From: a bacterium
GTDB lineage: Bacteria; Cyanobacteriota; Vampirovibrionia; Gastranaerophilales; Gastranaerophilaceae
NCBI GenBank assembly: GCA_017471365.1
Contig: JAFUUC010000025.1
Coordinates: 1-39,677 of the forward strand
DNA length: 39,677 nucleotides
Reading direction: 5' to 3'
How positions within the stretch are numbered: the stretch's first letter is position 1; every line of letters starts with the position of its first letter. The position numbers and the translations under genes were made by a program. Below, piece after piece: positions 1 through 39,677 of this stretch. The notes under the pieces were generated by a model that worked only from the letters and a program-made list of their open reading frames with translations, was not told the DNA's origin and made no database searches.

Positions 1-921
1 CACGGAGGTATGAATGATACTTATTCTTCTACTGCTGAATTTGTAGAAGAATTAGGCAAATACATGAAGATTACAGCCGTATGTGACGGATCTACAAAAG
101 CATTTACAGAATGTTTACCGTATAGTGAATTAAACTATATTCAAAATGGTGAACAAAAATCTATTGAATTATCTAAAATAAATTCAGCAAGTTCTCTAAA
201 CCTTCCAACCGGTGGAGAGAAAGATTTTATGAATCCTGTTGCAATAGTTTTAGGAGACGGAACACCAATTATTCTTAGTTATGATAAAAAATGTATTTCA
301 GATCCTGATAGTGTAAAGGTAGATAATAAACAAATCCACAGTTGTGTAGCGGGTATTTATGACTTTAATGGCTCCAGAAAACCAAACTTATATGGTGGCG
401 ATGAACACACAAGAAACGATCTTATTTCATTTAATGGAGCAAAACTTGAAGATTCTTATATAGAGATAGGTGGAGTTAAGATAATTAGCCAGGCTAAAGT
501 TCCAACGCCGGTGAGTTGTAGTGATTACATAGGTAAAGAAGGCTACGAAGCAATTAAAAGCTGCTACTTAAATAACAACGATGACTACTGGGTAGGAGCA
601 ATGGTTGAGTGTAAGAATCAGGGTGGAAGATTACCAAAAGCAAGTGAACTGGCAAATATAGCTAAGGCAATATACAACGACAACTCAATCAGCGAGTCAG
701 AAGATTACAATGAAACAAACCCAACAGCAAACAATTGGGACACAAGCGTAACAGCAAAATTAGGTATAGAAGACTCCGCTTCGTGGTTCTACCTTTGGGG
801 TGACCTCGAGTACGACTCGGGCACTGCGTGGACCCGCTACTTCAACAGTTCGCTCACGGAGTGGGGCTACGGCGACCGCACTGACGACGCTCTCCGCGTT
901 GTTTGCGTAGCGAACGAGTAA
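1..921 (+). CDS. Prepilin-family surface protein with C-type-lectin-like variable C-terminus (5' end outside window)
   Basis: The frame is open from base 1 (His-Gly-Gly before the first Met at 10). The paralogue at 9591 continues upstream of this same point with a type IV prepilin leader, so this is the 3' part of a longer gene and Met at 10 is internal. The visible 306 residues begin with a pilin-like region (YSSTAEFVEELGKYMKIT) also found at 9591. A C-terminal domain follows, with WVGAMVECKNQGGRLPKASEL and ending RVVCV, which resembles C-type-lectin/FGE-fold domains carrying diversified loops. The last ~45 codons are about 60% GC while the rest is AT-rich, and they differ from the paralogue at 39193 mainly at codon positions 1-2. 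Probable role (inference): exported pilus or pseudopilus component with a diversified ligand-binding face. Function is not demonstrable from sequence alone. Confidence 0.8.
   Translation, partial: HGGMNDTYSSTAEFVEELGKYMKITAVCDGSTKAFTECLPYSELNYIQNGEQKSIELSKINSASSLNLPTGGEKDFMNPVAIVLGDGTPIILSYDKKCISDPDSVKVDNKQIHSCVAGIYDFNGSRKPNLYGGDEHTRNDLISFNGAKLEDSYIEIGGVKIISQAKVPTPVSCSDYIGKEGYEAIKSCYLNNNDDYWVGAMVECKNQGGRLPKASELANIAKAIYNDNSISESEDYNETNPTANNWDTSVTAKLGIEDSASWFYLWGDLEYDSGTAWTRYFNSSLTEWGYGDRTDDALRVVCVANE
437..910 (+). repeat. Left arm of a ~475-bp inverted repeat (partner 39201-39677)
   Basis: Bases 437-777 match the reverse complement of 39337-39677 with only scattered substitutions (for example one difference over the 60 bases starting AGTTGT at 512). 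The match continues through the variable region to 910. The two copies are the C-terminal halves of two prepilin-family genes on opposite strands about 38 kb apart. They could support inversion or gene conversion by homologous recombination. The right arm is cut by the window edge, so the true repeat may be longer. Confidence 0.8.
778..910 (+). other. Putative DGR variable region (VR1)
   Basis: This 133-bp segment is about 62% GC (82 of 133 by hand count) inside an AT-rich gene. It starts with GCTTCGTGGTTCTACC and ends TCCGCGTTGTTTGCGTAG, and both ends are identical in the segment at 39201-39336. Over the codons for Y15 to S28 of the aligned segment (counting from Glu-Asp-Ser), differences between copies occur at codons 15, 18, 19, 22, 24 and 26. 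All hit base 1 and/or 2 and leave the third base C or T, as expected if the template codons are AAC/AAT and adenines are randomised. Later codons also vary, some at base 3, and there is a one-codon length difference. The call rests on this pattern, because no template repeat is in the window. Confidence 0.6.
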
Positions 922-929
922 AAAATTCC

Positions 930-943
930 TACCCACCTGGGTA
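930..943. repeat. Short perfect hairpin just downstream of VR1
   Basis: TACCCA-CC-TGGGTA forms a 6-bp stem with a 2-base spacer, beginning 9 bases after the stop codon and 20 bases after the end of VR1. No T-tract follows, so it is a poor intrinsic terminator. In characterised DGRs a small hairpin or cruciform just 3' of the variable region helps target recognition. The position fits that, but its role here is inference. Confidence 0.5.
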
Positions 944-1080
944 ATAGTAATTCATTCAAAATAATATTATCCTCTATACATAAACAAGGAGGCAATCGAA
1001 AAAGAGATTAAATAACTTTAGAAATTTTTGTTTCTAGGGTGTATATATAGTATGAAAGAGAAACTTTTATTTGGTTCTTT

Positions 1081-1151
1081 CCGGCACAGGTCAAAGATTT
1101 ATTTAACGTTGGTTAAGTATGAAATTGAAAATGTGCCGGTTCATTTTTTTT
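1081..1151 (+). terminator. Large stem-loop with T-tract before menG
   Basis: CCGGCACA (1081-1088) and TGTGCCGG (1132-1139) are perfectly complementary. Between them is a 43-base loop containing an inner TTAAC-GTTG-GTTAA hairpin (1103-1116), and a run of eight T follows (1144-1151). It may terminate the transcript of the upstream prepilin gene (its stop is 160 bases away) or be a small structured RNA. The long loop is unusual for a simple terminator. Confidence 0.5.
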
Positions 1152-1152
1152 A

Positions 1153-1158
1153 TATAAT
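1153..1158 (+). promoter_or_regulatory. -10 box of a probable leaderless promoter for menG
   Basis: TATAAT ends six bases before the ATG at 1165 and there is no Shine-Dalgarno sequence upstream. I see no good -35 box at normal spacing (TTGAAA at 1125-1130 is 22 bases away). The same six-base -10 to ATG spacing is seen at the 5871 prepilin, hisS and gmk. Confidence 0.45.
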
Positions 1159-1164
1159 TCTATT

Positions 1165-1830
1165 ATGGTTGACAAAAATCCACAAAAAATTAAAAATATG
1201 TTCAACGAAATTTCATCATATTACGATTTGATGAATAATTTTATTTCACTCGGAACCCATTATTTTGTTAAAATTACCGCCTTAAAACTTTTAAAAATTC
1301 AATCAGGAGAAAACATTTTAGATATTTGTTGCGGAACGGGTGATTTCACACGTATAATTCGCAAACTATGTCCGAAGGCAAAGGTCATTGGACTTGATTT
1401 TAGCGAAGGTATGATTAAAAAAGCCCGTCAACAAAATCCAAATGAAGAATTTATAATTGCGGATTGTACAAATTTGCCATTCAATGACGAAGAATTTGAT
1501 TATATAACGGCTGGTTTTGGATTGCGTAATATTGAAAACAGAACAAAAGCTATTTTAGAAATTCGACGAACACTCAAATCCGGTGGAAAGTTTTTACATT
1601 TAGACTTTGGCAACGGAAAGTTTGGTGGTCAAATTTTTGATTCTATTGTTTACTTAGTCACAAAAATTTTGGGCAAAAAAGCATTGCATTACAAATATCT
1701 CGTTGATTCCAAAAACTTATTTCCGCCGCCAAATGAATTAATCAAAGAATTTGAAACCGCAGGATTCAAACTCTATACCCGCCGCGATTATCTATTTGGA
1801 GTAATTAGCGTACAGATTGTTATAAAATAG
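1165..1830 (+). CDS. menG: Demethylmenaquinone / 2-methoxy-benzoquinol methyltransferase family protein (MenG/UbiE)
   Basis: 221 residues, close to the usual ~230-250 of the family. The SAM-binding motif I DICCGTGD is at residues 53-60, an acidic motif II occurs in IGLDFS (75-80), and the family signature region GFGLRN is at 117-122. The N-terminal MFNEISSYYDLMN segment matches the UbiE/COQ5 start. Known role of the family: SAM-dependent C-methylation in the last steps of menaquinone or ubiquinone synthesis, peripheral to the membrane. Its 3' end overlaps the convergent ysxC gene by 11 bases. The start is taken at the ATG because a TATAAT lies six bases upstream and no RBS is present. If the host is a gut Gastranaerophilales fermenter, it would serve vitamin K synthesis more than a respiratory chain (inference). 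Other class I methyltransferases are possible but less likely given the GFGLRN motif. Confidence 0.85.
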   Translation: MVDKNPQKIKNMFNEISSYYDLMNNFISLGTHYFVKITALKLLKIQSGENILDICCGTGDFTRIIRKLCPKAKVIGLDFSEGMIKKARQQNPNEEFIIADCTNLPFNDEEFDYITAGFGLRNIENRTKAILEIRRTLKSGGKFLHLDFGNGKFGGQIFDSIVYLVTKILGKKALHYKYLVDSKNLFPPPNELIKEFETAGFKLYTRRDYLFGVISVQIVIK

Positions 1831-2392
1831 TAAAAAACTCCAGAATTTTTTCGTTGTATTTATGGTCAACAGCACTGAACGGGTAAACTTCTCCGCCAAA
1901 TTCGCTTTTGACGTGTGAAATAGCCTTTTGAATTTTGTTATGCGAAGAAATATAGTCAGCCTTTGTAATAACTGTGATTATTGGTAAATTGTACGCACTC
2001 ACCCATTCACGCATTTGATAATCATTCTTTTGGATTTCGTGTCTACCATCTATTAGTTGTACAAGGCATTTTATTGCTTCGCGTTTGAGCAAATATTCTT
2101 CAAGATGTTTTTGCCAACGATTTTGTGCTTCTTTTGAAACTTGAGCATAACCATATCCGGGTAAATCTGCAAGTATAAATTTTTCATCAAAATTAAATAA
2201 GTTTATCAATCTGGTTTTCCCCGGTGTATTAGAGGTTTTTGCAAGCTTTTTATTATTAGCAAGTCCATTAATAAACGATGATTTACCAACATTAGATCTA
2301 CCTAAAAGAGGAAATTCAGGAAGGTTAAATTCCGGACATTGGCTGAGTTTTTCAGCACTTTGTATAAACTTTGCCTGCATAAATGTATTCAT
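1820..2392 (-). CDS. engB: Ribosome biogenesis GTP-binding protein YsxC/EngB
   Basis: 190 residues, typical for this small TRAFAC-class GTPase. The P-loop GRSNVGKSS is at residues 31-39, the G2 region is SNTPGKTRLINLF, G3 is DLPGYGYAQVS, G4 is TKAD and G5 is a FSAVD-type motif near the C-terminus. The known family acts in late assembly of the 50S ribosomal subunit and is often essential. The gene is last in an operon of TPR protein, 91-residue hypothetical and engB. Its ATG overlaps the stop of the hypothetical (2389-2392, ATGA type), suggesting translational coupling. The 3' end runs 11 bases into the convergent menG gene with no space for a separate terminator. Confidence 0.93.
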   Translation of the reverse strand: MNTFMQAKFIQSAEKLSQCPEFNLPEFPLLGRSNVGKSSFINGLANNKKLAKTSNTPGKTRLINLFNFDEKFILADLPGYGYAQVSKEAQNRWQKHLEEYLLKREAIKCLVQLIDGRHEIQKNDYQMREWVSAYNLPIITVITKADYISSHNKIQKAISHVKSEFGGEVYPFSAVDHKYNEKILEFFTIL

Positions 2393-2664
2393 TTAACCAA
2401 TGCCTTTTCCTTAATCTCTTGAACGCGTTTTTTGTGTAGTACAGTTGAAAAAAGATTGTACATCTTTTGATTATTTACAATTGTGAGTTGTGTTTTATTA
2501 TGCATAAAATCTATGTTGAAGGATTTTTCAAACACATTTCCTGTTTCGATATTCACAATTTGAAACAGCCCCTCAGTTAAAATACTAAGAGGCTCTTTCA
2601 AAAATGTTTCAAATGTTTTTCGTATATCGAATTTTTTCATCGGTTCATTATCGTCAAAATCCAC
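2389..2664 (-). CDS. Hypothetical protein, 91 residues
   Basis: I do not recognise the family. The best-supported start is GTG at 2664, which has AGGA five bases upstream. An in-frame ATG at residue 9 (MKKFDIRKTF) lacks an RBS but reads more like a natural N-terminus. The protein has no signal peptide or membrane segment, has mixed charge, and ends in a basic helix-like stretch (KKRVQEIKEKALVK). It sits 25 bases after the TPR gene and overlaps engB by 4 bases, so it is probably co-transcribed with both and conserved in context. Its role is unknown. Confidence 0.65.
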   Translation of the reverse strand: MDFDDNEPMKKFDIRKTFETFLKEPLSILTEGLFQIVNIETGNVFEKSFNIDFMHNKTQLTIVNNQKMYNLFSTVLHKKRVQEIKEKALVK

Positions 2665-2689
2665 TATCCTGGATTTTACTTTTTATCCG

Positions 2690-4495
2690 CTACATTTTTT
2701 GTCTGAATACGTTGATACGTTGTTCAACAGCTGCTCTGTCAGAAGCATTCGGTGCGAGTGATAAGTATTGAGTATAGTATTTAACAGCACCTTCGTAGTT
2801 TTGTTCTGCTTCGTAAGCTTGAGCTTTCAATTTTGCAATTGACGGAGCATTGTGATAAAAATCAATTGCTCTGTTGCAGTATTCAATTGTAGAAGCAAAA
2901 TTTCCTTCCTTATACTGTCTCAATGCGATTTCAAAAAATTCATTTGATTTCATTTCACATAAGTCAATGTAATGTACACCGTTCAATGCAATTCTGTTAT
3001 CCGGATCTGCCATAAGAACTTTTTGTAAAGCTTTTCTTGCAGTTCTAAATTGTTTATGTTGAACAAGAATTTCTGCTAAATAAAGTTCATCATCAATGCT
3101 GTTTGCGAAGTTGATTGCATTTTCAAACGTATAAACAGCATCATTTTCACGTCCAAGTGAAAGATATGCTTCCCCTTTAATTACGGTATCCATCAAGCTG
3201 TCAGAAGCTGATTGAACAATGTAATTAAGGTTATCATTAGTCAATTCCATTTGGTGAGTAAGTTTAGCAAGCTTAATCTTTGCTAAATGAAGTTTCAAAT
3301 CATTTGGAGTTCTTTGAATAGCTTCATTTACATAGTCATAAGCTAAGTAAACATCTTTATTTGTTGTGTAATCACGGCTGTCTGCGGTATCTTTCGCCAT
3401 TTCATAATAAGTATTGGCAAGACCGATAATAGCACTATTATTATAAGTTGCATCACCCAAAAGTCTTGAATAATATTCAAGTGCTTGTTGATACTTCTTA
3501 GTTTCAAGTGACATATTTGCAACTCTGTAAATACCGTCTTTGTAATTAGGATTAAGAACAATTGCTGTTTTTAATTCTTCCATTGCAAATTCATGATCAG
3601 CTCTTCTTTCATAAACCCCTGCAAGATTAATATAAGGACGAGAGTTTTCAGGTTTTACAAGAATAGCTTTTTTAAATGAATTTATAGCAGCAGCCTGGTT
3701 ACCTTGTTTCAAATACAACTCACCTTGCAAATTCCATCCAGGAGATGAATTTGGATTAATATGAAGTGAGTGGTTTAACCAAGTTAACGCCTTTGTATAG
3801 TCACCGCGACGAGATTCAACCTGACCCATGTGATACATCGATGTCGGGTTGTGAGAATTGCATTTAATTGATTGTAAATAATACTTTTCAGCCTGATCAA
3901 GATCGCCGTCTAACATTGCAATATTACCCAAATTGTCATACGCAGGTGCAAAATTCGGGTTAATTTTTAATGCTACATTGAATAGATCCTGAGCATCTTT
4001 TTTGTTACCAAGCTTCAATGTTGCAACACCCATTGCATTATAAGCTTGATAATAAGTACTATCCAAACCTACAGCTGTTACAAATTCTTGAATTGCTGCA
4101 TTTGTAAGGTTTTGAATATTTTTGATATATTCAACATCAGACGATGTTTCTCTCATCATATAAACTAACCCTTGAGCATAGTGAAACTGAGGGTTATTTG
4201 GATATTTTTTAAGTAATTGATCCAACTCAGATTGAGCAGGAGCAAGCTTCCATTGTTTCGCAAATGACATCAATTGAAGTGCCTTTGCCTCTAAATCATT
4301 AGGATTCTTTTTCAAAATTTCTTTCAACTTTGCATCTGCATCAGCATAGTTGTTGTATTCAATCATTTTGCTTATGTCAGTATAACTTTTTGAAACCTGA
4401 GCTTTGATAGGTTGCCCAGCAGCAAACGATTGAGGTGCAAAAAGAACACAAGATGTCAAAATCATTGAAGTTACTAATAATCTTTTACAATTCAT
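2690..4495 (-). CDS. Secreted or periplasmic tetratricopeptide-repeat protein
   Basis: 601 residues. A Sec signal peptide is present (MNCKRLLVTSMILTSCVLFA, likely cut near the AFA-like site at about residue 25). From about residue 36 to the end the protein is nearly all TPR helices; the recurring A-x-G / NP-x-x-A pattern includes INPNFAPAYDNLGNIAMLDGD, INPNSSPGWNLQGELYLKQG and KPENSRPYINLAGVYERRAD. I count at least ten repeats. TPR arrays bind proteins, and in this position it may scaffold envelope or secretion machinery, but no specific function can be assigned. An SD (GTAGGA) precedes the ATG. It is the first gene of the TPR-hypothetical-engB operon and diverges from the Xer gene over an 88-base intergenic region. 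Confidence 0.85.
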   Translation of the reverse strand: MNCKRLLVTSMILTSCVLFAPQSFAAGQPIKAQVSKSYTDISKMIEYNNYADADAKLKEILKKNPNDLEAKALQLMSFAKQWKLAPAQSELDQLLKKYPNNPQFHYAQGLVYMMRETSSDVEYIKNIQNLTNAAIQEFVTAVGLDSTYYQAYNAMGVATLKLGNKKDAQDLFNVALKINPNFAPAYDNLGNIAMLDGDLDQAEKYYLQSIKCNSHNPTSMYHMGQVESRRGDYTKALTWLNHSLHINPNSSPGWNLQGELYLKQGNQAAAINSFKKAILVKPENSRPYINLAGVYERRADHEFAMEELKTAIVLNPNYKDGIYRVANMSLETKKYQQALEYYSRLLGDATYNNSAIIGLANTYYEMAKDTADSRDYTTNKDVYLAYDYVNEAIQRTPNDLKLHLAKIKLAKLTHQMELTNDNLNYIVQSASDSLMDTVIKGEAYLSLGRENDAVYTFENAINFANSIDDELYLAEILVQHKQFRTARKALQKVLMADPDNRIALNGVHYIDLCEMKSNEFFEIALRQYKEGNFASTIEYCNRAIDFYHNAPSIAKLKAQAYEAEQNYEGAVKYYTQYLSLAPNASDRAAVEQRINVFRQKM

Positions 4496-4546
4496 TGTTT
4501 TCCTACCTTCTAGCTTAAAACTATTTTAAATCTTACAAAATTATTG

Positions 4547-4552
4547 TATAAT
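4547..4552 (+). promoter_or_regulatory. -10 box for the Xer recombinase gene
   Basis: TATAAT preceded by TTG lies 31 bases before the ATG at 4584. The -35 region at normal spacing (TTTTAA) is poor, so this is a tentative promoter in the divergent intergenic region. Confidence 0.35.
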
Positions 4553-4583
4553 AGTTGAGTAAAAAAGGCAATAGGTCAAACAT

Positions 4584-5495
4584 ATGGGATTAAACGCAAA
4601 TTCTAAAGAAAATTTGGAAAATTTTCGCTCTTATATTTTGGTGGAAAAGAACTTTTCAAAACATACTGCAAAAGCTTATTATTCCGACATTATGAGCCTG
4701 CTTATATGGCTGGGAGAAACTCGTTGTGAAGATGTAAATTTCGCGAAATTACGGGATTATTTACATTTTATGCAAAAATTTAATTACCGTAAAACTACCG
4801 TGGCAAGAAAGATTGCGTCCATTAGAACATTCTACAAATTTTTAAATAGAGAACAAAAAATAGAAACTAATCCGGCAGAAAATTTAATTTCCCCTAAACG
4901 ACCGAAAAATTTGCCAAAATTCCTCTCTTCAGAGGAGGTCGAAGAAATTTTAAGCGGAGTGAATATTGACACTCCGGCAGGTTATCGTAACAGAACTATT
5001 TTAGAACTTTTGTGGGCAAGTGGAATGCGAATTTCCGAATTAAGTGGTTTGAATTTTGAAAATCTTAATCTCGAAAATAACGAAATTACAGTTTTTGGTA
5101 AAGGTTCAAAAGAACGCATAATTTTGATTACCGATAGAGCAAAAGATTTTCTAAATGGATATATAAAATCAGCCAGAAGTCTTGTTGCTCAAGGTTATAA
5201 AATTTCAACAAGCGATAATTCCCCTGTGTTTATAAATAAAACAGGTTATAGACTACAGCCAAGAATGATACGAAATGTTATCAATGATGTTGTTGACAAA
5301 ATTCAACTACCAAAACACGTCAGCCCTCATATGTTTAGGCATAGTTTTGCAACCCATTTGATTGAGAATGGAGCAGATTTAAGAGTTGTTCAAGAACTTT
5401 TAGGACATGCAAGTATTTCAAATACCCAAATTTACACGCATATTTCAATGCAGCATATGAAAGAAGTTTATGAGCAAACACATCCGCGTGCATAA
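4584..5495 (+). CDS. xerC: Tyrosine site-specific recombinase, XerC/XerD type
   Basis: 303 residues, the normal length for XerC/XerD. An N-terminal SAM-like core-binding domain (residues ~8-95, ILVEKNFSKHTAKAYYSDI) precedes a C-terminal catalytic domain. All catalytic residues are visible: Arg149 in GMRISEL, Lys173 in GKGSKER, His249 and Arg252 in PHMFRHSFATH, His275 in LLGHASI, and Tyr284 in TQIYTH. The C-terminal THPRA matches Xer proteins. Known role: resolving chromosome dimers at dif during division. It is alone, not next to integrase-associated genes, so a housekeeping role is more likely than a mobile-element one. XerC versus XerD cannot be separated here, and the symbol is a best guess. 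I could not find a convincing dif site nearby. Confidence 0.85.
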   Translation: MGLNANSKENLENFRSYILVEKNFSKHTAKAYYSDIMSLLIWLGETRCEDVNFAKLRDYLHFMQKFNYRKTTVARKIASIRTFYKFLNREQKIETNPAENLISPKRPKNLPKFLSSEEVEEILSGVNIDTPAGYRNRTILELLWASGMRISELSGLNFENLNLENNEITVFGKGSKERIILITDRAKDFLNGYIKSARSLVAQGYKISTSDNSPVFINKTGYRLQPRMIRNVINDVVDKIQLPKHVSPHMFRHSFATHLIENGADLRVVQELLGHASISNTQIYTHISMQHMKEVYEQTHPRA

Positions 5496-5520
5496 ATCGT
5501 ATTTAATTTACTTCGAACCC

Positions 5521-5551
5521 TTGACAAATTACAAAACATAATAAATAATAT
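5521..5551 (+). promoter_or_regulatory. Promoter reading into the structured element at 5555
   Basis: TTGACA (5521-5526) is followed after 17 bases by AATAAT (5544-5549), or after 19 bases by TAATAT (5546-5551). It would start RNA at about 5556-5558, just at the closing helix of the element. Confidence 0.5.
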
Positions 5552-5554
5552 AAA

Positions 5555-5778
5555 TACGGAGTGGCAGTTGCCCAAACTGCCAAATGCTCTTAGAAGTCCA
5601 AACGGTTCTTACTTATGTAGATAAGAGCCGTTTTTTAATATGTACAATATCAAGAAAATTAGTAATAAACTAATATTGAAATTATCAATATTGACCCCCT
5701 TTCTAGTCGGGAACCAACCCGAAGTCCATATTAATTGTGTCAGCGGTTTCCTTTTGAAAGAGCATCTTTTACTCCGTA
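5555..5778. ncRNA. Putative structured RNA element, strand unresolved
   Basis: This fills most of the 375-base gap between the Xer and prepilin genes. Two nested long-range helices are exact: TACGGAGT (5555-5562) with ACTCCGTA (5771-5778), and ATGCTCTT (5584-5591) with AAGAGCAT (5758-5765). Local hairpins inside include GGCAGTT-gccca-AACTGCC (5563-5581), AACGGTTCTTA paired with TAAGAGCCGTT (5601-5632, one wobble, then six T) and TCGGG-aaccaa-CCCGA (5707-5722). Promoters point inward from both sides, and the minus-strand one (TAGACA 5812-5807, 17 bases, TAATAT 5789-5784) has the better spacing. I could not match RNase P, tmRNA, SRP RNA or a known riboswitch by their conserved motifs. A plus-strand transcript might instead stop at the 5601-5636 hairpin as an ~80-nt sRNA. 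Confidence 0.5.
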
Positions 5779-5783
5779 ATAAA

Positions 5784-5812
5784 ATATTAACATAATTTCC
5801 ATATTTTGTCTA
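5784..5812 (-). promoter_or_regulatory. Minus-strand promoter reading into the structured element
   Basis: On the minus strand TAGACA (5812-5807) is followed by exactly 17 bases and TAATAT (5789-5784). The expected start is at about 5777-5778, the outer end of the closing helix. Confidence 0.45.
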
Positions 5813-5835
5813 TTATTTTGCAAATTGTTTTATTC

Positions 5836-5864
5836 TTGCAAAATCCCTAAAATAGTGTTAAAAT
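5836..5864 (+). promoter_or_regulatory. Leaderless-type promoter of the 5871 prepilin gene
   Basis: TTGCAA (5836-5841), a 17-base spacer and TAAAAT (5859-5864), then six bases to the ATG at 5871. No SD is present, so transcription is predicted to start at or next to the start codon. Confidence 0.5.
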
Positions 5865-5870
5865 AGTAGT

Positions 5871-6629
5871 ATGAAAAGATTTGGTTTTACGCTTTCGGAA
5901 GTTATGATTACGATAAGTTTGTTGGGAGTAGTTGCGGCTTTGACTATAGCAAACGTAGGCTATTCTATACAACACAAAGCACGGGTTTCCCAGTTTCAAA
6001 CCGCATATTCAAACATCGAAACCGCCCTTGCAAATATTGAGAACGAAAAAGGCGGTCCATATGCATGTTATTATTGTGCAAATGCTGAAGATGTGGGAAA
6101 GTTCGGTTTAGATAGAAAAACAGCCGGCTCATACAACAGTGAAGTAGGATGTTCTTCTGTAAGAGACGATACCGCTTGTGAAAATTTGAAAAACGATTTA
6201 TTAAGACATTTGGGTGTAAGTCACCATTGTAATACTAATGCTGTTTCTGAAGGTTGCCTTCCTGCAAATTATCCCAAAACAGGAATTACAAATTGTTTTA
6301 ATGAAAATTATACCAAAGTAAAAGCTCATGTTCTTGACAACAGCATGGTTTTAATTGAAAGTCCAAGAACTCAGGATAAAGGAATCAGCGTATTTGCAAT
6401 TGATGTAAACGGAAGAAAAGGACCTAACAAGTGGGGACAAGATATCTTTACTTTTTCAATAAGAGTAAGTAAGGGGAATACTGTTGGGTCAAAGTATTAT
6501 GTCTCTAAAGTTGGTATATATCCTTCAAATTGGTGCCAGCCAGGTTATACTGATGGTGCTAAACTAAATGATAAAGTTTCAAAATCTTCAGTTCAAATGT
6601 TAGAAGAAATTATAAACTATGATAATTAG
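5871..6629 (+). CDS. Cysteine-rich type IV prepilin-like protein
   Basis: 252 residues. The class III (prepilin) leader is short and basic, MKRFG, followed by FTLSEVMITISLLGVVAALTI. The cleavage point is Gly5/Phe6, Glu5 of the mature protein is present, and the hydrophobic helix extends to about residue 28. Such proteins are processed by PilD-like peptidase and join type IV pili or type II secretion pseudopili at the inner membrane. The globular part holds eight cysteines (for instance YACYYC, SEGCLP, NWCQP), unusual for a pilin and suggesting several disulfides after export. Unlike the other prepilin genes here it lacks the GC-rich variable C-terminus. It is preceded by a leaderless-type promoter and ends 11 bases before the convergent endonuclease-like gene. 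Whether it is a structural or minor pilin is unknown. Confidence 0.85.
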   Translation: MKRFGFTLSEVMITISLLGVVAALTIANVGYSIQHKARVSQFQTAYSNIETALANIENEKGGPYACYYCANAEDVGKFGLDRKTAGSYNSEVGCSSVRDDTACENLKNDLLRHLGVSHHCNTNAVSEGCLPANYPKTGITNCFNENYTKVKAHVLDNSMVLIESPRTQDKGISVFAIDVNGRKGPNKWGQDIFTFSIRVSKGNTVGSKYYVSKVGIYPSNWCQPGYTDGAKLNDKVSKSSVQMLEEIINYDN

Positions 6630-6640
6630 GGTTTTAACTT

Positions 6641-7486
6641 TTACAAACTCACATAATAATCTTTTAAAATTTTAGCATCGATTTCAATGTTCGGACTTTC
6701 ACAAACCAAAGCACCTTTTACTCCAAAGGATTTCATTGCTTTTAGTAAATCCTTATAGTTCATATCTGCTTGTTCAAATATTAAATGTCGTTTTTCACCC
6801 TTAGAAGTATATTCAATCCCTGCAATATGTGCGTGGAAATTATCAATTGCTTTTTGTCCGAGTTCGGTTGATATACGATCGAGAATTTTACAAAATTCAT
6901 CATAAGTATTGTAAGCACCGCCTGTTCTTGCATGTACGTGTGAAAAATCAACACAAGGTAAAACCTGTTCAAATTCTTTGGAAAGCCTGATAATTTCTTC
7001 GTAATCTCCCCACTGAGTAGATTTTCCGGTTGTTTCCGGACGGATCCATACATTTTTAATATTATTTTTTTCTAATTCTTCAACAATTTTTTGAGTTTGA
7101 GTTTTAACTTGATTGTATACAACCTCTTTATCTCTACCCATATAAAACGCTGCATGATAAGTTATACTATAACCGCCAAAATCCTGAGCAGCTTGGGCTG
7201 TTTCAACAATTCTTTTGACACTTGCTTTTACTTTTTCTTTCTCTTTAGAGTTTAAATTTATATAGAACGGACCGTGAGAAGTTAGCAAAAATCCTTTTTC
7301 TTTTGAAATTTGTTTAAGAAATTTTTTTGTATCATCGGACATTCGCACACCATGAACAAATTCTACTTCGAGTCCGTCCAAACCCATTTGTTCGAGTATT
7401 TGAAATGCAGCAGAATAACCCCCGTTTTTTGGAGTTGAAAGCGGCATTCCGGCTGTTAAAATATTCAATTTATCAACTTTTATCAT
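6641..7486 (-). CDS. Endonuclease IV-like (AP endonuclease family 2) TIM-barrel protein
   Basis: 281 residues, the length of Nfo-type enzymes. Metal-site motifs follow the family order: SHGPFYINL (compare HAPYLINL in Nfo), YHAAFYMG (HPG position), RPETTGK (the ENTAG position, with the glutamate kept), CVDFSHVHARTG (DxxH), FHAHIAG and a final CESPN (ETP position). Known family activity: cleavage of abasic sites in DNA base-excision repair using zinc or manganese ions. Several motifs deviate from classical Nfo, so a related TIM-barrel endonuclease or sugar-isomerase-like activity cannot be excluded. The ATG is 15 bases after the hisS stop, so the two are probably one operon driven by the hisS promoter. 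Confidence 0.7.
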   Translation of the reverse strand: MIKVDKLNILTAGMPLSTPKNGGYSAAFQILEQMGLDGLEVEFVHGVRMSDDTKKFLKQISKEKGFLLTSHGPFYINLNSKEKEKVKASVKRIVETAQAAQDFGGYSITYHAAFYMGRDKEVVYNQVKTQTQKIVEELEKNNIKNVWIRPETTGKSTQWGDYEEIIRLSKEFEQVLPCVDFSHVHARTGGAYNTYDEFCKILDRISTELGQKAIDNFHAHIAGIEYTSKGEKRHLIFEQADMNYKDLLKAMKSFGVKGALVCESPNIEIDAKILKDYYVSL

Positions 7487-7501
7487 TGTTTAATTACATC
7501 C

Positions 7502-8743
7502 TTACTGTTTTATATTTTTTGGAAGATCTTCTCTCCTAACAGTAATCTGAGTCCCGGTTTCCAAATTTTTAATAGAAACTTCGTGTTTAAGAATTTCATC
7601 TTCGCCGAGAATAACCGCATATTTTGCAACTTTAGAAGCCTTTTCCAATTGTTTTGCAAACTTTTTATTTGCAAGATCAAATTCAACATTGAACCCAAAA
7701 CTTCTCAATTCCTCTGCAAGAATAAAAGTATCTGCCGGAAAATTTGAAACAATATAACAATCAAGTTTTTTAGGTTCTTTTTTCTCGATAAGAGAAATTA
7801 ATCTTTCCATTCCCATTGCAAAACCTATCGCCGGAGTTTCATCTCCGCCAAGCTGTGAAACAAGTCCATCATAACGACCACCACCACAAACTGCATTTTG
7901 CGAACCAAGATTGTTCGATTTGATTTCAAAAACAGTTCTTGTGTAATAATCCAAACCACGCACAAGCAGTTTATTTTCTGTATATTTTACACCCATACGA
8001 TCGAGATAAAGTTTCAATTCGGTATAATGTTCACTGCATTCTTCGCACAAAAAATCTGATGTTAAAACATCCTGAATTTCAGGTTTTGCAAATATTTTTT
8101 GACAATCTTCAACCTTGCAATCTAAAAGTCTGAGCGGATTTTTTTCAAAACGATTTTGACAATCTTCACAAAGATCTTTTAAATATGGTTTAATGGCTTT
8201 TTTAAGCTTTTCTTTAAATTCACTGCGACAATTTGGACATCCCAAGGAATTTATTTCAACATCAAGATCATTTAACCCTAATGATTTTAAGAAATTTACT
8301 GCCATAAGAATGACTTCAGCATCAGCTGTAGGCTGTTTTAAACCAAACATTTCAACACCAACCTGATGAAACTGTCTTTGACGACCTGCTTGAGGTCTTT
8401 CATAACGAAACATCGGACCTTTATACCAGAGTTTAACCGGAGCAGAAAGCCTTGACATACCGTTCTCTATATACGAACGAACAACCCCTGCTGTATTTTC
8501 CGGACGAAGGGTTATCGAACGGTCACTTTTTTCAAAAGTATACATTTCTTTATTAACGATATCGGTTGTATCGCCAACTCCACGAGAAAAAAGCTCTGTA
8601 ATTTCAATTATTGGAGTTCTTATTTCTTTGAATCCGTAACTTGAAAATATTTTTTGTGCTTTTTGCTCTACAAACTGCCACATATTGACATCTTGCGGCA
8701 AAATGTCTTTAGTTCCTTTTAGTGTTTTAATAATATTTGCCAT
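7502..8743 (-). CDS. hisS: Histidyl-tRNA synthetase
   Basis: 413 residues from the chosen start. Class II synthetase motif 1 lies in the N-terminal ~50 residues after LKGTKDILP. Motif 2 is in FRYERPQAGRQRQFHQVGVE, the HisRS-specific histidine A motif is LVRGLDYYTRTVFEI, a CGGGRYDGL loop follows, and motif 3 is AIGFAMGMERL. An insertion carries CPNC, CEDC and CEEC pairs, probably metal-binding, as seen in many bacterial HisRS. The function is charging tRNA-His in the cytoplasm. The ATG at 8743 is preferred over an upstream in-frame TTG at 8764, because the TTG falls inside the promoter spacer. The endonuclease IV-like gene follows after 15 bases. Confidence 0.95.
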   Translation of the reverse strand: MANIIKTLKGTKDILPQDVNMWQFVEQKAQKIFSSYGFKEIRTPIIEITELFSRGVGDTTDIVNKEMYTFEKSDRSITLRPENTAGVVRSYIENGMSRLSAPVKLWYKGPMFRYERPQAGRQRQFHQVGVEMFGLKQPTADAEVILMAVNFLKSLGLNDLDVEINSLGCPNCRSEFKEKLKKAIKPYLKDLCEDCQNRFEKNPLRLLDCKVEDCQKIFAKPEIQDVLTSDFLCEECSEHYTELKLYLDRMGVKYTENKLLVRGLDYYTRTVFEIKSNNLGSQNAVCGGGRYDGLVSQLGGDETPAIGFAMGMERLISLIEKKEPKKLDCYIVSNFPADTFILAEELRSFGFNVEFDLANKKFAKQLEKASKVAKYAVILGEDEILKHEVSIKNLETGTQITVRREDLPKNIKQ

Positions 8744-8749
8744 ATAAAA

Positions 8750-8777
8750 ATTATATGATTTCAAAAAGTAATGTCAA
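8750..8777 (-). promoter_or_regulatory. Leaderless-type promoter of hisS
   Basis: On the minus strand TTGACA (8777-8772), a 16-base spacer and TATAAT (8755-8750) lie six bases before the ATG at 8743. With near-consensus boxes and no room for an RBS, the mRNA should start at or beside the start codon. Confidence 0.6.
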
Positions 8778-8786
8778 AGGGAAGTG

Positions 8787-9005
8787 TTAATTCAAATTAA
8801 TAAGAGTATTAAGATCAACTTTAAGTGCTTTTGCAATAGCTATAACCGTAGAAAGTCTGGGATTTCCAACAGCCCGCTCAATCAAATTTATTGTATCAAG
8901 AGACACATTTGCCATAATAGACAATTTCAACTGCGAAATCCCTAATCTTGCCCTTTCAACCCGCATATTTCGGGCAAGTTCTTTATAGTATTCAGTCGCG
9001 TCCAT
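8787..9005 (-). CDS. XRE/Cro-C1-family HTH regulator
   Basis: 72 residues, one HTH_3 domain filling the protein: ERARLGISQLKLSIMANVSLDTINLIERAVGNPRLSTVIAIAKAL. The domain has the typical Q-x-x-L-S helix-turn-helix core and then NPRL-x-T-x-x-x-IA. No other domain is present. The gene reads away from a 46-bp perfect palindrome (9047-9092) that covers facing -10 boxes, so autorepression and control of the opposite transcript is the natural reading. It lies 44 bases upstream of hisS on the same strand, but hisS has its own promoter. It could be an orphan antitoxin or phage-type repressor, since no toxin-like partner is recognisable. Confidence 0.85.
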   Translation of the reverse strand: MDATEYYKELARNMRVERARLGISQLKLSIMANVSLDTINLIERAVGNPRLSTVIAIAKALKVDLNTLINLN

Positions 9006-9023
9006 AGGAATTATTCTATTATA

Positions 9024-9052
9024 TTGACTTTTTTGCAGGTACGCATTATAAT
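9024..9052 (+). promoter_or_regulatory. Near-consensus sigma70 promoter into the 9110 region
   Basis: TTGACT (9024-9029), 17 bases, TATAAT (9047-9052). The -10 box is the first six bases of the 46-bp palindrome, so a protein bound to the palindrome would block it. An SD (AAAGGAG, 9094-9100) and ATG (9110) follow. Confidence 0.65.
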
Positions 9053-9092
9053 CCTTATTATACTGAATATATTCAGTATAATAAGGATTATA
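9047..9092. promoter_or_regulatory. 46-bp perfect palindrome, probable operator for the XRE regulator
   Basis: The centre is between 9069 and 9070 (CTGAATA / TATTCAG). Every base pairs symmetrically out to 9047 and 9092, and the first mismatch is 9046/9093. Its ends are TATAAT on the plus strand and TATAAT on the minus strand (9092-9087), so it spans facing -10 boxes between the XRE gene and the 9110 transcript. Such a length exceeds a single repressor half-site pair. It may hold two nested operators (TTATACTGAATATATTCAG core and flanks) or form a cruciform. Confidence 0.6.
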
Positions 9093-9109
9093 TAAAGGAG
9101 AGTGAAAAT

Positions 9110-9544
9110 ATGAAAAAAGGCGTTATTTACAGAAGTGAACTTGAAGCTTTTATCAAACAGGACAAAACCACAGGGGTAAATAAAAAGGAAATAACCCCTC
9201 GCCCACAGTATCATTTGAGTGGGGACAAATGTAAGTTGGGGTTACTACCCCAACACGTAAAATTCCTCTCTCTCGACGGGAGATACAAAGCGAACCAAAA
9301 TTTTTGTCATTCTGAACTAGTTTCAGAATCTTCAAAAAATTCGTGCGAGCCTGTATGCGTAGCTGTTTTAGAATCTAATCAAATTGATAGATGCCGAAAC
9401 AAGTTCGGCATGACAGAGGAATTCCCCTCTCCCGGCGGGAGAGGGTTAGGGGTGAGGGGTGTTCCCGCAAGAGACAACCGCACCGCCACTGAGACAATCC
9501 CCTCTCTCTTTGTGACACTAGCCGAGCCAACGTTGGCGAGCTAG
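9110..9544 (+). CDS. Doubtful 144-residue reading frame, N-terminus plausible, rest made of repeats
   Basis: The start is well equipped: promoter at 9024, operator, AAAGGAG SD nine bases before ATG, and N-terminus MKKGVIYRSELEAFIKQDK. From about residue 25 the frame passes through palindromic repeats (9235-9254, 9305-9415, 9424-9570), whose translations (CHSELVSES, SPGGRGLGVRG) are typical of repeat DNA and not of protein. It is best seen as a short gene whose 3' part has been replaced by repeats, or as a decayed gene. The frame ends inside the last repeat, overlapping in another frame the region that runs into the prepilin copy. No function is assigned. Confidence 0.25.
   Translation: MKKGVIYRSELEAFIKQDKTTGVNKKEITPRPQYHLSGDKCKLGLLPQHVKFLSLDGRYKANQNFCHSELVSESSKNSCEPVCVAVLESNQIDRCRNKFGMTEEFPSPGGRGLGVRGVPARDNRTATETIPSLFVTLAEPTLAS
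9235..9254. repeat. GGGGT hairpin related to the one after VR3
   Basis: GTTGGGGT-TACT-ACCCCAAC is a perfect 8-bp stem with a 4-base loop. It resembles the 39154-39175 hairpin (TGGTGGGGTA / TACCCCACCA) in sequence and form, so the two may belong to one dispersed hairpin family. Confidence 0.5.
9305..9415. repeat. Palindromic repeat element with imperfect terminal inverted repeats (~111 bp)
   Basis: The left end TGTCATTCTGAACTAGTTTC and the right end GAAACAAGTTCGGCATGACA are inverted copies with a few mismatches. I recognise this GTCATTCTGAAC...GTTTC type as a widespread palindromic or MITE-like repeat in bacterial genomes, whose translation gives HSELVSES. It is non-coding and interrupts the 9110 frame. 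Confidence 0.6.
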
Positions 9545-9570
9545 CGAGACTTACGCTGGCGGGAGAGGGT
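9424..9570. repeat. GC-rich nested palindromic repeat abutting the prepilin copy
   Basis: It begins with CCCTCTCCC-GGC-GGGAGAGGG (9425-9445), a 9-bp stem, and then GGGGTGAGGGG. A second unit follows with CCCCTCTCTC near 9500, a central GCCAACGTTGGC palindrome flanked by CTAGC/GCTAG (9518-9544), and GGGAGAGGG at 9561-9569. Its right edge runs directly into codons Phe-Lys-Lys-Ala-Ala of the prepilin leader, which therefore has no ATG. Base composition is clearly more GC-rich than the surroundings. This looks like insertion or expansion of repeat DNA across the gene's 5' end. Confidence 0.6.
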
Positions 9571-9590
9571 TTAAGAAGGCAGCATTTACT

Positions 9591-10169
9591 TTGGCAGAAG
9601 TCTTAATCACCCTTGCAATCATCGGCGTAGTCGCTGCATTAACTTTGCCAACACTGATCGCAAAAGTGAACGAAAAAGTCGACGGTAACCAAAAGAAAGT
9701 CACCGAAGCAAAACTTATTCAAGGACTAAACATGTTAGATCTTCATGGCGGAATCAACAATACCTATTCATCTACCGCTGAATTTGCAGAAGAATTAAGT
9801 AAGTACATGAAGATTACAAAGATCTGCGAAGGTACTAATTCAGCATTCACAGAATGTATTCCGTATAGTGAAATAACATACAACAACGGAACGGAAGATA
9901 AAACTGTTGAAATTACTAAATTAAACACAGCAGATTCAATTAGTGCATACGACACTGGTGTATCAGCAAGCTGGGATACTACAGAGGTAGCAAAACTGGG
10001 CATTGACCCTTCTTCTGTTTCTTACTTCTACCTGTGGTCGTCAGAGGAGTACTCGAGTACGAGCATTAGCTCTCGCTACCGCTACTTCAACAGTGGTCGC
10101 ACGAACGGTGATAACGGCAGCGATCGCAGGTACTCCGGGATCAGGTTCGTTTGCCTAGGAGATACTTAA
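9591..10169 (+). CDS. Shortened prepilin-family gene with variable C-terminus, 5' end apparently replaced by repeat DNA
   Basis: The leader reads FKKAAF|TLAEVLITLAIIGVVAALTL, a prepilin methylation motif and membrane helix. However, the frame is open only from 9522 and contains no ATG or GTG, and the first possible start is TTG at 9591 inside the motif, which would remove the processing site. Downstream, the YSSTAEFAEELSKYMKIT region matches the gene at 1-921. About 165 residues present there are missing here, including the GGRLPKASEL part: the text jumps from TADSI to AYDTGVSASWDTTEVAKLGI. The C-terminus (FYLW...RYFNS...IRFVCL) again looks like a diversified segment. It is probably a pseudogene or a silent cassette. 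If functional, it needs a non-standard start or an error in the sequence. A terminator-like hairpin follows. Confidence 0.6.
   Translation: MAEVLITLAIIGVVAALTLPTLIAKVNEKVDGNQKKVTEAKLIQGLNMLDLHGGINNTYSSTAEFAEELSKYMKITKICEGTNSAFTECIPYSEITYNNGTEDKTVEITKLNTADSISAYDTGVSASWDTTEVAKLGIDPSSVSYFYLWSSEEYSSTSISSRYRYFNSGRTNGDNGSDRRYSGIRFVCLGDT
10015..10158 (+). other. Putative DGR variable region (VR2), more diverged
   Basis: The C-terminal segment shares FYLW, RYFNS and (I)RFVCL landmarks with the segments at 778 and 39201. It is rich in Ser, Tyr, Asn, Gly, Asp and Arg codons with C or T at the third base, and its 3' end GTTTGCCTAG resembles GTTTGCGTAG of the others. Codon-by-codon alignment is uncertain because of length differences, so it may derive from another template. 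Confidence 0.4.
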
Positions 10170-10201
10170 TTTTTGTTAATTTATATTTTTAACTTTGTGA
10201 A

Positions 10202-10227
10202 GTGCGTCAAAATTAACGCACCTTTTT
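10202..10227 (+). terminator. Intrinsic terminator after the shortened prepilin gene
   Basis: GTGCGT (10202-10207) pairs with ACGCAC (10216-10221) across an 8-base loop, followed by CTTTTT. It lies 33 bases after the stop codon. Confidence 0.6.
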
Positions 10228-10271
10228 AAATTAATAAATAGTGTTATAATTTAAACAAAAAGGAGAATTTT

Positions 10272-10655
10272 ATGAAATTTTTACACACAATGATTAGGGT
10301 TAAAAATATTGAAAAAAGTTTGAAATTTTACAAAAATCTTTTTGATATGGACGTTATTGAAAAGCGTAGATTAGATGATTGTTGGTTATATTTTTTAGAA
10401 GATAAAAATTCCGGTTTTCAAATTGAACTCACATATAACGATGAAACACCGCAAAACGGATATGAAATTGGAAGTGGATTTGGGCATTTCGCTTTCGGCA
10501 TTGATTCAATAGATGATTTTACACAAAAACTTCTCTCTAACGGTTACGAATATTTGTATGAACCTTTTGATTTAACGGGAAAAGGATCAAAAATAGCATT
10601 TATACAAGATCCTGACGGTTACGAAATCGAGCTGATAGAAAAAGTGCAGTGGTAA
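10272..10655 (+). CDS. gloA: VOC-superfamily protein, lactoylglutathione lyase (glyoxalase I) type
   Basis: 127 residues, the size of bacterial GloA. Two beta-alpha-beta-beta-beta modules carry the metal ligands: His5 in FLHTMIRV, Glu in FQIELTYN, His in GFGHFAFGI and Glu near the end in GYEIELIEK. The expected RV-x-N/D-x-x-x-S-x-x-FY sequence (RVKNIEKSLKFYKNLF) is present. Known activity: isomerising the hemithioacetal of methylglyoxal, a toxic by-product of glycolysis, in the cytoplasm. Other VOC functions are possible, but all four ligands fit GloA. An AAGGAGAA SD precedes the ATG and TATAAT is at 10245-10250. It is a single gene. Confidence 0.8.
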   Translation: MKFLHTMIRVKNIEKSLKFYKNLFDMDVIEKRRLDDCWLYFLEDKNSGFQIELTYNDETPQNGYEIGSGFGHFAFGIDSIDDFTQKLLSNGYEYLYEPFDLTGKGSKIAFIQDPDGYEIELIEKVQW

Positions 10656-10766
10656 TTTTTGGCGATTTAGAACGATTTCTTTACATATTTTAACTTCTTT
10701 ACATCAATTGTTCCCAATTGTATTATGATATAAGAGAAGATATAGTTTACCTTTGCGGAGGAAAAA

Positions 10767-12083
10767 TTGACTGAAAGATTTTATATAAAAGGTGGAACCC
10801 CACTAAAAGGTGAAGTTTCTATCGGTGGAGCAAAAAATTCTGTTTTGAAACTTATGGCTGCGGCTCTTTTGGTGAAAGGTTCTACAAAAATTTATAATGT
10901 ACCCGACTTAACAGATGTTGACATAATGCTCAAGGTTATTGAGCAGCTTGGTGCAAAAATTGACTATAACAAAGAAGAAAAAGCCGTAACAATTGATGCC
11001 TCAAGTCTTACAAGCGTAACTGCGAGTTATGAATTAGTAAGTAAAATGAGGGCATCTTTTGTTGTACTCGGAGCTTTAATTTCACGTTGTAAGGAAGCAA
11101 AAGTTGCCATGCCGGGCGGTTGTGCGATCGGTGAAAGACGTGTTGATTTTCATATTCGAGGTTTTGAAACACTTGGAGCCAAAATTAAAATTGAAAATGG
11201 CTATGTAATTGCAAAAGCTAGTAAATTGACCGGAGCAGATATTTATCTTGATATTCCTTCAGTTGGAGCAACGGAAAATATTATGCTAGCAGCGGTTTTG
11301 GCAGAAGGTTCAACCAGGATTCAGAATGCTGCTCAGGAACCTGAAATTGTTGATCTGGCAAACTTTTTAAATACAATGGGTGCAGACATTAATGGTGCCG
11401 GAACTTCAGAAATTATAATCAATGGTGTTAAACAAGAAAATCTTCATTCCATAGAATACACAACTATTCCTGACAGAATTGAAGCAGGAACGTATATGAC
11501 TGCAATAATTGCAACAAAAGGCAAAGGTATTATTAAAGATATTTATCCTGCACATCTGACATTCTTTACAGATAAGTTACTTAAAATGGGTGCAAATATA
11601 AAATTATTAAACCCGACTTCAATGGAAGTAAGTTGTAAAAACAGATTAAATTCGATCAATTTTATTACTCAACCATATCCGGGATTTCCTACAGACTTGC
11701 AATCAATGGCAATGACGCTTTTGACAACAGCTAACGGTGTTGGAATTATCACAGAGAGCCTTTATGAAAACAGGTTTATGCAGGTTCCAGATCTTAACAG
11801 AATGGGAGCAGATATTCATCAAGACCGCAACCATGCGATTATTAAAGGAGTCAAAAAACTCTCCGGAACAACACTTACTGCAAGTGATCTTAGAGCCGGA
11901 GCTTCGCTTGTTGTTGCAGCTTTGATGGCAGAAGGCGAATCTGTTATCGAAAAATTACATCATATAGATAGAGGATACGAAAATTTTGAAACTAAGCTAA
12001 GATTGTTGGGAGGGAAGATTGAACGAAGAAAAGATTCCCCCCAAGTAAATCCGGAGGAAACACACAATGAGTCCTACTTATAA
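10767..12083 (+). CDS. murA: UDP-N-acetylglucosamine 1-carboxyvinyltransferase
   Basis: 438 residues, slightly longer than the usual ~420 because of a charged tail (RRKDSPQVNPEETHNESYL). The fold signature GGAKNSVLKLMAAALL is at residues 20-35, with Lys23 and Asn24. The catalytic cysteine is Cys119 in MPGGCAIGERRVDFH, so the enzyme should be fosfomycin-sensitive in type, with Cys and not Asp. It catalyses the first committed step of peptidoglycan synthesis, transfer of enolpyruvate from PEP to UDP-GlcNAc, in the cytoplasm. The start is TTG at 10767, supported by GGAGG five bases upstream. The last 17 bases overlap the next gene, whose SD (GGAGG) lies inside murA, so the two are coupled. Confidence 0.95.
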   Translation: MTERFYIKGGTPLKGEVSIGGAKNSVLKLMAAALLVKGSTKIYNVPDLTDVDIMLKVIEQLGAKIDYNKEEKAVTIDASSLTSVTASYELVSKMRASFVVLGALISRCKEAKVAMPGGCAIGERRVDFHIRGFETLGAKIKIENGYVIAKASKLTGADIYLDIPSVGATENIMLAAVLAEGSTRIQNAAQEPEIVDLANFLNTMGADINGAGTSEIIINGVKQENLHSIEYTTIPDRIEAGTYMTAIIATKGKGIIKDIYPAHLTFFTDKLLKMGANIKLLNPTSMEVSCKNRLNSINFITQPYPGFPTDLQSMAMTLLTTANGVGIITESLYENRFMQVPDLNRMGADIHQDRNHAIIKGVKKLSGTTLTASDLRAGASLVVAALMAEGESVIEKLHHIDRGYENFETKLRLLGGKIERRKDSPQVNPEETHNESYL

Positions 12084-12405
12084 ACGTTGGTACGACCATG
12101 ATCCATTACTATTAGAAGTGATAGAACTTTTAAGGAACTATCAAACAGAATTAAGAACTCAAGCAGAGATATTTTTACAAAAAATAGAAGAAAAAGTTTC
12201 CAAAGAAACCATTGATAAATTTTATGCAATGGTGAAACCGGTTAATGCTAACAATCGCTGGTATGACAAAGATCCGGTAATATCTAAAACAGTTGAAATT
12301 TTAAGAATAGTACCCCCTGAAGCACAGAGAATTTGTGCCCAAAATTTCATTAAAACCCTTAAAGAAATGGGGATTGAGTACGAAAGTCCAAATGTAAAAG
12401 GGTAG
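12067..12405 (+). CDS. Small protein with two copies of an RWYD-containing unit
   Basis: 112 residues. Two repeats are visible: KRWYDHDPLLLEVIELLRNY at residues 6-25 and NRWYDKDPVISKTVEILRIV at 62-81. Each is followed by a helical stretch (QTELRTQAEIFLQKI and PPEAQRICAQNFIKTL). I do not recognise a named family. The repeated unit suggests an internal duplication of a small helical domain of about 55 residues. The gene overlaps murA by 17 bases and has its own GGAGG SD, so it is co-expressed with a cell-wall enzyme, but a functional link is only contextual. It abuts the convergent gmk gene (stops adjacent at 12405/12406). Confidence 0.75.
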   Translation: MSPTYKRWYDHDPLLLEVIELLRNYQTELRTQAEIFLQKIEEKVSKETIDKFYAMVKPVNANNRWYDKDPVISKTVEILRIVPPEAQRICAQNFIKTLKEMGIEYESPNVKG

Positions 12406-12993
12406 TTAATATAATTTTTTTGTAATGTTTTCGATTTCTTTGACTGCTCTGTCAACGTCATCATTTACGACTATATAATCGTATTTCTTTGAACGGTCAA
12501 GTTCTGTTTTAACCTCTTGAAGGCGTTTTTGAATAGTTTCATCGTCTTCTGTATGACGGGTACGAAGACGTTGTTCAAGTTCACGCAGCCCTCCTGAAAT
12601 ATCACCAGTTTCTATATTTACCCCCGGTGGAGCAATAAAAATCAAAACAGCCTCCGGCATTTTTTCCTTTACTTGCAATGCTCCCTGAGTTTCGATCTCA
12701 AGAATTATATTAAATCCTTCTTCAAATTTTTGTTTTATATACTTCTTCTTTGTTCCGTAATAGTTTCCGGCAAATTGAGCATACTCAAGAAACTTGTCTT
12801 CTCTAATATTTTTTTCAAATTCATCGTGGTTTATAAAAAAATAATTTATACCGTCAATTTCTCCCTCACGTGGCTGACGCGTAGTACAAGAAACAGACAG
12901 CACAAAACCTGAATTTCTTGCCATAAATTCTTTTAAAACAGTTCCTTTTCCAACTCCGGAACACCCTGAAATTACAAATAGTTTCTTTTGCAT
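12406..12993 (-). CDS. gmk: Guanylate kinase
   Basis: 195 residues from the ATG at 12993. The P-loop variant SGCSGVGKGT is at the N-terminus (guanylate kinases usually have SGPSGVGK), followed by the GMP-binding region SVSCTTRQPREGEIDGINYFF, and EYAQFAGNYYGT. It phosphorylates GMP to GDP with ATP in the cytoplasm. An upstream in-frame TTG at 13011 is less likely. There is no SD, and TACAAT (minus strand, 13006-13001 region) ends six bases before the ATG, the same leaderless spacing as hisS. A short insertion (GVNIETGDISGG) lies between the lid and the C-terminal part. It converges head-on with the murA-linked gene with no space between. Confidence 0.93.
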   Translation of the reverse strand: MQKKLFVISGCSGVGKGTVLKEFMARNSGFVLSVSCTTRQPREGEIDGINYFFINHDEFEKNIREDKFLEYAQFAGNYYGTKKKYIKQKFEEGFNIILEIETQGALQVKEKMPEAVLIFIAPPGVNIETGDISGGLRELEQRLRTRHTEDDETIQKRLQEVKTELDRSKKYDYIVVNDDVDRAVKEIENITKKLY

Positions 12994-13035
12994 AGATTGA
13001 TTGTACAACAAATAATTAATTTTTCCTTAATTTTA

Positions 13036-13064
13036 TTAAGATTTTACAAAAAATGTTATATAAA
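13036..13064 (+). promoter_or_regulatory. Tentative promoter of groESL
   Basis: TTAAGA (13036-13041), 17 bases, TATAAA (13059-13064), leaving a ~50-base leader with a small CGGC-AAAAA-GCCG hairpin before the SD. I saw no CIRCE (TTAGCACTC-N9-GAGTGCTAA) element, so HrcA control is not supported here. Confidence 0.35.
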
Positions 13065-13123
13065 TAAATTGTGGTTATTTAGATAGTAGATCGGCAAAAA
13101 GCCGGCATTGAAAGGAGAAAATT

Positions 13124-13408
13124 ATGATTAAACCTTTAGGTGAAAGAATTGTTATTAAAGTTATCGAGGATACAGAACAAACTTCCGGCGGAATTTTTAT
13201 TCCTGACAGTGCAAAAGAAAAACCTCAAAAAGGTGAAGTTGTTGCTGTAGGTCTTGGAAAACTCAATGACAAAGGCGAAAGAGAACCTATGGATGTTAAA
13301 GTCGGAGATAAAATTCTTTATGCTAAATATTCAGGCACAGATGTAAAAGTTGATAATGTTGAATATAAAATTTTATCAGTAAAAGATGCATTAGCAGTAA
13401 TTGAATAA
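13124..13408 (+). CDS. groES: Co-chaperonin GroES
   Basis: 94 residues, the standard length. The sequence matches GroES throughout: [42 protein letters not shown], with the mobile loop [11 protein letters not shown] that contacts GroEL, and the C-terminal [11 protein letters not shown]. It caps the GroEL ring so that ATP-driven folding can occur in the cytoplasm. The SD AAAGGAGAA lies before the ATG. It is the first gene of the groES-groEL operon, 27 bases from groEL. Confidence 0.97.
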
Positions 13409-13420
13409 CGAAAATTATAA

Positions 13421-15082
<1,662 letters not shown>

Positions 15083-15111
15083 TAAAGTAAATCCATCCTT
15101 TCATATTTGAA

Positions 15112-15151
15112 GGCGATAAGAATAAAAATATTCTTATCGCCTTTATTTTTT
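15112..15151 (+). terminator. Strong intrinsic terminator after groEL
   Basis: GGCGATAAGAATA (15112-15124) pairs perfectly with TATTCTTATCGCC (15129-15141) around an AAAA loop, followed by TTTATTTTTT. It serves groESL and lies just before the convergent 15156 gene end. Confidence 0.9.
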
Positions 15152-15155
15152 AAAA

Positions 15156-16571
15156 TTACATAAAATACATATCCGGATTTTGTCTTATCATATCCATACA
15201 CCTACAAAGCTTTGTCTTTGAGTATTGCGGGTAATTACGTATAAAATTTCTATTTGCTTGAGTTAGTGTATGGTATCCAAGTCTACGAGAAATATCGTTT
15301 ATATAATAAATCTTTGCTCTTATACTTTCAGGGTTTGAAATATCGAATTTTTGATCACTACGGCTTAAAAATTCACTTTCTCCAAATTCTCGAAGTTTAA
15401 CATACAAACATTCAAGTTTTGCGATTGCAATTTTACATAATTTTGAATGTTGAGCATTTGCTACTTCATATAAACGTATTCTATCTATCATTATGCCAAT
15501 ATCATTCAAACTATAATGAGGAGAATTTTTATAAAATATATTTTTTATAATTTCATCACTTAAATTGTTAAAATCAATATTTTCAACTGCCTGCCAGTAT
15601 TCACACCCTTCAAACATTGCCGATATAACTTTTGGCATTTTTTGAGGCTTCAAATCAAAAGATTGAAGATTAGAAATACTTTCAAGAGTAAATTCTCGTG
15701 AATTTACAGGTGTAAAATCTTCCAATTTTAGAATTTCACTCATTTTTTTGAAGGCTTGATCTATAATATTTTTCTTACAATCAAAAATTAAATCTCTTAG
15801 CTCAGTTATGTCATTTGCCATAATTTTCGATTGTAATTTCACATAGTGACCAGTTTCTTTATCAACATAATCATTCATCTGTGCAACAAGTTTGGTTACA
15901 TCATCACGAAGAATTTGTTGAGCCTGATTTAAAGCTTCAGAATATCTGTCTTCACCTATAAATTTTCTATATTCGGAAGTAGAAGTAATATTTACTGCAT
16001 CTTGAAGCTGTAATTCTGTTTGCCAATGTTGATATCCAAGTTGACCTTTTAATTTGTTAACACGGATAAAAAGTTCATTTATAAACAAACCAAATTCGGA
16101 TAATCCGGCACGTGCAACTTCATTAAATTCTGTATCGACAGTTTTAAACAATAAATTTTGAGTTTTAATTATCTGCCGTGGATTTTCTGCCTTGTCAAAT
16201 GAAGGTGATAATTTTTCACTAATATATGATACTTTATCTTTTTTATAATTATAAATTTTTTCCAATGAATTTTCAAAAAATTCATTTATTTTCTTTTGAG
16301 CCAAATCTATAAATTCACTTGTTTTGACTTCCATTTCCGCATAATGCTTTTTAATAACACGACTCATAACTCGATTGATAGAAGGTTTTTTCAAACCGAG
16401 ATAAATCAAAAGCCCCCCGGTTGTAAGCAATGTTAATGGTAAACCTAATAACAATTTATCAGATACATTATTTTCTTTTTTCTTCTGATTAAGCGTAGAA
16501 ACTACTTGTAATTCATTATTTTGGACTACAAAAGAATTTCGATTTGAAATTTTAGTATCTAAAGTGACCAT
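15156..16571 (-). CDS. Hypothetical protein with one N-terminal membrane segment and long helical domain
   Basis: 471 residues, family not recognised. A polar N-terminus (~38 residues) precedes a hydrophobic segment LLLGLPLTLLTTGGLLIYLGL (about 40-60). The rest is mostly charged and likely helical, with stretches such as EFIDLAQKKINEFFENSLEKIYNYKK, and a C-terminal region with KLCRCMDMI. Most of the protein would be on one side of the membrane after a single anchor. The gene follows lysC by 45 bases on the same strand, so it may be the last member of a TPR-lysC transcript. It has a weak GGA-type RBS. Residue composition is like that of Gastranaerophilales-specific proteins (inference). Confidence 0.75.
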   Translation of the reverse strand: MVTLDTKISNRNSFVVQNNELQVVSTLNQKKKENNVSDKLLLGLPLTLLTTGGLLIYLGLKKPSINRVMSRVIKKHYAEMEVKTSEFIDLAQKKINEFFENSLEKIYNYKKDKVSYISEKLSPSFDKAENPRQIIKTQNLLFKTVDTEFNEVARAGLSEFGLFINELFIRVNKLKGQLGYQHWQTELQLQDAVNITSTSEYRKFIGEDRYSEALNQAQQILRDDVTKLVAQMNDYVDKETGHYVKLQSKIMANDITELRDLIFDCKKNIIDQAFKKMSEILKLEDFTPVNSREFTLESISNLQSFDLKPQKMPKVISAMFEGCEYWQAVENIDFNNLSDEIIKNIFYKNSPHYSLNDIGIMIDRIRLYEVANAQHSKLCKIAIAKLECLYVKLREFGESEFLSRSDQKFDISNPESIRAKIYYINDISRRLGYHTLTQANRNFIRNYPQYSKTKLCRCMDMIRQNPDMYFM

Positions 16572-16616
16572 TTTCCAGGTATATTAAGGCAAAAAATATT
16601 TTTTTTTGCTACGGAT

Positions 16617-17882
16617 TTAAACATCCGGTAGAGTACCTTTTACATCCGCTACTTCATCAGAACCTAAAGCAAATACTTCATGTAAAGCTTTTACGGCTTT
16701 TTGAGCATCTTCCTTATTAATTAAACAGCTAATTTTTATTTCACTTGTTGAAATCATTCGGATATTTATTCCGGATTCAGCAAGAGTTTGGAACATTGTA
16801 GATGCAATTCCGGGTCTATCAATCATGCCGGCACCAATAATAGAAACCTTTGCAATATTATCATCAATTTTTATATCACCGGCATTCAATTTATCTTTAA
16901 CTTCATTTAAAACTTCCTGTGCTTGCGGCAAATCAGCTTTGTTGATAGTAAATGCAATGTCATTTGTATTAGAAGATTTTCTTGCATAAGATTGAATAAT
17001 CATATCAACAGAAACATTCTTTTTTGCAAGACTTCCAAATAAAGTTGCAGCCTCACCCGGTGTATCAGGGATATCACAAACAACAATTCTTATTTGTGAA
17101 GAATCTTCTGCCACACCTGCAACGGGTTTATTAATTTCCATTTTATCAACTCCTAAAATTAAAGTACCTAAATTATCTGTTTTAAAACTACTTCTTACAC
17201 GTAACGGAACTTCGTATTGTTTTGCAGTTTCAACGCTTCTTGGATGTAGTACATTTGCTCCGGCGTGAGCAAGCTCAAGCATTTCTTCGTAAGAGATTTC
17301 ATCAAGTTTTGAAGCATTTGGAACTACACGCGGATCAGTTGTATAAACTCCTTCAACATCAGTGTAAATGTCACATCTCTCAGCATTTAACGCAGCAGCA
17401 AGGGCAACAGCAGATGTATCAGAACCACCGCGTCCTAATGTCGTTATCTCACCATCTGAAGTTATACCCTGAAAACCTGCAACTACTATAATCTTCCCTT
17501 CATTAAGATTTTTTCTTAACTTATCTGTTTTTATATCAATAATTCTTGCTTTTGTATGAACATTTTCCGTAAATATTCCAACCTGAGCAGCATTAAAACT
17601 CACAGCTTCATAACCCAAAGCCTGAATTGCCATAGTCAAAAGTGCCATAGAAACACACTCACCGGTTGATAAAAGCATATCCATTTCACGTTCTGAAGGA
17701 TTAGGATTTAGAGTCTGAGCCATTCTAACAAGATGATCCGTCGTATGACCCATTGCAGAAACTACTACTACAACATCATTACCATTTTCTTTTTCATTTG
17801 TAACAATCTTTGCAACACTTTTGATTCGTTCAGTATCTGCAACTGATGTCCCGCCAAACTTTTGTACAATTATCTTTTTCAA
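16617..17882 (-). CDS. lysC: Aspartate kinase
   Basis: 421 residues, the length of the monofunctional aspartokinase II-type. The amino-acid kinase domain has KFGGTSV at residues 8-14, LLSTGECVSMALL, the nucleotide site TLGRGGSDTSAVALAAAL and TDVEGVYTTDPRVV. Two C-terminal ACT domains (from about residue 265: IRIVVCDIPDTPGEAATLF and VSIIGAGMIDRPGIASTMF) indicate feedback control by lysine and/or threonine. It phosphorylates aspartate in the first step toward lysine, diaminopimelate, threonine and methionine. It lies 5 bases after the TPR gene, so the two are co-transcribed. No internal translation start for a separate beta subunit was examined. Confidence 0.95.
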   Translation of the reverse strand: MKKIIVQKFGGTSVADTERIKSVAKIVTNEKENGNDVVVVVSAMGHTTDHLVRMAQTLNPNPSEREMDMLLSTGECVSMALLTMAIQALGYEAVSFNAAQVGIFTENVHTKARIIDIKTDKLRKNLNEGKIIVVAGFQGITSDGEITTLGRGGSDTSAVALAAALNAERCDIYTDVEGVYTTDPRVVPNASKLDEISYEEMLELAHAGANVLHPRSVETAKQYEVPLRVRSSFKTDNLGTLILGVDKMEINKPVAGVAEDSSQIRIVVCDIPDTPGEAATLFGSLAKKNVSVDMIIQSYARKSSNTNDIAFTINKADLPQAQEVLNEVKDKLNAGDIKIDDNIAKVSIIGAGMIDRPGIASTMFQTLAESGINIRMISTSEIKISCLINKEDAQKAVKALHEVFALGSDEVADVKGTLPDV

Positions 17883-17887
17883 TTTAA

Positions 17888-19384
17888 TTACTTTCCCTGT
17901 ATATTTGTCAAAATATTTTCAAGATCTTGTTTCTCAGCTTTATAATCAAACCTTCCGAGATTTTCGGCTTTTTGGGCTGATGATAGGGCTTCCTTTACAT
18001 TATATTCAGAAACATTATTCTTGACAAGAGTATATTGTGTTAAAAATAACAAATTTAATATTTCGAGATTTTCTGGTTCTAAATGTTCAGCTTTACGAAG
18101 CTTTCTTTGAGCATCAGCATAATCTTCTATGCTTATCAACCATTTTGCATATTCTAAAAAACCATTTATATAGTGATAATTTATCTGAACAAATTTTTCA
18201 AAATATTCTTTGGTTTTTGAAATATCGCCAAGTTTTTTATAAATATTAGCCAAATGTAAATAATTATAACTCTGATTTGCATCTGTTTTAACAGCCATTT
18301 TAAACATTTCTATCGCTCGGTCTAAATTATTTTCAAAGCAATATTTTAATCCTTGTGCCTCTTGAATATACACATTAGCAGAATTTTTTTCATACAATTC
18401 ATTCAACAATTCAAAATTATTTTCGTAAGCATAAATAAGAGCCATAGCCGTTTTTGCATCTACAAAATTTTCTTCATTTTTTAATGCAATTAAAAATTCT
18501 TTTTTTGCCGTACCAAAATCCAAAAGTCTTACACAAGCTTTGCCCCATTCAAAATGTAATATTGAACCATCAAGATCATTTTCAATTGCTGTTTGAAAAA
18601 TTTCATGCGTTTTTTTACTTTCTTTTTTTATAGAATAAATTTCTCCAAGAATAAAATATGCAGGAAGCATTTGCTTGTTAAATTCAAGAGCTTTTTTTGC
18701 ATAAACTTCGGCGTTATCATAATCAGATTTAATAAGTTTTAAATTCGCATATTCATAATAACTACTTTCATTTGGTGCAACTTTAACAAGAAACTGAAGT
18801 TTTTCTTCGGCAGAATTATAATCACCCAATCTACGTTCCATAACAGCAGAAAGTAAAATCGCAGTATAATTATATTTATTAATCCTTGCAGCAGTTAAAA
18901 ATTTGTCTTTGGCGTGTGCATATTTTTTCAATCTCATATATGCCATTCCCCAACCTGTATAAATATCGGTATTATTTGGAGTTATATGATTTGCATTTTC
19001 AAAAGACAAAATAGAATTTTCAAACAAACCTGAGTAAAGTTCACACATTCCCCGTCTTAACCAAATTTCTTTATCCTCAGGGTTAATTAAACAGGATTTA
19101 ACATAATAATCAACAGCTTGTTTAAATTGCGATCTTTCTTCTGAAATTTTACCTAAATATTTATAAACTAAAGCATCCTGTGCTATATCAAGGGATTTTA
19201 GTAAAATTTCCTCAGCTTCATCATAGCGTTTTTTTTCAATAAGTTTTTTTGCTCTATTTACACCGGCTACAACAGGTAAAGATTGTACAATAGCTTCTTT
19301 TTTATAATTTTCAACAGAAAAATTTAAATTTTTGATTAGCTGATAAATATTTTTTAACCGATTAAACAACTTGCCTGATTCCAC
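17888..19384 (-). CDS. Cytoplasmic tetratricopeptide-repeat protein
   Basis: 498 residues, with no signal peptide or membrane helix. TPR units run from about residue 50 to the end: AEEILLKSLDIAQDALVYKY, QAVDYYVKSCLINPEDKEIW, TPNNTDIYTGWGMAYMRLKK, DYNSAEEKLQFLVKVAPNES and so on, at least ten. The start is a GTG at 19384 with an AAGG immediately upstream, which is too close to be a good SD, so the exact start is uncertain. The gene leads a probable operon with lysC (gap 5 bases). TPR proteins are interaction scaffolds, and the partner is unknown. It is distinct from the exported TPR protein at 2690. Confidence 0.8.
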   Translation of the reverse strand: MESGKLFNRLKNIYQLIKNLNFSVENYKKEAIVQSLPVVAGVNRAKKLIEKKRYDEAEEILLKSLDIAQDALVYKYLGKISEERSQFKQAVDYYVKSCLINPEDKEIWLRRGMCELYSGLFENSILSFENANHITPNNTDIYTGWGMAYMRLKKYAHAKDKFLTAARINKYNYTAILLSAVMERRLGDYNSAEEKLQFLVKVAPNESSYYEYANLKLIKSDYDNAEVYAKKALEFNKQMLPAYFILGEIYSIKKESKKTHEIFQTAIENDLDGSILHFEWGKACVRLLDFGTAKKEFLIALKNEENFVDAKTAMALIYAYENNFELLNELYEKNSANVYIQEAQGLKYCFENNLDRAIEMFKMAVKTDANQSYNYLHLANIYKKLGDISKTKEYFEKFVQINYHYINGFLEYAKWLISIEDYADAQRKLRKAEHLEPENLEILNLLFLTQYTLVKNNVSEYNVKEALSSAQKAENLGRFDYKAEKQDLENILTNIQGK

Positions 19385-19419
19385 CTTATTTATGCTATAA
19401 TCATAACATAAAAGGTAGA

Positions 19420-19461
19420 ATGAGAGAAATTAGTAATAAATGTTTTCATACTTTTATATAA
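19420..19461 (+). other. Possible 13-codon upstream ORF overlapping the histidine-kinase start
   Basis: AAAGG (19412-19416 area) precedes an ATG at 19420 that opens a 13-codon frame ending TAA at 19459-19461, across the kinase ATG at 19440 in another frame. The kinase itself lacks a close SD, so translation through this small frame could set its level. It could equally be chance. Confidence 0.25.
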
Positions 19462-20726
19462 CAAATATTTGCGTAATTATAATTTTCGTATGTCTATTCT
19501 TTGTAACAAGAAAAACGAACAAACGCTGGTCAAAAATTAATGATTATCTTGGGAAAGTTACAACTACAGTTGATTCTGTACGTTATGGAGATTTGACAAC
19601 AAAACTTGAAAAAATTGATCATCCTACTTATCAAAATGTAACTGACAGTATTAATCGCATGGTTGAAACTCTTAATGATCGTGAAAAGATGATTGTTGAA
19701 TATCAATCAGAACTAATGAATCAAAACAGACTTCTTGAATCAGTTATAAATTCTCTTTCTGACGGTATTTTGATAATAAATGACAAGTTTGAAATTTTAC
19801 GTGCTACACCAAAAATTTTAAAATGGTTTGGGGTCAAAAGAGGTAAAGATATTATCGGCAAAAATGTTTTTGAATTTATTCAATTTTCGCAAGATCAAAC
19901 AGATGTCGAAAATATTGCAAATATGGAAGTTTTTATCAAACATTCTTCTACAAAAAGTTTTGTAATAAATTCAGCACCCCTTACTTCTGTTGAAAAAAAA
20001 CGTTACGTCTTAATTATCAAAGATATTACGACAGAAAAAGAAATTGCAACTTTAAAAGAAGATTTTGTTGCGACTTTAACTCACGATTTAAAAGTTCCTA
20101 TTATTGCTGCGGCAAATATGATTGATTTATTTCTTGGCAGAAAATTTGGTGAAATTTCGGATAAACAAGAATTTGCACTGGATAATATGCGTGCGTCCAA
20201 TCAAGAACTTTTAAATCTTGTTCAAATCTTGCTTGAAACATACAAAATTAGTGAAAAGGGTATTGAATTAAAAAAAGAACAAGTTTTTCTCAATCCTTTT
20301 ATCCAAAGTATTATAAATGAAATGACTCCTATCGCACACGATGCTGATATGGAGATAAACTTTGAAGCATCAACAGACAATCCTAAAATTTTAGCCGACC
20401 CCACACAACTTCAAAGAGTCGTGAAAAATCTTATTTCTAATGCAATAAACCACAGTCACACAGAAAAAGCCATTGAGGTTGCAATAAATTCAATTCCTGA
20501 TTACATAACAATTTCCGTTACAGATTTTGGGCAGGGAATTTCAAAAGATGAATTAAGGCTTGTTTTTAATAAATATTACTCTGTTGCAAAAAAATTGAGA
20601 AAAGTTGGAACAGGTTTGGGGCTTTATCTTTCACAACAAATTGCACAAGCACACGGCGGAGAAATAACCGTAGAAAGTAAAGAACACGTAAAAACAGAGT
20701 TTTGTATAAAATTACCTAAAGCGTAA
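19440..20726 (+). CDS. Membrane-anchored PAS-domain sensor histidine kinase
   Basis: 428 residues. One N-terminal membrane helix (ITNICVIIIFVCLFFV, about 8-23) is followed by a HAMP-like linker, a PAS domain (LLESVINSLSDGILIINDKF, about 98-185) and a HisKA dimerisation box with the phospho-acceptor His in FVATLTHDLKVPI. The ATPase domain has N box NLISNAINHS, G1 VTDFGQGISKDEL and G2 GTGLGLYLSQQIAQAHGG. It autophosphorylates and would pass phosphate to a response regulator, which is not in this window. There is no periplasmic sensor domain, so the signal is likely cytoplasmic, via PAS. The DUF2130 gene follows after 9 bases. It diverges from the TPR-lysC operon over 55 bases, with TATAAT-like sequence at about 19395. 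Confidence 0.9.
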   Translation: MFSYFYITNICVIIIFVCLFFVTRKTNKRWSKINDYLGKVTTTVDSVRYGDLTTKLEKIDHPTYQNVTDSINRMVETLNDREKMIVEYQSELMNQNRLLESVINSLSDGILIINDKFEILRATPKILKWFGVKRGKDIIGKNVFEFIQFSQDQTDVENIANMEVFIKHSSTKSFVINSAPLTSVEKKRYVLIIKDITTEKEIATLKEDFVATLTHDLKVPIIAAANMIDLFLGRKFGEISDKQEFALDNMRASNQELLNLVQILLETYKISEKGIELKKEQVFLNPFIQSIINEMTPIAHDADMEINFEASTDNPKILADPTQLQRVVKNLISNAINHSHTEKAIEVAINSIPDYITISVTDFGQGISKDELRLVFNKYYSVAKKLRKVGTGLGLYLSQQIAQAHGGEITVESKEHVKTEFCIKLPKA

Positions 20727-20735
20727 AGGAAAACT

Positions 20736-21914
20736 ATGACTAATAAAATTACATGCCCAAAATGCGGAGAAGAAATTGATATAGAAAACCTTATTCAAGC
20801 AGGAGCAAAAGATGCTTTGGATAAACAACTTGCACTACAACGTTCTGAATTTGATAAAAAATTAGAGCAAGCTTTGCAAGAACAAAAAGCCAAACAGCTT
20901 GAAAGAGAACAAGATCTAAAGAAAAAAATTCTTTCCGAGCAAGAAGAAGCCAACAAAGAACTTGAACGTGAATTACAGGAAAAATCCGAACAAATTAAAG
21001 AATTAAATAAATTAAAAGTAGAAAAACTTCGTCTTGAACGCGAAAAAAATGAACTCAAAGAAACACTTCAAGCTGAAAATGAAAGAGAATTTAATCAACG
21101 TCTTATTGAAGAACGTCAAAAACTTCAAAAAAGTGCCGAAGAAAAATTTGAACTCCAAATAGCCGAACTTAAAAAACAACTTGAAGATCAAAAAAACCTC
21201 ACTGAAGAAATGAAAAAACGCCAAGAACAAGGTTCTATGCAGCTTCAAGGTGAAGTTCAAGAGCTTGCAATAGAAAAATATCTAAAAGAAACTTTTCGCT
21301 ATGACGAAATTCTTGAAATAAAAAAAGGTGATATGGGTGCGGATTCTGTTCAAATTGTCAACACGCCTTATCGTCAAAATTGCGGTTCAATTTATTATGA
21401 AAGCAAGCGTACAAAAATTTTTAAAGACGATTGGATTGCAAAATTTAAAGACGATATTCAGTCAAAAGGTGCAGATATAGGTGTTCTTGTCACTGCTGTT
21501 TATCCTAAAGATATGACTAGAATGGGGCTTCGCGACGGAATTTATATTTGTACTTATGAGGAATTTAAAGCACTGTCAGGAATTTTGAGAGAAGCATTAA
21601 TCAAAATCAGCGACACAAAAAGCATGCAAGAAAATAAACACGAAAAAAGTGCTGTTCTATATAATTATTTAACCAGCACTGAATTTCGTTTTCAAATTGA
21701 AACTATCGTAAACGCATTCGTAAGCTTGCAACAAGATCTCGATTCAGAAAAACGTGCGATGAATAAAATTTGGAAAAAACGTGAAAAAGAAATTCAAAAC
21801 GTAATTTCGGCAACCACAGATATGTACGGTTCAATTCAAGCAATAGCCGGCAATGCGGTTAAACCGGTTGAAGCACTTGAATTTCCACTGCTCGAGACTA
21901 ATGAAATGATTTAG
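20736..21914 (+). CDS. DUF2130-family coiled-coil protein, PD-(D/E)XK nuclease-like
   Basis: 392 residues. An N-terminal CPKCGEEID zinc-ribbon-like start precedes a long charged coiled coil (about residues 30-170, rich in Glu, Lys and Gln). The C-terminal domain has GDMGADSVQIV and YYESKRTKIFKDDWIAKFKDD, which fits a restriction-endonuclease-like D...E-x-K core. I recall DUF2130 as a member of the PD-(D/E)XK clan, with overall resemblance to RmuC-like architecture, but its activity is not established. It is paired with the histidine kinase (9-base gap), though no functional link is known. Its 3' end overlaps the convergent thioredoxin gene by 4 bases. Confidence 0.75.
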   Translation: MTNKITCPKCGEEIDIENLIQAGAKDALDKQLALQRSEFDKKLEQALQEQKAKQLEREQDLKKKILSEQEEANKELERELQEKSEQIKELNKLKVEKLRLEREKNELKETLQAENEREFNQRLIEERQKLQKSAEEKFELQIAELKKQLEDQKNLTEEMKKRQEQGSMQLQGEVQELAIEKYLKETFRYDEILEIKKGDMGADSVQIVNTPYRQNCGSIYYESKRTKIFKDDWIAKFKDDIQSKGADIGVLVTAVYPKDMTRMGLRDGIYICTYEEFKALSGILREALIKISDTKSMQENKHEKSAVLYNYLTSTEFRFQIETIVNAFVSLQQDLDSEKRAMNKIWKKREKEIQNVISATTDMYGSIQAIAGNAVKPVEALEFPLLETNEMI

Positions 21915-22216
21915 ACAATATGTTTTGTCAATTTTGCAAGAAGCTGCGATTTGTCGTGAAAGCCCGAAAATCTTGCAATTTCTTCTCCGTCTTTTAAAAG
22001 AATAAATGTAGGAAAACCGGATATTTTGTATTTTTTTGCAAGGTTCGGACTCTCGTCTCCGTCAACAATTCCTATCCAAACATCAGAATTTTCAAGATCA
22101 ATAAGTTCTATACGCTGTCTTTTACAATACATACACCATGTCGTATAAAACTCAATAACTTTCAAACCGTGTAAAGCTTCTTTATCAAAATTTTGTTCAT
22201 TCAATTCAATTATCAT
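21911..22216 (-). CDS. Thioredoxin-like protein with WCMYC active site
   Basis: 101 residues, a single thioredoxin fold. The active site TTWCMYCK holds Cys28 and Cys31, with Met-Tyr between them where classic thioredoxin has Gly-Pro, which changes redox potential. The cis-proline loop is SGFPTFIL, and VDGDESPNLAKKYKI corresponds to the VDvDen..la..y.v region. Probable cytoplasmic disulfide reductase or thiol partner. The SD AGGGAGGAAA lies before the ATG. rnhA ends 47 bases upstream on the same strand, so co-transcription is possible. It is classed as thioredoxin-like, since it is not certain to be the main TrxA. Confidence 0.85.
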   Translation of the reverse strand: MIIELNEQNFDKEALHGLKVIEFYTTWCMYCKRQRIELIDLENSDVWIGIVDGDESPNLAKKYKISGFPTFILLKDGEEIARFSGFHDKSQLLAKLTKHIV

Positions 22217-22263
22217 AATTTTTCCTCCCTAACTGATTATAAATTTGTTAAAATAAATTTTCA

Positions 22264-22737
22264 TTACCCTTGCGGATTATCATCAAGTAAGTTCTCACTA
22301 TTTGCAGATGTTACAGCCATTTGATCACAACGTTCATTAAATTCATGCCCGTTATGACCTTTTACCCAAATAAATTTCACGTTATGCGGTTCTTTAGCCT
22401 TCAAAAGACGTTTCCAAAGATCCTGATTTTTTACAGGCTGCTTGTTTGAACCTTTCCAACCACGTGCAATCCAACCGTCAATCCATTTTTGGTTGAACGC
22501 GTCAGTAAGATATTTTGAATCAGAAGTTAATTCAACGTCACAAGGCTTTTTGAGTGCTTCAAGTCCGACAATCGCCGCCAGTAACTCCATTCTGTTGTTT
22601 GTCGTATTTTTGTATCCTTGCGTCAATTCCTTTTTGTGCAAAGTGCCGTTTTCATCAACAGCCATAAGAATTGTTCCATAACCGCCTTTGCCGGGATTAC
22701 CACTGCAAGCTCCGTCAGTGTAGATTTTTACAAGCAT
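22264..22737 (-). CDS. rnhA: Ribonuclease HI
   Basis: 157 residues, the usual size. The four catalytic acids are in place: Asp8 in YTDGACSGNPG, Glu51 in NNRMELLA, Asp73 in TSDSKYL and Asp138 near NERCDQMA. The basic handle region WIARGWKGSNKQPVKNQDLW is present, which distinguishes RNase HI of the E. coli type. It degrades the RNA strand of RNA-DNA hybrids in replication and R-loop removal. Its ATG overlaps the stop of the upstream HTH gene by one base (TAATG), implying translational coupling with that small regulator. Confidence 0.95.
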   Translation of the reverse strand: MLVKIYTDGACSGNPGKGGYGTILMAVDENGTLHKKELTQGYKNTTNNRMELLAAIVGLEALKKPCDVELTSDSKYLTDAFNQKWIDGWIARGWKGSNKQPVKNQDLWKRLLKAKEPHNVKFIWVKGHNGHEFNERCDQMAVTSANSENLLDDNPQG

Positions 22738-22946
22738 TAATACAAATCCTCAAACACAATCTTATATTCTAAAATTTTTGCAATAGCTTCCATTTCATCA
22801 AACCTCAAAGAACTTCTTGAAATTTTATTTGACAAACTGGTTCTAGTATACTTGTGTCCTGTGGCTTCTGTCAACTTTTCAGCAAGCTTTTTTATAGTTA
22901 ATCCTCTTTTATATAATAAAATTTTTACAGTATCTTTTGCAGGCAT
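22737..22946 (-). CDS. Small HTH protein coupled to rnhA
   Basis: 69 residues. KILLYKRGLTIKKLAEKLTEATGHKYTRTSLSNKISRSSLRFDEM reads as an HTH domain of the phage-like LLM/HTH_3-related type, with AKILEYKIVFEDLY at the end. No other domain is present. It overlaps rnhA by one base and is probably co-translated with it. It diverges from the second XRE gene (23091) over ~140 bases that hold a consensus promoter. The role is unknown, with local regulation the only supported guess. Confidence 0.75.
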   Translation of the reverse strand: MPAKDTVKILLYKRGLTIKKLAEKLTEATGHKYTRTSLSNKISRSSLRFDEMEAIAKILEYKIVFEDLY

Positions 22947-23005
22947 AATTTTTCAAATTATCGTGTTTGGTCAAAAGCCCAACTTATTGTACCATTGTAA
23001 CATTA

Positions 23006-23034
23006 TTGACAAATGCGACATATAAATATATAAT
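23006..23034 (+). promoter_or_regulatory. Consensus sigma70 promoter of the 23091 XRE gene
   Basis: TTGACA (23006-23011), exactly 17 bases, TATAAT (23029-23034). The start site falls on a CATGTTAACATG palindrome (23039-23050), a plausible operator for autoregulation. Confidence 0.75.
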
Positions 23035-23090
23035 ACGCCATGTTAACATGTCATATAGTTCAAAAAGGTGTCAATAAGCAAAGGTTTAAC

Positions 23091-23300
23091 ATGTTTGAGT
23101 TTTTAAAACTAATAGGCAAAAATATAAAAACTGCTCGTGAACAACAAAATATTTCTCTTGATCAACTTGCAAAGGCAACAGGTATTAGCACAGATTATCT
23201 AAAAAAAATTGAAAACGGGCAAGCTCCGCATTTTACTTTATTTCAACTTGAAGACATTTCGAATACACTGAAAACAGAATTATACGACTTAATAAGATAA
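23091..23300 (+). CDS. XRE/Cro-C1-family HTH regulator
   Basis: 69 residues from the ATG at 23091, chosen because AAAGG lies six bases upstream. An in-frame ATG at 23040, five bases after the -10 box, would add 17 residues and could be a leaderless start. A full HTH_3 domain is present: IGKNIKTAREQQNISLDQLAKATGISTDYLKKIENGQAPHFTLFQLEDISNTL. DNA-binding regulator in the cytoplasm. The promoter is perfect consensus and carries a 12-bp palindrome at the start site, which fits strong autorepression. The gene ends 3 bases before the convergent helicase gene. The target is unknown. Confidence 0.85.
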   Translation: MFEFLKLIGKNIKTAREQQNISLDQLAKATGISTDYLKKIENGQAPHFTLFQLEDISNTLKTELYDLIR

Positions 23301-23303
23301 ATT

Positions 23304-25307
23304 TTACCCCTCAGTTATATCCCAAACTTCGAGGATGTCATCATTAATATTATCCAAAAACCTTGATGGTTTTGAAAGTACCATATTCATTGAATAATCA
23401 TACATATCAACCGGATAAGTAATATAAAGATTATTTTTAGCACGCGTAGTTGCGACATACATTAGCCGCAATTCTTCGTCCATTTCTTCTTCGGAATTAA
23501 ATGAGTAAGCACTTGGAAATCTTCCGTCTACGGCACCAATTATAAAGACACTATCCCATTCCAAACCTTTTGCTGAGTGAATTGTAGAAATTGTTAAAGC
23601 ATCGTCATCGGAATTGTTTTTATACATTCCTTCTACACTTGCATCGGGAGGTTCAAGAGCCAAGTCACTTATAAAATCCTCTAAATTGGAATATTGAGTT
23701 GAAAGGTATGCAAAATGATCCAAATCTTTTTCACGTTTTGAAAAATCATCATATTTGTCTTTCAAAATAGGGCGGTAGTATCTTAAAATTTCATTAACAA
23801 TTTCTTCCGGTTTTTTCTTTGGCAGGTTGTCGCGTTCTTTGTTAAGAAGTTTCAAAAGCGGATTTAAACTGGTGAGTTTATTTGACGGTAGAAGTTTTAC
23901 ATCCGGGTTAAAATTTCCTTTAACAACAGGCATAATACTATTTACGGTAGAGCTGCCAATTCCGCGAAGCAAAAGTAAAATTCTTGTCAAACTTATTACA
24001 TCATCAGGATTTACTAAGACACGTAAATGTGCCGTAATATCTTTGATATGAGCAGTTTCCATAAATTTTGGACCACCAAATTTTCTATAAGGAATTGCTC
24101 GTTTTGACAATTCAATTTCAAGGTTATATGACATTCTTGCATTACGTGCCAGAACACAGATATCACCGAGTTCAACATCTTCATCAAGAAGTTCTAAAAT
24201 TCTCTGACAAATAAAATCAGCTTCCATTTGGGTATTTTTTGCACAGATTAATGCCGGTTTTTGAGGGGAAGTGATCTCTGAAAACAATTGTTTATCATAT
24301 TTTTCTTTTGCTCTGCCAATAATTGTATTAGTTAATTCCAAAATATTCTGAGTACTGCGATAATTTTGTTCAAGTTTAATAATTTTTGTTCCCTCAAAAA
24401 TTTTCGGAAAATCAAAGATATTTCGATAATTTGCACCGCGGAAAGAATAAATACTTTGAGCATCATCACCAACAGCCATAACATTACTATGTTCAGAAGC
24501 CAAAAGTTTTATAATATCTGCCTGTAATGTGTTAGTGTCTTGATATTCATCAACCATAATATATTTGTATTGATTTGAAAGTTTTTTGCATAAATTTTCA
24601 TTGTTTTCCAATAAAAGTTTTATGTATAAAAGCAAATCGTCATAATCAAGAACAGAATTTTCGCGTTTGTAAGTAACGTATGCTTTATGAACCTCAATTA
24701 TTTTATCCGTACAATGTTCAAACTGTGGAAATTCATCTTCAATAATTTTTTTAGTTGGAATTTCTTTATTAACACTTTTAGAATAAATATCAATAATAGT
24801 TGATTTTTTAGGAAATCTTTTTTCTTTTTTAGGGAACATTTGTCCGACAATATGACTGATTATGTCTTCACAGTCGGATCTATCCATAATTGTGAAATTG
24901 TTTTTGAGTTTTAAAAGATTTGAATATTTTCTCAAAATAATATTTGCAAATGAGTGAAAAGTACCACCTGAAACTTTTTCACACCTATTATCAAGTACCA
25001 AAGAAGCTCTTGAAAGCATTTCGTGAGCAGCTTTTTTGGTAAATGTTAACAGCAAAATATTCTCCGGCGGAGTGCCGTCTTCAATAAGTCTTGCAACACG
25101 ATAGGTTAGTGTTTTAGTTTTTCCGGAACCTGCACCGGCAATGACAAGCAGCGGACCTTCATTAGCCATAACTGCTTCTAATTGTGCTTTGTTCAAATCA
25201 TTTTCATAGTCAACTTTATATTCTGTTTTAACAGCTGAACGTTTTTTAAGCACGTATTTTTTGTGTGCCGGTTTTTCTGATTTAGACTGTACCAAATCGT
25301 TGGACAT
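23304..25307 (-). CDS. UvrD/PcrA/Rep-family superfamily I DNA helicase
   Basis: 667 residues, near the length of Rep and shorter than UvrD/PcrA (~720). The motifs run in order: Q motif LNKAQLEAV, motif I IAGAGSGKTKTLTYRV, LLLTFTKKAAHEM (Ia), DYDDLL, II VDEYQDTN, III GDDAQSIYSFRGA, IV LEQNYRST, V TISTIHSAKGLEWDSVFI and VI MYVATTRAKNNLYI. It unwinds DNA 3'-5' in repair or replication restart. The N-terminus carries a 25-residue basic tail (KSEKPAHKKYVLKKRSAVK), and the C-terminal Tudor-like tail of PcrA is absent. The strong SD GGGAGGAAC lies upstream. PcrA, UvrD and Rep cannot be separated here. Confidence 0.93.
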   Translation of the reverse strand: MSNDLVQSKSEKPAHKKYVLKKRSAVKTEYKVDYENDLNKAQLEAVMANEGPLLVIAGAGSGKTKTLTYRVARLIEDGTPPENILLLTFTKKAAHEMLSRASLVLDNRCEKVSGGTFHSFANIILRKYSNLLKLKNNFTIMDRSDCEDIISHIVGQMFPKKEKRFPKKSTIIDIYSKSVNKEIPTKKIIEDEFPQFEHCTDKIIEVHKAYVTYKRENSVLDYDDLLLYIKLLLENNENLCKKLSNQYKYIMVDEYQDTNTLQADIIKLLASEHSNVMAVGDDAQSIYSFRGANYRNIFDFPKIFEGTKIIKLEQNYRSTQNILELTNTIIGRAKEKYDKQLFSEITSPQKPALICAKNTQMEADFICQRILELLDEDVELGDICVLARNARMSYNLEIELSKRAIPYRKFGGPKFMETAHIKDITAHLRVLVNPDDVISLTRILLLLRGIGSSTVNSIMPVVKGNFNPDVKLLPSNKLTSLNPLLKLLNKERDNLPKKKPEEIVNEILRYYRPILKDKYDDFSKREKDLDHFAYLSTQYSNLEDFISDLALEPPDASVEGMYKNNSDDDALTISTIHSAKGLEWDSVFIIGAVDGRFPSAYSFNSEEEMDEELRLMYVATTRAKNNLYITYPVDMYDYSMNMVLSKPSRFLDNINDDILEVWDITEG

Positions 25308-25453
25308 TCAAAAAGTTCCTCCCGTAGCCTATTATAGAGCATTTTCACTGTGAAATTCAATAAGATTTTGTAAAGTTTTTATAAGTCATATACAGATTTA
25401 TTTAATTTTTCATTCAAACCTGCCGATTAAAAATCATGTGTAGAGGATATAAA

Positions 25454-25999
25454 ATGAGAAAAATTTTAACTTTATTTTGTTTAATTATTTTGTACATTGG
25501 TAGTTTTTCGCTTTATGCAAATGCTGCTATTGGCAAATGGGCAAAACCCCAATACATAAAAACGTATATTCAACCAAATCATCCGCGTACAGTTATGATG
25601 AAACACGCTTTTGCTGAATGGTCAAGGCTTACTAAAGATAAAATAATTTTCAGATACGTAAATTCTACTCAAGATTCACAGCTGGATGTATTTTTTGTAG
25701 ATAAAATTTCTAAGGAAAAGAGTAACTCAGACAGATCAATAGGTTTAACAGAAACCAAAACTTCATCTACAGGTTTTATCAAACACGCAACAATATGGAT
25801 TGCGACTAATGCACAAAACGGCAAAAAATTGAGTGATGACGAAGTTTATACAACAATGCTTCACGAAATCGGTCACTCGATTGGACTAGAACACTCAAAT
25901 AATCCGAAAAGTGCAATGTATTCGGGCGTAAATGTTATTCAAGAAATTGATAAATCCGACCTTGCTACACTGTATAAAATATACGGCTGGAGAAAATAA
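25454..25999 (+). CDS. Secreted matrixin-like zinc metalloprotease
   Basis: 181 residues from ATG 25454, with SD AGAGG at 25442-25446. An earlier ATG at 25436 would put a non-standard MCRGYK before the signal. A Sec signal peptide (MRKILTLFCLIILYIGSF, cut near ANA-A) is followed by a compact catalytic domain with zinc motif HEIGHSIGLEH at residues 137-147 and Met-turn KSAMYSG. There is no pro-domain with a cysteine switch and no C-terminal domain, so it is a minimal metzincin. Substrates are unknown; extracellular or envelope proteolysis is the family role. It has a paralogue at 26678 on the opposite strand, with the toxin-antitoxin pair in between. Confidence 0.85.
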   Translation: MRKILTLFCLIILYIGSFSLYANAAIGKWAKPQYIKTYIQPNHPRTVMMKHAFAEWSRLTKDKIIFRYVNSTQDSQLDVFFVDKISKEKSNSDRSIGLTETKTSSTGFIKHATIWIATNAQNGKKLSDDEVYTTMLHEIGHSIGLEHSNNPKSAMYSGVNVIQEIDKSDLATLYKIYGWRK

Positions 26000-26002
26000 T
26001 TA

Positions 26003-26347
26003 TTATTTATAAATTGATATAAGTTTTTTAATTTCTTTACTAAATTCAGGTAATTTGGCAATTATTGTTTGCCAAATTATTTCATAATCTACACCAAAAT
26101 AATCATGTATCAGTTTATCTCTCATACCTGCAACTTGTTTAAATGGTATATGTGGATATTGATTTCTAAAATCATTGGATAAGTTCTTAACAGCTTCCCC
26201 GATTATTTCAAAATTTCTTTCTACTGCATCTCGAACAATATCACTGGACATAAATTCCTGAAAATTAATATTATCTGTGTATTTAAAAATTTTATCAAGT
26301 GAATTTGCTATATCTTCTAAAAAAAATAATGGTTCCTTATTTTTCAT
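26003..26347 (-). CDS. hepT: HepT-type HEPN toxin (DUF86)
   Basis: 114 residues, an all-helical HEPN domain. The RNase motif R-x4-H-x-Y is present: Arg76, His81 and Tyr83 in MRDKLIHDYF. NFEIIGEAVKNLS is the usual DUF86 core. Known for the family: HepT is an RNase toxin neutralised by MntA, which adds AMP to the tyrosine of that motif. The gene overlaps mntA by four bases (26344-26347, ATGA), antitoxin first. The pair sits between two convergent matrixin genes, 3 bases after one of them. It is probably horizontally mobile. Activity is not shown. Confidence 0.85.
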   Translation of the reverse strand: MKNKEPLFFLEDIANSLDKIFKYTDNINFQEFMSSDIVRDAVERNFEIIGEAVKNLSNDFRNQYPHIPFKQVAGMRDKLIHDYFGVDYEIIWQTIIAKLPEFSKEIKKLISIYK

Positions 26348-26652
26348 AATGCAATTGCTTCCTTTAAAACTCTATCTTTGATAAATGTTTTAAGACTATT
26401 TAGGGTACCAAGATCGATTTTTTTGTCAAAAAGCCTGATTAAATAATCTTGCAAATCGATAAAGTCAAACATATCAACCGGTTTTGTAAAACTTACAAGC
26501 AAATCAATATCACTGTCTGACGTTTGTTGATTTTTTGCATAAGAACCAAATAAAAGAAATTTTTCAACAAAATACCTTTCTTTAAAATAATCCTTATTTT
26601 CTTGTAAAATTTTTTTTATTTCATCAATCGTATAAATTTTTTTATTGATCAT
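26344..26652 (-). CDS. mntA: MntA-type minimal nucleotidyltransferase antitoxin
   Basis: 102 residues. The nucleotidyltransferase signature GS-x10-D-x-D is exact: Gly36-Ser37 in LLFGSYAK, then Asp48 and Asp50 in SDSDIDLLVSF. Known partner of HepT: it transfers AMP to HepT and blocks its RNase. First gene of the pair, with the stop overlapping the start of hepT. The ATG at 26652 has no clear SD; AT-rich sequence with CTATACCAT lies upstream. Confidence 0.87.
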   Translation of the reverse strand: MINKKIYTIDEIKKILQENKDYFKERYFVEKFLLFGSYAKNQQTSDSDIDLLVSFTKPVDMFDFIDLQDYLIRLFDKKIDLGTLNSLKTFIKDRVLKEAIAL

Positions 26653-26677
26653 ATTTTTACTATACCATAATTAATTA

Positions 26678-27241
26678 TTATTTATTAACGTTCTTTTGGC
26701 TCCATGACCAACCATTAATTTTAAACAGTTTTTCAACATCAATACTTAAAATATCTTGTGTTTCATCTACAGGAAAATGCATAATGCTTCTATATTTTCG
26801 TTCATTATGATTTAGACCTAATGCGTGACCGATTTCGTGAAGCATTGTTGTATAAACCAGATCATTAGAATAATTTTTGTTGTTGGCAACTATCTTTATA
26901 TTTGCCTTAGTAATGTAATTTCCCTCAATAGATAAATTACAAAGTCCTACAGATCCGTCACTTCCACTCAGATTATTAACAAATTCTACCGTAATTTGTG
27001 CCGGTTCTTTTTCTACAAACCTAAATTTTAAATTTCCATAACTTGACCTTTCCCATTTTTGGAAAGCGTGCTGCACCATTGCAGTTTTTGCTTCTTTTTG
27101 CGGTACATAAACAGTTATACTTCCAGATTGCCAATGAGGTGCTGTTGAAACAGTCGTTTGAGCCGCTTGTACAAATACATTTGGCAGCAATAACCCCAAA
27201 CCTAATAACAAAAATAGACTAATAAAAATCTTCTTTACCAT
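26678..27241 (-). CDS. Secreted matrixin-like zinc metalloprotease, second copy
   Basis: 187 residues. Signal peptide MVKKIFISLFLLLGLGLLLP...VQAA, then a single metzincin domain with HEIGHALGLNH at residues 135-145 and Met-turn YRSIMHFP. It is a paralogue of the gene at 25454, with the same length, domain order and W-K/R-x-x-G-C-terminal pattern (KINGWSW versus KIYGWRK), but well diverged in sequence. The SD AAGGAATTG lies before the ATG. Substrate unknown; both enzymes would act outside the cytoplasm. Confidence 0.85.
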   Translation of the reverse strand: MVKKIFISLFLLLGLGLLLPNVFVQAAQTTVSTAPHWQSGSITVYVPQKEAKTAMVQHAFQKWERSSYGNLKFRFVEKEPAQITVEFVNNLSGSDGSVGLCNLSIEGNYITKANIKIVANNKNYSNDLVYTTMLHEIGHALGLNHNERKYRSIMHFPVDETQDILSIDVEKLFKINGWSWSQKNVNK

Positions 27242-27313
27242 AACTCAATTCCTTTTTTATAATTATATTTAATTTTCAGCCAAAAATCAAATAGTTTATG
27301 ATAGCATTTTGTC

Positions 27314-27859
27314 ATGAACGAAAAAGAAAAAATGATTAGTGGTCTTGAATATGATCCCACAGATAAAGAACTAGTCCAAGATAGAATTAAAGCCAAAACC
27401 CTATGCCAGAAATATAACTCTCTTTTGCCTGATGAAAAAAATGAAAAAAGAGAAATTCTTTTATCATTAATTGGAACAGATAATTGTGTAATCGAACCTA
27501 ATTTTTTCTGTGATTATGGATATAATATAAAATTTAACGGATTTGTTTATATAAACCATAACAGTGTATTCCTCGATTGTGCCGAAATTAAAATAGACGA
27601 AAACACTTTTATAGGTCCGAATTGCGGGTTTTATACAGCAGTTCACCCAATAAATGCAAAAAAACGAATTTTAGCACTAGAATCCGCAAAACCTATTTCT
27701 ATCGGTAAAGAAGTCTGGATTGGTGGAAACGTTACCATTCTACCGGGTGTCACTATTGGCGATAGAACCGTCATTGGTGCCGGATCTGTCGTAACAAAAG
27801 ATATTCCGTCCGATGTTGTTGCTGTAGGAAATCCATGTAAGGTTATTAAAAATTTGTAA
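27314..27859 (+). CDS. maa: Left-handed beta-helix O-acetyltransferase (maltose/galactoside acetyltransferase type)
   Basis: 181 residues, the size of Maa/LacA/NodL proteins. The N-terminal Mac domain (EKEKMISGLEYDPTDKELVQDR) is followed by hexapeptide repeats with the catalytic-loop His in TAVHPINAKKR and the end IGGNVTILPGVTIGDRTVIGAGSVVTKDIP. It acetylates sugars using acetyl-CoA in the cytoplasm; the sugar acceptor cannot be told. A weak TATGAT lies 11 bases before the ATG and no SD is clear. It ends at a bidirectional terminator shared with the convergent pfp gene. Confidence 0.85.
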   Translation: MNEKEKMISGLEYDPTDKELVQDRIKAKTLCQKYNSLLPDEKNEKREILLSLIGTDNCVIEPNFFCDYGYNIKFNGFVYINHNSVFLDCAEIKIDENTFIGPNCGFYTAVHPINAKKRILALESAKPISIGKEVWIGGNVTILPGVTIGDRTVIGAGSVVTKDIPSDVVAVGNPCKVIKNL

Positions 27860-27860
27860 A

Positions 27861-27894
27861 AAATTAGCCGCTTGAAAATTCAAACGGCTAATTT
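27861..27894. terminator. Bidirectional terminator between maa and pfp
   Basis: AAATTAGCCG (27861-27870) and CGGCTAATTT (27885-27894) are complementary, with an inner TTGAA-AA-TTCAA stem. The A-rich and T-rich flanks suit either direction. Confidence 0.8.
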
Positions 27895-27910
27895 CAACTT
27901 TAATTAACTT

Positions 27911-29593
27911 TTACACTGAAGCAAGTTCTTTAGACTGTTCAAGCTGCAAAGTCACCGTTGTAATATCACATACCGAACTTGGTCCAAAATACTGAACCGC
28001 ACCAGGGAAAAGATATCTGTCATTCATTGCCCAGTCTTCGCGATTATCAGCAAGACGTTTGAACACCGGTCCGTCAAGTTCAACCAATGCTTTTTTAATA
28101 ACAGGTTTCATCTCATTGTTACGTCTTTCCATGTTCATCATCATCGTCAAAGGTACACCACCCGCAATCCATTGATCAGCAGGTTTTATAAGATTTTTAA
28201 CTGATGACAAATATCCGGTCAAACCTTTTGATATCAAAGCATAAGCGTTATAACCAAGTGAATAGCAATAATCAGCATCAAAGTTTGACGGGAACGCACA
28301 ACGTCCTTCGTAACCGAAGAAGTGAGATTGAGCAGAGAATTTACCTATGAAATCACCTTGCAATTTCATATCATCCAATCTGTTTGCAATCATTTCAATT
28401 AAAAGTTTTTCTGTTTCAATTTTAGAAACCTGAACATTACCATGCGGATCACGATCTGCAAGTAACTGTTCTTTAATTAAAGTTGGCAAAGATGAATAAA
28501 CTTTTGCATTTTCACTATCTAATCTGTTTTCAACAATATCAAATTTCTCACGAATTGTAGTTGCATTTACAAAAGCCGAATCAGATTCTAATGAAGGCAT
28601 TATATTATTCAAATTAGAAATCATTGAACCCATTTCCGGAATAAATTCTATTAAACCTTCCGGAACAATTACTATACCAAAGTTTTTACCTACATTTGCA
28701 CGTTTTACAATAATATCAACCATATAGTCAATAATTGAAGAAAGTGACATTTTTTTAGCTTCAATTTCTTCAGAAATTAAAGTTATGTTTGGCTGAGTTT
28801 GCAAAGCAGCTTCTAAAGCAACGTGAGAAGCACTTCTACCCATAATTTTTACAAAGTGCCAATATTTTTTAGCCGAATTCGCGTCACGTTCGATGTTGCC
28901 AATAAGTTCAGCATAAGTTTTTGTTGCAGTATCAAAACCAAAAGAAATTTCGATTTGATCATTTTTCAAATCGCCGTCAATAGTTTTTGGGCAACCAATA
29001 ACTTGAATACCTGCGTTATTTTTTACGAACCATTCAGCAAGTAATGCAGCGTTAGTATTTGAATCATCACCACCAATTATTACAACCGCACTAATTCCGA
29101 GTTTTTTGCAAACTTCGAGTGATTTTCTGAATTGATCGTCTGTTTCAAGTTTTGTTCTACCTGATCCAATAATATCAAAACCACCGGTATTTCTGTATGC
29201 ATCGATAAATTCGTCATCAAATTCAACGTACTTTCCGTCTATAATTCCGGAAGGTCCACCTAAAAAGCCGTATAATTTGCTTTGCGGATTAGATTTTTTC
29301 AAAGCATCATATAAACCGGCAATAACATTGTGTCCACCAGGAGCTTGTCCACCTGAAAGAATAACACCAACATTTCTTGCTTCATTAGGATTTGATGAAG
29401 ATGAAGATTTAAACGTTACTGTTGGCTTTCCATAAGTGTTTGTAAATAAATTTTTAATACTTTCTTGATCTGCTACAGATTGTGTAGCATCACCTTCAAC
29501 CATTTCCAGAGAGTTTACACCGTTTTGCAAACTTGCAGGAAGTTTTGGTTGATACTTTAGTCTTTCAATTTGTAATGGTGAAAGTTGAGTCAT
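27911..29593 (-). CDS. pfp: Pyrophosphate-dependent 6-phosphofructokinase
   Basis: 560 residues, the long PFP type found in plants and some bacteria (ATP-PFKs are ~320). The substrate site GGQAPGGHN is at residues 81-89, GGDDSNT at 174-180, [10 protein letters not shown] at 202-211 and MGRSASH at 251-257. Asp in GGDDS and Lys in PKTIDGD are the residues known to favour pyrophosphate over ATP. It phosphorylates fructose-6-phosphate with PPi, reversibly, in cytoplasmic glycolysis. This fits energy-saving fermentation. SD GGAAAGGAC lies upstream. Single gene, with a terminator after its end. Confidence 0.93.
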
Positions 29594-29675
29594 TGTATTT
29601 AGTCCTTTCCTTTTGTATATATTTTTCTACGTGAAATATCATACCATAAAAATATTAAAAAATAATAAATTTCCC

Positions 29676-29703
29676 TTGTTTATTGAATTTGATAATTTAT
29701 AAT
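29676..29703 (+). promoter_or_regulatory. Promoter of grpE
   Basis: TTGTTT (29676-29681), 16 bases, TATAAT (29698-29703), 33 bases before the grpE ATG. Confidence 0.5.
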
Positions 29704-29736
29704 GAATGTATATAGTATTGTGAAAAGGGAAATATT

Positions 29737-30279
29737 ATGACAGATAAAAATTCAAATCCGTTTAACGAAAACGTAATTTCTGAAGAACAAAACGAAAATG
29801 TTGAAAATGTTGAAAAAACAGAAGAAACCCAAGATAATGAACTTCAAAAAAAATACGATGAATTAAATCAACAATATGTACGTCTTGCAGCAGATTTTGA
29901 TAATTATAGAAAGCGTCAAGCTCAAGAACGTGAAAATCTTGTAAGTTATGGTACAGAAACCGCTTTGACAAAGTTAATCGAAGTTCTTGATAACTTTGAA
30001 CGTGCAAATAAGGCACTTGAAGGTGTTGAAGATGCAACAAAGATTAAAGAAAGCTTTGATCTGATTCAAAAACAAGTATATGAAACACTGTCAAAACTAG
30101 GATTGGAAGAAATTAAAGCAATCGGAGAAGAATTTGATCCAAATTTTCACGAAGCGGTAATGCAAACTCCGACAAGTGAACACCCGGAACATACAGTAAT
30201 TGCTGAATTACGTAAAGGTTACAAAATGGGTGACAAAGTATTAAGACCGACAATGGTAAATGTTGCGGCTGCCGAATAG
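29737..30279 (+). CDS. grpE: Nucleotide exchange factor GrpE
   Basis: 180 residues. An acidic N-terminus (EEQNENVENVEKTEETQDNE) and long coiled coil lead to the beta domain with the family signature FDPNFHEAVMQTPTSEHPEHTVIAELRKGYKMGDKVLRPTMV. It releases ADP from DnaK. It is first of grpE-dnaJ, with a 39-base gap and no dnaK between or near them in this window. No CIRCE element was seen. An AAGGG SD precedes the ATG. Confidence 0.95.
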   Translation: MTDKNSNPFNENVISEEQNENVENVEKTEETQDNELQKKYDELNQQYVRLAADFDNYRKRQAQERENLVSYGTETALTKLIEVLDNFERANKALEGVEDATKIKESFDLIQKQVYETLSKLGLEEIKAIGEEFDPNFHEAVMQTPTSEHPEHTVIAELRKGYKMGDKVLRPTMVNVAAAE

Positions 30280-30318
30280 TTGTAGTATAAATAGTTGGTA
30301 GGGAATATTTAAGAGAAA

Positions 30319-31446
30319 ATGGCAGATTATTATGAAATATTAGGGGTATCAAAAGATGCCTCGAAAGACGAAATAAAGTCAGCTTTTCGCAAGAAAGCCA
30401 GAGAACTTCATCCTGATGTAAATAAAGCTCCGGATGCAGAGGAGAAATTTAAAGAACTTGGCAAAGCTTATGAAACTCTTTCAGATGACGGAAAGCGTTC
30501 CACTTATGATCGTTATGGCGAAGAAGGCTTAAAAAATGCCGGTTTTGACACAAATGGACCATTCGCTGGCGGTTTTGGAGATTTAAATGATATTTTTGAA
30601 TCATTTTTTGGTGCCGGTGGATTTGGTTTTGGATTTGGAGGCAGACCGGATCCCAATGCTCCGCAAAGAGGTGATGATTTACGCTATGACGTAAAAATAA
30701 AATTTGAAGAAGCCGTTTTTGGAACAAATAAAGAAATAAAATTTGAACATCTGGCAAATTGTCCTGATTGCCACGGCACAGGAACACAAGCTGGTACAAG
30801 CAAAAAAACTTGTCCGCAATGTAAAGGCTCAGGTCAGGTAAAAACTGTTGCAAGAACAGCTTTTGGAAATTTTGCACAAATTACAACTTGTCCAAAGTGT
30901 CATGGTACGGGGCAAATTATTGAAAAACCTTGTAAAACATGCTCCGGAAGCGGTTTAACTAATCAAGAAAAGAAAATTGATATAAAAATTCCGGCAGGTG
31001 TCGATAATCTTTCGAAAATGAGGGTTTCCGGAGCCGGGGATAGCGGTATTAACGGAGGACTTAATGGAGATTTGTTCGTTGTTGTTCATGTAGAACCTTC
31101 TACATACTACAAACGTGACGGTATCAATGTATTTACTGAATTGGAAATTTCTCCGGCACAGGCTGTTATTGGGGATGTTATTTCTATCAAAACTCTTGAT
31201 GGAGATAAGGAAATTCAAATTCCGGCAGGTTCTCAGCACGGAAGTCTTGTAAAAATTAAAGGTGCAGGCATTCCAATCATTTCAAGACCTTCTCAACGAG
31301 GAGATCATATTGTTGTATTAAAAGTTGTTATTCCAACAAACTTGAATGGTGAAGAAAAAGCATTATATGATAAGTTGTACAAATTACAAACAGGTAAAGA
31401 GCCTGATAAATCAATAATGTCCAAGGTTAAGGGAGTATTTAAATAA
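30319..31446 (+). CDS. dnaJ: Chaperone DnaJ
   Basis: 375 residues, full-length class I J-protein. The J domain has the essential HPD in ELHPDVNKA (around residue 33), then a Gly/Phe-rich region ([14 protein letters not shown]). Four zinc motifs follow: [24 protein letters not shown] and CKTCSGSG. The C-terminal substrate domain contains [12 protein letters not shown]. It delivers clients to DnaK and stimulates its ATPase. Follows grpE; the secreted propeller gene begins 2 bases after its stop, so a longer operon runs on to at least 33436. Confidence 0.96.
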
Positions 31447-31448
31447 TT

Positions 31449-32864
31449 ATGAGGAAGTTATTATTAAGTTTAATATTACTTTTATTTACATCCGGAACAG
31501 CTTTCTCTATGCAAGTACCAACGGAAATACAGGATTTTGTAAACCAAATTTTTCCGAATACGAATTTCCGATTTGATGGAGCAATAATTCTGCCTGATAA
31601 TACTATGTACCTTCCAATATTTCCGGCAAATCCAAATAATGTTGAAGAAATAAATATACAATCAACTTATCCTTTAAACGAAACTTTGAAACAAAAACCG
31701 GATATGGTTATATTTAACAATAAATATGTCCTTTTAAAAGTTATTAATACTAATGGCAAAAAAACAGTGATAAATATGACAAATCCACCGGATGAATTAC
31801 AATCTGGATTATTGCCACAAGATATTTTATTACCGAAAGGACTTGTTATTCCTGACAGTTTGAAAGGTATTATTGGAGATTTGGACGTAACTGTTGCTCA
31901 AGAAACAGGATTGCGTATAAATAACACTCGCCACAATAACAAAAAAAGTACAACACCTGTTGAACAACTTGATAATAAAACTTTTTATATTTCAACCGGT
32001 TCAAATAAAAATATTCAAGTTATAAATTCAAATTCAAAAGAACCGGCATATTCTCTTTCACAAGATTTTGTCATAAATGATATTAAAGGGTTTGACGGAA
32101 AATATTTATTGGTAACTTATTTTGACTCTAAAATTATGAATATAATTTCTCTTATGGACGAAAAAGTTATCAAACAAGTAAATTTTGAAACAATTCCGGA
32201 ACAAATTGTTATTGATAAAGAAAATGATTTAGCTTATATTTCATCCGGTTCCAGTTCGAGTATTTATGTTTTCAGCCTAAAAACAATGACATTAAAACGA
32301 CAATTAAAAATTAACGGACACTGCGAAAAACTTACACTTAGTTCTGATGGAACAAAAATATTTTATGTAGATCGTAATAAAAATGATATATGGGCTATTG
32401 AACTTGATAATAATTATTTGTTAAAAAATATTGGCAGTTTCCCGAATATTTCTGAAATTATTTATGTAAACGGTAAAATTTACACTATAAGCCGGACTCA
32501 AAACAGACTTGCAATTGTTGATTATGAAACATTAAATCTCATTAATGAACTGGAAGTTTGTGAAAAACCTGTTGATTTATTTGCAAAAGGTAAAGAACTG
32601 TATATTTTAGGAGCAAAAGATAATATATTAGAAATTCTTGATACGGAAGATGATGTGGTGACGGATAAATTATTTTTGAATACAAACGCTTTTGCTACAA
32701 ATATTACACCGATAGATAATAGTGACATGATAATGATTACAAATGCCCGTTCAGGTTTGTATTCTGTGGTCGATACAATTGATAAAGATATCGTAAAAAC
32801 AAGCCCGCTGGATGTTCCGGTACGTGCAATTGTAATTACCGATAAGGTAAAAACTATTAAATGA
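31449..32864 (+). CDS. Secreted YVTN-like beta-propeller protein
   Basis: 471 residues. Signal peptide MRKLLLSLILLLFTSGTAFS (cut near FSM). The second half reads as propeller blades: NKTFYISTGSNKNIQVINSN, NDLAYISSGSSSSIYVFSLKT, LTLSSDGTKIFYVDRNKNDIW, VNGKIYTISRTQNRLAIVDY. This is the pattern of YVTN/surface-layer or lactonase-type propellers. The N-terminal ~150 residues match nothing I know. Probable envelope-exposed binding protein; no enzymatic residues are evident. It sits 2 bases after dnaJ and its end overlaps the methyltransferase gene by 4 bases, so it is part of that operon. Confidence 0.75.
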   Translation: MRKLLLSLILLLFTSGTAFSMQVPTEIQDFVNQIFPNTNFRFDGAIILPDNTMYLPIFPANPNNVEEINIQSTYPLNETLKQKPDMVIFNNKYVLLKVINTNGKKTVINMTNPPDELQSGLLPQDILLPKGLVIPDSLKGIIGDLDVTVAQETGLRINNTRHNNKKSTTPVEQLDNKTFYISTGSNKNIQVINSNSKEPAYSLSQDFVINDIKGFDGKYLLVTYFDSKIMNIISLMDEKVIKQVNFETIPEQIVIDKENDLAYISSGSSSSIYVFSLKTMTLKRQLKINGHCEKLTLSSDGTKIFYVDRNKNDIWAIELDNNYLLKNIGSFPNISEIIYVNGKIYTISRTQNRLAIVDYETLNLINELEVCEKPVDLFAKGKELYILGAKDNILEILDTEDDVVTDKLFLNTNAFATNITPIDNSDMIMITNARSGLYSVVDTIDKDIVKTSPLDVPVRAIVITDKVKTIK

Positions 32865-33436
32865 GTATAATAAAAACTTTTGACAATACAACACAAAATA
32901 TTTTAGTTGAACTTGAAAAAACACAAAAAGAGTTTTGGAATATTTCGCGTACGACAGCAGAATTTCTTTATAATTTAATTGTCGATTCAAACAGTAAGAG
33001 CGTTATTGAGGTTGGAACTTCTAATGGTTACTCTGGAATTTGGATAGGCAAAGCTTTAAAAAAAACCGGTGGAAAACTTACTACAATAGAGTTTTACGAT
33101 AAAAGACTTGATATAGCTAAAGAAAATTTTGAAAAATGTGGAATCTCAGAAATTATTGAAACTAAAAAAGGTGATGCAGCAACAATTTTGGAATATTTAC
33201 CGGACGATTTTAAGATAGATTTTGCATTTATTGATGCAAATAAGGCACAATATATCAAGTTTTTCCGTCTAATTGATCCACATTTGAATGTTGGCGGGTA
33301 TATTGCATGTGATAATATTTTATCTCATTACAAAAAAGTTGTACCATTTCTAGAAGACATTGGCAGTAATCCAAATTATGAAAATGTAATTTTACCTTTG
33401 CCTGCGGGTTTATCTTTGGCTAGGAAGTTGAAATAA
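32861..33436 (+). CDS. SAM-dependent O-methyltransferase (catechol OMT-like family)
   Basis: 191 residues. Motif I VIEVGTSNGYSGIWIG, the acidic LTTIEFYDKRLDIAKENF, then KKGDAATIL and FAFIDANKAQYIKFF, with LNVGGYIACDNIL. This is the order of bacterial type 3 O-methyltransferases (caffeoyl-CoA/catechol OMT-like), which need a divalent metal; Asp in IDANK and in ACDN fit the metal site. The substrate is unknown. Overlaps the propeller gene by 4 bases (ATGA) and precedes the HIT gene by 12 bases. Confidence 0.85.
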   Translation: MSIIKTFDNTTQNILVELEKTQKEFWNISRTTAEFLYNLIVDSNSKSVIEVGTSNGYSGIWIGKALKKTGGKLTTIEFYDKRLDIAKENFEKCGISEIIETKKGDAATILEYLPDDFKIDFAFIDANKAQYIKFFRLIDPHLNVGGYIACDNILSHYKKVVPFLEDIGSNPNYENVILPLPAGLSLARKLK

Positions 33437-33448
33437 AGGAGAATAAGT

Positions 33449-33760
33449 ATGAGTGAAAATTGTATTTTTTGTAAAATTATAAATGGGGATTTTGGAACAG
33501 AATTTGTTTATGAAAGTGAAAACACTGTTGTATTCAAAGATATCAACCCCAAAGCTCCAATTCATCTGCTTGTATGCCCAAAAGTTCATGTTCCGTCTTT
33601 AAACGAACTTGAAGATAAAGATTTAATGGCAGAACTTTTGCAGACGGTAAAAGATGTTACTAAAAAAATAGGTTTAAAATCATATAGAACACAAATTAAT
33701 ACCGGTAAAGAAGCCGGACAGGAAGTTTTTCACCTGCATATACATGTTTTAGGAAAGTAA
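33449..33760 (+). CDS. hinT: HIT-family nucleotide hydrolase
   Basis: 103 residues, slightly short for HinT but complete. CIFCKIINGD opens the protein, then VFKDINPKAPIHLLVCPKVHVPSL, and the histidine triad is HLHIHVLGK. HinT proteins hydrolyse aminoacyl- or lipoyl-AMP and phosphoramidates of AMP in the cytoplasm. SD AAAGGAGAA before the ATG; 18 bases before speE. The C-terminal W seen in E. coli HinT is missing, since the protein ends at Gly-Lys after the triad. Confidence 0.87.
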   Translation: MSENCIFCKIINGDFGTEFVYESENTVVFKDINPKAPIHLLVCPKVHVPSLNELEDKDLMAELLQTVKDVTKKIGLKSYRTQINTGKEAGQEVFHLHIHVLGK

Positions 33761-33778
33761 AAGAAAGGGACTTTATAA

Positions 33779-34633
33779 ATGAAAAATGGAATAGAAAATG
33801 GTTATTACCACGAAGTTACACCGCAAGGTTTCGGACTTGTTATAAAAGCAAAAAATGTATTATTTTCGGATAATTCACCGTTTCAAAAAGTTGAAGTATT
33901 TGAATCAGATTCAATGTTGGGAAGAGTGTTAACACTCGATGATTTAATGATGGTAACAGAAGGTGATGAATATCATTACCACGAAATGATTGCACATATT
34001 CCTATGATGCAGCATCCTTGCCCGAAATCAGTACTTGTAATCGGCGGCGGCGACGGAGGCACTGTTAGAGAAGTACTTAAACATAAAACCGTAGAAAAGG
34101 TTGTTCTTTGCGAAATCGATGGCATGGTTATTGAAGCATCTAAAAAATTCCTTCCAACCGTTGCATGCGAACTTGATAATCCTAAAGTTGAGATCAAAGT
34201 CGAAGATGCAATAGAATTTATTAAAGATAAAAAAGAAGAATACGATATTATTTTAATCGATTCAACTGATCCTATGGGACCTGGTGAAGGGTTATTCACA
34301 GATGAATTTTACACAAATATTAAAATTTCACTAAAAAAAGGTGGTATAATGGCTGCTCAATCCGAGTCTCCTGTAACTAATCATAAAGAAATCAAAAAAA
34401 TGTATGAGCAGCTACATCGTGTATTTCCGGTTGTTTCAACTTATACATCAAATATGCCGACTTATCCTGGTGGATATTGGGCTTGGGCATTTTGTTCTGT
34501 CGATGTTAAACCTCTTGAATACTACTGTGATGAACGTGCAAACGAGATTATTCCAACCTGCAAAATGTACAATAAAGAATATCACAACGCACGTTTTGCA
34601 CTACCTAACTATTTGAAAGAATTAGTTAAATAA
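33779..34633 (+). CDS. speE: Spermidine synthase (polyamine aminopropyltransferase)
   Basis: 284 residues, the standard size. The SAM-dependent fold has VLVIGGGDGGTVREVLKH, the putrescine/dcSAM-site GDEYHYHEMIAHIPM, LCEIDGMVIEASKKF, and LIDSTDPMGPGEGLF, which includes the catalytic Asp. It transfers the aminopropyl group from decarboxylated SAM to putrescine. AAAGGGAC SD before the ATG. End of the operon from grpE or dnaJ; a palindromic hairpin follows. Confidence 0.95.
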   Translation: MKNGIENGYYHEVTPQGFGLVIKAKNVLFSDNSPFQKVEVFESDSMLGRVLTLDDLMMVTEGDEYHYHEMIAHIPMMQHPCPKSVLVIGGGDGGTVREVLKHKTVEKVVLCEIDGMVIEASKKFLPTVACELDNPKVEIKVEDAIEFIKDKKEEYDIILIDSTDPMGPGEGLFTDEFYTNIKISLKKGGIMAAQSESPVTNHKEIKKMYEQLHRVFPVVSTYTSNMPTYPGGYWAWAFCSVDVKPLEYYCDERANEIIPTCKMYNKEYHNARFALPNYLKELVK

Positions 34634-34658
34634 TATGTAAAAAGTATTTTTTACAAGA

Positions 34659-34694
34659 CAACAGGAGCCGGCAAATATTTGCCGGCTCCTGTTG
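34659..34694. terminator. 36-bp perfect palindrome between speE and fabF
   Basis: CAACAGGAGCCGGCAAAT is followed directly by its reverse complement, an 18-bp stem with no loop. It lies between the convergent speE and fabF ends. A second small hairpin (GTAAAAA-GTA-TTTTTTAC) precedes it at 34638-34654. Neither flank has a long T-run, so it is an atypical bidirectional terminator. Confidence 0.7.
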
Positions 34695-34712
34695 AATACA
34701 ATTAAAAAAAGT

Positions 34713-35966
34713 CTAAACTTCTTTAAATACAAGCGTTGTGTTGTGTCCACCAAAGCCAAATGAATTTGAAAGTGCTGCGTGAACTTTCTTTTCTCTTGCT
34801 TTATGTGGCACATAATCAAGATTTGCAACGTGTTCATCTTGATTATCAAGATTAATTGTTGGAGGAACAATTCCGTCAGTAATTGTTTTTACGCAAACAA
34901 TTGCTTCAATTGCACCTGTTGCACCAAGCATATGACCATGCATACTTTTGGTTGAACTTACAAGCAAGTTTGGATTTTGCTCTTTATCACCAAAAATTTG
35001 TGCAATAGCTTGAGATTCCGCCATATCGCCAAGACCTGTGCTTGTACCATGCGGGTTAATATAATCAATATCTTCTGGTTTCATGTTGGCATCTTTAAGT
35101 GCAAATTCCATTGATTTCAATGCACCTTTGCCTTCCGGATCAGGAGCAACAATATCGTGTGCATCAGCTGTTTGACCATAACCTATTATTTCAGCATAAA
35201 TCTTAGCTCCACGTGCTTTTGCATGCTCATATTCTTCCAAAACAAGAACACCCGCTCCTTCGCCCATTACAAAACCATCGCGATCAACATCATAAGGGCG
35301 AGAAGCTTTTTGAGGTTCGTCATTTCTTTTTGACAATGCACGACATGCCGTAAAAGCACCAACACCAAGAGTTGTTATTGTTGCTTCACAACCACCCGCT
35401 ACAATCACATCCGCATCACCATATTGAATTGAACGGAATGCATCACCGATAGAATGAGTACCTGTGGCACAGGCAGATACTACAACTTTATTTAAACCCT
35501 TATAACCGTGTCTGATAGAAATACGACCGGAGGCCATGTCAACAATTAGCATTGGAACCGTAAAAGGAGAACCTTTTGTTGGTCCTTTTTCAATCATTGC
35601 AAGGTGATTTTTTTCAAAAGTATTAAAACCACCTGCTGCTGAACTAACAATAACACCTATTCGATAAGGATCTATATTCGCTTCATCAATTCCTGAATCT
35701 GCAATAGCTTCATCTGCTGCAACTACAGCAAATTGAGTAAATCTATCCATACGTTTTGCTTCTTTAGGATCTATATAATCTTCAGGATTAAAATCTTTAT
35801 CTTTAATTTCCGCAGCTATTTTTACGGCTTGCTTTTCGGTATCTATTCTTTCAATTAGGGAAACACCACTCTTGCCTTCAAGCATAGCGTTCCAAAAATT
35901 TTTAACTCCTATACCGCAAGGGGTAACAGCTCCCAAACCTGTAATTACTACTCTTCTTTTTGTCAT
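34713..35966 (-). CDS. fabF: Beta-ketoacyl-ACP synthase II
   Basis: 417 residues, usual length. Thiolase fold with nucleophile Cys166 in VSACATGTHSIG, and the two histidines in NPHGTSTGLGD and SMHGHMLGATG, the Cys-His-His triad of elongating condensing enzymes. The C-terminal SNSFGFGGHNTTLVF is typical. It extends acyl-ACP with malonyl-ACP in type II fatty-acid synthesis. It follows acpP by 81 bases. A terminator-like palindrome lies beyond its end. Confidence 0.96.
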   Translation of the reverse strand: MTKRRVVITGLGAVTPCGIGVKNFWNAMLEGKSGVSLIERIDTEKQAVKIAAEIKDKDFNPEDYIDPKEAKRMDRFTQFAVVAADEAIADSGIDEANIDPYRIGVIVSSAAGGFNTFEKNHLAMIEKGPTKGSPFTVPMLIVDMASGRISIRHGYKGLNKVVVSACATGTHSIGDAFRSIQYGDADVIVAGGCEATITTLGVGAFTACRALSKRNDEPQKASRPYDVDRDGFVMGEGAGVLVLEEYEHAKARGAKIYAEIIGYGQTADAHDIVAPDPEGKGALKSMEFALKDANMKPEDIDYINPHGTSTGLGDMAESQAIAQIFGDKEQNPNLLVSSTKSMHGHMLGATGAIEAIVCVKTITDGIVPPTINLDNQDEHVANLDYVPHKAREKKVHAALSNSFGFGGHNTTLVFKEV

Positions 35967-36047
35967 TTTTTCCTCTTCAAATAATGTGCGAGAATGAAAC
36001 GCATCTCACCCTCGCACTATAATAAACTGTTTAACTTTTAATTCAAA

Positions 36048-36284
36048 TTAGTGAGACAATTTGCTGTCAATGTACGATACAGCATCTTGAACTGTTTGAA
36101 TTTTTTCTGCGTCTTCATCTGGAATTTCGCACTTAAATTCTTCTTCCAAAGCCATAACCAATTCAACTGTGTCCAAAGAATCTGCACCCAAATCGTCTGT
36201 AAAACGAGCTTCTGGTGTAACCAACTTTTCATCAACACTTAATTGATCTACTACAACTTTTTTAACTGTTTCTAATGTACTCAT
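36048..36284 (-). CDS. acpP: Acyl carrier protein
   Basis: 78 residues, acidic. The phosphopantetheine site is Ser36 in [11 protein letters not shown], followed by [25 protein letters not shown], the standard AcpP helix III-IV region. It carries acyl intermediates for FabD, FabG and FabF. It has its own promoter, TTGCAA-17-TATAAT at 36368-36340, with a ~50-base leader, which is needed because the fabD-fabG genes are separated from it by an opposing gene. Confidence 0.96.
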
Positions 36285-36339
36285 TTTTTCTTTTCCTCTT
36301 TTTAATTTGTTTTTGTATTACTAATACTTTTACTGAAAC

Positions 36340-36368
36340 ATTATAAACCCTTAAATTTTTTTTTGCAA
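36340..36368 (-). promoter_or_regulatory. Promoter of acpP-fabF
   Basis: On the minus strand TTGCAA (36368-36363), a 17-base spacer and TATAAT (36345-36340), about 55 bases before the acpP ATG. Confidence 0.65.
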
Positions 36369-36480
36369 GAACTTTACAATTTATATAATCTTTTGTTAAA
36401 AATCTTAATCATAAATAGCAAAAATATTCATGTCGAAGTATTAATAACTTATCTAATGGTCAAAAATAAAGGGTATTTAT

Positions 36481-37287
36481 ATGCAAATTCCGGCAATTAA
36501 AAATACTGACAAAAACTATCAAAACCCTAACTTTGGTCATTCAATCAGGGTTTGTATTTGTCTAAAAAATTCTTTAGGACAGGATGTATTCATTAACCCA
36601 AATTCAAACAGTAAACTTTACAAAATGCTAAATTCAAAACTTGTAAGTTGGCTTAATGAGGGGTTTATTGAAAGATTAAGAGATTTTGCAGGAATAAAAA
36701 GAAAAGTCTCCAAAACACAACTTTTAGGTGATCTTCACAAAAAACTTATTGAAGATTTAATTGCAATTGACACTGATTACGCTTATATGGGACAAGTACG
36801 TTCGGTTTATCATAGGGGCAAATTAGGTCAAATTGTAACAGGTGTAGATGTTCCGATAGTTGAAAACCTCAGGGGTATTAAAATCTTAAGTATTGCTAAA
36901 ACAGACGCTTATAGATATCATGGTTCATCAAAAACGGATTACATTAAAGATCTTACAAATCTTGTATGGGAAAGTGTTTCCAGATATATAACAAACAATT
37001 CTATTATATTACGATCTAAAAACAATAAGGAAATCATGCTAAGAACCGTGTTTAAAGAAACCGGAAAAAACTCCCAGGGTATGCCTATTTACGAATTAGA
37101 AAGATACGAATTTCACGAAAATAAATCTAAGCCACTGCCACCTATAGATGAAACTATTGCAAAATTTAAATATTCTCCAAAGGTATTAAAAGAAGTAAAA
37201 GCAATTATTGAAAGCAGATTAAAAAGACTTGCAAAAAGGGACATAAAAATTGATAATTTAGAAGATATTCTGCAACCAAACAAATAA
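36481..37287 (+). CDS. Lineage-type hypothetical protein with N-terminal NPNFG motif
   Basis: 268 residues, family not recognised. The first 20 residues, MQIPAIKNTDKNYQNPNFGH, have the Asn/Gln-rich run ending in N-P-x-F-G that I associate with many uncharacterised Gastranaerophilales proteins. The rest is basic and mixed alpha/beta (YAYMGQVRSVYHRGKLGQIVTGVDVPI, ESRLKRLAKRDIKIDNLEDIL). There is no Sec signal or membrane helix. SD AAAGGG lies upstream of the ATG. It reads against the fab genes and splits them into fabD-fabG and acpP-fabF. A strong terminator follows. I cannot suggest a molecular role. Confidence 0.8.
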   Translation: MQIPAIKNTDKNYQNPNFGHSIRVCICLKNSLGQDVFINPNSNSKLYKMLNSKLVSWLNEGFIERLRDFAGIKRKVSKTQLLGDLHKKLIEDLIAIDTDYAYMGQVRSVYHRGKLGQIVTGVDVPIVENLRGIKILSIAKTDAYRYHGSSKTDYIKDLTNLVWESVSRYITNNSIILRSKNNKEIMLRTVFKETGKNSQGMPIYELERYEFHENKSKPLPPIDETIAKFKYSPKVLKEVKAIIESRLKRLAKRDIKIDNLEDILQPNK

Positions 37288-37290
37288 TTA

Positions 37291-37321
37291 AAAAGAGGAA
37301 GTATAAATACTTCCTCTTTTT
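37291..37321. terminator. Bidirectional terminator between the 36481 gene and fabG
   Basis: AAAAGAGGAAGTA (37291-37303), TAAA loop, TACTTCCTCTTTT (37308-37320), with T and A flanks for both directions. Confidence 0.9.
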
Positions 37322-37340
37322 AATACATTAATTTTGTTTA

Positions 37341-38072
37341 TTATAACATTAAACCGCCGGCAACTTCTATAGCCTGACCAGTTACATAATCTGTATCGAG
37401 AGCTAAGAATTTAACAACTTTAGCGATATCTTCCGGAGTACCAAATCTTTTCATTGGAATTGCATTTGCATATTCTTCAATGTTACCGAGATTTGCTGTC
37501 ATTGCTGTTTGAATAAATCCAGGACATACAGCGTTTACGCGAATATTTCTTGAGCCAAATTCTTTTGCTAATGTTTTGGTTAAACCAATCAAACCGGCTT
37601 TTGAAGCGGAATAATTTGCTTGACCAGCATTTCCGTGTACACCGACAATACTTGACATGTTAATAATAGAACCTTGACGAGCTTTCATCATGTGTTTGAT
37701 AACCGCGTGGGTCACATAATATGCAGAACCAAGGTTGATTTTAATAACTCGATCCCATTGTTCAGCGTCCATTCTTACAAATAGTCCGTCTTTTGTTATT
37801 CCTGCATTGTTTAATAGAATGTCGATATGACCGTGTTCAGCTATCATTTTTTCTACAGCTTCTTGAACTTGAGTATCATTTGATACATCAAATTGATAAA
37901 ACCAAGCATTTACACCGATAGCTTTAATTTCGTCAATCGCAGGTTGAGCTGTTGCAGCATCACATATATCGTTAATAATTATGTCACAGCCAGCAGCCGC
38001 AAGTTCTTTTGCACAACTAAAACCAATACCCCTTGAACCACCTGTAATTAAAGCAATTTTTCTTTCTGTCAT
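37341..38072 (-). CDS. fabG: 3-oxoacyl-ACP reductase
   Basis: 243 residues from the ATG at 38072, which has GGAGAAAG upstream; the longer frame to 38102 would overlap fabD and lacks an RBS. Short-chain dehydrogenase fold: cofactor loop TGGSRGIGFSCAKEL, NNAGITKDG, catalytic Ser in NMSSIVGVHGNAGQ and Tyr-x-x-x-Lys in NYSASKAGL. The C-terminal VTGQAIEVAGGLML is typical of FabG. It reduces 3-oxoacyl-ACP with NADPH. It follows fabD by 16 bases. Confidence 0.95.
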   Translation of the reverse strand: MTERKIALITGGSRGIGFSCAKELAAAGCDIIINDICDAATAQPAIDEIKAIGVNAWFYQFDVSNDTQVQEAVEKMIAEHGHIDILLNNAGITKDGLFVRMDAEQWDRVIKINLGSAYYVTHAVIKHMMKARQGSIINMSSIVGVHGNAGQANYSASKAGLIGLTKTLAKEFGSRNIRVNAVCPGFIQTAMTANLGNIEEYANAIPMKRFGTPEDIAKVVKFLALDTDYVTGQAIEVAGGLML

Positions 38073-38088
38073 TTTCTTTCTCCTTATT

Positions 38089-39036
38089 TTATACTGTTGC
38101 AAATTCTTCTTTTAAAGAATTAATCGTGTTTTCCAATGATTCTTTATCATATATATTGTATGTTTTGATTTCGGAATTAATTTTTTTGTTCAAACCGGCA
38201 AGGACTTTTCCAGGACCAATTTCAACAAATGTATCCACATCATTTTCTATCATATTTTCAATAGTTTGTGTCCAATGAACTGATGAACATATTTGCCGTG
38301 GCATTTTGTTTTTAAAATCGTTAGACGAAATTGTCGCAGCAGCATCAACATTTGTTATAACAGGAATTGAGGCACAAGAAATATCCAAATTTTCTACAAA
38401 TTTTGCAAATTCTTTGCTCGCATTTTCTAAAAATTTTGAGTGAAAAGCCCCTGAAACAGCCAGTGGAACAACTCTTTTTGCACCAGCTTCTAGTAATAAT
38501 TCTCCTGCTTTTGTAACGGCACTTTCTTCACCGGTTAAAACAACTTGAACAGGTGAATTGTAATTCGCAACATCAACATAACCCGCACTTGAAGCATCTT
38601 TCAATACTTTTTCAACAGAACCTGCCGGAGCATTCAATATTGCTGACATAGTTCCGCCTTTCACTTGCCCCATTAGATCTGCTCTTTTTTGAATAGCTTT
38701 TAATGTTGTTTCTAAATCCATAACACCTGAAGCATACATAGCACAGTATTCACCCAAACTGTGACCGGCAGTAAATGCAGGTGTAACTTTAAATTCAGAC
38801 CTAAAAGCTTCCAAAGCTGCTATTGACATGGTTACAATCGAAGGTTGAGTGTTAATTGTTTGTTTAAGATCATCTTCCGGACCTTCAAAACAAAGTTTTA
38901 AAACATTTTTATTTAAAACTTTGTCAGCTGTATCAAAAACTCTTTTTGCAGCTTCAAAATTTTCATATAAATCTTTTCCCATACCAACGTTTTGAGCTCC
39001 CTGTCCAGGAAAAATAAATGCTATCTTTTTCACCAT
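38089..39036 (-). CDS. fabD: Malonyl-CoA:ACP transacylase
   Basis: 315 residues, standard. GQGAQNVGMG at residues 11-20, the nucleophile Ser93 in GHSLGEYCAM, the conserved His in SGAFHSKFLE, and QTIENMIENDVDTFVEIGPGKVL near the end. It loads malonate onto ACP for chain extension. SD GAGGGA precedes the ATG. It is first of fabD-fabG on the minus strand; fabH and plsX are not upstream, where a prepilin-family gene lies on the same strand. Confidence 0.95.
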   Translation of the reverse strand: MVKKIAFIFPGQGAQNVGMGKDLYENFEAAKRVFDTADKVLNKNVLKLCFEGPEDDLKQTINTQPSIVTMSIAALEAFRSEFKVTPAFTAGHSLGEYCAMYASGVMDLETTLKAIQKRADLMGQVKGGTMSAILNAPAGSVEKVLKDASSAGYVDVANYNSPVQVVLTGEESAVTKAGELLLEAGAKRVVPLAVSGAFHSKFLENASKEFAKFVENLDISCASIPVITNVDAAATISSNDFKNKMPRQICSSVHWTQTIENMIENDVDTFVEIGPGKVLAGLNKKINSEIKTYNIYDKESLENTINSLKEEFATV

Positions 39037-39153
39037 AATTTATAAAATCCCTCATTTAATCGTTTTAACAAAGGAAATTATACAATAAACACCAAAAAAC
39101 GCAAACCGTTTTTTGATGTTTATTTACTGAATTGTTTACTTGATAGTTTTGTA

Positions 39154-39175
39154 TGGTGGGGTACTTACCCCACCA
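39154..39175. repeat. Perfect hairpin downstream of VR3
   Basis: TGGTGGGGTA-CT-TACCCCACCA, a 10-bp stem with a 2-base loop, 17 bases after the stop of the prepilin-family gene. No T-tract is on either side. It matches the hairpin at 9235-9254 in type and the VR1 hairpin (930-943) in position. Confidence 0.65.
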
Positions 39176-39192
39176 CTAATTAAATAACTGAG

Positions 39193-39677
39193 CTAGCCTC
39201 CTACGCAAACAACGCGGAAACCGTTGCCATTGCGGCGGTTGGTGTCGCTCCAAACCGTAGTCGAACTGCGGAAGACGCGGCCCCACGCACTGCTCGAGTC
39301 GTCCTCGAGGTCACCCCAAAGGTAGAACCACGAAGCGGAATCTTCTATGCCCAGTTTGGCTGTTACGCTCTTATCCCACTCGTTTGCAGTTGGGTCTGTA
39401 GCGTTGTATTCTTCAGACTCGCTGATTGAATTGTCGTTGTATATTGCCTTAGCTATATTTGCAAGTTCACTCGCTTTTGGTAATCTGCCACCTTGATTTT
39501 TACACTCAACCATAGCTCCTACCCAGTAGTCATCGTTGTTATTTAAGTAGCAGCTTTTAATTGCTTCGTAGCCTTCTTTACCTATGTAATCACGACAACT
39601 CACCGGCGTTGGAACTTTAGCCTGGCTAATTATTTTAACTCCGCCTATCTCTATATAAGAATCTTCAATTTTTGCTC
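39193..39677 (-). CDS. Prepilin-family surface protein with variable C-terminus (5' end outside window)
   Basis: The frame stays open to the window edge (AKIEDSYIEIGGVKIISQAK before the GTG at 39603), so that GTG is internal and the gene continues beyond 39677. The visible 160 residues are closely related to residues ~147-306 of the gene at 1-921, including CRDYIGKEGYEAIKSCYLNN, GGRLPKASELANIAKAIYN and WFYLWGDLE. The ending is SAWGRVFRSSTTVW...NGFRVVCVGG, whose NGFRVVC closing is characteristic of the C-type-lectin fold used by diversified proteins. Composition changes from AT-rich to GC-rich within the last ~45 codons. Proposed role as for the 1-921 gene. Confidence 0.8.
   Translation of the reverse strand, partial: AKIEDSYIEIGGVKIISQAKVPTPVSCRDYIGKEGYEAIKSCYLNNNDDYWVGAMVECKNQGGRLPKASELANIAKAIYNDNSISESEEYNATDPTANEWDKSVTAKLGIEDSASWFYLWGDLEDDSSSAWGRVFRSSTTVWSDTNRRNGNGFRVVCVGG
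39201..39336 (-). other. Putative DGR variable region (VR3)
   Basis: A 136-bp segment, three bases longer than VR1, with the same 5' start (GCTTCGTGG) and the same 18-base 3' end. Variable codons include GAC, AGC, AGT, GGC, GTC, CGC, GAC, ACC, AAC and GGC where VR1 has TAC, GGC, ACT, ACC, TAC, AAC, TAC, GGC, GAC and GAC. All listed pairs end in the same third base. Confidence 0.6.
39201..39677 (-). repeat. Right arm of the ~475-bp inverted repeat (partner 437-910)
   Basis: Reverse complement match to 437-910, described at that entry. This copy runs off the window edge. Confidence 0.8.

Follow-up and report, generated by a model that had tools for sequence, protein, structure and literature searches.

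Variable repeats in dispersed prepilin genes of a Gastranaerophilales genome point towards a decentralised diversity-generating retroelement

Three segments of a 39,677-nucleotide stretch of DNA (the window) from a Gastranaerophilales bacterium are, with a probability of roughly 0.87, variable repeats (VRs) of a diversity-generating retroelement (DGR) whose parts are scattered over the chromosome and whose reverse transcriptase (RT) acts in trans. The window is contig C23 of its own genome G000, a 96.9% complete draft of 1.81 Mb in 109 contigs. The wider picture, which we regard as probable with a smaller degree of confidence, is that of a decentralised DGR: a single trans RT, together with separate template-RNA genes that are each marked by the same structured leader and of which one has its own terminator, would rewrite more than 60 dispersed prepilin tip genes in this gut bacterial genome of 1.8 Mb. 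Judged by its anatomy, namely templates, adenine-specific differences, Avd and targets with a predicted C-type-lectin (CLec) fold, the system would belong to the DGRs, with an RT assembled only in congeners. The features are collected in Table 1.

Table 1. Putative variable repeats and their genes in the window, and the locus of the second template on contig C101
Feature	Position	Strand	Description
Variable-protein gene A	1..921	+	ORF; prepilin family, predicted C-terminal CLec-fold domain; 5' part lost at contig end
VR-A	774..910	+	TR1-derived (C36:508-644); changed: 22/41 A, 0/96 non-A
Variable-protein gene B	39193..39677	-	ORF, same family as gene A; 5' part lost at contig end
VR-B	39200..39339	-	TR1-derived, one extra codon; changed: 21/41 A, 1/95 non-A
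Variable-protein gene C	9570..10169	+	prepilin motif KKAAFTLAEVLIT, shortened middle, then VR-bearing C-terminus
VR-C	10009..10163	+	from TR2 or a TR2-like unassembled template (TR2b)
C101 locus		-	prepilin gene with VR (32025-32179), TR2 (30224-30378), avd, secA

The paralogous segments 778-910 and 39201-39336, with which the sequence-only reading of the window had started, are present as placed, and each terminates the reading frame of its protein. The first 14 codons had been described as identical; this is inexact, codon 12 being TAC in one copy and GAC in the other, and the pattern still fits. The variation of later codons at base 3, which had been given as a caveat, is seen when the copies are compared with each other and largely vanishes when each is aligned to the template TR1, since the reverse-strand copy contains one additional codon and adenine is the third base of template codons such as GAA.

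This template was found by searching the own genome with window 770-921, which gave 28 matches. One of them, C36:508-644, lies outside genes. TR1 is non-coding, without the reading frame of the targets, and exhibits AAC or AAT (...TTCAACCTTTGGGGTGACCTCGAGAACGACTCGAACAATGCGTGGAACCGCAACTTCAACAGTTCGAACACGGAATGGAACAACAACAACCGCAATAACAACAAT...) where the target genes have NNC or NNT. The sequence-only reading had proposed a template search with mismatches scored by template base, and the mismatches were indeed found to be concentrated on A. For 778-910 its inference holds: none of the mismatches lies at C, G or T, and the chance of all 22 falling on the 41 adenines of 137 sites is p = 1.6e-14. Over the 23 TR1-derived VRs, 468 of 943 A sites (49.6%) are changed compared to 118 of 2203 non-A sites (5.4%; Fisher p~4e-175), the latter consisting of 50/846 C, 44/713 G and 24/644 T. 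Per site, template adenines thus differ about nine-fold more often than the other bases, with a free choice of G, T or C as replacement. A-to-N changes yield a stop in no codon of TR1, and its 23 variable codons correspond to about 10^23 proteins.

Ordinary paralogue divergence or gene conversion in a large pilin family, comparable to pilE/pilS, would do without a retroelement. The targets are indeed numerous paralogous prepilins, sequence exchange is possible within families of this kind, and no RT is assembled here; but neither the roughly nine-fold adenine bias nor a non-coding, adenine-rich master copy is predicted by this explanation, and we give it hardly any weight. The adenine specificity of the changes also led us to reject antigenic variation of pilins by gene conversion.

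A second template, TR2, was reached from a weak Avd match. It is also non-coding and without a target reading frame, and is located beside avd, upstream of secA. The own genome contains 40 VRs related to TR2 or a TR2-like template, including the third copy in the window, with changes at 865 of 1847 A sites (47%) compared to 222 of 4068 non-A sites (5.5%). At least 24 of the 40 score best on a TCCGGTNNCAGG-like tail that is absent from TR2 and in which the NNC codon varies, and rebasing on a putative template TR2b removes up to 4 apparent non-A mismatches per VR. VR-C is 83% identical to TR2; compared to TR2b, 17/46 A and 3/104 non-A sites are changed. These observations would fit either an additional template, TR2b, with the end TCCGGTAACAGG, or TR2 in an earlier state. 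That more than two templates exist, with an unassembled TR2b sitting beside the RT and with TR1 and TR2 as duplicated template-only loci, has about even odds in our estimation. The tail preferred by these 24 VRs and the effect of rebasing support it, but TR2b is something that we infer, and the same pattern would result if TR2 had since changed from an ancestral version. This refines the reading of a dispersed DGR and is compatible with it.

In total, at least 63 diversified targets (23 traced to TR1, the other 40 to TR2 or a template closely related to it) were counted genome-wide, a match being accepted if it covered at least 60% of the template with a non-A mismatch below 20%. VRs were de-duplicated by exact sequence only, and some copies at contig ends of this draft could be alleles of one gene. 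The earlier suggestion that several pilin-like genes are rewritten by a DGR is supported, and only a small part of the system is visible in the window.

The prepilin N-terminus proposed for the family was borne out. Full-length paralogues begin with the motif K-A-A-F-T-L-A-E-V-L-I-T..., with E at +5 and a hydrophobic helix, and those of gene A in the own genome are 89-90% identical to it and have the full prepilin N-terminus. PF07963 (N_methyl) is above its cut-off in L030 and matches 16 of 19 aligned members, and TIGR02532 is likewise above its cut-off. By these motifs, the diversified targets would be located on a pilus or pseudopilus. The true start codon of gene C is uncertain, the listed ORF beginning at 9591. 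Open frames of interspersed repeats (FCHSELVSES.., LPSPGGRGEGVRGVPVRG..) occur in window 9110-9544 (+) and in upstream parts of many targets (L050, L051, L055); annotated target starts may be wrong because these frames run into prepilin genes, and the repeats may have a role in the spread of the family. A further prepilin-type gene (MKRFGFTLSEVMITISLLGVV...) at window 5871-6629 (+) is without a VR and stands outside the diversified set. The window also contains two neighbouring candidates for small secreted matrixin-like metalloproteases (HExxHxxGxxH) at 25436-25999 (+) and 26678-27241 (-).

The VRs sit at the 3' end of the target ORFs, which places the variable codons at the very C-terminus, as in known DGR targets. 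An AlphaFold2 model of a target (mean pLDDT 76, pTM 0.49, higher confidence in the C-terminal part) exhibits a long N-terminal helix, and its residues 215-370 gave CLec-type matches to Bd2740 of Bdellovibrio (Z 9.5), intimin (7.9), Legionella Lcl (7.8) and Mtd of phage BPP-1 (6.1), with C-type lectins also among the best structural matches. Foldseek with the full-length model returned no match at E<=0.001, and the fold call rests on the second aligner. Since Z values below 8 are common for unrelated folds, the call also leans on Lcl_C, which matches 4 members, and on the DGR context. A C-type-lectin fold of the target tip is thus predicted, in accordance with the lectin-like tip suggested by the sequence-only reading.

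Within VRs having at most 4 non-A changes, paralogues diverge by 4-5% at non-A sites and by 54-57% at A sites, compared to 15-17% in the 240-nt upstream flanks. The contrast with the flanks is overstated by this pre-selection for few non-A changes; the greater likeness of the non-A sites fits copying from a master. Overall, the VRs span 0 to about 20 non-A changes and many carry 5-20, as if some were rewritten often and others had drifted. Part of the set, namely the VRs with many non-A changes, looks old or no longer rewritten. DGR targets are expected to have a stem-loop downstream of the VR that aids target recognition. Hairpins of at least 7 bp occur within 90 nt downstream of only 36 of the 63 VRs, compared to 5-6% in shuffles, many of them terminator-like and indistinguishable from terminators. 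A near-identical hairpin, GGTGGGGTA-NN-TACCCCACC, differing in its 2-nt loop, was observed 26-30 nt past about 11 VRs (e.g. window 39140-39180 (-)) and may represent either a terminator or the stem-loop of a DGR target site.

Although the templates themselves differ, the approximately 200 nt located 5' of TR1 and TR2 are related. In related DGR loci this leader lies between avd and TR, and in several it starts within the 3' end of avd. RNAalifold revealed a stem of 10 pairs, 9 of which have changes on both sides across 11 related loci; 90% of the cells are paired, and none of 500 shuffles reached the observed covariation score. Structures slid by 1-3 columns were only 24-52% paired, a control that is lenient because the same alignment had yielded the structure. 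Almost every sequence is predicted to contain a second hairpin. With a covariance model of the leader, the hits in the own genome were exactly C101 and C36, and strong hits in congeners were restricted to G005, G020 and G024, each of which has an RT of the IGNLTSQ type. Strong hits are members of the training set by construction; what is informative is the lack of high scores elsewhere in the genus, the next hits being G030, G034 and G041 at E 0.003-0.014. Rfam contains no family for the leader; sub-threshold FinP/SymR hits (L005:661-752) fall on the terminator hairpin.

TR1 is followed, at C36:711-748, by a 17-pair hairpin with a T run. Leader, TR1 and terminator, located about 430 bp upstream of rpoB, thus resemble a self-contained RNA gene. 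No match to TR1 was found in 45 congeners at E<=1e-30, and the template therefore appears to be species-specific. Exact patterns of leader and TR1 had no match in IMG/VR, which gave no sign of a viral carrier there. The occurrence of the leader on templates without an adjoining RT shows what a portable DGR template RNA might need.

The avd gene at L109:3835-4176 (-) is intact and encodes 113 aa; Avd is an accessory protein that many but not all DGRs have. Its product matches PF22296 (bAvd) with 48.3 bits (cut-off 40) and DivGenRetAVD with 54.7 bits, below the cut-off of 80. For RVT_1 (PF00078) there was no match in the own draft assembly even at E<=10, and the same search detected RTs in 15 of 46 congeners. 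Four of these, G005, G020, G024 and G025, share one related RT family with the DGR signature IGNLTSQ, and the same four are the only genomes besides the own one with a good Avd match (partial in G025; a weak match was found in G015). G005 has a complete cassette of prepilin target, avd, TR and RT, with 18 of 21 TR-VR differences at A. Its RT is located about 3 kb upstream of rpoB, and this site and that of the own TR1 may have a common origin. In G020 and G024 the system is split, with TR-avd and RT on different contigs, and the RT of G020 adjoins a prepilin target with a VR. Two dispersed targets in G020 are changed at 28/74 A and 1/148 non-A sites, and seven in G024 at 112/254 A and 10/515 non-A sites. 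The same RT family with prepilin targets occurs across contigs labelled Candidatus Gastranaerophilales or Melainabacteria, which would put the genome of the window within this group or close to it.

Several other DGRs or probable DGRs were also observed. In L165 (CALUYZ010000002.1), a related DGR from Gastranaerophilales, a single RT-Avd-TR cassette is surrounded by four prepilin targets, two of which end identically, suggesting a recent duplication. L157 (CALUWD010000008.1) represents another DGR type in the same group, with a 209-base TR (5104-5312 vs 3686-3893; 20 of 21 differences at A) and an inverted candidate VR near a prepilin-like gene. A quick self-comparison near the RTs of G006, G038 and G040 gave repeat pairs beside other RT types at L108 (G038:C7; 7268-7384 / 7451-7567), where 11 of 12 differences are at T (A on the other strand), and at L111 (G006:C17; 5144-5262 / 5349-5467), where this applies to 15 of 16. 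Both are probably phage-type DGRs unrelated to the family in the window.

The sequence-only reading had made its claim dependent on a DGR RT in the genome. Taken literally, the draft contains none, but it is incomplete where the RT is expected: by hand count, a match to the target protein family lies within 10 bases of the contig start in 45 of the 109 contigs, and an RT beside a target gene could easily be lost from such a draft. It is less probable, and in our judgement unlikely, that the lineage recently lost its RT and that templates, Avd and targets are the remains of a once-active dispersed DGR. The absence of the RT from a 97%-complete assembly would be explained in this way, published Treponema denticola isolates have targets without RT or TR (PMC4891356), and non-A changes have accumulated in many VRs. 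Nevertheless, seven TR1 and six TR2 VRs still have no more than one non-A difference from their template, the covarying stem is kept in both leaders, TR1 has kept a strong terminator, Avd is intact, and the 45 contig starts break inside the target family, the place of the RT in G020. Since these breaks coincide with the very place expected for a split RT, we judge "unassembled" to be more likely than "lost". A dispersed DGR is the reading that we prefer, and its activity may continue.

According to this preferred reading, a single DGR-type RT, whose presence and identity in this genome are presumed, would act in trans, and its gene would probably adjoin another prepilin target in a region that the draft lacks. 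The template RNAs would be leader-TR1-terminator upstream of rpoB and leader-TR2, followed by avd, upstream of secA. A complex of RT and Avd would recognise the leader and probably also the shared 3' GATGAATTAAACAAAAA tract, TR1 or TR2 would be reverse-transcribed with errors at adenines, and the resulting cDNA would take the place of the 3' end in any one of several dozen prepilin genes having a matching VR end. The outcome would be 23-26 varied codons on the CLec-fold tip of a pilin-like surface protein. Such tips may bind ligands, and would then probably serve attachment to varied gut surfaces or cells. The bacterium appears to maintain hypervariable surface proteins in large number and at scattered loci, which suggests a repertoire strategy with many diversified receptors present simultaneously instead of one that is rewritten at a time. 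With prepilins as targets, the diversified tips would sit on surface filaments of gut cyanobacteria that are non-photosynthetic and about whose attachment little is known.

Similar to the DGR of the Bordetella phage BPP-1 (avd-TR-brt, target Mtd), the system exhibits adenine-specific differences between TR and VR, an AAY-rich template, Avd and a predicted CLec-fold tip. The RNA 5' of TR in BPP-1 includes the 3' end of avd (PMC12875486), and the leader described here resembles this flank in also taking in the avd 3' end. In contrast to the one compact cassette with one target in BPP-1, templates, Avd and 63 targets are dispersed, the targets are cellular prepilin-like proteins, and no RT is seen in the draft. 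In Treponema denticola, a single TR serves 2-7 lipoprotein targets per genome, and isolates without RT occur (PMC4891356). Both host-associated bacteria share the use of a template for several remote targets, whereas here 63 prepilins and two templates are found. Thiohalocapsa PB-PSB1 has nine loci with 15 targets, putative antigen sensors of conflict systems (PMC10907252). It is alike in its multiple, partly incomplete loci and in the diversification inferred in trans (PMC10907252), but its targets are not prepilins. With 63 targets and two or three templates in 1.8 Mb, the present system goes far beyond these numbers.

For Cyanobacteriota, 219 orthologues over 21 genomes were described, mostly kinase-linked and predicted to be cytosolic (PMC7517822). 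They likewise have remote variable proteins with CLec tips (PMC7517822); the text of that study mentions neither Melainabacteria nor pilins. Yan et al. (2019) reported a genome in which 91 TR-VR pairs show few A-to-N changes and a single adhesin gene contains 21 merged VRs (PMC6642488), as well as putative pilins linked to DUF1566 domains (PMC6642488), and pilin-like DGR targets as such are therefore not new. As Roux et al. (2021) pointed out, RT-centred mining would miss remote targets (PMC8144416), and RT-centred surveys are blind to dispersed systems of the present kind. A search of open-access literature, with few subscription journals and preprints among it, gave no publication that deals with DGRs of Melainabacteria or Gastranaerophilales. 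The present system differs from those described in its 63 targets, in templates that have no RT alongside but share a leader, and in the use of prepilins as targets in gut cyanobacteria that are non-photosynthetic.

Follow-up and report, generated by a model that had tools for sequence, protein, structure and literature searches.

Adenine-specific variable repeats in dispersed prepilin-like genes of a Gastranaerophilales genome: probable diversity-generating retroelement targets with templates on other contigs

Introduction

The diversity-generating retroelement (DGR) of Bordetella phage BPP-1 acts on a single target. Systems with several targets have also been described, and are cited here from excerpts of the respective papers. 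The TvpA DGR of Treponema denticola serves between 2 and 7 targets in each isolate from a single template, with a reverse transcriptase (RT) at a core locus (PMC4891356), and Thiohalocapsa PB-PSB1 carries nine loci with 15 targets, several complete DGRs and putative conflict-system sensors (PMC10907252). Yan et al. (2019) refer to 'hundreds of VR copies', the example in the excerpt being 21 merged variable repeats (VRs) in one ORF (PMC6642488). By its own statement, an excerpted survey of DGRs on metagenome contigs would miss remote targets (PMC8144416); systems of this kind may therefore be widespread among fragmented assemblies. Our literature search, with most subscription papers outside its range, found none linking a diversity-generating retroelement with Gastranaerophilales, Melainabacteria or Vampirovibrionia.

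Here we analysed a window, meaning the whole stretch of DNA under study, that constitutes the entire 39,677-bp contig C23 of a Gastranaerophilales assembly, G000 (1.81 Mb, 109 contigs, 96.9% complete). As in T. denticola TvpA, where the targets are of the C-type-lectin kind, one template is matched by several dispersed targets, but G000 has 56 good matches, two found templates and an RT that was not located (PMC4891356, excerpt). With Thiohalocapsa PB-PSB1 it shares many targets per genome, some best explained in trans, and degenerate loci; it differs in its prepilin-like targets and in templates without an adjoining RT (PMC10907252, excerpt). The avd gene, the template repeat (TR), adenine-specific change and the 3' border are common to BPP-1, whereas the phage has its RT-Avd-recruiting structured RNA 3' of the TR (PMC12875486, excerpt) and G000 has its conserved structured element 5' of it. 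Pilus proteins of a gut bacterium are likewise diversified by the Bacteroides DGRs that target type V tip pilins (Macadangdang et al., as cited in PMC12632263), but type V pili are built of lipoprotein pilins, another family, and the G000 targets have type IV prepilin-like N-termini. The DGR mechanism is of a known kind; the scale, the plural templates without an adjoining RT and the leader described below go beyond the published cases that we found. The 56 matches in a 1.8-Mb genome compare with 7 and 15 targets in the two excerpted multi-target cases, a scale that implies the use of DGRs as a genome-wide receptor repertoire.

Variable repeats of the window

Three target genes with variable repeats were located in the window (Table 1). 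VR1 and VR3 have both borders in common (TCCGCTTCGTGG ... GTTTGCGTAG), are on opposite strands with about 38 kb between them and differ by one codon in length (139 nt in VR3 vs 136 nt in VR1), as the initial annotation had described; its start for VR3 was also correct, and the end, which it had placed at 39336, is at 39339. The two genes are 88% identical in DNA, and the C-terminal domain of the VR3 gene shows 40–82% identity to 12 other family members. Both repeats fit the template TR-A, in agreement with the earlier proposal that one template had written them. VR1 differs from TR-A at 22/41 A sites and 0/95 non-A sites (hypergeometric P about 2e-14 for differences falling on template adenines), and VR3 at 21/41 A sites and 1/95 non-A sites (P about 2e-12), plus one 3-nt insertion (one codon). 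These values reject the possibility, raised in the initial annotation, that the copies are not A-site specific.

Table 1. Positions of repeats, target genes, templates and leaders in assembly G000
Feature	Contig	Position	Strand	Description
VR1 target gene	C23	1..921	+	306 aa frame, 5' end lost at contig start
VR1	C23	775..910	+	Variable repeat matching TR-A, from which it was probably written
VR2 target gene	C23	9522..10169	+	Prepilin N-terminus AFTLAEVLITLAIIGVVAALTLPTLI; 215 aa frame
VR2	C23	10011..10158	+	B-class variable repeat with a 3' block of a type that TR-B cannot have written
VR3 target gene, 3' part	C23	39193..39677	-	160 aa frame, 5' end lost at contig end
VR3	C23	39201..39339	-	Variable repeat, template TR-A on another contig
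Leader of TR-A	C36	283-349		Structured leader
TR-A	C36	498-645		Template; frame reads NLWGDLENDSNNAWNRNFNSSNTEWNNNNRNNNNIR
Leader of TR-B	C101	30492-30558		Structured leader

VR2 differs from the second template, TR-B, at 20/48 A sites and 6/100 non-A sites. The N-terminus of its gene is GspG-like with a score below the cut-off, and the gene is probably internally deleted, since its product compares with about 370–490 aa in members that retain the N-terminus. A few hundred bases upstream, at 9047-9092, lies a perfect 46-bp palindrome with 23-nt arms.

The genes bearing VR1 and VR3 are both cut by the ends of the contig. Positions 437-879 and 39235-39677 form inverted copies, 89% complementary across 443 nt, with an extra arm of 35 nt (86%). 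Across the assembly, 74 of 93 family copies have a contig end no more than 1 kb away; the placement of VR1 and VR3 at opposite ends is therefore largely explained by the assembly breaking inside a repeated family.

Target family across the assembly

Searched with the VR3 gene, the DNA of G000 yielded 40 scored matches, one of which was TR-A itself, and a protein search with the C-terminal domain of the gene found 99 places. The family count that the initial annotation had proposed was performed on 93 target-domain copies. At least 85% of non-A sites matched a template in 56 copies, 21 with TR-A and 35 with TR-B; the remaining 37, truncated and decayed members among them, fell below 85% to either template, and their class assignment may be chance. 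At E ≤ 1e-5, the C-terminal domain had 91 matches in G000 and 25 in the next of 46 genus genomes. The congeners G012, G025 and G024 had 25, 20 and 11 target-domain matches and 31 of the 46 genomes had none, so the expansion of targets across the genus is patchy.

Templates and their leader

The proposal that dispersed targets are served in trans from a template elsewhere is supported by TR-A on contig C36 and TR-B on contig C101. A gene that by eye reads as rpoB follows TR-A at a distance of about 450 nt; TR-A itself does not form the end of any target gene and has Asn codons where other copies vary. TR-B, also a separate near-repeat outside the target genes and not the end of one, is flanked by a B-class target on one side and, on the other, by a bAvd gene (PF22296, 48.3 bits against a cut-off of 40), which is followed by a gene reading as secA. 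In both templates, runs of AAC/AAT codons stand exactly at the variable positions of the targets (16 AAY codons in TR-A, 19 in TR-B); such codons can change to many residues and never to a stop.

The 3' ends of the 35 B-class copies, grouped by eye, read NNC-NNC-CCG-AGG as in TR-B in about 10 and TCC-GGT-NNC-AGG or near in about 20, VR2 included. No template with a 3' block of the latter type was found in assembly G000. A block that TR-B cannot write is carried by over half of the B class, which predicts a further template. The initial annotation had proposed one retroelement for the copies; this holds as far as VR1 and VR3 share TR-A, and it does not extend to VR2, which belongs to the TR-B class, with a further template predicted and no RT found.

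A structured leader of about 67 nt lies upstream of both templates and recurs in relatives (L222:5356-5422, L194:442-511, L190:6054-6119 and others). Among 17 distinct sequences, 87% of the pairings were standard pairs and 17/24 pairs had changed on both sides. Covariation amounted to 58 two-sided cells vs a shuffled mean of 22.8, with 0/500 shuffles as high and slid controls at 12 or fewer, in an alignment that was fitted to the model and hence leans towards the structure. The leader model matched 5 of the 46 genus genomes, G000 included and one weakly; across 42 chosen sources it matched at 20 sites. No Rfam family overlapped the leader (six matches at E ≤ 1, none reaching the gathering score), and the exact leader pattern had 0 matches in viral contigs. 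Beyond the order, the model matched once at E 0.001 and four times at 0.2–0.8 in 87 RT-bearing loci, and 4/5 of these matches lay about 260–500 nt before the RT. Weak matches on the 5' side of the RT occurred in the alphaproteobacterial or proteobacterial loci L212-L214. DGRs of this clade may generally carry the leader as a 5' element. A separate stretch of about 80 nt (CCTGAAACAGCCCTGCATACAGGCTCACACGTCC...) is near-identical upstream of both templates, at L031:55-140 and upstream of TR-B on C101; it lies outside the leader and looks like a dispersed repeat.

Reverse transcriptase in relatives

Searches of the G000 assembly with Pfam RVT_1 (E ≤ 0.001), the DGR RT of a congener (E ≤ 10) and an RT profile (E ≤ 1e-20) all failed to find an RT. 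Close DGR-type RTs were present in the congeners G005, G020, G024 and G025 with the motif IGNLTSQ, which we take to be a mark of DGR RTs. The RT profile of leader-bearing relatives matched PDB 8ub7 (Reverse transcriptase), presumably the Bordetella phage DGR RT, at 4e-47 vs 9e-14 for the best group II RT. RT relatives at 48–59% identity came from records titled Candidatus Gastranaerophilales, and those in viral contigs reached 46% identity at most. Among the former, L222 agrees in its coordinates with contig C19 of G082, a member of the family to which G000 belongs.

In RT-bearing relatives, the leader, template and RT usually follow in this order within about 700 nt (e.g. L222, L194, L053). 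The order in L190, a Fusobacterium sp. CAG:439 record, is RT, prepilin target, bAvd, leader and template, and in G020 the RT and then a prepilin target lie near one contig end, with the leader, template and bAvd at the end of another contig. Contig C101, which carries TR-B, ends within a repeated target gene, where the RT sits in G020 and L190, so an assembly gap is expected at this point. In the simplest reading, the RT would lie across the C101 break, on DNA missing from the assembly.

Alternatively, the RT may have been lost from the lineage, leaving the repertoire as a frozen relic of past mutagenic homing. The failure to find an RT in G000 agrees with such a loss, as do the T. denticola isolates with targets but without RT or TR (PMC4891356, excerpt) and the congener G012, which has numerous target-domain matches but in which no RT and no leader passed the search thresholds. 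We nevertheless consider the loss unlikely: 7/93 copies carry zero non-A change and 14/93 carry at most 2%, the 56 best copies contain no stop codons, the avd gene, leaders and templates are intact, and the position of the C101 break leads one to expect the gap.

Adenine specificity

In the 56 copies, pooled differences fell on 434/861 A sites (TR-A) and 812/1667 A sites (TR-B), and on 84/1995 and 209/3486 non-A sites, the latter rates being lowered by construction because the copies were chosen by non-A identity. Independent of that choice are the single-copy results for VR1 and VR3 and an unselected count of changes by starting base at 29 loci against TR-A, weak members included (A 635, C 199, G 164, T 98). 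Adenines in AAY codons differed in 57% and 59% of cases, and other adenines in 26% and 10%. Divergence between copies, taken from 27 of the 32/93 copies with at least 95% non-A identity, was 4.4% and 3.7% (two classes) at non-A sites of the repeat, 57% and 52% at its A sites, and 15.4% and 17.9% in the 210 nt just upstream. Overwriting of the block from a template would be expected to leave non-A sites less diverged than the upstream region, as observed.

An exchange of segments between prepilin paralogues by ordinary recombination or gene conversion, as in pilin antigenic variation and with no reverse transcription, could draw on the many near-identical paralogues inside which the contigs break. 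Exchange of this kind, however, does not restrict changes to the adenines of a single non-coding copy: with TR-A and TR-B as templates, 84% and 80% of the differences fell on A, against 44% and 42% when the best target copy was used as a pseudo-template. Together with the bAvd gene adjoining TR-B, and a leader that both templates have in common with RT-bearing DGRs, this makes gene conversion very improbable. Diversifying selection on ordinary point mutations at surface residues would suit variable residues clustered in one domain, but it is almost certainly wrong, as it explains neither the match to a non-coding template nor the lower divergence of non-A sites, also at third codon positions, relative to the gene upstream (3.7–4.1% against 15–18%).

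Proposed mechanism

We conclude with high confidence that VR3 is one of many targets of a DGR that uses TR-A and TR-B and whose RT is predicted to be present in the organism. Each template would be transcribed together with its structured 5' leader, and an RT of the relatives' type, with bAvd, would copy the template with random bases opposite A; the cDNA would then take the place of the 3' end in any target gene with the same 3' border as the template. On balance, we favour a DGR split into trans-acting modules, in which free-standing leader-template cassettes (two found, a third suggested by the 3' blocks of about 20 B-class copies) each serve their own subfamily, more than 50 dispersed prepilin adhesins are written via one shared RT-bAvd complex, and the 5' leader RNA acts as the handle for template recognition. 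If this modular organisation is correct, the bacterium would possess a repertoire of many hypermutable receptors. The conserved leader is a testable part of template recognition and a possible probe for templates without an RT.

Target proteins

The variable repeat stands at the 3' end of the target genes, and full-length members have a prepilin N-terminus. A complete member on contig C98 scored over the cut-off for PF07963 (24.4/21.2) and TIGR02532 (21.2/16.3), and a loose prepilin motif was found in 21/93 copies, the majority of the rest being truncated where their contigs end. Searches of Pfam, NCBIfam and PHROGs with the C-terminal domain gave no match over the cut-off. This variable domain is probably C-type-lectin-like, a fold weakly indicated by Pfam (Lcl_C, best E 0.025, 2/13 members; Lectin_C, 0.099, 1/13) and by a PDB comparison (intimin, 0.0098); a structure model of the VR3 domain built from four sequences was poor (mean pLDDT 37.6). 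Prepilin-like targets with a variable C-terminal domain suggest a large repertoire of surface or pilus-tip adhesins as the likely product.

The window also contains a separate prepilin-like gene (5871-6629; PF07963 over the cut-off) without the variable C-terminal domain. Two similar small genes in opposite orientation, at 25436-25999 and 26678-27241, carry a HEIGH metalloprotease-like motif (by eye) and are 75% complementary across 77 nt.
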